Assembly: GCA_014904985.1 (NCBI GenBank)
Contig: MU128914.1
Location: 310,001 to 374,000 of the forward strand
Length of the DNA stretch: 64,000 bases
From: Hydnum rufescens UP504
Lineage: Eukaryota; Basidiomycota; Agaricomycetes; Cantharellales; Hydnaceae
Reading direction: 5' to 3'
Each line of letters begins with the position of its first letter. Position 1 is the first letter of the stretch. Shown in pieces: positions 1-64,000 of this stretch. The translations under genes were made by a program, and so were the position numbers. The notes beneath the pieces are model-generated. The model saw only the letters and a list, made by a program, of their open reading frames with translations. It was not told where the DNA came from and did no database searches.

Positions 1-1890
1 TGACAATCCGCCAATCAACCTTCCTTCAGAGTCGTATGTTGGACCGTAACCATCGGGGCGGTTCAACAGGGAAAGACCGGAACAGTGCAGCAACTCGGCA
101 TAAAGTTCGCAGATTCGAAAGCGTTCCATCGTCAAGGGCATCATCTCACCAAAAGTGGTTGGGATGGGGCCTGTCTGAAAGGAAATTGAATATTTGGAGA
201 ACACAGAATCGCTAGAATTGTATCTTACCAGCGATCGAGGACTAACAAGGAGGGCTTGGAATTCGTGCAACCGTGCGCTAAGGGCACTAAGGAGGGCACC
301 GAAATGGACAATTCCCATCTGATCGACCATTTCAGCCATGGTTCTCTCTAGAATATCGCGATCTGCTTCGATGCGCTGAGCAGCGTTCATGCCAGAACGG
401 TCTAATTGAGGTAAATACTGCTGCTGCATCTGGATAAGGCGGTGCCGGAGGGTGTGGAAAAGATATGGCTCGAAGAAGTCTGAATTATTCTTCCGCATAA
501 GTTCAATGAGAACTGAGGAAACGTGCAAAAGCGATGATGTTGAACGTTCCGTAGCAGTCGACATTACAGAGTGGTACTCGGAAGCTGAGGACGAAGAAGA
601 CCCCGAGGAATAGGAGCGAGTGTCATCACTACTGTTGTCCCAGGGTTGCTGAGGGGCTAACGCGGGCACCGACGTCGCACTTCGTGCCATGGCTGTGACA
701 CTGTCACTTGGTTCAGGATCCGTATCTTCAGCCGGTAAGCCGTCGAGCATGAACGCAATGAGTGTTTGTACGACATCGTGTGAGACTAGTTGTCGGGAGA
801 AACGGTTTGTGACGAGGGCCATTTGGTGATCATTCAAATGGTTTGTAGAAGGGGCACACAGTGAGATAATCCCTTTCAGGACGTCTGCGACAACGGCGTG
901 GAGGTCAGGTGAATGCTGCGGAGACAACAGTGCAGCGAGCCTGGGAATGAAGCTCTCTGATGATAGCCACTTGAAGGATGCACATAAGGGTCGTCACAGA
1001 AGAACTGGGCATCAGAACATAACAAAAGTGTAAAGGAGGTTTGACGAACATCAATAACGCCATCACCCCCTACCATCTCTTCCATTTGGATGATACGAAA
1101 GAGAAGATCTACGAATGCAGGTGTTTCGATGTGGGACAAGAACCGATCGATTATGGAGGGTTGAGATTGAATGAAGTGGAACATCTACGGGTTCAACGTA
1201 TCGTCAGTGTAAGTTGGCATCCATGGGAACCACAGCTCAAGACCTCTTCAGGCTTCTTGCTTATGAACACGGAATTTATCTTGGCAAAATGTGGGGCGAC
1301 GAGGGTCTTGTGTGCCATCTCTTGAGGGTCCATGTCGAGGAGTGTATCCCAAAATGGGCCGAGAAGTTGATCGGTCTCTCGAAGGCAAGTTTCGACAATA
1401 GACCATATTTCGCTGCACAGGACCTCTGTTGCGACATGAGGGTATCTATTAAGACTCTATTAGCTGAGGCACATGACTGAAGATGGTTAGAGCTGAGGCA
1501 TGAAAGGGGTGCCGAGCATAAAGCTCCAAGTAGCAGGATAGCTCGATGTTGAAGAGTACCCCAAGACAAAGAAAGGAGAACATTGGAAAATTTGATACGC
1601 ACTTGTACCGTCCCATTCCCTCGCCTTCAATTTCGCCAGAGGCATAACCCAGGAGTTTTCGGAGGACATCAACGCGCTGAAAGTAATCTATAAGACGCGT
1701 ATTCTGGCTTTTACACTCATTTAGCAGTTCATCATCATCTAGAATGGCTTCAAGCTCGACGTCTTCTCGGTCCAGTAGTGAGTCGATGCCAGACGCATGC
1801 TGGAAACCGAATCTTCTGCAAAACGGATCCTCGGGTTATTGACTATTTAGTGTAGAAGATGGAGACGAGGGGGGCGCACTTCCAGAACAT
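1..1890 (-). CDS. SAPS-domain protein, Sit4/PP6 phosphatase regulatory subunit (3' end outside window)
   Basis: The product belongs to the SIT4-associated protein family (yeast Sap155/185/190, human PP6R1-3), which binds the PP6-type catalytic subunit and links it to cell-cycle and nutrient signalling. The start is ATG at 1890: the first exon encodes only MFWK (splitting the Lys codon), then a GT-AG intron ends in TTTTGCAG near 1818 and the frame continues RFGFQHASGIDSLLDRE, the hallmark SAPS N-terminus. Further exons give RLIDYFQRVDVLRKLLGY, then HIETPAFVDLLFRIIQ (about 1120-1060), and near the window edge ERTMAEMVDQMGIVHFGAL and PTTFGEMMPLTMERFRICEL, all typical of the alpha-helical SAPS core. 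Several short introns interrupt it. The C-terminal part lies beyond position 1. Identity is firm; individual exon borders between 350 and 1050 were not all resolved. Confidence 0.88.
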
Positions 1891-2449
1891 GGCGCCGGTG
1901 CGAAAGGGCGTGAACTTCGCAGATGCGGTCTACACAACTTACGCGTGAGGTCAGGGTCTCTCCCAAGGCAAGCTCGGATATTTCCGGCGCTACTTGGCGA
2001 GCACTCTTTATCGCCCAGTGCAGGTTTCGCCAGCAAGGAGTCAACTCTAGCTTTCTAATGCTGAGGGCCCGATGTACTATTCCATTCATATGACCCCTCT
2101 TCAAGGAGGCCCTTGATGGGTTCCGAGTGTCATGTATTTCCCACCCCATACAGTATATAATTAAAGGCGTTTGACGCTGTCAGATTGTCTGCAATTCGTA
2201 CGTGTGCACCACCGTTGTTCTTGAGCACGACAGGACATGTTCTACGGGCGCCCCAATTAAAATGAAGAGTTGAATCCGCGTAATCTGTAATTCTTCAGTC
2301 TAACTTTCCAGGACTGGAAACTGATTCCCGAATAGTTCTTTGCCCCAATTATTCATCTGCACAAATAGTCACACGACGTTGACATTGACATTGTGTTTGA
2401 TTTACCGGAGGGATCCCATTCTTTTCATTTAGATTTTTTGGGTAGTTTC
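1891..2449. other. Intergenic region between divergent SAPS and SDR genes
   Basis: This holds the head-to-head upstream regions of the SAPS gene (minus) and the dehydrogenase (plus). No coding exon, RNA gene or repeat is recognised. A TATA-like stretch (cagtatataatt) lies near 2152-2163. Confidence 0.4.
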
Positions 2450-3953
2450 ATGGCCGAGGCGCACCACCTGCTTGGGTTGTCAGAGTGTTGTTCACACATC
2501 ATGTCCGCGGTATTCTCATGTCTGTTCTCCTTCCTTAGCTGGCTTGATCTACTCACGCCAGGTGACTGGCCATCTCCAGACTCATCCCTCTGGCTCCTCA
2601 GGAACAGATACGGCATTAAGGATTTTGAAGACATTTAGTTTACGGGACAAAGTGTGTCTCATCTTGCGCGATTTCCGATCGATCTTAAGATTATACGCCC
2701 CCCCGCCCCCCCAAGGTCTGCGTAATTACTGGCGCCGCTCGTGGTCTCGGGCTAGTTTTTGCCCGGGCTTTAGTAGAATCGTCAGTGATTTGTCTATCGT
2801 AACCTCACTATTCCACCGTTTATTTGACAACTTCTCAGTGGATCTAGCAAGATCGCGATCTTGGATAAATTGGTTGATCAGGCCTCTTCTGCGGCATCAG
2901 AGATCGTTGAATCAGCCGCTCGGGAAGGCTACACAATAGAAGCCCAAAGCTATGCTCTAGATGTAACCAAGGAGGAAGAAGTCAAAGCCGTCATCGAAAA
3001 TATCGTTCAGAAATGGGGCAGTATCGATTGTCTTGTCACCGCCGCAGGTTAGACTGTCGTGTTCCCTTGATTGAACTCATAGTTAAGAGTTGTAGGTGTG
3101 GTGCACAACTATCCCGCCCTCGAGTACGCCTAAATTATTCTTACTGTCTGGTTTGTAATACTAACATATGCTCCTCGTGATATATAGATACCCGACTAGT
3201 CAATTCAACGCACTCTATGATGTGAATGTCCATGGCTCGTTTTTCTGCGCCAGAGAAGTTGCACGCCACATGAAAGCAGGAAACGTTCAAGGAAGCATCA
3301 TCTTCATCGCCAGTATGAGTGCCAACGTCAGTTAACGTATTATTTGTACCCCTGCTCAGGCTTATCATTCCTCTATCTCTTTACTTACACATCCAGATCG
3401 TAAATGTACCCCAACCCCAGTTCGCATATAATGCTTCGAAAGCCGGTAAGCCAGTTCAGCCTTGCCGGTACTCACTCATTCATCGGGCACGAATGCAGCG
3501 GTGAAACATATGGCCGCCTCTCTTGCCGTGGAATGGGCACCTTACGGTATCCGGGTTAATTCCCTTAGTCCAGGCTACATGAATACACCACTTCTGAAGG
3601 CGGTAAAGAATCCAACTTGGGAGGTATATATCTGTATCCAGATGTACAGATCTTACAAGCGTTCGTGACTCAGCTGTGATTGTAGGAAACCTGGATTAAC
3701 AACACTCCGATGAGACGCCTGGGAGAGCCTGATGATCTCAAGGTCTGTCAAACCTGAGTGGAACGGTCATTTTGTGGTCTGGGCGTTAAAGTCTTGCCGT
3801 GCAACAGGGCGCTATTGTATTTCTGGCATCGGATGCCTCGAAATTTGTCACCGGCACCGATCTTCGAGTCGACGTCTGTAGAATACCTAACCATGCATGC
3901 TCATATATTGCTGACTTTACTTACGTTACCCAGGGGGTTATACCGTTGTCTAG
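2450..3953 (+). CDS. Short-chain dehydrogenase/reductase (SDR), sorbose reductase-like
   Basis: This is a classical NAD(P)-dependent SDR of the fungal sorbose/mannitol/xylulose reductase type, about 290 residues, presumably cytosolic. After exon text ending FSLRDK an intron (2652-2715, acceptor CCAAG) leads into VCVITGAARGLG, the TGxxxGxG dinucleotide-binding motif. Then come the acidic turn ALDVTKEEEV, DCLVTAAG (NAG-like motif), GSIIFIASMSAN (catalytic Ser), YNASK (catalytic YxxxK) and the SPGYMNTPLL loop. The last intron ends at CCCAG before GGYTVV and the TAG at 3951-3953. At least six short introns are needed. The 5' end is the weak point: the exon from about 2539 is in frame with the motor of the protein, but how the ATG at 2450 joins it was not resolved. 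The substrate cannot be told from sequence. Confidence 0.85.
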
Positions 3954-4275
3954 TGACATACTCGTAAGGCAGGATTTGGAGACGCACATGTACATGTGGG
4001 GTTAAACGGGTTCACTATACTAAGCCATAATCCATCCCAATAGGGGTAATATATACCAGAAGGAAGTCAGAATCAGCGTCATGCCAGGACGCCAGAAAGT
4101 TCAAAACGTCAGGTCAACGATTCGAAACAAATGCCAACTACCGGGGGGGGAGGAGGATAGAAAGAATAAGATGACGGTTATAGCGTTAAGAACAAGAGTA
4201 CACAAACAACTGAAAGCAGCAGATGAGAAAGACCACGCAATAAACACTAGACCGAGAAAGTCGATAAGGAAAGGG
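3954..4275. other. Convergent intergenic spacer
   Basis: About 320 bp lie between the 3' ends of the SDR (plus) and kinesin (minus) genes. It must hold both terminators or poly(A) sites. Nothing else is recognised. Confidence 0.4.
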
Positions 4276-7200
4276 CTATAAACAAACATATTTGGATTTG
4301 CGTTTCTGCAATTCTTCCATTCGGCTGTCGAGTTGCGCGCGCGTTCGCTCCTTCTGCCTGCGCTCTTCTTCGAGTCTACTTTCGAAACTTTGCTTTTCCT
4401 CGACAACAGATCGCCTAACGCTGATGATCTCTTGCTGAGACGCCTGTAATTGAGAACGTAGGGATTCGATCTGAGCGTTCAGCGTGTCACGTTCCTTCGC
4501 ATACTCGTTGGCCTGCATTCGAGTTTTCCGGACTAGAGACATCAATGGTTATAGATAGCTCTTGACCACGCTGATAGGAGGCACTGCTTACGATTTCGCT
4601 CCGAATCCGTCAGGGACGTCTCCAACGTCGCAACAAGGTCCATGTGTGCCTGAAGATCGCTTTCACAATGGGTAAGTTGTTTGTTGAGAGTTTTAATCAT
4701 CGTTTCTTGCTCTTCTACAAGTCGATTCTGTTCAACAAGCTGGCTTTGAAGCTTAGATTCGATTCCGTTACTGTGCAAAAGAATCGAAGTTGATGGTGTG
4801 GATTGCACTGAGTTCGAGTCTCCTAGCGATTCATGAGACCCTCTTGATGATCGCGAGGCGGCCGAGATACTAGAATCCGTGAGTAGCGATGGCATGGGTG
4901 GAACTGATCCCGGAACTGGCGGCGGTGGAATAGAAGGGGGCGGGGTCAGAGGGGGTAATTTGGCAGGCGGGAAACTCCCAACTCTGTGGGATTGCACCCG
5001 TTCACCCTGAGGAGGGGTGGCATCTTCTGGGGATGATCGCTGTAATTTAGCGGCCGCAAGTTGAGCCTGAAGTTCACGCAAAACTTGATCTTGTCGGTTC
5101 TTCTCTTGGCGTAGATTGTCCATCTCCTCTTTAGTGCGCTGCAAGTGGGTCTGGGTCTCTCCAAGAACGGTCTGGTGATGGTGAAGCTCGCTAGCGAGGG
5201 ATTCGCGCTTTGAGACCTCCTGAGCGAGAGCGGCCTTTTCCCCACGGGCAACCTCGAGCTCGTTGTGGAGATCCTGGATAGCCTGTTCAAAGGCAGAGTA
5301 TTGCTGTTTGGCAGACGTGAGTTCGCGCTTCAAGGAGAGGACCGTTTGATCCTTTTCTGCTCGTAACCCTTCATGATCAAGGCGTAGTCGCGCGAAATCC
5401 GAGGTCGACTTCGCCGCCGCGGCCTTCAGCCCAATGACCTCATCCTCCAGCAGGTCATGGGCCTTGCGTAACGTCTCACGCTCTTCGTTGTGGATTTCAT
5501 CGAGCTCTGTCAATGCAGAAGTTTGTTGTTGACGTTCTTGCTCAAGGTAAGCTTCGTGCTCCTGGCGCAGGCCCGCGATCGCCTGACGAAGATCTTCTTC
5601 CGCGGCACTATGGGAGGTGTGAAGTTCCGCGATGCTAGCTTCGCGTTCCCCGATTAAGCGGGCCAAGGCTGCGTCATGCTCGGATCGAAGCGTTTGCACG
5701 GCGGCTTGGTGATTATCGGCTGCCTCATCGAGGGCTGCATCCATTTTAGAGCGCAATGCAGATAATGAAGCTTGGTGGTCCTCTTGACTTCGAACCAGAG
5801 CTTCAGTAAGACGCTGAATTTCGTCCGACTTCGAAGACGCCAAGTGATCAAGTTCCGTCGCATGGTCAGAACTCAACTTCTCGATCGACGCTAAGAATTC
5901 GGCTTCGCGAGCCACGAGGGTCCGAGAATGGTCTGCACGAGCAGCTTCCAGAGCCACCTGAAGCTCAGAAGTGTGTTGCGTATGCTCAGATCGGAGCTTG
6001 CTGATCGCAGATGAATGCCCCTCCTCTTGGGCAGCGATCAGGCGCTGATGTTCAGCCTCAGCTCTGTCGATGTCGGCCTTCAATGCAACTTCGGTCTGCT
6101 CTAGCATGGCTTGGTGCTCGTCTTGCAATTCCTGGAGTATAGCCGCCTGACGAGACTGAGATTCAGTCAGAGTACCCTCGCGTGCAATATCCGCCCGCCT
6201 GAGATCTGTAGCATGCTCTCCGCGCAATCGATTCAGGACCTGTTCAGCCTGTTCGGTATGTCTCCGTAGTACCTCCTCCCGCTCTGCAAGGGCGGCAGCG
6301 AGAGATTGCTCATGAATGGATCGGGCGGACTCCAGGGCAGTGTTGGCCTCCTCCAGTTTAGCCTGCCACAGAGACTCTTGTTCTGACTTGGATTTGGAGA
6401 TTTCGCCAGCGTGAGCCTCATTCATATGGTCGATCACGGCAGTAAGTTCGGCAATCGACTGCTTAAGCGTTTCTTCATGAGCACGTTCTACATCGGCGTG
6501 ACCAGACTTCAGCGACTCAAGCTCAGCCCGGTGACGGCTGAGCATGGCCGCAGATTCATCGTCGTATCGTTGTGCTTCGATCGCGTGCGCGGTGAGGAGC
6601 TCACTGATCTCTTTGGCATGTGTTTCATCCGCAATGCGACGGGCTTCAAGAAGTTCGGCTTCACGAACCTGCACCGCTCGGAGTTGGTCTGAGAGTTGAC
6701 GGCGTGTCTCTTCAGAGGCTGAGAGAGTCGAATGGAGCTGTTCTAGATCGGTGGACAACTTGAGTGTCGTTTTTGAGTGTTCCTCAGCCTAACATTGGAG
6801 CAGTTGTCAGACATGATATAATCACACTGAATAATAATGAACACATGCCTGAACGTGAGAAACGGCGACAAGCTCCTCATGTTGTTTTCGAAGATTCTCG
6901 AGCTCGTCGTTCAAGTGATCCACTGTAGCGACATGTTGTGACTCCTTCTGAGCCATGGACCTGGAGGACAAGTCTCAGGCGCCCGAAGAAGAGTGGAAAG
7001 ATCCCATACGTACCTCATAAGTTCATCGAGCCGAGTGATGGATTCTGCCTCCTTCCGCTCGGCCTCCCGCTGCTGCTCATCCAGGAGCGGCGTGTGTTTC
7101 GAGTCGAGAGGGTCCAACTCCTCTTTGACATCGGGGAGTGGGCTATTTGAAACCGGTGGTGGTACACTTGGGAAGTACTCAGGGGCCGACGCAGCCAAGC

Positions 7201-10200
7201 TCTTCTCCAGCATGCTGATTTCGGTTTCGCGATCATTTAAAGCCTAAAGAGATCGGAGGGATGATTACATGGCAGGCCACGGCATATGATTATCTACTTG
7301 CCTCCTGAAGTCTATGAATCTCCTTTTCTAGGCTCTCTGCTGATCGGACGTTGTCCTGGGGAAATTCACGTTTCAAAAACCCCTTGGATGGGAGAGGGCC
7401 AGGACTCAAAAGACTATCACCAAGAGCCCATGAAGTTCGCGAGTACGGCGGCGAATAGAGCTCCTGCGACAGTGATTGCGATTGCGACCTAAGGGGTTCG
7501 ATAGGGCCATCAAAAAATACATCCTAGGCAAATAGTGAATACCATACCTCGAGTGGAGTCCTTCGGAAGAGGCCGCATGCCGAAATAAACTACGTCGGGG
7601 CGGTGCAGCAGCAACAGGTATTGGGGAGGGCGGGATTTTGAGGGAGGTTAGTCCATCAACCGTTTCTCTGCGCGAGATGCCACGGCGAGGGGCCTTAGGA
7701 GGGAGTCGGCTGCTGCCAGTATCCGAGCCAACCTCAGAAGAGGTGTCAGATTGGAGCTTCGCTTCAGAAATCTGAGCCGCCAGGTCGGCGATTTCGTGCA
7801 GCGCATCTCGATATTTTGATGTCACAGATTCCAGCTCTGCGAGGGTGTCCGAATGAGCCTTCTGGAGGACCAAGAACTCGTCGTCTTCCCCGCTCCATTC
7901 TGACGTGTCCGGCTTAACGATTGTTGTACTAAACGATGAGGAAGTCGGGGTCGTATCGCCAAGGCGGATCTTGGGGGAAAAGTACTACTCTTCTTCGTCC
8001 CTTCCACTTCGAGCGACCGCCTCGCCTTCGTCACGCCTTGAACTACATCGCCAAGCCGTTCGCGCTCCTCGGAAGTCTCTCGCCGGACTTGCTCCCATTC
8101 CTGCATCTTCAATTCGAGCTCCTGCACGCGCTTTTCTCGCTCGTCAAGTGTTTTTTTCCAATTGCGAGTATCGTCCTGCTCGCGTAAGAAGACATCCAGC
8201 CGACCTTGGAGAGTGTCGAGCGCTTCATTCTTCTGTTCGAGATCTATCTCTAATTTCTCGATTTGTGCATGGAGTTCGCTCATGTCTGTGTCTGAACGTG
8301 TGAGTCGGTGCTCGAGCGCAGCGATGTAAGTCGACGAGGAAGCTTCTGCCTCCTTGTGCCGCAGGATCTCCTTTCGAAGGTCAGCCACAGAATCGTCAGT
8401 GGAGGTTGAAGACTCTGCGAAAGCCTTGAGTTTCGCCTCAAGATCTCGTATGTAACTCTGGATCGAGTTCTGAGTCAAGATCTGGCAAAATGATCAGGAC
8501 GAGGACAACGCACCTCAGTCGAGGCTTCGCGCTCTAGCAGCTTTGAAACACGGGAACGTAGGGCTTCAATGTAGCCATCGGCATTCGCATTCCGCTCCTT
8601 GTACACAAGTAGCTCGTTCTCCTGCTCGGCGTACATCTCGTTTGTATGTTCCTGTTATCATAAATGATGGAGTCAGAGATGCAGGAATATATCATTACAA
8701 TGCTCTTACCAATGCGGTACGGCTAAGCTTCAATTCGGCCTCCATGGCGGTGATGGTCTTTTCATACTCTTCGATAACTGGCCCCACGATTTCCTCGTAT
8801 CGGGCGCCGCCGCCGGGAGCCGATGGAGCGGTTCGGTCCTCCAATTCTCTCCTCAGACGCGCAAGCTCTTCATTCCGCTCGACGTACTCCTTGCGCAGCT
8901 CGCGATACATGCTTTGGAGTTCGCCGTATTGCTTGAGGACCTTGCCGCCAGCACGCTCAGGGGCCATATTGGATCCATGATTCGGAGCCTCCTCTTCGGC
9001 TATATCTGTCGGGGGAGAAGATACCCCGCCTTCCTTCAAAGCTTTGAGTTCTTTGCGCAGCTTTGTGACCATGCTTTGCAACCACTCAAGATCATCCCAC
9101 CCATCCTCTTTCTCACGAATCTCGGCACGGTTTTTGATATTTCGAGCACGATTAGCGTACTTCAACGTGTTGATAGTTTCCCCCAAATTCCACTCGGCTG
9201 GGCTTACACATGCGATCATGAGGGTGTGCGCATTGCCACCGAGAGAATCTTGGAGTAGGCGAGTGAGCTTGGAGTCTCGGTATGGTACGTGGATGGGAGT
9301 CCCATGGCCTAATGTGCGAGCTCTGGACGGGTCGCCAAGCGCTGAAATGACATTCCCGAGGGCAAGGAGACCACCATTAATGGAGATACCCTCTTTGATC
9401 CGGTCGCCTGCAGCTGCGGTCCGTTTGAGCTAGATGCGACAATTACATCATTAGATACCAGTTGTTAGCAGAAACAATTGCACTTTCTTACCCGTTCACT
9501 ACCGGCCAGGTCAACGAAATGGAATTTAGATACTACGGTAGTCCAATCGCCCTTGCCGTCCTCGACCTCGGGGCTGCGTGGTCGCATACCAAGAGAGCTC
9601 GCAGGTCTCATGTTGTTACCATTTGCACGTGACATGGCCGCTGCAAAACTTGGTGTGGGTGATCGCCCGAAGGTAGGGGAAGAAACACGAGTCGCAGGCG
9701 ACCCAGCATGCATGGACCCCGGCCGGATCAGTCTAGAAGGTGACCCATTCGAAGGCATGGGTGAACTTCTTCCCGTCCGCGGAGGCGAACTTGATCCAGA
9801 GAATTTCTTTTGAGTCAGGGTGATGGAGAAAATGGCATGGGAGCGGGAAGACTGCGCATTCATGTCAGTCTCATTGGTGCGTCGTAGGGCAGTCCCGCGG
9901 ATCAGAAGCCTTAAAACATACAAACCATTAGGGCTCTGCTCGGTGACACCATGGTGAACAGAACACTCACGCCATCACGTCAGCTGCACTTCGGACAGGA
10001 ATCTCGCGCAGCCCCCCCCAAATTATGTTGCCATCTTTGTCTTCACGAATTTGAACATCCCGCCGTGCTCCCCCTGCTTCCTCAACAGCCAAAAGGTCGA
10101 TAAGATCCTCGTTATAAATCTCAATGAATGAGGCCTTTATGGACCAATGCCAAGTGCTTCCGCGCGTCCTCTTGAGGTCGTTCGCGTTCGAAAATATGGT

Positions 10201-10739
10201 GGACACTGCCCGGGGAATGATACCCATTCCATTTGTTGGATCAGATGGATTTGCATCCAGATCTATGCCTGTCATGGAATAGGTTTTCCCAGATGAGGTC
10301 TGACCGTACGCGAGAATGGTACAGTTGAAGCCTTCAATGAAACGAGAGACTAAGGGAGAAGCGGTGGTATTATACAGCTCGAATTGAGTGGTCTCGGGCG
10401 CGTGGACCTGATCAAACGCGAAGATTGATTTCTTCGCACTTGAGGCAGCAGAAGGCGCTGGAGGGGGTACAACGGCACCCGCTGTCCCTGGAGGGGCTGA
10501 TGATACGTTATCAACAGTGACATTCGTGGGGGAAGATGCGTGAATAACAGTGCGTTGAAAGCGTGATGGTATCGAGGCCGCATCGTGCGTTGTCGGGGGG
10601 CGTATGCGGACAGCTGAAGAACGAGAGTTCATTACCCTTGACAGAGACAGAGAATCCATGAAGTGCGTGATGCCTTACCGACTTGGACGGAGGTCGCGTT
10701 GGACGGTGATGAACTAGCATTGGATACAGTTGGTGCCAT
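4276..10739 (-). CDS. Kinesin motor protein with long coiled-coil tail, kinesin-4-like
   Basis: This is a plus-end-type microtubule motor with an N-terminal motor domain. The start ATG at 10739 gives [14 protein letters not shown]; an intron then restores SVQVAVRIRPP. Motor motifs are all present: P-loop [24 protein letters not shown], switch [16 protein letters not shown], switch [12 protein letters not shown], and the neck-proximal [21 protein letters not shown]. The neck and the following [17 protein letters not shown] resemble kinesin-4 (KIF4/Kip chromokinesins) rather than kinesin-1. After the motor come some 1,300 residues of Glu/Gln/Ala-rich heptads (4550-8470), broken by a Pro-rich stretch ([20 protein letters not shown], about 4900). 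An unusual Ser/Pro-rich insert separates switch I and II (see findings). About a dozen introns split the gene; TAG at 4276-4278 ends it. Family identity is certain; the kinesin-4 subfamily call is moderate. Confidence 0.9.
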
Positions 10740-11950
10740 TGCCAGATCCGCCCTGCGGGTGCGATTTGCACTCTATTCTTATGTACGGTCGCACGCTGGG
10801 CTCTATTTAACCTGGAACTGATGTGGAGGCTAGCCAGTGGGCCTCAGGATTAAGCTGCGAATTCCTACGTTGTGTAAGTGGTCGTTAAAATCACTCGGCA
10901 ATTCCCAGAAAATACATTGTACCTTGAGGCCCCCTTTGTTACTTTCTGTATCTGTATGCATCTTTATGCGCTGTGTTTAGGTGTCCAGCTCTCAGTGACT
11001 CCAATCCCACCCCCCTGCTCGGTGCACACGTTCCGTTCGGGTCAGGTTAACAACACAGATGCCAACCACCAATTTGATCGAGGCCGATTTAAGCAATTTG
11101 ATCTCGGCTGTTCAGCTCAACTAGGAATTGTGCTAGCTCTAGGTGAACCAAAACCCTCCACCCGGTCCGTTTTAAGCTCCCAACATATCTGATATCCAGC
11201 GGAAATGTTTGGTAGTGATCCAGTATCTGACTATGGATCTATTCGGTATCTGGTTGCCATATGGGACGCTCATCTAAGGGTGTCCGAGAGGCCTCCGTTG
11301 GGCTCGATGTGTGCCCACATCTTAGGCTATCTTGTTGGTAACATTGACCCCTAGAACTGACCTCTCGCCCAGTACCGTATTTTACACGGCTTTCGCGATT
11401 TTGGGCCCGGTATCTCCAGTGAATCTTACAAGACAACTGGGGGGAGGCGTTCGCATCATGACATTTCTGTTGGATAGATGCTGCGCGATTTCCATGTACA
11501 GTATTCAGGTGTATGAGGTTATCCCTGCATCTGCACAATACTTACAGGCCGTTAATATAATCCGCCCCTGCGGATGGCTGGGTGAACGGTTTTTCTTCCA
11601 GGATGAATGCAACGGTAGTCCCAGGCCCTTGATCGACTGGCTTATCTCCTGAGAAATCATCGACCCGAGTATCCAAAGTATTGTGATCTGACCCATAAAT
11701 TCCTTCCTCTCTGGGCTATCAGCACAACAATGTGGCCGAATTCACCTGTAGTCCTGGCTGGGGGAACCTCAATAATACGTCCCCCTCCCAGGTGGCAGTG
11801 AGTGAGGGGAAGCAATACGGTGTGTGTGCGGCAAGTTGCGCGGTCAACAACCATCGCCCACAGCTTGAGTCGGAACAGGTGTCGTGTCGTAGCACTAGGC
11901 CTCCCGACTCCGCTGCAATCAGGTCGCAGTGTTCTGCCTCCCGGCCTGAA
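10740..11950. promoter_or_regulatory. Shared divergent promoter region, kinesin and LIS1
   Basis: 1.2 kb separates the start codons of the kinesin (minus) and LIS1 (plus). No coding exon is convincing inside it. CT-rich and CCCCC tracts near 11,010-11,020 and 11,780-11,790 are of the kind seen in basidiomycete promoters, but no specific factor site is claimed. Confidence 0.45.
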
Positions 11951-13616
11951 ATGTCGGCCCTATCTGAAAGGCAAAAAGATGAGCTGTGCGTAGAGCAAAC
12001 GCGTTGCAACCAACACCATTCTATCCAACCACGATCTGACTTCCCTCCTTGCTAGCCACAAATCTATCCTTGATTATTTTCATTCCCACGATATGATGGA
12101 CTCCTATGCGGCTCTCCTGGCCGAGAGCAAGTCTGATTTCAAGCCTGATCCAAAAGCAAAATTCACCGGTCTACTGGAGAAGAAGTGGACGAGCGTGATA
12201 AGACTGCAGAAGAAGGTGAGAGGCTGTCGAAGTTAACCCCAAGACGGACTGATCCTATTTGATGCCCAGATAATGGATCTGGAGAATCGAAACTCCCAAC
12301 TTCAGGAGGAATTATCTCTATCGCCAGCACGTCGTTCTGCCTCTCAAACAGATTGGGTTCCACGCGCCCCCGCGCGATATACGCTTACGGGCCACCGAGG
12401 GCAAGTGCTCCGAATCGCGTTTCATCCTCTGTATTCTGTATTAGCGAGTGCGAGTGAAGATGCGAGCGTCAAGATATGGGACTGGGAAACAGGCGAATTC
12501 GAACGGACTCTCAAAGGACATACACGACAAGTCTTAGACGTGCATTTTGATAGCAAGGGTGCGCGCCTAGGTATGTAGACTCCCCACGTCAGATCCACAT
12601 CGCGCATAATTACAAAATACAAACTTTCCAGTCTCTTGCTCCTCCGACTTGACCATTCGGATATGGGATGTCCTGAACGAATATTCCTCCCGAACTCTCC
12701 ATGGTCACGACCACTCTATTTCCTCGGCTCGTTTCCTTCCAGGGGATGATTTTATCGTTAGTTCTAGTCGAGATTGCACGATCAAGTTATGGGACGTCGC
12801 AAATGGATGGTGTGTGAAAACTCTGACTGGGCATAGACAATGGGTCCGCGGGGTTGCTCCTTGCGACGACGGAAGGTTATTGGCAAGCTGTTCGGATGAT
12901 CAGGTATGGGGTCTGCAGACCCGCTATTGGAATCAACTCATTTCTCTTGCTTCACATTAGACTGCCCGGATATGGGACCTTCAGACGGGCGAGTCAAAGG
13001 CTGAATTACGAGGTCACGAAAACTATCTTGAAGTGGTGGTCTTCGCTCCAGTGATTTCCTATCAGAGTATCAGTGAATTGTCCGGGATCGAACTGGTAAG
13101 ACTCCCCGATGTACACTTTACATGGGGTGATTTGATATAGACTGTGTTGATCTTTGTTTAGACCCCGGACCGGGCAAAATCTCCTGGGCAATACATTGCT
13201 ACTGGGGGACGAGACAAATTCATAAAACTCTGGGACGCAGGGAGCGGCCAGTGCATTAAGAATCTGGCAAGTCTCCGTGTCTGAATTGCACTGCGTACTG
13301 TTAACAAGTCATACATAAGGCTGGGCACGATAACTGGGTCCGTTCCCTGGTCTTCCATCCTTGCGGAACTCTTTTGCTCTCGGCGGCGGATGACAAGACA
13401 ATACGCGTGTGGGACCTCAAGACCGGTCGCTGCATCAAGACGGTTGAAGCGCATGGTCATTTCGTCACATCATTAGCATGGGGTCGAACCAAAGCTGGAG
13501 GTGGGGAGACCAAAACTGGGACCCCCCCTGGAGGCGACAAACACGAAGAAGAGCGAATTGTCAATGTGTGCGCATCAGGCAGCACAGATCAAACCATCAA
13601 GATTTGGACGCCCTAG
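11951..13616 (+). CDS. PAC1: LIS1/PAC1 (NudF), dynein regulator with LisH and WD40 repeats
   Basis: The product is the LIS1 homologue, which binds dynein and NudE at microtubule plus ends and is needed for nuclear migration. Seven exons add up in frame to 434 residues, the normal size: 11951-11985, 12056-12215, 12270-12570, 12632-12903, 12961-13095, 13162-13266 and 13320-13616. The N-terminus [12 protein letters not shown] joins [11 protein letters not shown] (LisH dimerisation motif), followed by [18 protein letters not shown] and a coiled coil ([15 protein letters not shown]). Seven WD40 blades follow from about residue 100, with repeated GH...WD signatures ([48 protein letters not shown]). 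Intron 6 has a GC donor (GCAAGT at 13267). Start and all splice phases were checked by reading. Confidence 0.96.
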
Positions 13617-16015
13617 ATCCTTGCTGCGATGCAGGGAGTTCCAGTGCGTATAATTGTCCTCGAACGACGACTAGATCGTGGCTTCGTTCTGTTCTGAGAA
13701 AGTTTGGATCGTCAGCCCATTGGCGGTGTGTTGTCGAGCAACTTTCCCAGTCTAAGAGTTGCGGTGACGTTGATTGTCTCAGGGACCTTCATTGCATTCT
13801 CTCAACATACAACCATCCAACACTTATCATTAACAAGTCAACATTCGTTTCCTTTTGCATTTTCCTGTGCTCCGCTCCTTGGCTCTTTCCCGAATTCATG
13901 ATACCCCATTACCTTGGGCCATCCTATACATACTTGTACAAGTATAGAGAGACCTGGAAACCTATCTAATTATACAAGCAACCGAGTCTGAGGCCACACA
14001 CACGGCCGTCCATACTGAACTTTTCAATTGGATCTGGACCCCTTTGCTTCGGGACGGATACGAACGGCGGAAAATTGTAGGTTCCGAATGTCTTGACGAT
14101 ATTGTAGAAAGTGTATAAAAGAGTGTTGTCTTCCTATAGGCTGGTGGATGCGGCCCAGCGGTCGGGTTGCCGGCAATCAGGTCCTTGTCAGGTGGGGACG
14201 GCCACTTGTCATGGAGCTGGACCGGGTTGCGAGGTTTGACTCGGGTGTTGCACACTTTCTTTTTGGCTCTCGAACTTCAGTACAAATGTCACCCACCATA
14301 CAATTCTTCCTTTTTTCGAAACAAGCTACATACCGGAGACAACTATGGAAGTCTACTGTAATTGGGCAAGGATATTATTGCACGAGAACTAGAAAGAAGA
14401 ATATCATACAAGAATGATAATGGGCATTCCTAGGACCACAGGCTTCTCTCTACTAAGTGGCGGCGTGGACGTGCTCTATGTCGCACCTAAGATCCATCAG
14501 ATGCATATGCCGGTTCAGCGTTCGCGGTGTAGGACCCAGTCACGTGCAAACGCATACACCTGGGCATCGATAATTCGATATTGAGCATCTCTTTCAACAA
14601 ATCAAATGGTTCGGTCTAGATCAAAACGATGCAACAAGCAAGACATATGGACTCTCGGGAGGCCCCCCTCTGAATCACAGAAGCGTTTCGGCACTAGAAT
14701 TGAATTTGGCCCAGCAAGCTTACAGGGAAAGATGGAAGCTGGGCACGCCACAACGAACGAGCTTACTTTCATCCAAGCTTTCCCAGGTTTCCCTCGGTTT
14801 TACCTCAGTCGTGGAATGCATGATTTTACTGGAACAATGAACGGTCGGCATCGTCTGCACTGAGCGAGTCCAAAGATGTATTGGTCTCCACGATGGGCAC
14901 GATCTTAGGCTATTATTTCTCTAGTAGTTCCCCTTTCTGTGTCCCCTATAGCCCCACGACTGCCGCAAACACACGTGGCACGTTCGCGGATCCCAGCTCT
15001 ACCTTCGCACTTCGCAGAACTTTATCTGTAAATGAGATCCCGCCCGCGACGAAGCGTGTCGGCACCCCCACCCTGCGGGGTCGACCGATGATTGCGTGTG
15101 GCTTGTAAGTTGGCATGTCTCATTTAATTGCCCCGCAGTTTCTCCCCATCTTTCGACATTGCCACCCTTTCGCTGGCCCGCCAGACGCACGCCCCGGCGC
15201 GTCACTAATTACGATGGTCTTCCAGCAGCTCGAATCCCTCTCGCACGCTCATCCTCCTTCGACCATATGTTACGATGGTTGTACTTTGGTGACTCTCTAT
15301 ATTTCATATTTGGTGCGTTGGAGAGGCCTGGTCCTCAATATGCCGAATACCTAGGACTTGATGTCTCTCTTCGGGGTTGGCTGAGCAATTTCTGCGGCAC
15401 GAACATCGAGCGTCCCCCGCCGAAGTTCTCCGAGGAAAGCTGGACCTCATGTTTGTTATGCCAATTTCGGTGCCATTTGCATCTGTGAAGGTTTTATTCT
15501 GTTGTCGGTGTAATCCTACACTACACTGGAGTAAACCTTCATCGGTATATTATGGCATCCCAAGTAGTAAGCCTACAGTAGACTACTGAACTAATGCGCT
15601 GTGGAATGACTGGAGTGGAATGTACGTACAGCATGGGTACAAATGGAGAAGCACTAACTGAATGGTGAGCGTGAACATGGCGAACGAGCAGAAAATCCAA
15701 TCCAGAACGTCCAAATACACCAGGGTAGAGAAAAAAAATCACGTTGCAGGGAGTGCCTTTGCAGGCATACTCTATACCAAGAACACTAAAATGCACCTAG
15801 TATCCAGATATGTAGCAGATCAAGCCATTAGGGAAAAAGCGCAGGCAGAAAAAGAAATCTTGACAAAGAGGACGCATGACACTACGTGATGCCTGATTAG
15901 ACGGAGATAGATCGGCACTGAGTTACTGGGGCAAGAACCTATATTAGCCAGACGTGGAAGATTTCGCATGATCTCTTACCATACAAGAAACTTTGGGGTA
16001 ATCGCACGAGCCAAG
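13617..16015. other. Intergenic region without recognised gene
   Basis: This 2.4-kb stretch lies between the 3' ends of LIS1 and the YTH gene. Short open frames exist (the longest about 130 codons near 15,096-15,488), but none shows a known motif or clean exon borders. A small unknown gene at 14,880-15,490 cannot be excluded. Confidence 0.35.
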
Positions 16016-18908
16016 TCAGAAGGCTCCAGGACTTCCCGAGCTTGTTTGTGACGGCATGCGCTGAGAATACGGTCTCGTCGATGGAGCGATCCGCTGGTGT
16101 TGGGTGAAAGATTCGGAGAATTGACTTGTATTGTTGTATTGCGGGCGCTGCATTTGCTGCGGAAGTTGTTCGCGCATGGGAGGGGACATAGTTGGCATTA
16201 CTGCTTCCTGAGGTGACCCATAGCCGGATCCTTGTAACTGCTGTCGTTGACGATATTGTGGCTGCTGAAGTTGTGGGAGGTGGTACTGCCGTTGTTGGTT
16301 TTGGTCGAGACGTTGAGGAGGCGTACTGGGCTGTTGCTGATCACCATCTATTGACGCAGCTGCCTTTTGCATCGACTGCGACTGCACATAACACTACGTC
16401 AGCGGTCCAGGGAAAGGAATAAGAGGCTCGTACCTCGTAGTATGCAAAGTCTTGGAGAAGGGAAGTTCGCGCAGCATGAGTCAGAAAGATACGAAGCATC
16501 TCGCTCCCCGCATCAGGAAGCAGTTCCTGAGTATCCCTCGAGTTCGTGACGGGCTTGCGTTCCTGAGTATTCCTAGATTGTGTATAGCAATCAGACAATG
16601 CCACACCGAACAGATGTGATCTGGCGCACTCTAATCGAATGCCCCGTAGCATAGCGTTTGGAATGTCGCGGACGAAGATCCAGCGTACTTTGAAGACACC
16701 CTTCCATTTGTCTTGGGCCCAGACGGTACTACTTCGGGTGTAGTCGACCTGGGAGGCGAACATCGTCACTACGACAGAAGTCGCAAAATGCGATTGGAAT
16801 CTCACCGGTGTAAGCATTTCTGCCATCCCACAAAAGTGACCACTGGAAACACATCCCCTCCTTAGATGCCGATGCAAACCTGTATGATCTTAAGGTTATA
16901 GGAGACACACCTGGCATTCACACTAAAGAAAAGATAGATCGGGCCACGACCCGCACTCTCCCTAATAGCCTTGTCGAGTCTTTTATTCCCCGGGTCAGTA
17001 GAGCTCCAGATTTCATATTTCAGAGATTTGTGCACGTCGTCTTCCGTGTATGACTTGATAACAAAATACCGTGCCTAGCAGGGCGAGATCTTTAATCGAC
17101 AAGAGGCGGGAAATGAGAATATGACATACGTTAGGAGGCCGGATATCAAAGGTGGTAGGGTTATATCCCTTGCTAGCGATCAGAGTGGCGATATCAATTG
17201 GACCGGGAGTAGATTCCGAAGAGGCAGAGGGGTCAATCCCTGACACATTGGGAGATGGCGACGAGACGCGCATGCCCAATGACATATTACCGAGCGATCG
17301 ATTCTGCTGTGAAATGTCAACGCCATTCCCAATCGCATTCCCAAATGCGCCAAATGGCGACAGACCCATCCCCATTCCATTTGGACTCATACCCATGCCC
17401 ATAGTCCCCATAGTCATGTTCAAGAGAGGATTGATACCCTGCAAATTGGCCATTCCCAACCCCACTCCGACACCCAGGCCAATCCCGGCCCCTGCCGGAT
17501 CTACGAATGAGGTAGAACCAGGATAGGCCTGACCATACCCAAATGCGCTAGCCGTTTGGCTGTTATAGCCTGGCTTGCCGGAGTTGAAGCTTGATTCATT
17601 ACGGGCCGAAAGCTCTTTTTGATCCCATGCCGACATCGAGTTGGTTCGACTGGGACCATTGCTACCACCATGCAACGAATCTGAAATAGAAGGGGACGAG
17701 GACCGCTTGCGTCCGCCCTGATGGATATACGAAGATGCGTTGACGGGTCCGGTAGGGCTAGGGGACATCTCAGGGACCAGGCGTAGATTTTGACTAAGGG
17801 AAAGAGATTGTGTGGCATAGGCGTTATACACCGTGGACAGACCAGCGGGGGGCCAGGTGACGATGAGAATCGCGGTGGAGTGGGAGACACGGGAGGAACA
17901 AGATTCTTGTGGAGAACCCCTCGACTAGTTCCTGGAGCTTGCATCTCTAAAGTGCCGAGCGCTCGCTGGATCTCGTCGACGGGATCTCTCCATTCTTGGT
18001 TCAATGGAGGAGAGGCACCATATCCGGCCCGGCTATCGCCCCAGACGGCCCTGGCGATCGGGCTTGGCGGTGTAGAGTCCTCTTGCTCCTGTTCGAATTC
18101 CTCTTCTTCTTCTTCTTCCTCCTCCTCATCTTCGACTGAACTGCTTGTGCGGGGCATCGGAGGCACAACACCCAGAGCCAGAGCACCGAGCCTTCCGCCG
18201 GTACGCCTTCCGCCGGTGGAAGTCCGAGCTAATTTGCTTGCACCACCAACGCTGCTAGCGGCGCCATATGTCAAGCTTTGGTGGCGACGAACATTAACTC
18301 CCGACGCCGGAGGAGGCGAAGGAATGTGTGGCGAGGTAAACATGGGTGACAGGGGCGAACCCAATGGCTGATTACGATGGGCGGTAGGGACCCCAGAGTT
18401 TGAGGCGTTGGATGGAGGGGAGGAAGGGCGCTCTGCAGCGGCATCCTCCTGATTCCAAGGTATTTCTTGTTCCCAGTCTTCATCCTCACCTTCTCCCTCA
18501 CCGCCATGCTCAGCTGTGATTGCAGATAGACTGTTTACACGATTGGCCATTTGGGCAGATGAACGCACGTTACGGAGATCTGGCCCAAACCAGATGAGAT
18601 TAGTAAGTTAGGGGAGAGATCCATGACTAACCTCGGCTGTATCCAGTGGGAAGAGATGCTTGACGATGAAGAGGTTTATTTGGAGTTTCACCGACAGCGC
18701 CTGCTGGGTTGTTGCTGTTCCATTCATCAGGAGTTGGCACATATTCATCATCATCCCAATCATGCGATTCTTCTGATATCACGCCTCGATGAGATGCCCT
18801 GATCGACCTGGATGAAGATGAAATGGTGTGATGGCGCCGGATAGTTGTGGGACTGTGCGATGGTGGGATCGGAGGTGGGGAAGGCGATAGTGGACTGGAA
18901 GGATTCAT
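16016..18908 (-). CDS. YTH-domain m6A RNA-binding protein (YTHDF/Pho92-like)
   Basis: This is a reader of N6-methyladenosine in mRNA. The YTH domain lies near the C-terminus (about 17,120-16,480): [74 protein letters not shown] and [12 protein letters not shown]. The three aromatic-cage tryptophans known from YTHDF proteins (EIW, VW, KWKG) are all present. The N-terminal two thirds are low-complexity: Pro/Ser-rich, an acidic Glu run (18,085-18,140) and a Gly/Met-rich segment, typical of YTHDF-type disordered regions. The C-terminal tail is Gln-rich. ATG at 18908 ([10 protein letters not shown]) is the best start, and the intron at about 18,632-18,583 joins cleanly. TGA is at 16016-16018. A frame change at 17,830-17,870 needs either a 38-nt intron or one extra base in a C6 run. 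Confidence 0.92.
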
Positions 18909-20210
18909 AGTTACACTCTTTGGGCACGGAGGGCCCAGCAAAGAGTACACAAGCCTAAACTATGGTTCAGGAGCAGCAACAGTCGGGTGGTGGAGGAAAA
19001 AAACACAGCACAGAAGCAGCACGCGGCAGATTCGATCGCGGACACTGCCGGTCGTAATTACGTTGCCTAACACAACCTTAGAAAATTTTCTTGCAATCAT
19101 CGTCGCTGTTCATTGCACTCCTAATGGAGATTCAAAGTTAATGGATTGTCATTAGACATTCGATTTTTACTTTTACTTTTCCTCCGAAGCTCTGACATTT
19201 TAGCTCGCTACTGCTACCCTCCCCGCCGCCCTCGATCTCGACTTGCCAAGTGAATCAAACGCTCATGACCTCCCTCGTGGAATTGCTTACATGTGTAATC
19301 AAGGATCCCCCCACTCCCATTGTCCTAAACCCCAATCCCTGGGCATGAGCTATATTGCACATGCTTCAATTTGTCTGCTGGAAAATCCAGGGCCTAAGCG
19401 CCCGTTGTCTTCCGTGCTTTCCACCCGTCCCCTAGTCTCTATGGATTTATGATTGATCATTATGAATCGTTCCGTCACCCAGATAGCACACTGTCAACGG
19501 GAATTCGATGCTGGATTTGAGCACACCGTCATTCGTGCCGCCACTGGCTGATAGATCATGGGTAGGCTTGGCGATTTGGAAAATATCATACTAATACCAT
19601 CCTGACTTCCACCCTCTATTTGTGATAAAGACGAAGGTGCATACTGATGTCCAGATCCGTATTTGTTGTTTCAGATTCCTGTTTTGGCTCCTGGGTCAAT
19701 GTTTTTTGTATTTGTTGGGATCCCGTCAATTTCTATGCGTCACACTATATCATAGTACTCTTTGTTTGAATTCTCACAGGCCATAACTGTGCTGCGAGAA
19801 CGGAAGTCGTGCAACCAAACTTTAAGTCAGGGCTGGAAGACTAAGGACTATGGTTTCGCCGATGTGATACTTTCGCAACGGTATCCCAGGGCCTCCGGTC
19901 GCTCGGGGCCACAAAATTGAATAAAAACCATCGGCCAACGCCGCGGGCATACCAGGCGCTAATCATATATCTATCATATCACTATCAAAGCAAGGTCATA
20001 TTAGTCATCGTAAAGCTTCCTCCCTGCAGCATAATCCCATAAGAAGGTGGGGTGGATGGCATCTACTCGGCTAATAAAGCGGGCCTGACTCAAACCCCTA
20101 TGAACACCGATATCAGCGCGCTTCATCACCACAGTTACACTGTTACGGCACAACTAGACTCATTCAACACCATCCCCTCCAGTGACTATCATCTCATTAT
20201 ACGTTCAACC
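18909..20210. other. Intergenic region between divergent YTH and arginase genes
   Basis: These 1.3 kb hold the upstream regions of both genes. No motif-bearing open frame, RNA gene or repeat is seen. Confidence 0.35.
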
Positions 20211-21580
20211 ATGTCCACTCATAGATTCTTAACTGAGCCTCACACCGTCGCAGTACGTGTGCCACACAACCCCTGTTTGGCCCGACAAATAGTAACTCTT
20301 TTTGAAAGATTGTCGGATGCCCCTTTAGTGGCGGACAGCCCCGTCCGGGCGTTGATAAGGGGCCCATACACCTCGTCAACGCCGGACTCGTCGACCAGCT
20401 CAAGTCCCTCGGATGGGCAGTGGAGTTTGCCGGGCATCATCTGTTCGAAGATATCAGCGTGCAGGGTGACCCACCAGTTGGTATCGTCAAGAGGCCCAGA
20501 CTCGTCTCCGGTGTCACTTCCGCCGTGTCCCAGATCATTGGAGGGCACGCGGCGCAGGGGAGGCTACCACTTACGATTGGAGGAGACCATAGTCTCGTTC
20601 GTAACATGCACGCATGTTTCCGCTCTCGTTCTGGCTCACAACCTCTTCTTCTCTGTAGGCCTTAGGAACTATATTAGGAACATTCGGGTAACGGAAATTG
20701 GACAATTTACAAGTGGCATCTACTTACTCTTTCACTTTCAATTCTTAGCAAGTACCCGAATGCCTGCCTAATCTGGATCGACGCACACGCCGACATCAAC
20801 ACCGCTACTACCACAGACTCCGGAAACCTGCACGGCATGCCTGTATCCCTTCTCCTGGGTCTTCCGGGAAATGAATCAATAGAAGACACCTACTTTTCGT
20901 GGCTCACTCAGCCTGGCGTTGGCATTACCAACGGAGAGCACAATAAACCAACTAAGAGACCTGTCCTCACGCCGGCACAGCTCGTGTATATAGGCCTGCG
21001 TGATGTCGATGCTGGGGAAAGGGCCATTCTGCGCCAGAACGGCATCAAAGCCTTTAGCATGCACGAAGTTGATAAATTTGGCATTGGAAAAGTAATGGAA
21101 ATGGCGCTAGACCATGTAAACCCCAACCGTGACCTGCCTATTCACCTAAGCTTTGATGTCGATGCCCTGGACCCGAGTGTTGCGCCTAGTACTGGGACAC
21201 CTGTGAGCAACCAGCTGCCTTTAGAATTCTCTTATCTTATGGGCACGTTTTCGCCGTCGGATATAGGTCCGAGGAGGCCTTACGTTTAGAGAAGGACATT
21301 ATATCTGCGAAGCTATACACGAGACCGGACTTCTAGTTGGATTGGATATTATGGTGTGTCTATGTTCGACCCCATTCAATGGAAGGCAAAGTCACAAGAT
21401 GCGGCTATGTAGGAAGTCAATCCATCCTTGGAAGATGAGGGTTCAGTGCAACAAACTGTGAAGGTTGGGTGCTCGTTAGCGAGGGCCGCCTTAGGTACGT
21501 TTCTCATTATCGCTGTGCTTTGCGATCCACTGGAGATTGAATCCAGATTTTAAATTATTGTAGGGGAGACCTTGCTGTGA
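20211..21580 (+). CDS. CAR1: Arginase
   Basis: Arginase hydrolyses L-arginine to ornithine and urea with a binuclear Mn centre. Seven exons sum to 332 residues in frame: 20211-20252, 20309-20596, 20659-20687, 20749-21202, 21267-21353, 21413-21494 and 21564-21580. The start MSTHRFLTEPHTVA joins IVGCPFSGGQPRPGVDKGP. The metal-ligand motifs are complete: TIGGDHSL, WIDAHADIN, HGMPVSLLLG and HLSFDVDALDPS. The C-terminus shows GLLVGLDIMEVNP and ends ETLL before TGA at 21580. Arginase rather than agmatinase is supported by GGDHSLALGTI, DAHADINT and the EVNPSL end. Exons of 29 and 17 nt make automatic prediction error-prone here. Confidence 0.96.
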
Positions 21581-23223
21581 AATCTGGCTTGATTCCTCGT
21601 GGCTGTACACCTCTCTTTCCCAAGCAAGAACCAATCTTGATTTGTACGTGTAGTCAAGAATATTAAAATAAGATGTAGGCAATCGACCCTTAGTCTTTAA
21701 TCGAAGAGAAAACCTTATGAGGATGAAATGAGATGGTAAGCTAGCTAACGGCGCGACTGCATTCACAGACCAATGGAGACTATGCATACAGCGGAGTGAA
21801 ATGAGATATGTGGACAAATGTGTGAGGGCTTTGAAATCCGATGAAATAGATTATGAAGTAAAACAAAACTGCAGGAATCAGATGGCTGTCTCCTTGGCGT
21901 GGACCGGAGCGCAACGACTGGAACGAGAGTAGCCCGCATCACGGGTAGGTGCACCCTAGGAAGCGACAGGTCGTCTTGAAGCACTTAGAGTGTTTCGTAC
22001 AGATGACACGGATAGGGGGTAGTCCACACCACTGCGAGATCCTCATTCGAGTAGACCAGATAGCGATGACGTTCTACTTCGCCTGGAAGGCAGATTTAGT
22101 GTCCCAGGGCGGGAATGAGAGTATGTGTCCATTATCCCAAACAGAAGATTCTAACCTGGATCTGGAAGTCCTTGAGATCCAATACCTGGTCGTCTGTGTG
22201 GACTTCCCATCGCAAGTCGCTCTAATGCATGCATCCGTTTCCGTTCCTTGAGAGGTGTTGGAAAAGTGGTGTACAATGTGGATATCCACTGGGGAGTTTG
22301 AAGCATAGCTCACCGATTACTAGCAAAGGGTAATTGGAAATTCAATAGAAGTAAGTGCACTCTGACATTAATATTGGGGATGTCAATAAGGGAGAGAAGA
22401 TCCCTGCCATATGAACCTTCACGGGCGAGCTGCCTCGATAGGTATAGGGAGGTGAACTACCCCCCTGGCTGTGGAATGAGTGAAATCCCTCCCCTGCTCA
22501 CTCTAACATGAAAATAAATCCTATGGCTGATAGTCAATGCTGTAAGCCTGTGGCGTTGGTTCTTCGAGCATCGATTGGTGCACAACGCATCAGTAGCGCC
22601 TTGTGCGATCGCCGCCCGGGTTTTATCGTTGGGCCTTTGCCATATCTTCACCATGACCCATGCTATTTCACGGGCGACATCTGTGGCACCAGATATCGGA
22701 AATGGGTGCCTCGCGGTTGGAGCTCGAGGGAGGCCGCTGGAAAGAGAATTATGTATATCCATCGATTGAATCTACATGGATGCATGTACATTATATCTCA
22801 TCGCCTCCTTGAGGTGAGAAAGACATGAGCCTGTGGCGCCTCGTGTCAAAAAGCGTGCAAACCTCCCAGAGGCAACGGGTTTGTCATAAAGAGCCCTAAA
22901 CTGAGAGTGAAAACACACAAACGCTGCCAGGTGCAGTAGACGACGAATCATTCAGGGTGGCTGTCGAGGACGCCGCCTCTTCTGCCGCCGTAGACCCGGG
23001 AAACGCCGGCAGCTCGGAGCTTAGCGAGCGTCTGACCTCTTGCTTGCCCCTGGCCTTACTGGGCTGCATTCCCACAATGAACTATCAGAATCAGGCTCGT
23101 CACCAACAGTCACACCAGCACTTGAGCCAGCCATCCATTGTTCTAGGCCCTGCAAAGCATACTACTGTGTGAGCATGGTGATCCTTCACCGCGCGTCAGC
23201 AGCGCGGCCTGACCGCGTCGATA
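21581..23223. other. Intergenic region without recognised gene
   Basis: 1.6 kb lie between arginase and the F-box gene. Short open frames on both strands have no known motifs. The final 300 bp form the upstream region of the F-box/WD40 gene. Confidence 0.35.
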
Positions 23224-26114
23224 ATGACCTTTAGTGTAACGACTACGACTACGACCACAACCACTTATGCGCCTATCACCTTGCCACCAATCCCGCCTCC
23301 CCCTACATTGAAAGATTCTAAACAGTACCCGCTCTTACACGCACCTCTCCCGCGTTCCTTACGACGCTTCCCACTTGTTTTTCCAGGTGGAACCCGTGCT
23401 GTATTTCAGGATCCAAGCGAGTCTGATGACGAGATTGAGCCTGGATGGGTTGGCGATGATGTCGTTGGTGGCGAAGGTTGGCAATTGGTGACCCAGAATG
23501 TCAGCAATGGCAAGGACAAAGAAATTGTCGTTGGCCTTCATGAGGCTATAGACCGTTTTGGCATCCGTAAGCGTGTTCACAGTGACTCTGCTCGCACCAC
23601 TGGCACAGAGGAAGATATTGTTATGGAGGGTATCGACGATTCCGCTCGTAGTCCACCCCCAAGAAAGAAGGCACGTGCTTCTGACCAGCCAGCATCGCGA
23701 TCAAATGCCGCACCCCCCTCTCCTCTTCCTTCTCCGCAGCCCAGTCCTGCTGGGCAAGTCTTGTGGGCGCCAAACCCCCCAAATCAATCCCAAGCCCCCT
23801 TTCAACCCGATATCTCCCTCACGACACTTCTCGCTCTGCCTGACCTCCTCTCTCATTTCATATCCTTGCCACCCGGTTTACAGTCACATTATCTCCTCAC
23901 TTTACTACGACACTCTCCTCTCCCAGTCTTGCGCACAATACATTCAGTCCTCACCCCAACGCTTGCCCGTGACTTTGTCGGATTGCTTCCTCCAGAATTA
24001 GCAACTTATATACTACAGTTTCTTACCCCCTCTGCGTTGTTCGCCGCTGCTCGAGTCTCTCGTTCATGGCGTCATCTCGTCGATACGGATCCCGTAATAT
24101 GGATGACGATGCTGAAACGTACGGGAACATGGTTTGGCGGGCCCTCCGAGCTCGCATTTGTGCATCGGGTCGAGGAATACCGAGCTCGTCACCCTCAGGC
24201 TTCAAGACGAGACGGCCGATCCCCTATTCCCCCTCCACACCCCTACAAATTATTATTTAAAGCCAGACGCACTGTCCTCTCTCGTTGGATGCACACAACT
24301 CCCAAGAGACTCCACTTCCCGGCTCACGGGGCCTCCGTTGTGACCTGCCTGTTGTTCTCACGCCGAAGAATCATCTCGGCGTCGGACGATCATTCAATTC
24401 ATGTTTATGATCCTACTGATGGTCATCAGATCCGCATTCTCGAAGGTCATGAAGGCGGTGTATGGGCTTTGGCCGTTTGCTCTCGCCGTATCGCATCCCG
24501 GAATCCAAATACACCACCCAAATACTTCGACTTATTGGTGTCTGGGTCTACTGATCGCACAGTGAGAATCTGGGATCTTGCCACAGGCCGGAATACCCAC
24601 GTCTTTGGTGGCCATACATCTACTGTGCGATGTCTTGCAATTGTGAGACCAACATGGGTTGACGAGGAGGATGGCAGTGGGGAGAAGGAGAAATGGCCAA
24701 AACGTACCTTGATCGTTACTGGGAGTCGGGATCATTCCTTGCGTGTGTGGAGGTTACCTGGGCGAGGGGATGACGAATATCGATGCTTCGGGGCTGACTC
24801 GAAAGAGGATGATCCAGCTGAGGTTCGTGATTTTACCAGCTTTTTACATCCTGTCTCCAATGCCATTCCTAGGAGGACGTACGAGAAAACCCCTATCATC
24901 TACGGTTACTCGAAGGACATACACACGCCGTTCGAGCTCTGGCAGCCCATGGGCGGACCCTTGTATCTGGAAGCTATGATGCGACGGTTCGCGTATGGGA
25001 TATCATTACTGGGGAGTGCAAGTTCACCTTAACGGGCCATACGCAGAAAGGTATACTTTGGATCTTCCTAATGTGATGCAGATTCTAATGTGGATCTTCG
25101 CATGTCGTAGTTTACAGTGTTGTTCTGGATCCTATACGCAACCAAGCCTGTTCCGGCTCGATGGATGGTAGCGTGCGAATCTGGTCGCTGAAAACTGGCC
25201 AACTCCTCCACACACTGACTGGACATACGTCACTGGTCGGTCTCCTATCCCTTTCACCCACTACGCTCGTCTCTGCCGCGGCGGACTCTACCCTTCGCAT
25301 CTGGGACCCCGCCACGGGAGCACTTCAACATACTCTGTCTGCACATACTGGTGCAATCACGTGCTTCCAGCACGACGAATTTAAAGTGCTTTCAGGATCG
25401 GACGGTGCTCTCAAGATGTGGGACACTCGAGATGGTACGGTAATTCGCGACCTTTTGATCAATATTACCGGCGTCTGGCAGGTTGTCTTCGACGAACGCT
25501 TTTGCGTTGCCGCAAGCAATGCTCAGGAGCACACGTATCTCGATGTGTGGGATTTTGGGTCGGAGGGGGACGACGATGTCGAGGCAGCTCGGGTGGGCGA
25601 GGACGAAGAGGAAAGCGAGGACGATGATGAACAAGAGGAAGATGAGACGATGGGAGATGCGGGATCCACCTCGCGTTATATGGACGCGAACATTTCATCA
25701 GGCGAGGTTGAAGGTGGGGTCGATCAGCAACACCGGCACTGGATGGCGTGGGGATCATCTTCATCGTCGACTACCGCTGTGGTGGATATGCCCCTCGCAC
25801 CTCAAACATCGATACGTGATCAACTTCCGGTGGATTACGATCCGACGTTCGGTATGACCGAGGGCCTAGAGCCTGCCTCGGATCAGTATGCGGAGCAATC
25901 TGGTCTAACACCCTCTCCCAGACGCGGGACATTCCGATCTGATTTTAAGGGGAAAGATAAGGCAGTAGCTCCTCTGGACCCCACCGAGACGACCACACCT
26001 ACGGGCCCATCGACGAGTGCTGTCCCCTTCTCATGGGGCCCCGGTTCGCAGACTTTCGCTTCCATGTCTGAGGAGACCCCAAGCAAATCGCGCGTCAGAC
26101 GATACGGACGATGA
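23224..26114 (+). CDS. F-box/WD40 protein, Cdc4/Fbw7-like SCF substrate receptor
   Basis: This is a substrate-recognition subunit of an SCF ubiquitin ligase. Three exons (23224-24822, 24873-25050, 25111-26114) give 926 residues in frame. The N-terminus has a Thr run and Pro-rich disorder. The F-box is at about residues 252-297 (LLPPELATYILQFLTPSALF, ARVSRSWRHLVDTDP). WD40 blades start near residue 368: ASDDHSIHVYDP, SGSTDRTVRIWDLATG, TGSRDHSLRVWRL, VSGSYDATVRVWDIITG, CSGSMDGSVRIWSLKTG, SAAADSTLRIWDPATG and SGSDGALKMWDTRDG. HTQK followed by VYSVVLD across intron 2 is typical of Cdc4/Fbw7. A Glu/Asp-rich tail follows the propeller. The first intron is easy to miss because its frame stays open; reading through it destroys a blade. 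A SconB/Met30-type receptor is the main alternative. Confidence 0.9.
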
Positions 26115-27309
26115 CAAAAAATCGACCTGAGTACACCCCGACCCCGTACAACATCGGTTAGCTCCTACAACACACTTAGCTCTCGCTTTCGTTTCGCATT
26201 GCAGTCCATATGTTCGGTTTATTCCAATAAAAGCATAGTGTGTATCTCCTGGAGTTAAACTAATCAAGCGACATATGTCTGCTCTCTGTTTAACTGAATG
26301 GCCATTCCTCGAGACTCCATATCATCTAACCTACAACTTGCCTTTTCCAGGCGAACTTTGCTTTTCTGTTCCCACTTAGCTCCGGCTTCCAAGAATGTTG
26401 TATGGGTACACCTCTAGCATCTGGGATCGATCGTATTACCGGTCCATTGTCTCATGGGTCTTAATGGCCCCCCTGTGTCTCGCCGGTCATGAAGAGCTAA
26501 TATGCTGTCATCGAGGAAAAACCCCCCCATCGAAGTTAGACAACACAAGTGATTGAGCCGGTGGGAAATATAGAGATGCGGGACATACACGACAGCAGTT
26601 ACAATAGGCAAATGCAGGTACTGCACTGTGGCGACTTCTCCATGACCTCGTGCCCCAAAATGGGTGATAGCCTAGAATCGACCTTCTACGCACACTAGTA
26701 GTATCGGAGGCAGACCACGTCTCCTTTCGTTTTCTTTGAACAAATACAAAAGTCACAACAAGATTATTGCGGGTTGGGGTGAGGGCCGTAGTCTTGCAAC
26801 CTTGATCGTTCAAACAACGTGCACATTCCTGAATTTGAAGCCAGCCGAGGGGTTTATCGGGTACTGAACCAGTGATCAAGGACGTCAGGACACAATTAGG
26901 GTCTCGTTGGACGTTGAGGCACCTCGGCGGTGGAGTCACTAGTCTAAGACCGCCATGAAATCATATCAGGTAGCTTTTCAGTAGACCGAAGTAGCCACAG
27001 ATCCAGAACTCGGTGATTCATGCACGTTCGGTTGAAATGTAGACAACTACTATCCTCAGTAGCTTCTCTGCCTTGCTGTAGGTGTCCCACGAGACAAATG
27101 TAGATTGGAATTGGACTAATGCAGGAGAATGGCCAACTTTCTTGAAATGACCCTGTCATTTGTTTTCGGTCCACACTTCACTGAAATCTGCTGTCAAGGT
27201 TTTGCAAGGTCCTGTGAAAGACTCTATTGTATTCAATTCATTTATGAATGATCGACCTTAGCTGCGGATCTGATCAGCATTGAGTTCTTGGCAGATTCTA
27301 TAAATATAC
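26115..27309. other. Intergenic region containing a diverged copy of the lectin-upstream repeat
   Basis: No gene is seen. Around 26,850-27,140 the sequence is a strongly diverged copy of the roughly 200-bp segment found upstream of the lectin genes (compare 30,880-31,090 and 34,990-35,200), recognisable by ggacgttgaggcacctcgg and agtagcttctctgcc. This marks the left border of the duplicated zone. Confidence 0.5.
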
Positions 27310-27539
27310 GCTGTCATTCATGTTGTAATCTGGGTCTGCAGACGATCCCGATCGTCATTGCATATGCACCTCCCCCTAATCTGTCACGTACATACGTACT
27401 AGTATTATGTATGTAATGAATCTGGCACCCGCTGACCACGTCTTTCGACACATGTTGCGTTAGAGATTGGCTGGCAATTCGGGGTCGTGCACCTGTCATG
27501 CCGGCAACGTCCAGGCACGCTTCGAGTGAATCGAGTTCA

Positions 27540-28595
27540 TTCTTGACTTTCCGCTACTTTGGCTTGACTTCGGGCGACTCCGCACGACTTCCGTCGACTT
27601 TGGCTTATCTCCGAAGTCAAGTCAAATTTACCGACTTGACTTTGACTCAAGCCGACTTAAGTCAAAAATATGTAGGAATCAATAGTATATATATATTTCT
27701 GCAAAGGTATACTGTGTGTTTCTGGATCAATTGTTTGTACTTATAGATTCATGCAACAACAAATCAGTGTTTGATGTTTGAACAAAGTCCATAGTCTCGT
27801 AACCAGACCAAGCTTACGCTTGGTCTGGGAAAATGGGGAGTTCCGAAGGCACGGGCATGAAGCTTCCGGTCTAGCCAATCACAAGAGGTTTTGACCGGTG
27901 CTTGCCGTGGCTCCCAGTTGCTTCTGAGATGGGAATATTATTTCAACTAATTTTGATTTCCTGGTTCCTATCAGAGAGACTAATGCAGGATGGGCTGCAA
28001 AGACACTGGGTGACCAAATAGGCTCCTGGTCATTTGTTGGCTGGGAGATATCCATCTCACGAAGTTCCTATCAGGGCATGGATACTGAGTGGAGAGGACA
28101 TACCCAACTGGAGGTCGCGGCAAACGCCGGTGAAAACTTTTTGTGATTGGCTGGAGCAGAAGCTTCATGCCCGCGCCTTCGGAACTCCCCTTTCCACCAG
28201 ACCAAGCGTAGCTCCGGTCTGGTTACGAGACTACAAAGTCCATGCAAGCGAGAGAAGTATCGGAACATCCCGAGAAACATGTGCTGACTAAGCATGGAGT
28301 TCGACGAAGGGCATAGGGAGATGGCAGAAACTTACCTTGCCCGTGGATTGACGGAAATGTTTCATTTCCACATCATTATCATTGGTAAGACTGAGCTTGA
28401 TGTGGATGATTCCAATGTACCTATTGTGCCCTAAATTTGACTTGATGACTTGAGCTGACTTTCGAGCGAAGCCAAGTCAGGCTGAACTCATCTCAAGTCA
28501 GTGATTTGTAATCAATCAACTTGGCTTGACTCCGCTTGAAAGCGGCTTGACTCGGACTTAAGTCGACTCGAAGCCCGAGTCGCGGCAACACTACA
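27540..28595. mobile_element. GACTTG-rich terminal-repeat element, copy 1 (interrupted by a MITE)
   Basis: Both ends are dense in GACTTGACT-like subterminal repeats, and the right end closes with gagtcgcggcaacactac. The left terminus (TAGTGTTGCCGCGACTC, kept in copy 2 at 32,417) is deleted here. No transposase is present. The TAGNG start would fit a hAT-type non-autonomous element, but no target duplication could be found. Confidence 0.55.
27792..28233. mobile_element. 442-bp MITE with long inverted repeats and 9-bp target duplication
   Basis: Termini are TAGTCTCGTAACCAGACC on both sides in inverted orientation, and similarity between the two ends continues for about 130 bp. CAAAGTCCA flanks it at 27,783-27,791 and 28,234-28,242. 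The sister duplication has the uninterrupted site (cgtagtcca, about 32,675-32,683), so insertion followed duplication. It has no coding capacity. The 9-bp duplication suggests a Mutator-like or hAT-like origin. Confidence 0.85.
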
Positions 28596-28624
28596 CATTC
28601 GGATCCAATCCGAGATCACACCTT

Positions 28625-28775
28625 GCCTGGTAGATCACGGGAGACTTATGTATAGCACTGGCCTGTACCTCTTGTGTAGTGTAGTAGGTAATAGTGGTAT
28701 AGACCATAGGAGTGGTTTTTGGTGGGCCCCCGGTTCAAACCCCGCCGAAGTTGAAATTTTCTCAGTGTTCAAATT
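28625..28775 (+). repeat. tRNA-like short element (SINE-like) with B-box sequence, copy 1
   Basis: GGTTCAAACCC at 28,732-28,742 matches the polymerase III B box of tRNA genes, and GGTAATAGTGG about 45 bp upstream is a weak A-box-like sequence. No complete cloverleaf could be drawn, so this is a tRNA-derived repeat at best. The same sequence occurs at 33,070-33,220. Confidence 0.35.
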
Positions 28776-28986
28776 AAGCGCTCACGTGGTACTCCCCCTT
28801 GCACCATGCAAGACCTTCGTGATATTGTAGATATTGTATTGGGTCATCTCCATGGCATTTGCCCCCCCCCTGCGCCCGTAGTCGCGCGGCCGAGAAGATG
28901 GAAATTTCCTTTTTCGGAATTCTCGAGAATCTGCTCCAAACCCGCTCAAAGCTTGTCTGATAACTTAAAAATATAATTTATGAACT

Positions 28987-29350
28987 AGTAAAGTTGTCGC
29001 TATGACATTCTTAGTTAATCCAACATGCTGAGTCTCCACTGGTGCGGGAGTGTGAAAATTGCCGAAGGCAATTTGGCACGTGAGCACCCGGCACCCGGCC
29101 CGACTGTGCGGGCGGGTGGGATCAGGATGGGCGGGCGGGACTCATGATTTAGCACCAATGGAGACCATTATTAGCAAGCTGGGTGGGAGGGAGGGCAAAA
29201 GAAGAGATGGATGTGTCTCCCCCTGGCTCCAGGCCGCAAGAGCAGAGACGAGAGTCGAAGAAGCGGCGGAAGCAAGCTTCGGCTGTCTCCGCTCCCTCCT
29301 TCACTAGTCGGCGTATGCAGCACTCGTGCCTCGCACCGCACCGCTGTACT
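28987..29350. mobile_element. Presence/absence insertion in duplication copy 1
   Basis: Sequence present here is missing from copy 2 at about 33,428, where tatgaact runs straight into acttactt. The ends read agta...tact with ACT on both sides, so it may be a small transposon with a 3-bp duplication. It is GC-rich and has no coding motif. Confidence 0.5.
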
Positions 29351-30186
29351 ACTTACTTATGTTTTTGCCAGCTAAAGATCATATCTAGAAACTTATCCAC
29401 GCTGGCGTTGAGTTATTTCCGGTTTTGCATCCGGGCGGTGTCGCGTTCAAAATAAGTTGCGCCGAATTCTAGGTTCTCGGTTTTACATCCGGGCCGGGCT
29501 CAACTCTTCGAGTTTTCCGAGGAGTCAGTGGCCCATCGCAAGTACCGGTGCAGCCCGTCATGTAATCTTCCATTCGCGGAAAGGAAACAGATATAGGCTC
29601 GATTATGCGTGTTGCCGCACCGTCCAATCATATGATAGTAAGTGCTGTCAGTAGTACCACTTTTTCGAATGAATCTGTCGCGAAATAGTTCAATTGGGTC
29701 TGCAGAGAAGGTACGATCTAGTCACGGCCATGTGGTACCTGGTAATGAACATCAAGGGTGCCTATCACACTTCTCTGAACTTGTGGGTTACCCGAGACTG
29801 TCTGGACCAGACGCTACGCGCTGGGATAGTACCGCCACTTCTCGAGGATGAGACTCGGATCAAGAAAATATTGATCAATAGCGGCCTTGAGGATACCGTC
29901 CTAACGAAGTAGACCGAAGTGTACGAGACGAGGGGTGCGGTGGTAGTCGGTGCAAGTCAAACTTTTCTATCTTAAATTTTCTTAGGGCTGCCATGTGCTA
30001 ATTACTTTTGTCGACGATCCTACTGAAATCTCGGGGAACAGGTGCTCGCATCCTCAAATGCCGGTTTCTTGGGTGGTGAAATTGTAAAACTACACTCAAA
30101 CGACATGATCATTCGTACCAGGGATACTTGTACATTGATTGGAGATTGGAATTCGGAGAAACGACGTATTTTCACTCTTACACCGG

Positions 30187-30782
30187 CTAAACCTCGCGCA
30201 ATACCCATCTCTGCGTGAAGCTGTTGGACTTGGGTTCAAGAATGATCTGTGCAGGTAGGTCCTCAGCGAAGCAAACACAAGCAAATCCACAAAGCTCACC
30301 GGACTATCCAGCTCTTTGTCGGCGTCAGCTCCCCAGACTCTGCCTTTGCCGCCAACCTCTTTAATGCTTGAATTTTAACGTTTAACTCATTTTGTTCAAG
30401 AGCAGGGAAATGCAATGCAGAACATACACTCTTCCGCCAAAAGGGAGAGCCGCCTCGTCGAATGTCCAGTGTTGAGGTACCACGGGAGTAGTTACAGTGA
30501 CGAAGTTGTCTTTCGGAATAGCTTGTTGGTCTGGGCTGAGCACGGGAGCCACAATGGTCTTCGTAGTCGGGTTTATCAACCACTACGAGGGAATGATGCA
30601 CATGTAAGATATGCCGCCAGACCAGTAATATAGCGTAGAATGCTGCTCGCCTGCAGGTCTTTAGGAATGTTCTTCGGATCGAAGGGAGCCAAGGTCAAAT
30701 TCCCGAGACCATCGTATTTAACCGCAAGCTTTTTGCGTTCGGGCGAGAGAACTCTGTTGACGATGACATGGGGAGTAGCCAT
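30187..30782 (-). CDS. CCL2-like beta-trefoil lectin, copy A
   Basis: This is a small four-exon gene of about 125-145 residues. ATG at 30782 opens with MATPHVIVNRVLSPERKKLA, closely resembling the N-terminal strand of Coprinopsis CCL2-type lectins. Exon 2 contains PQHWTFD and the last exon ends TQRWVLREV before TAG at 30187-30189; both W motifs fit beta-trefoil strands. Known CCL2 binds fucosylated chitobiose glycans and acts as a nematode-directed defence protein in the cytoplasm of fruiting bodies; that role is inferred here from family membership only. There is no signal peptide, as in CCL2. Intron 1 has a GC donor (CAG|GCGAGC) where copies B and E have GT. Introns are about 50-65 nt. No premature stop is seen. 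The upstream region is duplicated among copies. Confidence 0.72.
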
Positions 30783-31565
30783 TGCTTGTGTGGGGGGGAG
30801 GTGAGTGTAGGTCGGATGAGCGCAAGTCGGTTTTATGGTAACATAAGGCTGATCCAGTGACCCAAGGACCTCAGGACACGAATTGGGCCTTGTTGGATGT
30901 TGAGGCACCTCGGTGGAGGAGTCAGGACACCGCCGTGAATCTACATCGTTGGTATTTCAATATATTCAAGTAGCCACAGATCGACAGCTCAGTGGCACAC
31001 GCCACATGTTCCGTTCAAACTTACCCTGTGGAGAAGTAATATTCTCAGTAGCTTCTCGGCCTCGTTCATAGGGAGCAGGTGGATCCTAGCTGAGGCAAAT
31101 GTAAAGTGGACAAATGCACAAGATGGGGATTGTTGTGAGATGGGGGTATTGACCGACTTGGGCCTTGCTGGATGTTGAGGCTCCTCGGTGGAGGAGTCAG
31201 TACACCGCCGTGAATCTCCATCATTGGCATTTCAATATATTCAAGTAGTCACAGATCTACAGCTCAGCGGCACGCGTTTCGTTCAAACTTACCCTGTGGC
31301 TGCCTGGAGAAGTAATATTCTCAGTAGCTTCTCGGCCTCGTTTATGGAAAACATGTGGATCCCAGCTGAGGCAAATGTAGAGTGGACAAATGCAGAAGGT
31401 ACAGCAGGATGGAGGTATTGGCCTCATGATTCCAAGCGGCCCAGAACCCCTACAGTAATTTGGGGCTTGCTGGACAATCGAGGTACCTCGGAGTCTCGGA
31501 GACCCAAGGCTGAATCTGTCGGTAATCGAATCAACAGGGAATTTCATGATTTGTTATTTTTGTGA

Positions 31566-32165
31566 CGGTCCGAAGTCCGTGATGTCATACTAAGATGCCG
31601 AACAATGCCGTCTCCCGTCTCGGGACCAGCCAACATGTCCCGGATGAGCAAAAGCCTCTTTTTGTGAGTTGACGGACAGCAATGTCATCTTCCGCGACCA
31701 TTTTGTGATGAAGGGAATATCCTAAATATGCCGCACACTCGCCGGCAACTTGCGTGGGACCGGAACGCAGTCACAAGCTAATTCAATTCTCATTAGAAGC
31801 TCGAATCTCAATAAAATAAAGACTAATGGATAGGCAGTTTGCAAAACACATAGCATTCGGGTAGCTCCGACCAAATGTATGGTGTGGAGCAGCTCCAAAT
31901 GTCACAAGACCTTCTGGGGCCTGCCGTCTTTGTCGTCCTGAGCCTATGGCTGGCCTCGATGCATGCCCTTTTGTCTGTGACCGCACGGTAAATGATGGTT
32001 GGTTTTCTCGCTAACCTGTCCGGCCGTCATCGTCTCCCGCTGGCCATTATGACGCAATCGGAACTTTCCGCAATGGACTCAGGACACCCAAGCCACAGCA
32101 AATCTTCCCACAGGCCCCACCATGTAAAAAATTGAAAACTGCCTATCAATAATTTAACAGCTGAA
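31566..32165. other. Spacer between the two duplication copies
   Basis: 600 bp contain no recognised gene. 31,565-31,720 resembles the sequence after copy 2 (35,408-35,560), so the homology fades gradually rather than ending at a sharp border. Confidence 0.4.
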
Positions 32166-32416
32166 ATATATGCTGTCATTCATGTTGTAATCTGGGTCTG
32201 CAGACGATCCCGATCGTCATTGCATATGCACCTCCCCCTAATCTGTCACGTACATACGTACTAGTATTATGTATGTAATGAATCTGGCACCCGCTGACCA
32301 CGTCTTTCGACACATGTTGCGTTAGAGATTGGCTGGCAATTCGGGGTCGTGCACCTGTCATGCCGGCAATGTCCAGGCACGCTTCGAGTGAATCGAGTTC
32401 ATTCTTGACTTTCCGC

Positions 32417-33034
32417 TAGTGTTGCCGCGACTCCGCTTGGTTCGACTTTGGCTTGACTTCGGGCGACTCCGCACGACTTCCGTCGACTTTGGCTTATCTC
32501 CGAAGTCAAGTCAAATTTACCGACTTGACTTTGACTCAAGCCGACTTAAGTCAAAAATATGTAGGAATCAATAGTATATATATATTTCTGCAAAGGTATA
32601 CTGTGTGTTTCTGGATCAATTGTTTGTACTTATAGATTCATGCAACACCAACAAATCAGTGTTTGATGTTTGAACGTAGTCCATGCAAGCGAGAGAAGTA
32701 TCGGAACATCCCGAGAAACATGCGCTGACTAAGCATGGAGTTCGACGAAGGGCATAGGGAGATGGCAGAAACTTACCTTGCCCGTGGATTGACGGAAATG
32801 TTTCATTTCCACATCATTATCATTGGTGAGACTGAGCTTGATGTGGATGATTCCAATGTACCTATTGTGCCCTAAATTTGACTTGATGACTTGAGCTGAC
32901 TTTCGAGCGAAGCCAAGTCGGGCTGAACTCATCTCAAGTCAATGATTTGTAATCAATCGACTTGGCTTGACTCCGCTTGAAAGCGGCTTGACTCGGACTT
33001 AAGTCGACTCGAAGCCCGAGTCGCGGCAACACTA
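32417..33034. mobile_element. GACTTG-rich terminal-repeat element, copy 2 (complete)
   Basis: It starts TAGTGTTGCCGCGACTC and ends with the inverse, gagtcgcggcaacacta. GACTTGACT-like subterminal repeats fill the outer 150 bp on each side. About 620 bp, no coding capacity. Flanks (ctttccgc and cgtgacat) do not match, so no target duplication is claimed. Confidence 0.6.
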
Positions 33035-33069
33035 CGTGACATTCGGATCCAATCCGAGATCACGCCTCG

Positions 33070-33220
33070 CCCGGTAGATCACGGGAGACTTATGTATAGT
33101 ACTGGCCTGTGCCTCTTGTGTAGTGTAGTAGGTGATAGTGGTATAGACCATAGGAGTGGTTTTTGGTGGGCCCCCGGTTCAAACCCCGCCGAAGTTGAAA
33201 TTTTCTCAGTGTTCGAATCA
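33070..33220 (+). repeat. tRNA-like short element (SINE-like) with B-box sequence, copy 2
   Basis: This is the duplicate of 28,625-28,775. The B-box-like GGTTCAAACCC is at 33,176-33,186. No full cloverleaf is seen. Confidence 0.35.
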
Positions 33221-34291
33221 AGCGCTCACGTGGTACTCCCCCTTGCACCATGCAAGACCTTCGTGATATTGTAGATATTGTATTGGGTCATCTCCATGGC
33301 ATTCGCCCCCCCCCTGCGCCCGTAGTCGCGCGGCCGAGAAGATGGAAATTTCCTTTTTCGGAATTCTCGAGAATCTCCTCCAAACCCGCTCAAAGCTTGT
33401 CTGATAACTTAAAAATATAATTTATGAACTACTTACTTATGTTTTCGCCAGCTAAAGATCATATCTAGAAACTTATCCACGCTGGCGTTGAGTTATTTCC
33501 GGTTTTGCATCCGGGCGGTGTTGAGTCGCGTTCAAAATAAATTGCGCCGAATTCTAGGTTCTCGGTTTTACATCCGGGCCGGGCTCAACTCTTCGAGTTT
33601 TCCGAGGAGTCAGTGGCCCATCGCAAGTACCGGTGCAGCCCGTCATGTAATCTTCCATTCGCGGAAAGGAAACAGATATAGGCTCGATTATGCGTGTTGC
33701 CGCACCGTCCAATCATATGATAGTAAGTGCTGTCAGTAGTACCACTTTTTCGAATGAATCTGTCGCGGAATAGTTCAATTGGGTCTGCAGAGAAGGTACG
33801 ATCTAGTCACGGCCATGTGGTACCTGGTAATGAACATCAAGGGTGCCTATCACACTTCTCTGAACTTGTGGGTTACCCGAGACTGTCTGGACCAGACGCT
33901 ACGCGCTGGGATAGTACCGCCACTTCTCGAGGATGAGACACGGATCAAGAAAATATTGATCAATAGCGGCCTTGAGGATACCGTCCTAACGAAGTAGACC
34001 GAAGTGTACGAGACGAGGGGTGCGGTGGTAGTCGGTGCAAGTCAAACTTTTCTATCTTAAATTTTCTTAGGGCTGCCATGTGCTAATTACTTTTGTCGAC
34101 GATCCTACTGTAATCTCGGGGAACAGGTGCTCGCATCCTCAAATGCCGGTTTCTTGGGTGGTGAAATTGTAAAACTACACTCAAAACGACATGATCATTC
34201 GTACCAGGGATACTTGTACATTGATTGGAGATTGGAATTCGGAGAAACGACGTATTTTCACTATCGCACAGGCAGCGCGCCCTTACACCGG

Positions 34292-34887
34292 CTAAACCTT
34301 GTGCAATACCCATCTCTGCGTGAAGCTGTCGGACTTGGGTTCAAGAATAATCTGTGCAGGTAGGTCCTCAGCGAAGCAAACACAAGCAAATCCACAAAGC
34401 TCACCGGACTATCCAGCTCTTTGTCGGCGTCAGCTTCCCAGACTCTGCCTTTGCCGCCAACCTCTTGAATGCTTGAATTTTAACGTTTAACTCATTTTGT
34501 TCAAGAGCAGGGAAATGCAATGCAGAACATACACTATTCCGCCAAAAGGGAGAGGCGCCTTGTCGAATGTCCAGTGTTGAGGTACCGCCGGAGTACCTGC
34601 AGCGACGAAGTTGTCTTTCGGAATAGCTTGCTGGGCTGGGCTTGGCACGGGAACCACAATGGTCTTCGTAGTCGGGTTTATCAACCACTACGAGGGAATG
34701 ATGCATATATAAGATATGCCGCCAGACCAGTAATATAGCGTAGAATGCTGCTTACCTGCAGGTCTTTAGGAATATTCTTCGGATCGAAGGGTGCCAAGGT
34801 CAAATTCTTGGGACCATTGTATTTAACCGCAAGCTGTTTGCGGTCGGGCGAGAGAACTCTGTTGATGATGACATGGGGAGTAGCCAT
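34292..34887 (-). CDS. CCL2-like beta-trefoil lectin, copy B
   Basis: This is the near-identical sister of copy A with the same four-exon layout. ATG at 34887, TAG at 34292-34294, start MATPHVIINRVLSPDRKQLA, end TQRWVLHKV. Intron 1 uses a canonical donor (CAG|GTAAGC). All frames remain open across the inferred splices, so it looks functional. It differs from A at scattered residues mainly in exon 2. It sits in duplication copy 2, which explains its origin. Confidence 0.72.
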
Positions 34888-35599
34888 TGCTTGTGTGGGG
34901 GAGGTGAATGTAGGTCGGATGAGCGCAAGTCGGATGAGCGCAAGTCGGTTTTATGGTAACATAAGGCTGATCCAGTGACCCAAGGACCTCAGAACACGAA
35001 TTGGGCCTTGTTGGATGTTGAGGCACCTCGGTGGAGGAGTCAGTACACCGCCGTGAATCTGCATCATTTGCATTTCAATATATTCAAGTAGTCACAGATC
35101 TACAGCTCAGTGGCACATGTTCCGTTCAAACTTACCCTGTGGCTGCCTGGAGAAGTAATATTCTCAGTAGCTTCTCGGCCTCGTTTATGGAAAACATGTG
35201 GATCCCAGCTGAGGCAAATGTAGAGTGGACAAATGCAGAAGGTACAGTAGGATGGAGGTATTGGCCTCATGATTCCAAGCGGCCCAGAACCCCTACAGTA
35301 ATTTGGGGCTTGTTGGACAATCGAGGTACCTCCAAGTCTCGGAGGCCCAAGGCTGAATCTGTGGGTAATCGAATCAACAGGGAATTTCATGATTTGTTAT
35401 TTTTGTGACGGTCCGGAGTCCGTGATGTCATATTAAGATGCTGAACAATGCCGTCTCCCATCTCGGGACCAGCCAACATGTCCCGGATGAGCAATTTTGT
35501 GATGAAGGGAATATCCTAAATATGCCGCACACTCGCCGGCAACTTGGGTGGGACCCGGAACGCAGGTCACAAGGTAATTCAATTCTCAGGAAAATCTTA

Positions 35600-37404
35600 G
35601 AATCTCAATAAAATAAAGATTCCCTATCAATTCAATGACCTGTCCCCTTCTTCAGGAGTCCTCATGGTAGAAAAATCAATGTAACATGACTTGGTGGAAC
35701 TTGATTAAATTGAGGTTTACACACCCCAAGGTCTTCAAAGCACTGGAAGCCGGAAGGCTTTGGAGCCTCTGAAGCACAATCAATCTGCTGATCCTGACAG
35801 AAGCTGGCGTTGAGTATTCAATTCTTGACAGGGACAGATTGGGAACACCGGCTGTCACGAAGATTGATCGAAGTCGAGCCGGTGTTGAATCTGTCGCTGT
35901 CAAAAATTGAATAGATCTCAGATAGATTGCATATAATTGTGTTAATTGAGTTGCATCCATATGTAAATCTGAATTTAATCAAGCCACATTCCCTGAAAGA
36001 TTCATTATAGTAAAGATTTTTCGACCATAAGGCCTCCTAGGACAGGTCGCAATGCCAACAGATTCGACCCCCTGGTCTTCGGGCCTCCAAGACCCCGAGG
36101 CACCTCGATATCCAACGAGCCCCAAATTACTGTAGGGGTTCTGGCCCGTTTGGAATCATGAGGCCAATACCCCCATCCTACTGTACCTTCTGCATTTGTC
36201 CACTCTGCATTTGCCTCGGCTGGGATCCACATGTTTTCCATAAACGAGGCCGAGAAGCTACTGAGAATATTACTTCTCAGGCAGCCACAGGGTAAGTTTG
36301 AACAGAACATGTGCCACTGAGCTGTAGATCTGTGACTATTTGAATATATTGAAATGCCAATGATGCAGATTCACGGCGGTGTACTGACTCCTCCACCGAG
36401 GAGCCTCAACATCCAGCAAGGCCCAAGTCGGTCAATACCCCCATCTTACAATAAGCCCCACCTTCTGCATTTGTCCACTTTACATTTGCCTCGGCTGGGG
36501 TCCACCTGTTTTCTTATGAACGAGGCCGAGAAGCTACTGAGAATATTACTTCTCCAGGCAGCCACAGGGTAAGTTTGAACGGAACATGTGCCACTGAGCT
36601 GTAGATCTGTGACTACTTGAATATATTGAAATGCCAATGATGCAGATTCACGGCGGTGTACTGACTCCTCCACCGAGGTGCCTCAACATCCAACAAGGCC
36701 CAATTCGTGTTCTGAGGTGCTTGGATCACTGGATCAGCCCCCCATGTTACTATAAAACCGACTTGCACTCATCCGATCTACATTCACCTCCCTCTTCCAC
36801 GAAAAATGGCGGCCCCCTACGTCATCCTCAGCAGAGTTCTCTCGGCCAACCGTGAAGAGCTTGCGGTTCAATACAATGCTGCCGGGAATTTTACCCTGGA
36901 AGTTTTCGACTGGGACAATGTTCCTAATACCCAGCGTGTAAGAGTCGATGTTACTGCTGTAGTGTATCTTACATATGCATCATTTCATTGTAGTGGGTAT
37001 TAAACCTGCCTCCTCCTGCCATCACCCCCGTGATTCCTGTTCCTGCCGCGGACCGCCAAGCTGCTCCGGGTGGCGACGGTGACGCCTTTATTCAAGGGCT
37101 TCAACTGATCGGTCCCAGCCTCTGGACAGTCGACGTTCCTGGTGCCCTTAACCTATTCCGGTATGTTTTCATTGCATTCTCAACACTTGAACAAATGAAC
37201 CAAGAGCTCCATTTCCTTAACATTCCAGCATTCAAAGGGCCGGTGGCACTGCCTGGGGTTCAGGAGCCGCGGAGCCCGGCGTGGACGTGAGCCTCACAGA
37301 TTTACTTGTTTTTGCTTTGCTGAGGATCTATTGCGCAGGTCACTCTTGCAGCCCAAGGCCCCAACACCGCGGGACAGAGATGGAATTTGGTGGGCCATTT
37401 GTAG
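35600..37404. repeat. Lectin-bearing repeat, opposite orientation, copy C
   Basis: The block shares the lectin-upstream segment with copies A/B/E but in inverted orientation, and its first 500 bp are directly repeated at 38,690-39,180. The upstream segment is itself tandemly doubled (36,180-36,420 and 36,470-36,700). Position 36,046-36,050 is an empty version of the site where the copia element inserted elsewhere in this family. Confidence 0.75.
36806..37404 (+). CDS. CCL2-like beta-trefoil lectin, copy C (second subfamily)
   Basis: This is a diverged paralogue on the plus strand. ATG at 36806 gives MAAPYVILSRVLSANREELA; intron 1 starts GTAAGAGT after CAGCGT, exon 2 contains SLWTVDVPG, intron 2 starts GTATGT near 37,162, intron 3 is GTGAGC...GCGCAG (about 37,288-37,339), and the last exon ends with GQRWNLVGHL before TAG at 37402-37404. 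Intron positions match copies A, B and E exactly, while the protein differs at many residues, so this is an older duplicate kept open. Function is inferred as for copy A. Confidence 0.7.
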
Positions 37405-37819
37405 CACCCACCCACCTGAATGTGCTGTGTCGAAATACGTTGCTTCTTGAAATTTCAGTTTGTAATCAATGTACAAGTATCCCTGTGCCAAATGATGATG
37501 TTTGACCTTTGAAATCGGTGATGCATGATCGATTGAATCGGTGCGAGCCGAGATTGCCTCCGGTGCTCCTGTTGCGTTCTTCATGATAGTGTTGCTCGAA
37601 TCCTTTTCGGAATTTTTAAAAAGAAAGCCTCACGGTGCTGTCATCACATCACTATTTGACTCAGACTTATCGACTTCTAGCATTTGAATCTATTCTCTTT
37701 CATCCTGCGGCAAAAAAAAAAGCCCCAGTGTCTTGTAGTTGACGAGAAAAAAAAAAAGGACTCAGGACTTGGCTTGGCTTGACTCAATTCAGTTGAGCCA
37801 GTCGCGGCAACACTACTTC
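37405..37819. other. Repeat-derived spacer ending in an element terminus
   Basis: Contains poly(A)-rich tracts and, at 37,750-37,817, a truncated GACTTG-type end finishing gtcgcggcaacactac, identical to the right terminus of the elements at 28,595 and 33,034. Confidence 0.55.
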
Positions 37820-38657
37820 ATGATACCTACTCCTGATCTTTCCCATTTGACACCCGAAGATTTCGAGGAAGTGTACGATCCTGCAGGTCTATTTGATCCA
37901 AAGCCTGGCGCTTGCAGCGAATTGATCGGTATTCTGCAGAGGATACATTTCTTCTCCTTGACGCACTAGAACACGATGTAGGAACGCTGAAAGGACTCTG
38001 TCCGCGACTCTGCATAGAAATAGGGTTTGTATCGATTCGTCTTGTGGGCAGGCTGCGCTGATCCGGGAAACACCCCAGCTAGTTCTGGCTCCGGATGCGT
38101 GTCCTCATTCTTGGCTGGCATACTGGGTCCGTCGCATGCTTGTGGGTTCAGCCTGACATGATTGAGGAGTCTTGTTCTCATATCCACGGATAGTATATTT
38201 ATGTACAGATATAAATGCGCGTGCGGCTCTCTGCACGGCCCGTACTGGGGCGCAAAATAATGTGCGTAAACTTGAACGCTATATCTTCGCCACATCTTCC
38301 ATGTTTAACGTCTTTTCCCTCATTTTTGTTAAGACGCCCCTCGATCCGGTCGTTACATCTTTCGCATCCCCTCTCATGGAGCGTCTCAAACACAGCGTCG
38401 ACATTCTCCTTTTCAATCCCCCTTACGTTCCCACCTCCATCTCGGAAGCGTCTGCTGCGCAAGACGTTAGTGACGGCGTGGGAATAGCTAGTGCTTGGGC
38501 CGGCGGGATGGATGGCATGGAAGTCACTAACCAGTTCCTCGCGTTCGTAGATGTAACATTCCTCTCTCCTTCTGCGACCTTCTCGGGATTGTTGACTTAC
38601 GGAACCATTTACAAGGACCTGCTAGCTCCTCGGGGGCTTTTTTATCTTGTTGCAGTC
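37820..38657 (+). CDS. MTQ2: eRF1 glutamine methyltransferase catalytic subunit (HemK2/N6AMT1-like), cut by assembly gap
   Basis: Mtq2 with Trm112 methylates the GGQ glutamine of release factor eRF1. ATG at 37820 gives MIPTPDLSHLTPEDFEEVYD; removal of a short intron joins PAEDTFLLLDALEHD, the family N-terminus. Further exons give RLCIEIG and SGSGCVSSFLAGILGPSHAC (SAM-binding motif I), YLCTDINARAALCTARTGAQ, and the catalytic LLFNPPYVPT (NPPY motif, about 38,410). The last readable exon ends DLLAPRGLFYLVAV at the 25-N gap. Roughly the last 30-40 residues are missing from the assembly, not shown to be lost in the genome. A repeat terminus ends 2-3 bp upstream of the ATG, so the native promoter is displaced or replaced. 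Confidence 0.88.
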
Positions 38658-38682
38658 NNNNNNNNNNNNNNNNNNNNNNNNN
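38658..38682. other. Assembly gap (25 N)
   Basis: A run of 25 N interrupts the MTQ2 gene. Sequence resumes at 38,683 inside a copy of the lectin-bearing repeat, so the join may be a repeat-driven misassembly or a scaffolding gap of unknown length. Confidence 1.
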
Positions 38683-40206
38683 TAGTTCTTTCAATAAAAT
38701 AAAGATTCCCTATAAATTCAATGGCCTGTCCCCTTTTTCAGGAGTCCTCATGGTAGAAAAATCAATGTAACATGACTTGGTGGAACTTGATTAAATTGAG
38801 GTTTGCACACCCCAAGGTCTTCAAAGCACTGGAAGCCGGAAGGCTTGGAGCCTCTGAAGCACAATCAATCTGCTGGTGCTGACAGAAGCTGGCGTTGAGT
38901 ATTCAATTCTTGACAGGGACAGATTGGGAACACCGGCGTCACGAAGATTGATCGAAGTCGAGCCGGTGTTGAATCTGTCGCTGTCAAAAATTGAATAGAT
39001 CTCAGATAGATTGCATATAATTGTTTTAATTGAGTTGCATCTATATGTAAATCTGAATTTAATCAAGCCACATTCCCTGAAAGATTCATTATTGTAAAGA
39101 TTTTTCGACCGTAAGGACTCCTAGGACAGGTCGCAATGCCAACAGATTCGACCCCCTGGTCTTCGGGCCTCCAAGATCCCGGAGCCCCTCGATATCCAAC
39201 GAGCCCAAATTACTGTAGGGTTCTGGGCCGCTTGGAATCATGAGGCCAATACCCCCCATCTACTGTACCTTCTGCATTTGTCCACTCTACATTGCCTCGG
39301 CTGGGATCCACATGTTTCCATGAACGAGGCCGAGAAGCTACTGAGAATATTACTTCTCAGGCAGCCACAGGGTAAGTTTGAACGGAACATGTGCCGCTGA
39401 GCTGTAGATCTGTGACTATTTGAATATATTGAAATGCCAATGATGGAGAGTCACGCGGTGTACTGACTCCTCCACCGAGGAGCCTCAACATCCAGCAAGG
39501 CCCAAGTCGGTCAACGCCACTTACTTAATACCCCCATCTTTCTGCATGTTTCCACTTTACATTTGCCTAGGCTGGGTCCACCTGTTTTCTTATGGACGGG
39601 GCCGAGAAGCTTCTGAGAATATTCCTTCTCCAGGCAGCCACAGGGTAAGTTTGAACGGAACATGTGCCACTGAGCTTGTAGATCTGTGACTAGTGAATAT
39701 ATTGAAATGCCAATGATGCAGATCACGGCGGTGTACTGACTCTCCACCGAGGTGCCTCAACATCCAACAAGGCCCAATTTGTGTTCTGAGGTGCTTGGAT
39801 CACTGGATCAGCCCCATAGTTACTATAAAACCGACTTGCGCTCATTCGATCTACATTCACCTCCCTCTTCCACGAGCAATGCGGCCCCTTCGTCATCCCA
39901 GCAGAGTTCTCTCGACGCCCGAACCGTGAACGAGCTTGCGGTTCAATACAATGCTGCCGGGAATTTACCCTGGAAGTTTACTACGCATGCCATTGTTCCT
40001 GATGCCCAGCGTGTAAGAGTCGATGTTACTGCTGTAGTTATCTTACATATGCATCATTTCATTGTAGTGGGTATTAAACCTGCTCCTCCTAGCATCACCC
40101 CCGTGATTCCTGTTCTGCCGCGGACCGCCAAGCTGCTGAGGTTGGCGCCTTTATTCAAGCGCTTCAACAGACGATCCCCATCTCGACAGTCGATCGCTTC
40201 CTGGTG
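38683..40206. repeat. Lectin-bearing repeat, copy D (indel-rich)
   Basis: This is a direct copy of 35,600-37,150. It differs from copy C by many single-base losses (for example gatcacggcggtg, actgactctccaccg, ctacattgcctcgg), far more than the substitutions between them. Confidence 0.75.
39880..40206 (+). pseudogene. CCL2-like lectin, copy D, broken
   Basis: Matches exons 1 and 2 of copy C but has several small deletions in exon 1 (frame lost within the first 40 codons) and shortened exon 2. Near 40,206 it stops matching the family and runs into unrelated sequence, so exons 3 and 4 are absent. Some of the indels may be sequencing errors beside the gap. Confidence 0.65.
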
Positions 40207-40653
40207 CCCCTGAACTTAATCCTATTCTGAACAACATTTCGGAGATTACTGCACGAGTGAAGGATTCATATGGACTGAAAAGCCGTGTGAGAGACTTCAT
40301 GACCATCAAACTTCGTGTGTATGAATGGAACTCGCTCATCCCATCTTTATCGAAGATTGTACTGGATAGACGTGCGGGGAGGGAACATTTATTCGTGATC
40401 AGGTTCGCCCGACCGGAGTCCGCCTGAATACAGAGGCACGGCTGCGCAAACAGGATCTCTATGATATCCAAGAAGATCAATCCGGGCTCGTCTCCATCCA
40501 CTTCGCCCATATAGCTTCTACCTCCATCCATTGCGAACCGTACCACCCTCGAGGTGTCCGCCCAACCACCGTCGTCGCCTGTGGCTCCTCCCCCATTGCC
40601 ACTTCGCATTTGCACTCATCAAAAACTAGAGTCGTGAAGTGCACGGGATGCCA
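40207..40653 (+). pseudogene. Unrecognised coding-like fragment fused to lectin copy D
   Basis: Two plus-strand frames look protein-like: one reads ISEITARVKDSYGLKSRVRD and SLIPSLSKIVLDRRAG, then, after a shift near 40,420, LRKQDLYDIQEDQSGLVSIH and GVRPTTVVACGSSP to a stop at about 40,653. I do not recognise the family. The frame change may be an intron, a decay frameshift or a sequencing error. No start codon or upstream exon is evident, so it appears to be a fragment captured next to the repeat. Confidence 0.35.
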
Positions 40654-40799
40654 GTAATGAAGATAGGCCGCGGAGACCACGGTCGTTCCGAGAGTCCCTT
40701 CCTCCTCTTCCACCTCAATTAGTTCTTGCCGGATTCAATGAAATGATTGGCTTGTGACGAGCACAGAACGCCCTCTTAGGTAAGCGTAAGAGTCGGGGA

Positions 40800-42760
40800 T
40801 TCAATTCATTTATGAATCTTTTGATCGACCTTTGGCCTTAGCTTCGCTGCGGATCTGATCAGGATTGAATTCTTGGCAGAAGCTGGTCTTTCTGAATCTC
40901 TTGATTGATGCTGCAAGTAAGGTGATTCATGTTGCGCTGGAGCAATTCAGGGTCATGTGCCAGGCACGCTTCGAAGAGTGGCCCATCGCAAGTGCAGCCC
41001 GTCATGTAATCTTCCATTCGCCCAAGGGAAACAGATATAGGTTCGATTATGCGTGTTTCCGCACCATCAAATCATACGGTAGTAAGTGCTGCCAGTAGTA
41101 CCACTTTTTCGAATGAATCTGTCGCTGGAATTGGGTCTGCAGAGAAGATACGATCAAGTCACGGCCATGTGACACCTGGTAATGAACATCAAGGGTGCCT
41201 ATCACACTTCTCTGAACCTGAGGGTTACCCGAGACTGCCTGGACCAGACGCTAGGGGGTTGAAGCCACCGTCTGGGATAGTACCACCACTTCTCGAGGAT
41301 GAGACTCGGATCAAAAAAATATCGATCAATAGCGGCCTTGAGGATACCGCCCTAACGAAGTAGACTGAAGTGTACGAGATGAGGGGTGCGGTGGTAGTTG
41401 GTGCAAGTCAAACTTTTTCTATGTTAAATTTTCTTGTGTAGGTTCGGCGAGGTCCGTCGCTATTATCAAATAGGGGTCATCCCCGGCCCCTTAAACCGTC
41501 GATTCCACTCATCGGATCCTGACTCCAACATTTTCTTAGGGCTGCCATGTGCCAATTACAATGATACTACTGTAATCTCAGGGAGCAGGTGCTCACATCC
41601 TCAAATGCCGGTTTCTTGGGTGGTGAAATTGTAAAACTACATTCAAACGGCATGGTCATTCGTACCAGGGATACTTGTACATTGATTGGAGATAGAAATT
41701 CAGAGAAACGACGTATTTCCACTATCGCACAGGCTGCGTGCCCTTACACCGGCTAAACCTTGCGCAATATCCATCTCTGCATGAAGCTGTCAGAGTTGGG
41801 TTCAAGAATAATCTGTGCAGGTAGGTCCTCAGTGAAGCAAACACAAGAAAATATACGAAGCTCACCGAACTATCCAGCTCTTTGTCGGCGTCGGCTCCCC
41901 AGACTCTGGCGTTGCCGCCAACCTCTTTAATGCTTGAATTTTAACGTTTAATTCGTTTTGTTCAAGGGCAGGGAAATGCAATGCAGAACATACACTATTC
42001 CGCCAAAAGGGAGAGGCGCCTTGTCGAATGTCCAGTGTTGAGGTACCGCCGGAGTAGCTGCAATGACGAAGTTGTCTTTCGGAATAGCTTGCTGGTCTGG
42101 GCTTGGCACGGGAGCCACAATGGTCTTTGTAGTCCGAGTCGGGTTTATCAACCACTACGAGGGAATGATGCATATACAAGATATGCCGCCAGACCAGTAA
42201 TATAGCGTAGAATGCTGCTCACCTCCAGGTCTTTAGGAATGTTCTTCGGATCGAAGGGTGCCAAGGTCAAATTCCCGAGACCATCGTATTTAACCGCAAG
42301 CTTTTTGCGGTCGGGCGAGAGAACTCTGTTGATGATGACATGGGGAGTAGCCATTGTTTGTGTGGGGGGGAGGTGAATGTAGGTCGGATGAGCGCAAGTC
42401 GGTTTTATGGTAACATAAGGCTGATCCAGTGACCCAAGGACCTCAGGACACAAATTGGGCCTTGTTGGATGTTGAGGCACCGCGGTGGAGGAGTCAGGAC
42501 ACCGCCGTGAATCTACATCGTTTGTATTGCAATATGTTCAAGTAGCCACTGATGCACAGCTCAGTGGCACATGCCACATGTTCTGTTCAAACTTACCCTG
42601 TGGAGAAGTAATATTCTCAGTAGCTTCTCGGCCTCGTTCATGGAAAACATGTGGATCCCAGCTGAGGCAAATGTAGAGTGGACAAATGCAGAAGGTACAG
42701 TAGGATGGGGGTATTGGCTTCATGAGTCCAGGTGGCCCAGAACCCCTACACATTGAGGTG
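40800..42760. repeat. Third copy of the lectin-bearing duplication, copy E
   Basis: From about 40,970 this follows 29,530-30,990 (and 33,610-35,100) in the same orientation, with a 100-bp extra stretch at about 41,440-41,540. It is more diverged from copies 1 and 2 than they are from each other. Confidence 0.8.
41753..42354 (-). CDS. CCL2-like beta-trefoil lectin, copy E
   Basis: Same four-exon layout as A and B: ATG at 42354, TAG at 41753-41755, start MATPHVIINRVLSPDRKKLA. Intron 1 donor is GAG|GTGAGC. Exon 2 has a 6-bp in-frame insertion (two residues) at about 42,133-42,138 relative to A and B. The end reads MQRWILRKV. All frames are open, so it is probably functional. Confidence 0.7.
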
Positions 42761-43576
42761 CCTCGGGGGAGGACCCCGGTTGGCTCTGTAAGACCCCTGA
42801 GGTCACTTCACACTGATTTTGGAAATTTTTTGAGTGAATGTCTGAAAAAAAACCACACGAATGGGCTAATTTTGGCCTGAAAGTCTGATTTTTTTCCACA
42901 CGGATACAGGAAATTTTTTTCAGCACTGAGGATGAGACTACACAAATTTAGCGATCTTGGTCATCGCACTAGCAGAAATCTGATGTCAATGCAGTCTGTT
43001 GCCGTGGTGTCAACATTCAGCAATACTGCTTGTGATTCACTTTCCTGTGCCACATACTTGCACATCAAACCTCACAAAGTATTTCTCACCTTAAACAATT
43101 TCCCTGTCAGTGAATCTTCCCTCACAGGACCAAATGGGAGAATAGTGGGTCTGGTTACATTAGGGAATAGCGCTACCAGTGTTTTCACCGAACTTGAGAA
43201 CCGGAGGCAATCTCTGATACAAGCAGTAACCGATTTCAGTAAGGCGGTGAAAAATAATGGTCAGATCTAGGTGACAGGTTTTGGCAAGACTGGTGGGGAC
43301 CTGGGGGGGCATGTAGATGGCTTAGGAGCATAGATACAATTTTTTGGGTTTTTTTTGGGGCCTGTGAGCTCCGAACCCTGTTTCACATGGATTTGACCTG
43401 TTTTGAGCATGTCCAAGGTCCAAATCACACTAAATTCAGCCATTTTGGGGCTCAAAAACCACACTCCTCGACCCCAGATTTGGGGGTTTTTACCTTCGGA
43501 CCTCTATTGGAGCTAACTGGGGTCCTCTCAGGGGTCTTGGAAGCCCAAAGATCAGGGGGCTGAATCTGTTGGTATT
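42761..43576. other. Spacer left of the copia element
   Basis: No gene recognised. The last roughly 80 bp (43,500-43,576) belong, in inverse orientation, to the repeat seen at 36,046-36,110; it resumes beyond the copia element at 54,699. Confidence 0.45.
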
Positions 43577-43581
43577 GTGAC

Positions 43582-43972
43582 TAGTGAGAGTTATGGTATT
43601 CGCGCGAGAAGAACTCCCCCTGATTACTAAGCAGGTGAGGATGAATTCAGTAGACTGGTGAGACTCGAGTCGCCCAGGTGAATTAAGCAGGTGGTGGGAA
43701 GAGCACACACAGAGAAAAGTCCTTGAGATTTATGTGGGCTCAAGCCCATCCTTTATACTATTTACATGAGGCACAGAAACACATAAGATGGGGTAAAATA
43801 TGGGGTAAGGATGAAGTAAAAGTCCAATGATGGCGGCAAGGAAAAGATCGCTGGTGAAACCTATCTACAAGATCCTAGATAATCGAGGTCGGTGCTGTTT
43901 GCATAGCCCCCTAGGGGTCGCGCTTGTCTCTGACATCGTATCTGGTCACTTCCATATCCACTCGCTCCAACA
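43582..43972 (-). repeat. Copia 3' LTR
   Basis: Same length as the LTR at 54,303-54,693 and the same sequence except for roughly 15 differences, all of them transitions and mostly at CpG/TpG positions. The polypurine tract lies just inside: CTCCCCCTCAAGC at 43,973-43,985 on plus. Confidence 0.93.
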
Positions 43973-43979
43973 CTCCCCC

Positions 43980-46900
43980 TCAAGCATCACGTAGTCCAAG
44001 TCCTTTGGTGTGGAAATTCAATTTTGTCACCCTGAGGGATTTTGTAAGAATGTTGGCCATCATAGTCTCTGTAGGACAGTAGACCAAATTGAAAATTCTG
44101 TCTTTAATCATCTTGTGGATAAAATGAAAGCAGATATCGATATGTTTCGTCCAGGTGTGGTAATTATCGCCCATTGTGAGCTTTAACGCAGCTTGATTAT
44201 CGCAATATAGAGTTGTGGCTTTGAGTTGAGTATGGAAAATTTTGGCAATGAGGCCTCTTAGCCAAATGCCTTCCTTGGCAGCTTGAGTTGCAGCAACATA
44301 TTCTGCCTCGGCCGTCAAGAGTGTGATTAGCTCCTGCTTTCGGGAGCTCCAGGAGATGGTTCCTCCATCTATCAGGTAAGTGTATCCCATTATTGTGCAA
44401 CGGTGCTCCTGCGTCACTCCATCCACATCCGTGTACCTGAGTAGGTTGTGTTGTTTTAACCCATATGTCAGGCTAAGATTCTTCATTGTTGATAGGTACC
44501 GTATAACTCATTTTGCTGCCTCCCAGTGTGTGAGTCCCAGCCTGTCAAGGAACTGCGATAGCGTTGATACTGCAAAAGTAATGTCCGGCCTCATGGCCAT
44601 GGATGTGTACATAAGGCTCCCTATGGCCTCACAATAGGGGGTCCGCTTCATTTGTTCGATATCTGTGGGATTCATTGCAGAATCCTCTCAAGTGGGTGTG
44701 GCCCCAGGTTCCATTGGGGTATTAATGGGTTTCGAGTCACTGAGTGAGAACTGCGAGACAATCGAGTTGATGTATGATGTCTGTGATAATCAGATCGTCT
44801 GTAATTCATGATCTCACTCGATTTTAACCCCAAGTAACCAATGCAGTGGTCCAAGGTTGGTAATCGAGTATTTGTCGTTAATCTTCTGCTTGTATTCGTC
44901 AAGTAATGCCCTCAATGGGCCTGTAAATGTGCAATCGTCCACATGGATTGTGAGAATAAGCTCCTCCCCATTCACTTGGGTATGGAACACACCTGGATCG
45001 GTGTGGCTAGCCCTGAAACCAAGATCATTAAGGGCATGCGAGAGAGAATCATACCAGTGTCGCCCGGCCTGTTTGAGACCATACAAGGTCTTCCACAGTC
45101 GCAGAATCGTATCTTTCCCCTGGGGTTTGTACTCAGGGGGAAACTGCATATAGATTTCTTCATTTTCATCAAGTTCACCATTGAGGTAGGCACCATTAAA
45201 GTTGAAAGAATCAATGTCCCAGTCATTCCTTGCTGCAACTGCGATAATTGTTCGAAAACTTGTGAGTCGTGCGATGGGGGAATATGTTTCATAGTAGTCA
45301 ACACTGTAAATCTGTGTGAAACCATGGGCAACTAGATGTGCCTTGTACTTTAGAATGGTTCCATCAGCTTTGCATTTGATTTTGAATACAAGCTTGCAAT
45401 CGATGATATTCTTGCTGGGTGGCCTTGGTACTTCATCCCAAGTTCCAGTGTCTTTGACAGTTTTGAGTTTGATATTGATAGCCTTTTTCCATTGTGGCCA
45501 ATTGGTTCATGACTTGGCCTCATCCAATGATTTGGGATCTCTGTCTATATCTTGAATGGTTGTGAAGGCTGCATCGTTGAATTCTATATGATATATGGTG
45601 TCATTTACAAGAGAAGCTGAATTCTTGCTGATATTATCACCGCTCCCCCTGATGCCAGGGATCTGAGAGTTGGATTTGTGTGTGTATCTATGAACTGTGC
45701 TTTCACCCTGTGTGAGGCGTTGCACATATTGAGACAGTTTGGGGACATGTGTGGAGTGTCGTTCGGGTTCAGCAGGTTGGGTCTGTTTTGGCATAGGAGG
45801 GGGTTCAGCGGGGGTAGTTGGCCTAGAATTTAGGGTTTTGTCATCATCTGAGTCTTCAGGATCTGGAGAATTGTTGTTGGTCGGCAGGGGATCTGACTGC
45901 AGCCTTGAGCTCATAACTGGGGGATCGACAGAAATGTCAATTGTTGAGGTAGTGAATTTTATGTTACATTTGATGGAAATTTTGTTCCTTCCCTTCCAGT
46001 AAACCCTATGAGCATGTGGGCTATCGTTATCATAGCCCACCCAGAAGGCCTCATTCATGCATTCATTGAGTTTTGATCCAGAGTCGTTATGAACCCAGAC
46101 TTGTTGGCCCCAAATAGGGACATTCGCAAGGTTCGGCTTTTCCTTTGTAAGCTGTTCGAGTGGCATCATATGGCCTAAGACCCATGTAGAGGTACGATTT
46201 TTGAGCCAGATGGCCCAATTCACAGCCTTGCCCCAGAGATTTTTCGGCAATTGGGATTGATGTAACATAGCGTGAGTTCATTTGAGAATCTGCCAATTCA
46301 GTGATTCAGCAACTCCATTGTGCTGGGGAGTATTGTGGGTGGTTAATTGGCACTCTGTGCCCTGATCCCCTAGAAATCTCGTGAATGCATTACTCATATA
46401 TTCGCCTCCATGGTCCAATCGAAGCCATTTAATTTGGACTCCATGCTGCATCTTCACCCAAGCTGCGAAATCTTTGTAGGCATCAAGTGCCTCATCCTTC
46501 GTACATAATAGTTGAAGCTTCGTATATCTCATGGCATCATCTGTAAACATGATGTAATATGAGCGCCTGCCTAAGGAATTTAGGGGTGATGGCCCCCAAA
46601 CATCTGTATGAATTTCCTCACTGAATGAGGAGGCGAGTGGGGCTGTCTGCTCTTTCTTGATGGCCTTCTGTGTGGCCTTGGCATACTTGCAAGAATCACA
46701 AGAGAAGTCTTTGACATCGTCAATTAATTCGACACCCTCAATAATGTTGTTTTTGACAAGCATGCATATTGTGTTGACAGATATATGGGCCAGCTGCTTG
46801 TGGAGTTCTGAGAGTTTCATGGTCTCGTGTGCAATGACAGTTGCTGCATTAGCATGTTCAACTTTGTATAAACCATTGTCACCCACTGGGACATTTCCAA

Positions 46901-48665
46901 TGATGATTCCCTTGGGATTTTTAATTTTTCACAAGTTTCCATCAAAGAGAACTTTGTTGCCTGCCTTTGTAATCCGGTTTATTGAGATGACTATTAATCT
47001 GAGTTCTGGAGCATGGAGGGCATCATGCAAGATGACTGGGGTGAATTTCCTGTCATTTGGCACTTGAATCTTTAAGTTGCCGGCACCAATAGTGTGGAAT
47101 ACTCAGTTGTTAGCTGCAAGGATTGGGTGAGGGTCAATGGGATGGTAATTAATGAATTGCTCCTTATACAGAGACATGTGTCAGGTGGCCCCTGAATCGT
47201 ATATTTCGGCATAAGCAGGGGATTTTGTCCATTCGTTTGTTGTTGCTGCGATATCTGGCTGTGGCCCGATGGCCTCGATTGTTGCCCATGCCTCAACATC
47301 AGCATGTGCAGCTGCTGAGGTGCTTTCCTTAGCACCCATCCTAGAGTTCGGTGATCCATGGGGTCCCTGGCCTTCCTTTCCTCCCCCTTTCGCCCAACAG
47401 TCCACTTTGAAGTGTCCCTTTCAGTGGCAATTGAAGCACTTGACATCCTTCTTGCTCTTCCTTTGCCCATTGGCATGGAAGGCCTCGTTGTTATTTGATT
47501 TGGACTTCCCCTTCTTCAGGGTTCGCCAGTCATACTCATCTGTCATGAGGCAGATTACCAGAGTTGGCATAATAGACTTGCCACTGAGATCCGCAGCAGC
47601 CATAATCGAATTTATCGTATTATCATATGAGTTGGGGAGTGATCCCAATAGAATGTTTCCATATTCTTCATCCAGAATAGTGGTGCCCATGGCTGCCAAC
47701 TGCTCTTTAAGATTGGCCAATTTGTCGAAGTGCGCATGGACATCATCATCCGTGCTGCAGCGAGTCTTCTGTAATCGCTTTCATAAGTTGACCAAAATTA
47801 ATTTCGACCGTCCTTCATATAAAGCCCGGAGCTGATCCCAGACCTCCTTGGCCTTTAGTCCAGCCTTAATCTGGCTGAACACCATATCAGGGACCAAGCT
47901 GGCCACAAGTTGTTTAACCATGGCCTCGTCCTTCTTCCATCGAGCCTCCGGCGTAAGTCCATCGACCATACTGGCAGCGCTATTGTAATATAGTGTATTA
48001 CATAAGGGAGTTCAGACTCAAAAGTCATGTATATATGGCAGATGCCGAGATTGAATAAGAATCTTTTGCCCAGACCTCTACACCTAGCAAGAACCATGAA
48101 CCCTCTTGCCTCTTGTCTCTTGTCTTTGCTGCTTCTATCTGGATATCTTGCTGGCCCCTAGTAGCCATCAATACTAGCCCTTTCCCTGGCTCTGGACTTG
48201 TGCCTTGGGACTCTAGCAGGGAAAGCAGTAAGCAGGATCACCCTTCCTCTTACTGATCCCCTTCCTCTCCTTAGGTAGTGACTGTGCCACTTGGCCAGTC
48301 ACTACTCCTTTATGCCTTTCATCATGACTGTCTTTCCCTCGCAACCTTTTCCCCCAGACTCAGAGCAAAGCCAGTGCCTAGCTCTGTGTCTGGCTCCCCC
48401 ACCTGAAGCTAGTGCTAAGGGTGGTGTGATTATCCTTCCTTCTCCTTCCCCTACCTCTGCTCCCCACCTGTTGACTTCGCTTTGTCCAAGTACGACAACA
48501 AGTGCCCTCCTGAATCCGGGAGGCACTTCATTACAGCTATAGTCTGACATAATCGTGTCACTTGTAAGGTGCTCAAGGAGCCCTTTTGCATTGAGGGCCC
48601 ACATAATCCAGTCATGGTATGTGACCCAGTTCGTACCATCTGCCACCAATTTTGTAACCCAAATC
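43980..48665 (-). pseudogene. Copia gag-pol polyprotein, decayed
   Basis: Domain order is that of Ty1/copia. Gag: GTNWVTYHDWIMWALNAKG, then the zinc knuckle CFNC..KGHFKVDC. Protease: YDSGAT. Integrase: HKQLAHISV and CDSCKYAKA (HHCC), then HTDVWGP, LRLDHGGEY and NTPQHNGVAE. Reverse transcriptase: YGLKQAGRHWYDSL and LTIHVDDCTF (catalytic DD). RNase H: LTAEAEYVAA and LYCDNQAALK, ending at 43,980. The reading frame is interrupted about ten times, in every case checked by TGA. The first codons of gag (ATG at 54,227) are separated from the rest by the nested foldback element. It cannot make a full polyprotein. Confidence 0.92.
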
Positions 48666-49067
48666 CAACTCAGTCAGCCACAAATGTAGGTCTAGTTAGA
48701 TATTACGAGCCTTGCATTTATATAGTCTAACTAGAGGTTTTGATGCTGGGGCCCCTGGGGCCGGCTAACATGATTTGCGTGATTCAGGCAGGGGCCCCAA
48801 GGGGCCCCAGGGGCCCCTGCCTCTCACCTTAGACTGGGACTTAGAGATTCTCAGACAACAGTGGGCTACACAGGCTTATTGGGGATAATCACCATTGTTT
48901 ATTATGATGTAGCAGGCCATATGGGCTTATCGGGGATAGTTCCATTTATAATTATTTATTTATTATATATTAAACATAACCTGGGTGGGGTTTCATTCAG
49001 TGGTCCCATTATTTTAATTATTGATTTATCCCTCAAAATTAAAAAAAAATTAAAACTACTTAGTAGC

Positions 49068-51505
49068 ACCACACACCCACTAGGGCGGGTGTGTGGTACT
49101 GTCCATACAAATCAAAGAGAAAAAAAAAGTACTACTTAGTAGCACCACACACCCACTTGGGCGGGTGTGTGGTGCCATCCCTCAAAATTTAAAAAAAAAA
49201 AGGATTGAGTAGCACCACACACCCGCTAGGGCAAGTGTGTGGTACGGGGGGCTGGGCTTGGTGATTCACCATTGGGCGGGTCGTTGGGACGAGTTGCGGG
49301 TTGCGGGTCGCAGGTCGTCGTTTCGGGGGCTTCAATTTGGATCCTAAAATAATAGCGTACATTAGTAAAAAAAAAGTTGAAGTGACGCAAAGGAGCAGCT
49401 TGGGCCGCTCCTTTTGCGTCGCTGTACATATAAAAATCTAAAAAAAAACCTGCACACCTGCCAAAGCAGGTGTGGTACTGATTTTGCGCCCAGGTCGTGT
49501 GCTTTGTACTCGGTTTTGCGCATGGGGGGTGTCCGTTGGGGTGGGTCGTTGTTTCGGGAGCCTTGATTTGATTCCTAGAATGATAGTGTATGTTAGTAAA
49601 AAAATTTCGAAGTGACGCAAAAGGAGCAGCTTGCGCTGCTCCTTTTGCATCGCTGTACGCATAGAAATTAAAAAAAAAACCTTGTAGTACCACACACCCA
49701 CCGAAGTGGGTGTGTGGTACTCATTTGTACCACGGTCGCATGTTCGGATTTGCGTATGGGGGCTGGTCATCGTTTGGGCGAGTGGTTTGTTTGCAGGTTT
49801 CCGTTCTCGCGTGTTTTTTCGGCGGGTGTCACGGGTCTTGATTGGGGGGTTGGTTGGGTTGTAGGATCAGAGAAAACCTAGGAATAAATAATGGGTTAGT
49901 AAAAGAGAAGAAACAACAAAACAAAAGCCACACAAAAGGAGCAGCATACGCTGCTCCTTTTGTGTGATCGTACTTACCCTGAATTACCACACACCCGCTG
50001 AAGCGGGTGTGTGGTTCGTCTGGGGTCCTGTCGCATTGCGTCGTCTGTTCCCATTCCCGGGTTTCGTTTGGTGGGTCGCGTTGTCATTTCCGAGTGGGGG
50101 GTTCGTTTGGCCAGCTCGGGCAAAAACCTAGAATAATATGATAAATGATGTGTTAGTTAAAAATTAAAACAAAAAATGAACGCAAAAAGAGCAGCCCTTG
50201 CTGCTCTTTTTGCGTCGTTGGGGGGTGTACTATATCACTTACCTTTTGTAGAACCACACACCCGCTATCGCGGGTGTGTGGTTTGTGCGGTTCGGTGTCC
50301 CTTATTTGACGCGCCGCGGTTTGGGGGAGGGGGAGGTGGCTTCGCGGGCCTTCATTTGTGGTGACGATAGCCTAGAAGACTGCATTATTAGTCAAAAAAT
50401 TTAAACCAGTGCAAAAAGAGCAGCAGGTGCTGCTCTTTTTGCGCCGTTGCAGGTACCCAATGTTACTTACCTTGCATAGAACCACACACCCGCTATGGCG
50501 GGTGTGTGGTTCTATGGGTTTGGGGTCGGCTCGTGTCTTCGTTTGGCACGTCATCATTCATTGGTTTGGTTTTGGGGGCTGGTCATTGTTTCGGGGGTGA
50601 TTCGTTTCGCCGATCTTCATTTGTGGCAGCCTAGAAGAAAAGATGTATTAGTTAAATAATAATAACCGGCGCAAAAAGAGCAGCACTTGCTGCTCTTTTT
50701 GCGCTGTTGCGGGTACCCAACGTTACTTACCTTGTATAGAACCACACACCTGCCATAGCGGGTGTGTGGTTCTACGGGTTTGGGGTCGGCTCGTGTCTTC
50801 GTTTGGCGCGTCGTTTGTTGGTTTCGTTTTGGGGGCCGGTCATCATTTCGGGGGCGATTTGTTTCGCCGATCTTCATTTGTGGCAGCCTAGAATAAAAGA
50901 TGTATTAGTTAAATAATAATAACCGGCACAAAAAGAGCAGCACTTGCTGCTCTTTTTGCGCCATTGCAGGTACCCAATGTTACTTACCTTGTATAGAACC
51001 ACACACCCGCCATAGCGGGTGTGTGGTTCTATGGGTTTGGGGTCGGCTCGTGTCTTCATTTGGCACGTCGTTCGTTGGTTTCGTTTTGGGGGCTGGTCAT
51101 CGTTTTGGGGGTGATTCGTTTCGCCAATCTTCATTTGTGGCAGCCTAGAATAAAAGATGTATTAGTTAAATAATAATAACCGGCGCAAAAAGAGCAGCAC
51201 TTGCTGCTCTTTTTGTGCCGTTGGGGTGCACAAGGTAACTTACATTATATAGAACCACACACCCGCCGCAGCGGGTGTGTGGTTCCTGGGGCCTCCCATT
51301 GGGCGGTCTGTCGCCGGTTCTGGTTTGGCTCTTGCCGTTCGGGTTCTTGTAAACCCGAACAGCGACTAAATAATAAAAGCTACGTTAGTATAAGACTTCA
51401 AAATGGCGCAAAAAGAGTAGCTTTCGCTACTCTTTTTGCGCCCTTGTATCTACTGAAACAAAAACTCACCTTAGGACCACACACCTGCAGCAGCGGGTGT
51501 GTGGT
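49068..51505 (-). repeat. Left arm: array of exon-intron modules, each with two palindromes
   Basis: Type I palindromes (ACCACACACCCGC-loop-GCGGGTGTGTGGT) lie at 49,068, 49,144, 49,214, 49,453, 49,689, 49,986, 50,253, 50,481, 50,741, 50,998, 51,254 and 51,476. Type II hairpins (GCAAAAAGAGCAGC-loop-GCTGCTCTTTTTGC) lie at 49,384, 49,617, 49,929, 50,180, 50,411, 50,669, 50,926, 51,182 and 51,405. On minus, each type I palindrome is followed within about 10 nt by a splice donor (AAG|GTAAGT), then the type II hairpin, a branch sequence (AACTAATAC or TACTAAC) and an acceptor (TTCTAG). Example introns: 50,987-50,888 (100 nt), 50,730-50,631 (100 nt), 50,470-50,372 (99 nt), with exons of 157 nt between. 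Confidence 0.88.
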
Positions 51506-51544
51506 CGTGTGCCTTTCTGGGCCGTTTGTTGGGTGTGGCTGTGT

Positions 51545-52200
51545 AGTTGCGCAATTCAACGCCGGCAATTGCTGGTCGTTAAAAAGCACCGAAGTGTAGT
51601 GCCACGAGCAGAATACATATTAATAACAAGTATATAGACGTAGAATCAATACCATATAATACATATTTGTCCAAACAAGCAAAGAAGACGACGATAATGA
51701 GTCAGAGCTCAAATAAGGCACAATATGCCTAATTGCAGAGTGGATTGAGCCACTTCTATGGGTCATAATTGGCCCAAATATAGATATAATGATGGTATAT
51801 GCGAATCCCTACATGGGGGACCAGGTATATTGGACGATTCTGGCATTTTTCAATTTTTCACGCCTTCAATTCCCTAAATAGGGAATTGAAGGCGCGAAAA
51901 ATTGAAAAACGCCAGAATTGCCCAATATACCTGGTCCCCCATGTAGGGTACATATATCTCACCAATATATTTAAATTTGAGCCGATTCTGAACCATAGAG
52001 ATTGCCCAATCCACTTTGCAATCTTCATGCCTTAGTGAACTCTGACTCATTGTCATGGTCTCTTTATTTCCTTTTGACAAATATTAATTATATGGTATTT
52101 ATTTTACATTTAGTCACTTGCTACTAATTCATACTGTAGTTGTGGCGCCGGACACTTGGGCGCTTTTTGGATGCCGGCAATTGCTGGCGTTGAGTTGTGT
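51545..52200. repeat. Central inverted repeat of the foldback element
   Basis: The axis is between 51,877 and 51,878 (ccctaaataggg). The inner 60 bp per side are almost perfect (gggaccaggtatattgg outward to inward); weaker matching continues about 300 bp per side (atgagtcagag, taccatataat, gccggcaattgctgg). Both module arrays point away from this centre, so a bidirectional promoter may lie here. Confidence 0.85.
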
Positions 52201-52253
52201 TTCTTTCTCACAACCACCACCTAACAGGAAAACCACCCAAAGAAGGAAAGATG

Positions 52254-53964
52254 ACCACACACCTGCCGATGCAGGTGTGTGGTCACAAGGTGAGTTTTTT
52301 TTTATCATAGTAGATACAACAGCGCAAAAAGAGCAGCGAAAGCTGCTCTTTTTGCGCTGCTTTGAACTTGTTTACTAACACAATACCTTTCATATAGATC
52401 GTGACCTGGTCCTAGGGACCAGTTGAAAATCAGCCAAACGACGAGGGCCCAACCTGCCAGGGCGCAAACAGGACCATGCCAAGCAACAATACAAGAAGGA
52501 AGACTGCGACAACGCGACAAACACGACAAACGCGACGAGCATGACCAACGCGAGCAACGCGAGCAACGTGACTAATGTGACGAGCACGACCAACGCGAGC
52601 AACGCGACGAGCACGACCAATGTGACCACGACAGATGACAACGCGCCTGGTGAATGGCCGCACGAACCCCACACCTGCTACAGCGGGTGTGTGGTTCTCT
52701 ATAAGATGAGTCCCCCCCCCTCTAATATATCCAGCTGTGCAAAAAGAGCAGCGAAAGCTGCTCTTTTTGTGCTGGTTTTCATTTCTCACTAACATAAATA
52801 TTTTTTCTAGGTTATCCCCTGCCCTACAACCAACGAAATGAAGAGAAGAACCACCCAACAAAGAACGAGCGGAATGGAGCCCTGCCAAACGAACCCCGAC
52901 CCCCCCCAAAACGACAGCCCGTGACACGAACGCATGCCAAAACCCACACGCCAAACGAAAAGCACGCGAGTGAAGAAGGACCATCACACAAAATGACGTG
53001 GAGCCAACGAGTGGCCCCAGGAACCACACACCCGCTGCGGCGGGTGTGTGGTACTTCAAGATAAGTGTTTATTGTTTATTTTTTTTTTATTTTTGTGGCG
53101 CAAGAAGAGCAGCATAAGCTGCTCTTCTTGCGATGCTTTAATATTTAACTAACCTGTTCATTTTTCTAGATATTGAACTTGAACCCCATGACACCAAACC
53201 CACGGAGCGAAACCCGCGATGCCCAACCCGCCAAATGAAGGCCCGCGACGCCAAACCCGCCGAACGGAGGTCCGCGATGTCAAACCCGCTGAACAAAGGC
53301 CCGCCCCCATGAATGAAACCGCGAAACGACTGACGACCGACATGAACCTGCGAACTGGGCCGCACAGGAAAATAGGGAGCCACACACCCGCTGCGGTGGG
53401 TGTGTGGTACTCTAAGATAAGCTTGTTTTCATTTTTTGTGGCGCAAGAAGAGCAGCGTAAGCTGCTCTTCTTGCGATGCTTTGATGTTTAACTAACGTCC
53501 TTATTTTCTAGATCTCGAACCCTGCACGAACCCCCAACGCCAAACCCGCGACCTGAAACCCCGCGACTGAAGCCCGTGACCCGAAGCCCCGCGACCCCAA
53601 ACCCACCGAACAAAACAAAACCCCGTGAATGAAACCGCGAACGTGCGAGTACCACACCCGCTGCGGCGGGTGTGTGGTACTCTCAAGGTAAGTCTTTCTT
53701 TCTGGAGCTACAATCGCGCAAGAAGAGCAGCCATGGGCTGCTCTTCTTGCTCTTCACTACATTAAAGTAACACATCTTTTATTTTAGGTGACAAAATAGC
53801 CTCCCCCCCGAATAAGCCCCATGAGATGTGCGCACTGGGCCCCACGCAAATGGGCAAACGGGCCCATATGAACACGTGAGCTAGGCCCGGGGTGATCATT
53901 TACGGTATGAATTTTCATTTTGCTACAAGTGCGCAAGAAGAGCAGCCTGTGGCTGCTCTTCTTG
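52254..53964 (+). repeat. Right arm: inverted array of the same modules
   Basis: Type I palindromes at 52,254, 52,666, 53,023, 53,380 and 53,651; type II hairpins at 52,321, 52,739, 53,099, 53,442, 53,718 and 53,934. Signals now read on plus. Intron R1 runs 52,290-52,398 or so with donor AAG|GTGAGT, branch TTTACTAAC and acceptor CATATAG. Modules 2 to 4 have AT in place of the donor GT (AAG|ATGAGT, AAG|ATAAGT, AAG|ATAAGC); module 5 has GTAAGT. The outer three hairpins use an AAGAAGAGC stem with matching GCTCTTCTT. Confidence 0.87.
52498..52640 (+). repeat. Short tandem repeat inside the right arm
   Basis: Degenerate units such as acgcgacgagcacgacca and acgcgagca repeat through this exon-like segment. 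The long open frames across it (Val/Leu/Ala-rich on minus, Asn/Thr/Ser-rich on plus) are products of the repeat, not a recognised protein. Confidence 0.7.
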
Positions 53965-54210
53965 GGTGCATGGGTCCCCACTGGGTGAGCCTAGTGTATA
54001 TAATAATAATCAATAAATAAATAATAAATAAATAAATAATCCTAATGGCTAGGGGCCCCAGGGGCCCCTGGGCTGCTTGACCAGCCCCCCCGACTGAATT
54101 GCAGGGGCCCCTGGGGGCCCCCAGGTCTGATATCTAGTTAGAGCATATAAATGCAACCCTTGAAATATCTAGTTAGATACCGATAATTGGCTGACCAGGC
54201 TGCCCAAATC

Positions 54211-54227
54211 TTGAATTTGTTGCTCAT
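54211..54227 (-). pseudogene. First codons of the copia gag gene, cut off by the foldback element
   Basis: ATG at 54,227 on minus opens a short frame into the CCCAAATC target site (54,203-54,210). Dropping the nested element and one target copy would place this ATG in frame with gag at 48,657 downward, which supports both the insertion boundaries and the start. Confidence 0.75.
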
Positions 54228-54282
54228 AGTGATCTTTTCTAGTTGTGGGAAAAATAGGGGGTAAATGTATTTCTTTAAGAGA

Positions 54283-54302
54283 GCAGCGATGGGCCCATAA
54301 CC
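54283..54302 (-). other. Copia primer-binding site (half-tRNA initiator Met type)
   Basis: Plus-strand gcagcgatgggcccataacc directly abuts the 5' LTR and reads like the anticodon arm of eukaryotic initiator tRNA-Met (GGGCCCAUAACC). This is the priming mode known for Drosophila copia and yeast Ty5, where a cleaved tRNA half primes reverse transcription. Confidence 0.85.
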
Positions 54303-54693
54303 TAGTGAGAGTTATGGTATTTGCGTGAGAAGAACTCCCCCTGATTACTAAGCAGGTGAGGATGAATTCAGTAGACTGGCGAGACTCGAGTTGCCCAGGT
54401 GAATTAAGCAGGTGGCGAGAAGAGCACACACAGAGAAAAGTCCTTGAGATTTATGTGGGCTCAAGCCCATCCTTTATACTATTTACATGAGGCACAGAAA
54501 CACATAAGATGGGGTAAAATATGGGGTAAGGATGAAGTAAAAGTCCAATGATGGCGGCAAGGAAAAGATCACTGGTGAAACCTATCTACAAGATCCTAGA
54601 TAATCGAGGTCGGTGCTGTTTGCATAGCCCCCTAGGGGTTGTGCTTGTCTCTGACGTCATATCCGGTCACTTCTGTATCTGCTCGCTCCAACA
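54303..54693 (-). repeat. Copia 5' LTR
   Basis: 391 bp, paired with 43,582-43,972. On minus it runs from TGTTGGAGCGAG to CTCTCACTA and would hold the promoter of the element. Confidence 0.93.
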
Positions 54694-54698
54694 GTGAC

Positions 54699-54810
54699 CT
54701 GTCCTAGGAGTCCTTATGGTTGAAAAATCCTTACAGTAATGAATCTTTCAGGGCATTACTTGATTAAATTCAGATTTACAGATGGATGCAACTCAATTAA
54801 AACAGCTAGC
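54699..54810. repeat. Right remainder of the host repeat split by the copia element
   Basis: Inverse of 35,945-36,045 (cctgtcctagg ... gaatctttcaggg ... gatggatgcaactcaatta). It continues the repeat that ends at 43,581. Confidence 0.85.
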
Positions 54811-55300
54811 GAGTCTGCTATGTTCGATCGTTGCCTCCGATAATTTGTATCTACCAGCAGGTGTGTGTGAGAGGCTGTGAAGCAGCTTGCTTCCTCAGTC
54901 TCGGTGCATGAGACAGCAGAACTGACTGTGCGGGTGGGTGGGATCCCCTTGCTACAGTTGCTATACTCATGGCTAGGCTGGTAGTGGAGCAGTTGAAGGG
55001 TTGGGTGGGTGGGGAAAGAAGGTTGGGAGGCTTATCCTTGATGATGCGAACATCCCCCTTTGTTGAAGTGCTCAGATGCCGGAAGCTAATCCGGCTTCAG
55101 CCAACTCATTCACTTCTCATTTGCTAGCCCTTCCTCTGCATCATTGTGCCTTTGGACTAAGAGGATTATAGCTAGCAAGTCTGCTACATTCAATCATTGC
55201 CTCCAATAATTTGTATCTACCAGTGGGTGTGTGTGAGAGGCTGTGAAGTGGCTTGCTTCCTCAGTCTTGGTGCATGAGATGGCAGAACTGACTGTGCACC
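54806..55300. repeat. Direct repeat pair of about 128 bp
   Basis: 54,806-54,936 and 55,170-55,298 match (gctagc..gtctgctac, ttgtatctaccag, gtgtgtgagaggctgtgaag) with differences that are mostly C/T or G/A. They may be the edges of a decayed element; nothing coding lies between them. Confidence 0.7.
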
Positions 55301-55392
55301 CTAAAGAGCCGGTGTGCAATCCATAGTCAGTTTGCTGAATCTGTACTATCACCCCAACCAGCACCGGCCAGTGAATTATATTGCCTGCAAGT

Positions 55393-56441
55393 CTAGCTAG
55401 TCTTCTTAGGTCTTGTAGACCTCCTGGCTAGTATTCCTGTGTTCCTGTTGCTCATCTGTGCTTGGGCCCATGCAGCCTGTATCTCTTTCCACCTTGCCAC
55501 CAGGATGGGGTCTGTTTCTTTGAAATATACATCCATCTCATTGTCCACTTTCTTGAGGACTGCTGCATCGTGGATATGCTGTGGTATGACAGATTGTAAG
55601 TTCCTCCAGTAGAGGTAGAAGGAATCGGAGCTCCATTGGCCCAACTTCTGTATGATTTGAATATCTGTGCCCCATTCCAGGAGAAAGGTCATGCCTCCAA
55701 TCTGGAAACTGTGGCCTGAGGGTACCTCAAGGTTTGCTTCATGCCAGATTCTTGAGAAACAGTCCATGATCATCTGTTTTATTGGCAGCTCCCACCCACT
55801 CGTGGTTTTGTAGCTGAAGAAATGGCCATGTGGTGGGACATTGCAATTTATCTCCAGGTGCCTTTTGATTGCTCAATTGGGGCATGTCGGGCCATCCTCA
55901 TACATCAGGATGAGGTCTGCCCTTGCATTTGGGCTGTCTTGGTCCATGGGATGTGCAGTGACATTGATTTTACCCCATTAAGGTCAGCCCTCTTCAGTTT
56001 TGTACTGCGTTGTATGTGTTGGCTTCCAGAGAAGGTGGATTTGGTGGGAACTGTGACTTCCCCCAGTCTGGCTAGGCCATGGAAAGCACTGCAAGCAATT
56101 GCCCAGCAGGCCACATCATATGTATTGCAAAAATCCATCTGGCAGTGAAGGGCATAAAGGTGAGGTATTGTCACTGGTGGGCGTGGTTCATTCATGGATG
56201 CTTCTGGTGCAAGTTTCCGGCACCCTGCAAGTATCAGGCCCATGCGCACACTTGATCTGTGCCATGGTACATTGTGGTATCTGTGCCATGCTGCCAGGCC
56301 CGAAAACCAGTTCTTGATGCTGGCCTCCCCGATTACACCTGCTGTGTCAGCCATGAAACACCTGAGGAGTGTTTCATCTGCTGGTAAGTGGTGCCACTCA
56401 TCTACATCATTGGTGTAGAAGTACAAGCATATCTGGGTCAA
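55393..56441 (-). pseudogene. Tyrosine recombinase of the basidiomycete transposon-associated type, inactivated
   Basis: The upstream part has the SAM-like core-binding domain (IKNWFSGLAAWHRYHNVPW, RPPVTIPHLYAL) and the catalytic-domain start CSAFHGLARLGEVTVP, which holds the first catalytic Arg. The downstream part has SGHSFQIGGMTFLLEWGTDI and LGQWSSDSFYLYWRNL. Family members carry HSFRIG and LGRWSSD here, so the HxxR arginine and a second conserved Arg have both become Gln. A one-base frame change near 55,905 and an in-frame TGA at about 55,870 separate the two parts. It is probably a Crypton-like or related captured recombinase. The N-terminus upstream of 56,441 is not defined. Confidence 0.82.
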
Positions 56442-57409
56442 AGAAATGCTTTTTAGGCTATTTCAGCTCTAAGTCTTAGCAGGCAGCCACACTAGTAAAG
56501 CCAGGTGACCTAGACATGTAATTAGGTAACCTGGTAAGGCTAGCCTCATGACTTAAGAGTCCTTTTGGTCCATAAATGGTAGTCAATATTGAGGGAAACA
56601 TTAAGGGCCATAGCAACCCTAAATTAGACCTCATAAAGGCACCATAGCAACACCATTAGGAGATGCTGTGCTCTTCTAGAACATGGACTCCACCCTTCTA
56701 GAACCATTGCTGTGCTACACCCTTCTAGAATGTGTGAGTCATAAGATATTTTTAGGGTAGAACAATAAGTTCATTTAGGAACAATAGGGCATATGAGTCA
56801 TAGGTTATTTTTAGGATAGAACAAAAGGTTCATTTCCCATCCTTCTATAACTAGACAGGGGCACCTTAGGCAGCCCTATTTCGGTACCTAATTAGATAGT
56901 GTTTTCTTGGTAAAATAGTGTGTCTAATAGGCCTATGTGCATGTGGCCCCACATGTACTCAGCACCTGGCATGGGCCCCCGGTCCCACCTACACCATTAG
57001 GTCTCATGGGGCCCTGCCAGACAATTTTTTAGACTCTGGCCCCATGGAAACATGCTCTCAGTTTGGATCCCTGCCGGCAATCATCCAACTCCTTTTTTGT
57101 ACAAGTGCCGGCATCGGCTTCCTTTATCTCTGTCATAGACTTTTTTTTTTCTAAGTCCAGCAGTATCTTTTTCCGTATTCTTCCAACTCCATATGCAGCA
57201 ATCACTCCAATCAAAAACTTTATGAGATTTCAAGCAGGCTAGTCTAAACTGAATGTGGGAAGGGCAAAGTATTGACAGGAAAGGGGGTGGTGAGGGGATT
57301 GTGATGTCGCATGGATTACGACATGGAAATTATAACAACGGATGAGAAGTGTGTGACACGGGAATTTGACACAAGAAGTATGGCGATGGAAAAAGTACAG
57401 CAATGTGAG
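56442..57409. other. Gene-free stretch
   Basis: AT-richer sequence with small local repeats (caccattaggagatgctgtgct, gagtcataggttatttttagg and variants near 56,740-56,840). No coding motif or RNA gene recognised. Confidence 0.4.
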
Positions 57410-57830
57410 AACTATGACCATGATGCGAGAATGATGATGACGCGAGGAATGATGACGATGACGATGCAGAAACGACGACAACGATGCGGAAATGACGACA
57501 ACGGTGCAGAAACAACGATGATGCGGAAACGACAACGATGCGGAAACGACAGCGATGCGGAAACGACAACGATGCGGGAATGACAACGACAATGTGGGAG
57601 TGACAATGATAACACAGAAATGTCAATGATGACGCGGAAACAACAACAACAATGCAGAAATGACGACGACAACACGGAAACGACAACGACGACACGGAAA
57701 CGATGACGACGACACGGAAACGACAATGACGACACGGAAATGACAACGACGATGCAGGAATGATGATGACGATGCGAGAATGAGAACAACAACAATGAGG
57801 TGGATGATGAGGATGGAGGAGGATGATGAC
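57410..57830. repeat. Low-complexity minisatellite (ACGACAACGATGCGGAA-like units)
   Basis: Degenerate units of roughly 15-21 nt rich in GAC, AAC and GATG, with gacacggaaacgac and gatgcggaaacgac as the commonest cores. Long open frames on minus through it (Ser/His/Val/Phe-rich) are a by-product of the repeat. Confidence 0.85.
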
Positions 57831-57936
57831 ACGGCTGGAAATGTAGGGGGAAAGGAGGGTGACGGCAAGGCTAGAAATGCAGGGGATATCAGCTGCAAAG
57901 AAGCGGAACCTGGCTGGTTTATGTGAAGATTGACCG

Positions 57937-60900
57937 TCAAGGAGGAAAGTTTGAGCCTGTAGATACTCTCCAGATGTCTGGGCCAGTATGCGATGCTGCC
58001 GAAAAATCCTGGGAGTTGAAGTTCTGCTGCGAGGGGCTGTAGCCCTGCTGCAAGAGACCGTGGCTCTGCTGCGAGGGACCATAGCTCTGCTGCGAGGGAC
58101 CGTAGCTCTGCTGTGAGGGACCGTAGCTGCGCTGGGCATCGAAGGATGACGATCCCAATGAATCGGGCTGCAACGTGCCTTGGTATGCTGACATAAGATC
58201 TCCATAGCCATACAGCTGACGGAGCTGCGGAGCAGACACAGATCTTGATGACGACGGGTTTTGGGGTTGATAAGTAGGAGGGAAGTTGTTCATGGGAGCA
58301 AGGGACTGAATTGAATACCATTGAAGGATTGGGTTCCGCCGCCAGCATGCACTTGCAAGGCACCTGGCCCAAAAAGATCGAGTCCACCACCATGGCCAGT
58401 TGATCATGCGAAAGATGTGCCAATACTGCTTTCAGCAGTAATGAAGGGATTGAAGGCAGATCCTGAGGGGGCACTGATGTTGCCATTAACGTCCAGAGGA
58501 ATCGACATGTGACTTGAGGCAGGGGCATCAGTGTGAGTCACAAGGGGCGACTCGACAGGTGCAGGACTGGCTTCGATGCCGCCAGTTGTGAGGAGAGACT
58601 CAGGAACATTAATATTAGAAGCAGCTGTGGCATTGGGTTCTGCGTCGTCAGTGATGACGGGAGAGTCAACGGACACAGCACTATGGGCTGGTATGGTAGT
58701 GGCGGCTGCCCGTGCCGCCCTACCATGCTTCTTGCCCCTACCCTCAGGCTTGCCAGGAATTGGGCGTTTACCCCTCCTTGCGACAGCAACTGCAGGGTCT
58801 CGCATATCCTCGGCATCCTCCAGGTATCGCTGCGACGAACTGACCCGCATCAGGATCCCCCCGTTACGATCAGTCATAATCGCGACAGCGGCCTGGGCCT
58901 CAAGAGACATCTTCGCATCACCTGTTTCACAAAGTGGTGTCGGATTACGTTTGAAGCACTAGAGAACTGTCGTACGCACCCGTGCTCCACCGACGAACAC
59001 CAATGACAATATTTGAAGGAGCCTTGTGGAATTCGGAACAGAGCAGACGCCAGCTGACAACTGAATTCGAGGCATTGCGATCCAGATTTGCGAAACCTGG
59101 CATGACTCCCCAATTTATAATTTCAAGCTGGTGCCCATAGAGAAGGTCGGGAAGACTTTGCCAAGGAAACCGTTCCTCAAGACTCACGAACGGCTCTATG
59201 CAAACTATAATATTAGAACTTGTACTGTAGAGCTTGAATATAAAAACGTACTAAATAATGCTCTTAAGTGCTTGCCGCTTGCTGCCTTGGCCTTTGAGAT
59301 ATCGGCAAGCTCGCACGCCATTCGCTTGCCTGGGCAACTTCAGGATTTAGCTCCACTTGTTGAAGCCTAATGGCATCACTATTGACAAAGATATAAAACT
59401 GCCAGATGATATTACCGAGAGGGTTGTTGATGCTGGTCCAAAACCGTCGTGCTGCATCGGATCCATAGAAAACGCCATTTCGTGCCGCAGATTTATCATC
59501 ATGCGCTCGCCCGCTTACCATGAGGATGATGGTGTGTGCACCAGCCATCGTCAAGGTTTGTGCCTGAATAGAAGATCAGTACAAGTAACACTCATTCTAT
59601 CAATCTACTCACTCGCGCAACCATTCCATCCTGTTCCGCAGCCATCAAACGACTTAACCCTGCTCCTTCCGATGCTCGCTTGAGGTCATCAATCTCAACC
59701 GTGACCATCTCGGCTCGCAGGCGGCACAACTGCTCATCCAGGTCGCCAATTGTTTCGTGCTTGGTCTTGAATGCATACCAGGCAGGCGTGACGACCTCCT
59801 TCATGTAATCGCCCTGTTCGCCTTGTAAATGCATATTAGGACAGTGAAATGAGTTCATAAACCAATAAGAACTTACGATGCCCAACTTCACCCCGAGGAG
59901 GATTTGGAGCCTCTTTCATGTACGACCGCGACCAGCCATTGAAAGCGTTCTTTTCACGTTGACCCTTCTCCTTGTCTACCTTGGCATGATTAACGAGCCT
60001 GAGCTCAGCGGCCTTAAGAAGTTTCAGCCGGGGATACTGGCTCTCGTCCGCTAGCGCGCCGAGATCCTCAAGAAACTGGTCCCTGAGCCACTGAGCCTTC
60101 AGTATGACAGCTTCAGGGACTGGTCCATCCAGGAAGGGAAGGGAAGACCGAATGGAAGGATTGTTGGGCCAGAAATCAGGATCATGATAACGGTCATCAT
60201 CGTGAAGTGCCACGTTGACAACATGAGTGGTAGTGTTCAAGACGGGCCCACATTTTTTCGAATTAGCACTGGACGGCAGCCCTTCAACATCGCGAATGGA
60301 GGCCCTGGACAAGGGCAACCGATTTCGCCTCAATCCGCCACTCGAGCCCAATGTGTCGGAGCCCAATGTGTCGGGAATGCTGAGGATCATTTCCTCGCTA
60401 TCTTCTTCGGATAGAGTGAGAGGGTAAGACGATGGGTAAGGTGTGGAATTATCGCGGGCTGCAGCGGATTTCAGCGGTGACAGAGTGCCGAATTGGGGAC
60501 TTTGAGCCGATATATCAGGGACTGGAGATTCGTCGCTATCGAGAGAATGAGAGTTGATGCGATTCCTTTTGGTTTGAGGTGGTGCATCGTCCAGTGAACG
60601 TGTCTTTCAATTGCAAGAACATCAGCACAAATCCGAAGAGAATAACCGGACGATCACTCACATCTGCACTGGAATAACCTGGTTTACCCTTCTGGGGCCG
60701 CTGGGGAGAAGAAATTGAAGGCAGAATCGTGCGGAGTGGCACAGAATCAGGGGAGCCACCTCCATCTTCATCGTCACTGTCACCACCCCCCTCTTCATCG
60801 TCTCCCTCTTCACTGTCGCCGCCATCCTCATCTTCGTTCGTCCTGATTGTGGCCGAAGGCACTGCAAGACTCGGTTTGGTATTCTTGTTCGGCACGGAAA

Positions 60901-61252
60901 GTGAGGTCGAAAGAGGACTGGTAGGGGTAGCGTGAGAAGGAAGAGGATTCGTCTCAAGTATGGAGAGATGATGAGAGGCCAGGCGGGACTTGGTCAAGCT
61001 TTTTGATTCAACACCGACAGTCGTAGTCACCACAGATGCCATGGCCTTCTCCGTTGGCTTCCGTTGGCGTTTGCTAGTGCGGACGCCAGGCTCGTCAGCC
61101 ATCTGGGGGCCTTCCTCACTGTCCGATGAGACGACAGCTTTCTTGCGCTTCGGGCCCTTTCGTCCAGGCCTCACATGAGATGAATTTGAGGCCAGAGCAG
61201 GTTCGGCAACTGGGGGTGTTTTTTTTTTGGCTGGTGCCTTTGTGCGTGCCAT
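57937..61252 (-). CDS. Unrecognised multi-exon protein with basic N-terminus and Gln-rich tail
   Basis: ATG at 61252 opens MARTKAPAKKKTPPVAEP, a lysine-rich region with RPGRKGPKRKKAV (nuclear-signal-like), followed by a Glu/Asp/Gly acidic block (about 60,830-60,740). Central exons give SQYPRLKLLKAAELRLVNHA, a GDYMKEVVTPAWYAFKTKHE helix, an apparent coiled coil, RNGVFYGSDAARRFW, RFPWQSLPDLLYGHQLEIIN and ARRGKRPIPGKPEGRGKKHG. The tail has three exact SYGPSQQ heptads (about 58,120-58,070) and ends at TGA 57937-57939. Splicing at GT-AG sites near 58,430-58,320 bypasses an apparent TGA at 58,402. I do not know the function; similar lineage-specific proteins occur in Agaricomycete repeat-rich regions. 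Two adjacent genes, split near 59,200, are an alternative. Confidence 0.55.
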
Positions 61253-61384
61253 GCAGAGTACAAGGTATGCAGCGAGCAAGAACTCGCCAACGACACCTTT
61301 TGTCACTCTGGGGCCACTTCACAGGGAAAGGAAGGTGAGCAAGAGCAGAGACGGATTCCGGAGAACTCCAGTATTACATAATGA

Positions 61385-62515
61385 CTATCCACGTAAATAA
61401 CGAGGCACATCCAAATCGAGTTCGAGTACTATGCGCCAGCAGTCATTTCGGTAGCCAAAGGTTTCATCGGCTCGACATGTAGATGACCGTTCCACATTGA
61501 CACAAGAACCCCCGTCTTCTATTACCCACTTCGCAATGAGCCGAATGAGCTTGTCGTACGGTCCGTTAGTCGGCCACATGTATACTGAAAATTCCTTCAC
61601 TTGAGACCGAGGAGGAGGCTCCAGATGGCCGCGCATCACCATCTCCAAACGGCGGAGATAAGGAGGGATGTCGGATATGGCAATTGATGCCAGCTTATCG
61701 AAAAGCCATGTCTTCTCAAATGACACAACGTCCATCGGACGGATTCGTTCTTTGGCAAGCGGAGGTAGCAACGATTGATTGCCTCCTGAAAGGCGTGGAG
61801 GAAATGTGAGGGTGTCAAGGAATCGATGCTTGAAAGACGACGACGGGTTGGAGTTGTGTTCTTGCCACCATGCGCGTTCGAATGAATGGGAGATGAGTAT
61901 TTCCCGGCATGTCGGTGGGAGACGAATCGCTGAAGTGATGAGAGGCGCACGTTTCACCATCTCCTGGAGATCTGATTGTGAGCGATGATAAGCGATTGCA
62001 TGTTCAATATATCGAGGCTCGAATAACCAGATGTATGACACCATTTCCGTGAAAACATCCTTGATTTGGAACTGGCTCAAGCCTCGAATTTCAGCCTGAG
62101 ACGTTAGGGTGTTGTAAACCATACCCAGGTGTCGTCGAGATTTGAAGGCAAGACACATTGACCATGTTCGAAAGCCACGGTGTTTCTTCTGCTGGGTTTG
62201 TCGTACACCAAGGCAACCGTAAGGGGCGAATTCTTCGAGCCAACGTTCCCGCTCAGCACCCTTGGGCAGAGGGCCGACGACAAGGGTATACCACTCGTGT
62301 ACAGGGATCCGAGCCATCGGATATGGAGTGTCAGTGAAAAGGAGTGGTATCGTATTATTGCTGGCATCCATGGCTGACTCTGATGGCGCAGGGGTGCCAG
62401 GGTCGCAAAGAGAGGTGCGTTGAGGGTGGAGTACTGGAGGAAGAATGAGTGGATGTACATTCTGGATGACATTGGGAGCTGGGTCCAGCATTGGTGCCAA
62501 GCTGTAAAATAGCAT
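61385..62515 (-). CDS. Unrecognised protein, about 376 residues
   Basis: A long uninterrupted frame from ATG 62515 (MLFYSLAPMLDPAPN) to the stop at 61385, possibly starting instead at a later Met (MDASNN). Notable segments are IPVHEWYTLVVGPLPKGAER, RGFRTWSMCLAFKSRRHLGM, RAPLITSAIRLPPTCREILI and a C-terminal DCWRIVLELDLDVPRYLRG. No catalytic motif, signal peptide or membrane segment is seen. It is likely a lineage-specific basidiomycete protein. The frame is open with ordinary codon use over 1.1 kb, which supports a real gene. It is tandem with the preceding gene on minus, about 130 bp apart. Confidence 0.5.
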   Translation of the reverse strand: MLFYSLAPMLDPAPNVIQNVHPLILPPVLHPQRTSLCDPGTPAPSESAMDASNNTIPLLFTDTPYPMARIPVHEWYTLVVGPLPKGAERERWLEEFAPYGCLGVRQTQQKKHRGFRTWSMCLAFKSRRHLGMVYNTLTSQAEIRGLSQFQIKDVFTEMVSYIWLFEPRYIEHAIAYHRSQSDLQEMVKRAPLITSAIRLPPTCREILISHSFERAWWQEHNSNPSSSFKHRFLDTLTFPPRLSGGNQSLLPPLAKERIRPMDVVSFEKTWLFDKLASIAISDIPPYLRRLEMVMRGHLEPPPRSQVKEFSVYMWPTNGPYDKLIRLIAKWVIEDGGSCVNVERSSTCRADETFGYRNDCWRIVLELDLDVPRYLRG

Positions 62516-64000
62516 TGCTGTGAGTAGCACTGAATGAGTAGTATCACTTGAATCGAACGAACCATGACTCCTCACTAGGGGTTCGTGGGTACGTGCAAGC
62601 GAGACTTGGCATCGAAATAAGGGTATTTCCGGGACCAGGGTCAAGAGCGTTATGGGTGCACCAGTACAGAGACAAAAGAAGAATATGAGCGCAGCGTGAG
62701 GTGAGGTCAGATTTGGTCCACCAGCTCGGCTATTTTCGGCTTAGGTAATCACAACCTCATTGGGCACCAAACGAAGACACTCAATGAGAAATGAAAACAA
62801 ATGAGATGTGATCAGAGAGAGGGAAGGGAAAAGAAAATAAGCAAGAAATAGAATAAAGTGAGAGTACAAGGCCAGGGCCTGGTTTCGTACGTCTCCAGCT
62901 TGGTCTCGGCCAACCCCGTATTGCATTAGAGGGACTGGGTCACAGGTATGGAACCATGGGTTCGTAAATAAGCAAACATACTTATTAGAAACTCCCAATA
63001 TGAACTCCAGTAAGGCTCGGACTGTGTTTCCGGCAGTCAGAAAAAGTCGCCGATCCTTGACTGAGCTTACAGTCGAAATAGGTCAATATATGGAATTTGC
63101 CATGTAATGCTTGTGACTTCAGGGCGTTACACCAGTTCTCAATATGCATCAATCATATGTCTGGGAAATCTAAAAAATCAAGATAATGAGGGTTTATTGT
63201 AGATGGAAATTCAAGCTGATTGGTGCATACCAATCTTAAATTGAATGAGCCAGTAATGTATTTTACTATATGGGGGCTACTGTCGTCATTATTGAGCGTG
63301 AATTTCTGGTATTTTCAAAATATGTTCTTATATACTAAGAGTAAAATTTACTATGTAGCACTGATATATCTTATCTAGCCCAAGAAATTGTTATGCGGAT
63401 AATAATATATTCATTTATTGTATCTGCGCCTGTTGCGCTCCTTTTGGGCCACAATTTCAAGGGTTTTCTCATATCCAGAGATTTAATTGGAGTAATGAAA
63501 ATATTAAGAGATTCACAGCCCTATTGACTAAGATGAAAGTCATGTATCGCGCCACCATTTTGTTGCTTGAATTCTCTTCTTCTAAATTTATGATGGTACT
63601 TGTCTTAAAATTGAGGTGGTCATTATTTTGTAAGGTCATAGGATTATATGGGGGTCTGAAGCAAATAGAACAGCCATGGAAACCTTAGGAACATAGTATC
63701 AAGAGCTATTATGGTGATAATTCACATGGCGTTGAGTCCGCGTGGCGGAACCAAATTCGTTCACGTATGCTGGAATTAAATTCGTCCATCATGTCAAACG
63801 CAACAAACACACGCCTGTGCCACTGTTTATTTCCCGGTGCGTCAAATTGTGGTTGGTTACGGGCTTGCATTTGCTGACGCACCCAGCCAAGCTCCGGGTC
63901 TCAAACTCGGTTGAAAACCCTAATGAGGAATACTATACCTGCATGAATCGGGGCAGTCCGCGCCCTTCTTGCAAGTATTTTGGTGAGTTCAATCTTCCAC
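62516..64000. other. Gene-poor right end
   Basis: About 1.5 kb, AT-rich from 63,000 on. No reading frame longer than about 85 codons, no RNA gene and no repeat shared with the rest of the window were recognised. Confidence 0.4.

Follow-up and report, generated by a model that had tools for sequence, protein, structure and literature searches.

Why should a transposon in which no gene can be detected carry ordered, repeated splice-like signals, when introns in transposons are usually regarded as parts of transposon genes? The question is raised by a foldback transposon of 5.5 kb at positions 48,666–54,202 of the window, the whole 64,000-nucleotide stretch analysed here, from the chanterelle-like fungus Hydnum rufescens UP504. 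It belongs to a numerous family of mobile elements with two mirror-image arms and no detectable gene. Judging from sequence, we put the chance at about two in three that it is a non-autonomous KDZ foldback element, mobilised in trans by KDZ transposase, whose arms would be divergent, spliceable, noncoding transcription units.

An earlier note on this DNA had placed a foldback element at these positions, and inverted repeats, palindrome counts and a target duplication confirm its existence. Inverted-repeat alignment also reproduces the two arms that had been described (3.2 and 2.3 kb) around an axis at 51,877/51,878, where 51,807–51,876 and 51,879–51,948 are 94% complementary with a 2-nt spacer. 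Both hallmarks of a foldback element are present, since the long inverted arms join at the axis and are internally repetitive; they align to each other at 73% over 1.22 kb. An 8-bp duplication, CCCAAATC, which is absent from the earlier note, flanks the element on both sides. Its ends are of the CARSYYRGTCAGCCA type, with exact CARCYYRGTCAGCCA ends at 48,666 (plus strand) and 54,202 (minus strand). Because a loose motif test of the window by itself gave 3 matches with 1.7 expected, the ends are placed by the duplication and the genome copies. The terminal repeats (48,673–48,735 and 54,133–54,195) are 75% complementary over 63 nt. The features of the element are as follows.

48,658–48,665, no strand: target site duplication, left copy, CCCAAATC (sequence)
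48,666–48,735, plus: left terminal inverted repeat, starting CAACTCAGTCAGCCA (inverted-repeat alignment, end motif)
48,666–51,877, minus: left arm, 3.2 kb, intron-like signals, outward reading (sequence)
48,944–48,975, minus: AATAAA-containing stretch beyond the last left-arm module, putatively polyadenylation-like (sequence)
51,807–51,948, no strand: central palindrome around the axis, candidate divergent promoter (inverted repeat)
51,878–54,202, plus: right arm, 2.3 kb, intron-like signals, outward reading, three AT donors (sequence)
54,009–54,041, plus: AATAAA-rich stretch beyond the last right-arm module, putatively polyadenylation-like (sequence)
54,133–54,202, minus: right terminal inverted repeat, starting CAGCCTGGTCAGCCA (inverted-repeat alignment, end motif)
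54,203–54,210, no strand: target site duplication, right copy, CCCAAATC (sequence)

Two kinds of palindrome run through the arms. The 17 of type I that had been counted were all recovered with at most 2 mismatches, every one within 49,072–53,674 (0.01 expected). So were the 15 of type II, 13 with at most 3 mismatches (0.02 expected) and two, at 53,723 and 53,938, with a 5-nt loop; these two have no complete set of splice-like signals. In complete modules the type I palindrome stands at the exon end, directly 5′ of the donor, and the type II palindrome lies between donor and branch point. A script found donor, branch and acceptor in 12 modules, including the previously proposed pair at 50,987/50,888. 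The splice-like signals described before stand in these modules, with a correction on the donors: eight are GTRAGT, three in the right arm begin with AT (ATGAGT, ATAAGT, ATAAGC) and the remaining one, in the left arm, is GTTTTT. A thirteenth module, at the 49,391 hairpin, was missed by the pattern used in the script and was recognised by eye; its donor is GTTTTT, its branch TACTAAT and its acceptor TAG.

49,072–53,674, no strand: 17 type I palindromes, CACACCYGC-N4-GCRGGTGTG and near forms (pattern search)
49,391–53,960, no strand: 15 type II palindromes, AAGAGCAGC-loop-GCTGCTCTT and near forms (pattern search)
51,366–51,469, minus: predicted intron L1, donor GTGAGT, type II hairpin, branch TACTAAC, acceptor TAG (script)
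51,145–51,243, minus: predicted intron L2, donor GTAAGT (script)
50,888–50,987, minus: predicted intron L3, donor GTAAGT (script)
50,631–50,730, minus: predicted intron L4, donor GTAAGT (script)
50,380–50,470, minus: predicted intron L5, donor GTAAGT, acceptor uncertain because the script used the first YAG (CAG) and a TAG lies 8 nt further on (script, sequence)
50,128–50,242, minus: predicted intron L6, donor GTAAGT (script)
49,878–49,977, minus: predicted intron L7, donor GTAAGT (script)
49,575–49,680, minus: predicted intron L8, weak donor GTTTTT (script)
49,345–49,450, minus: intron-like module L9 at the 49,391 hairpin, weak donor GTTTTT, borders within a few nt (by eye)
52,290–52,397, plus: predicted intron R1, donor GTGAGT (script)
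52,706–52,810, plus: intron-like module R2, non-GT donor ATGAGT (script)
53,061–53,169, plus: intron-like module R3, non-GT donor ATAAGT (script)
53,417–53,511, plus: intron-like module R4, non-GT donor ATAAGC (script)

The T content of the window modules is 9–15% in inner exons and 35–39% in introns. Since three right-arm donors begin with AT, and those of R2 and R3 do so in diverged relatives too, part of the right arm may not splice.

The arms look noncoding. A coding function was rejected on the outward strands, where the longest stop-free stretch is 164 codons (left arm, unspliced; 157 when spliced, with 121 unspliced and 130 spliced in the right arm) and, of 10 internal exons, 9 have lengths not divisible by three. 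On its inward strand, the right arm has a stop-to-stop frame of 212 codons, which had no Pfam match at E 1 and which we take for a by-product of the T-poor exons; on the strength of these frames, no KDZ transposase is encoded by the window element. Membership of a known RNA family was likewise rejected, as the four matches found at E 0.1 or below (to three microRNA families, the best at E 3e-5, and to a thermometer) all fall far under the gathering scores, and ARAGORN in its bacterial setting reported no tRNA in the element.

We then consider the family as a whole. Searching the genome with the module, as the earlier note had proposed, returned the strict type I pattern 1,799 times and the strict type II pattern 3,766 times, with 0 in controls, and the many copies support its description of a non-autonomous foldback transposon. 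Exact end motifs number 670 in the genome and 2 in the control. Among 10 copies in which both left and right ends were read, the window included, six have 8 of 8 matching flank bases in the regular arrangement (the window, L015, L023, L027, L034 and L042); L018 matches at 7 of 8 and L016 at 3 of 8, and L028 and L021 match at 8 of 8, but in each the two ends share a strand, and one of the two copies spans a run of N. In 22 other stretches the best self-inverted match is 62–90% over 0.86–3.2 kb, and in 18 of the 20 other axis-centred stretches compared, an 840-bp region surrounding the axis aligns at 74–98%. In viral contigs, where records near the source genome may be absent, the type I pattern was not found and the type II pattern occurs in 20 stretches at one place each; these matches we take for chance.

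The splice-like signals recur with the copies. Of the 228 type II hairpins in 23 stretches, 112 are preceded by a strict donor and followed by a branch and acceptor, in no case on both strands (0 of 228 in the reversed control; 0.43% in shuffles), and the full strict set is missing at the other 116. Copies devoid of donor, branch and acceptor, one of two outcomes that the earlier note had said would together count against it, did not turn up, as about half of the hairpins in the copies read keep strict signals. The proposed outward reading of the arms also held, with 83 of the 112 modules pointing outward, 0 inward and 29 not placed. Since a noncoding, many-copy, inverted-repeat transposon repeats these signals in a constant order and on a single strand, the target of selection may be splicing or its by-products and not a protein.

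The mechanism that we propose would run as follows. Transcription by RNA polymerase II would begin within the conserved central region and proceed outward in both directions through successive modules, each an A/C-rich exon of about 120–310 nt ending in hairpin I, followed by an intron of about 90–115 nt with, in order, donor, hairpin II, branch point and acceptor, and each transcript would run towards the AATAAA-containing stretch before the element end. A KDZ transposase from another genomic locus would act in trans at the common CARSYYRGTCAGCCA-type ends of this DNA transposon of KDZ kind, which has no transposase of its own, and so generate the 8-bp duplication. The most likely use of efficient splicing would be to keep inverted-repeat RNA from resembling an aberrant or double-stranded transcript, and to keep the chromatin of the element open enough for transposase. 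The earlier suggestion that splicing lowers the cost of insertion in genes is unsupported, because the predicted sites would remove only introns of about 100 nt. The RNA would retain about 1.9 kb of the right arm or 2.4 kb of the left arm, and splicing would affect just the arm that lies in the sense of the gene.

At the DNA level, intron-less copies were sought with a 200-nt exon–exon query with its junction at position 100. Among the matches listed out of 167, pieces mostly end or begin near the junction, as expected if the genomic copies hold an intron there, and one place crosses it (C121:57,499–57,630, 75%). This place, read in L048, lacks the intron and 3 nt of the exon end; it is no proof of a spliced template, because a short-homology deletion explains the loss equally well. 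For 138 predicted introns, intron-less places numbered 45 at true junctions and 0, 1, 6, 6, 45 and 62 at six shifted ones, a comparison too noisy to read.

In a further reading, which we regard as somewhat unlikely, two divergent many-intron noncoding RNAs are the purpose of the whole body, each exon and each intron carrying one fixed hairpin, and the RNAs or spliced lariats act in trans. They might, for example, protect the family from RNA-based silencing by leaving no stalled spliceosomes and no long double-stranded RNA, or they might titrate a protein that binds RNA or DNA and takes part in silencing or transposition. Spliceosomes that stall can set off siRNA production in Cryptococcus (Dumesic et al. 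2013, cited in PMC6643885). A family with strong repeated introns would lend itself to testing whether good splicing evolves in transposons as an escape from such siRNA defence. The thousands of hairpins of two designs, some next to altered donors, also form a natural experiment.

The palindromes could instead act as DNA, as arrays of binding sites for KDZ transposase or host factors, with the intron-like signals being disused relics of a tandemly duplicated exon–intron unit. There is precedent in Galileo, a P-element relative whose arms hold repeated transposase sites (PMC3688188), and one KDZ element in this genome has its own palindromic 117-bp array 5′ of its transposase frames. Stems are better conserved than flanks (1.67 against 0.41 bits in 38 non-redundant of 135 oriented modules), a difference partly forced by the search pattern. 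In type II stems G.U and A.C mismatches stand at 61 and 58 in 157 distinct hairpins, and in type I stems at 82 and 50 in 134, in related copies and with inner pairs fixed by the search pattern; the overall type II counts therefore give no support for selection on an RNA hairpin. However, when CpG pairs are left out G.U exceeds A.C by 32 to 9 (type I) and 19 to 11 (type II), which leans towards RNA, though the copies are related. Disused relics should also lose the one-stranded order of donor, branch and acceptor that diverged copies retain in 112 hairpins, and the contrast in composition between exon and intron is still present. We judge a DNA-level role of this kind unlikely.

Quasi-palindrome correction or template switching could keep the stems perfect without selection, leaving tandem duplication and drift to account for the rest and no RNA function. 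Variable loops and the thousands of stems that fit strict patterns (which themselves require stems) would agree with this, as would the near parity of type II mismatches, which lie mostly at CpG pairs. Such correction leaves unexplained both the splice-like signals around the hairpins and the bias of 83 outward to 0 inward, and is very improbable as a full account.

The element described here, with its probable spliceable arms, shares some features with known systems and differs from them in others. An introner is the intron itself. The window element is likewise mobile DNA bearing splice-like signals, but it houses many intron-like units inside one transposon whose ends lie outside all predicted introns; some introner families have inverted repeats and duplications (PMC9860276, PMC4457414). 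Like MITEs it is noncoding, has many copies and has ends in common with a transposase-bearing element, whereas MITEs are short and this element has 5.5 kb of large, ordered internal structure. It has the long, internally repetitive inverted arms of Galileo, FB, Tetris and Tm1, but intron signals in arms go unmentioned in the excerpts describing these elements, and Galileo is related to P and not to KDZ. A search limited to open-licence PMC papers found no foldback family with introns.

The search for an autonomous partner suggested in the earlier note yielded a candidate, a KDZ element of the same end type, whose 3′ end is homologous to the right terminal repeat of the window element and its adjoining bases (93 bp, 76%, E 6e-15). 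Past the 15-nt motif, KDZ_C2 and KDZ_C13, two of the four KDZ ends read, outscore 1,000 of 1,000 shuffles, and KDZ_C26 and KDZ_C19 have only the first 15 nt in common with the element. Comparison of the end list with the domain list gave nine pairs: among the listed domains on contigs C1–C31, 9 of 26 KDZ domains have an inward-facing end within 3.5 kb against 0 of 20 hAT domains, and 1 of each set has an outward end; the exact inward motif is absent at 17 of the 26. The search yielded no KDZ element bearing both ends; the 13.8 kb read at C2 showed just the 3′ end. Mobilisation by hAT elements was rejected as scarcely credible: hAT domains occur in the genome (90 matches) and 8-bp duplications like those at the element copies are also usual for hAT (PMC12730594), but the hAT domains listed on C1–C31 lack inward ends and the element ends are directly homologous to KDZ ends.

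A KDZ transposase is thus the likely mobiliser. The 8-bp duplication agrees with Zisupton (PMC12730594) and with Cryptococcus KDZ1, which has 241-bp inverted repeats and a KDZ plus CxC1 transposase; KDZ2 and KDZ3 have inverted repeats of 139 and 169 bp and duplications of 4–8 bp (PMC12810828), and in Kyakuja the duplications are 7 bp long and inverted repeats are absent (PMC12730594). Fungal KDZ transposons (Kyakuja, Dileera, Zisupton and Cryptococcus KDZ1–3) differ from the window element, which has ends in common with the KDZ elements of this genome but no transposase and a body that is a foldback of intron-like modules, a derivative that the excerpted descriptions do not mention. The frames of L044 contain KDZ and CxC1 domains.

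The foldback element at window 48,666–54,202 is flanked on both sides by copies of CCCAAATC, and both of its ends match CARCYYRGTCAGCCA exactly. Its arms join at the axis 51,877/51,878 and carry 17 type I palindromes (in complete modules, at exon ends before a donor) and 15 type II palindromes (in such modules, hairpins between donor and branch), all as the earlier note had stated. Flank duplication was scored in ten copies for which left and right ends were read, the window element included. All eight flank bases are identical in six regularly arranged copies (the window and the fetched genome stretches L015, L023, L027, L034 and L042), with 7/8 matching in L018 and 3/8 in L016. The end pairs of L021 (3246/3686) and L028 (1025/6761) also have 8/8 flanks, but each pair is in same-strand orientation, with a run of N intervening in L028; these pairs are rearranged by inversion or misassembled. 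An extra right end at L028:9041 has a flank resembling part of a type I palindrome and is perhaps the result of one element inserting into another, and an end at L015:9507, with the same 15-nt motif and a different, palindromic subterminal stretch, perhaps represents a further family.

Searching the genome (63.2 Mb, 539 contigs) with the type I and type II patterns, a check proposed in the earlier note, revealed a large family: the strict patterns occur 1,799 and 3,766 times, with no matches to backward controls, and mostly at the same loci among the matches listed (contigs C1–C5; C1–C2). A 257-nt left-arm query matched at least 214 pieces, and queries from the left end, right end and centre gave 361, 292 and 590 candidates respectively, the best 40 of each being scored. 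The comparison set comprised 20 fetched stretches and one further locus in two pieces (L041, L042), some truncated at the end of a contig or interrupted by N runs. Full-length alignment to the window element was obtained for L015, L016 and L018, and partial alignment for most others. Many copies are genuine foldbacks, with a best self-inverted match of 62–90% over 0.86 to 3.2 kb in individual stretches. When the 840 bp around the axis were compared, with L026 and L029 set aside, 18 of 20 other stretches aligned to the window over at least about 800 bp at 74–98%, L024 aligned over 303 bp at 73% and L022 gave no alignment.

Two types of transposase were considered as mobilisers, hAT and KDZ (Kyakuja-Dileera-Zisupton). 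KDZ domains are abundant in the genome (at least 154 matches, the best 150 of 584 candidates being scored), and the hAT dimerisation domain has 90 matches there. The end motif CARSYYRGTCAGCCA was counted 670 times, against two for a control. On contigs C1–C31, where the motif listing is complete, the listed hAT domains have an inward-facing end in 0/20 cases and an outward-facing one in 1/20. For the listed KDZ domains an inward-facing end lies within 3.5 kb on the 3' side in 9/26 and an outward-facing one in 1/26. The other 17 of these 26 have no inward-facing end motif within 3.5 kb and may be other subfamilies, decayed copies or copies that have lost their ends.

The earlier note had also suggested an autonomous partner sharing the element's ends, and for this a homologous KDZ 3' end was found. 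The end at C2:730,160, in stretch L044, aligns over 93 bp (76%, E 6e-15) with the element's right end and over 84 bp (69%) with its left end, and adjoins frames matching KDZ (E 9e-56) and CxC1 (E 3e-8). Used as a genome query, this end gave 45 matches, and comparing the KDZ-end and KDZ-domain match lists yielded nine correctly oriented pairs (C2, C493 (two), C200, C400, C90, C249, C452 and C5). Of four KDZ ends read, those of C2 and C13 resemble the foldback ends outside the 15-nt search motif better than 1,000/1,000 shuffles, and those of C26 and C19 do not. The second end of the C2 KDZ element was not found within 13.8 kb. The link between the element and KDZ is therefore strong at the 3' end and putative at the 5' end. 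Upstream of the KDZ frames of L044 lies a tandem array (5264–6536; period 117, with 9.7 copies, or 243), each unit of which contains the imperfect palindrome GGGTAGTG...CTGCAG...CCACTATCC. The window corresponds to C6:310,001–374,000, and a further KDZ domain, with no exact end motif listed nearby, is located at C6:375,982–376,746, about 2 kb beyond the window's right end.

In the published accounts, Cryptococcus KDZ1 combines KDZ and CxC1 domains with 241-bp inverted repeats and makes 8-bp duplications, KDZ2 and KDZ3 make duplications of 4–8 bp (PMC12810828), Zisupton makes 8-bp duplications, and Kyakuja makes 7-bp duplications and is without inverted repeats (PMC12730594). In Galileo, arrays of transposase sites can make up the foldback arms (PMC3688188), and introners show that splice sites can be carried by transposons (PMC9860276). 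Foldback arms together with intron modules were not found in the portions of the literature searched. We regard the element as a member of a non-autonomous foldback family, probably of KDZ type, whose body plan was not found described there; the irregular arrangement of two of the duplications lowers confidence in this very slightly.

The earlier note described the element as built from repeating exon-intron modules. A script found 12 with donor, type II hairpin, branch and acceptor (predicted introns of 91–115 nt) and a 13th, around 49,391, was read by eye with donor GTTTTT. Of the 12 script-found donors, eight are GTRAGT, one is GTTTTT (L8, a left-arm module) and three are AT rather than GT (right-arm modules R2–R4; 52,706, 53,061 and 53,417). 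In a looser listing of 187 cases with branch and acceptor, the R2 donor ATGAGT recurs in L031–L034 and the R3 donor ATAAGT in L026 and L032. Because relatives carry the same sequences, these are old states and not fresh damage; at least in the right arm, some modules have thus not retained a GT donor. We applied a strict test (GTRAGY up to 75 nt before the hairpin; RCTAAY then YAG up to 75 nt after) to the 228 type II hairpins of the window element and 22 loci. The full set of signals was present at 112, of which 54 carry it on the plus and 58 on the minus strand, with no hairpin scoring on both; at 116 it was absent from both strands. This compares with 0/228 for reversed flanks and 0.43% for flanks resampled from their own dinucleotide transitions (50 draws each). 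The proposal that the arms read outward from the axis was supported, with 83 strict-signal hairpins outward and 0 inward; the remaining 29/112 were left unplaced, being over 2.6 kb away from the axis or belonging to stretches for which no axis was found. At L048:120–180 (C121:57,499–57,630) a module border lacks the intron and also 3 nt of the exon end, reflecting either short-homology loss or a spliced template.

Conservation is higher in hairpin stems (1.67 bits) than in flanks (0.41 bits; 38 non-redundant modules), although inner positions are fixed by the search pattern. Paired changes are present: among 157 distinct type II stems, one pair is altered from A-T to G-C in 31 stems and another in 18. 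Sense-strand G.U and A.C mismatches number 61 vs 58 in type II and 82 vs 50 in type I; CpG pairs hold most of them, a pattern that would be expected from methylated CpG decay. Without CpG pairs the counts are 19 vs 11 and 32 vs 9, an excess of G.U that leans towards RNA; because the copies are related, it does not discriminate between RNA-level and DNA-level constraint.

In both arms, T content on the outward strand is 9–15% in inner exons and 35–39% in introns; first and last exons (21–30%) contrast less clearly with introns. The predicted spliced arms measure 1.9 and 2.4 kb. The arms look noncoding: outward strands are stop-free for at most 164 codons, 9/10 internal exons have lengths not divisible by three, and a 212-codon inward-strand frame has no Pfam match. 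Two exons with one intron have a predicted fold of −140 kcal/mol (mean of 100 shuffles, −90), and type I palindromes of adjacent modules are able to pair with each other; the fold is strong because the palindromes repeat and is no proof of function.

The working we propose builds on ends with 8-bp duplications, KDZ end homology and outward-oriented exon/intron-like modules. A KDZ transposase would move the element in trans, a divergent promoter would lie in the centre, the arms would be spliced, and AATAAA-containing stretches near both ends may be transcript 3' ends. A lower cost of insertion in genes through splicing, as the earlier note suggested, is not supported by the anatomy, since predicted splicing leaves most of the element in the RNA. 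A noncoding foldback is at risk of dsRNA silencing, which well-spliced divergent arms might lower, keeping the element open; in Cryptococcus, siRNA can be triggered by stalled spliceosomes (Dumesic et al. 2013, as cited in PMC6643885). A benefit of splicing for the element is the least certain part of this scheme.

Other features of the window are:
36,185–36,707, tandem duplication with a 277-bp unit, 94% matches
44,814–46,928 (−), three adjoining frames, putatively a broken Copia-type pol
57,420–57,885, minisatellite array, units of 14–36 nt
58,023–58,128, minisatellite array, units of 21 nt

Both minisatellite arrays overlap long minus-strand frames. Protein similarity probably places the host within Cantharellales, close to Cantharellus. 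The best named match of the window's CDC4-like WD40 protein, at 77% identity across 82% of the query length, comes from Cantharellus anzutake; named Tulasnella proteins follow in score at 55–56%.
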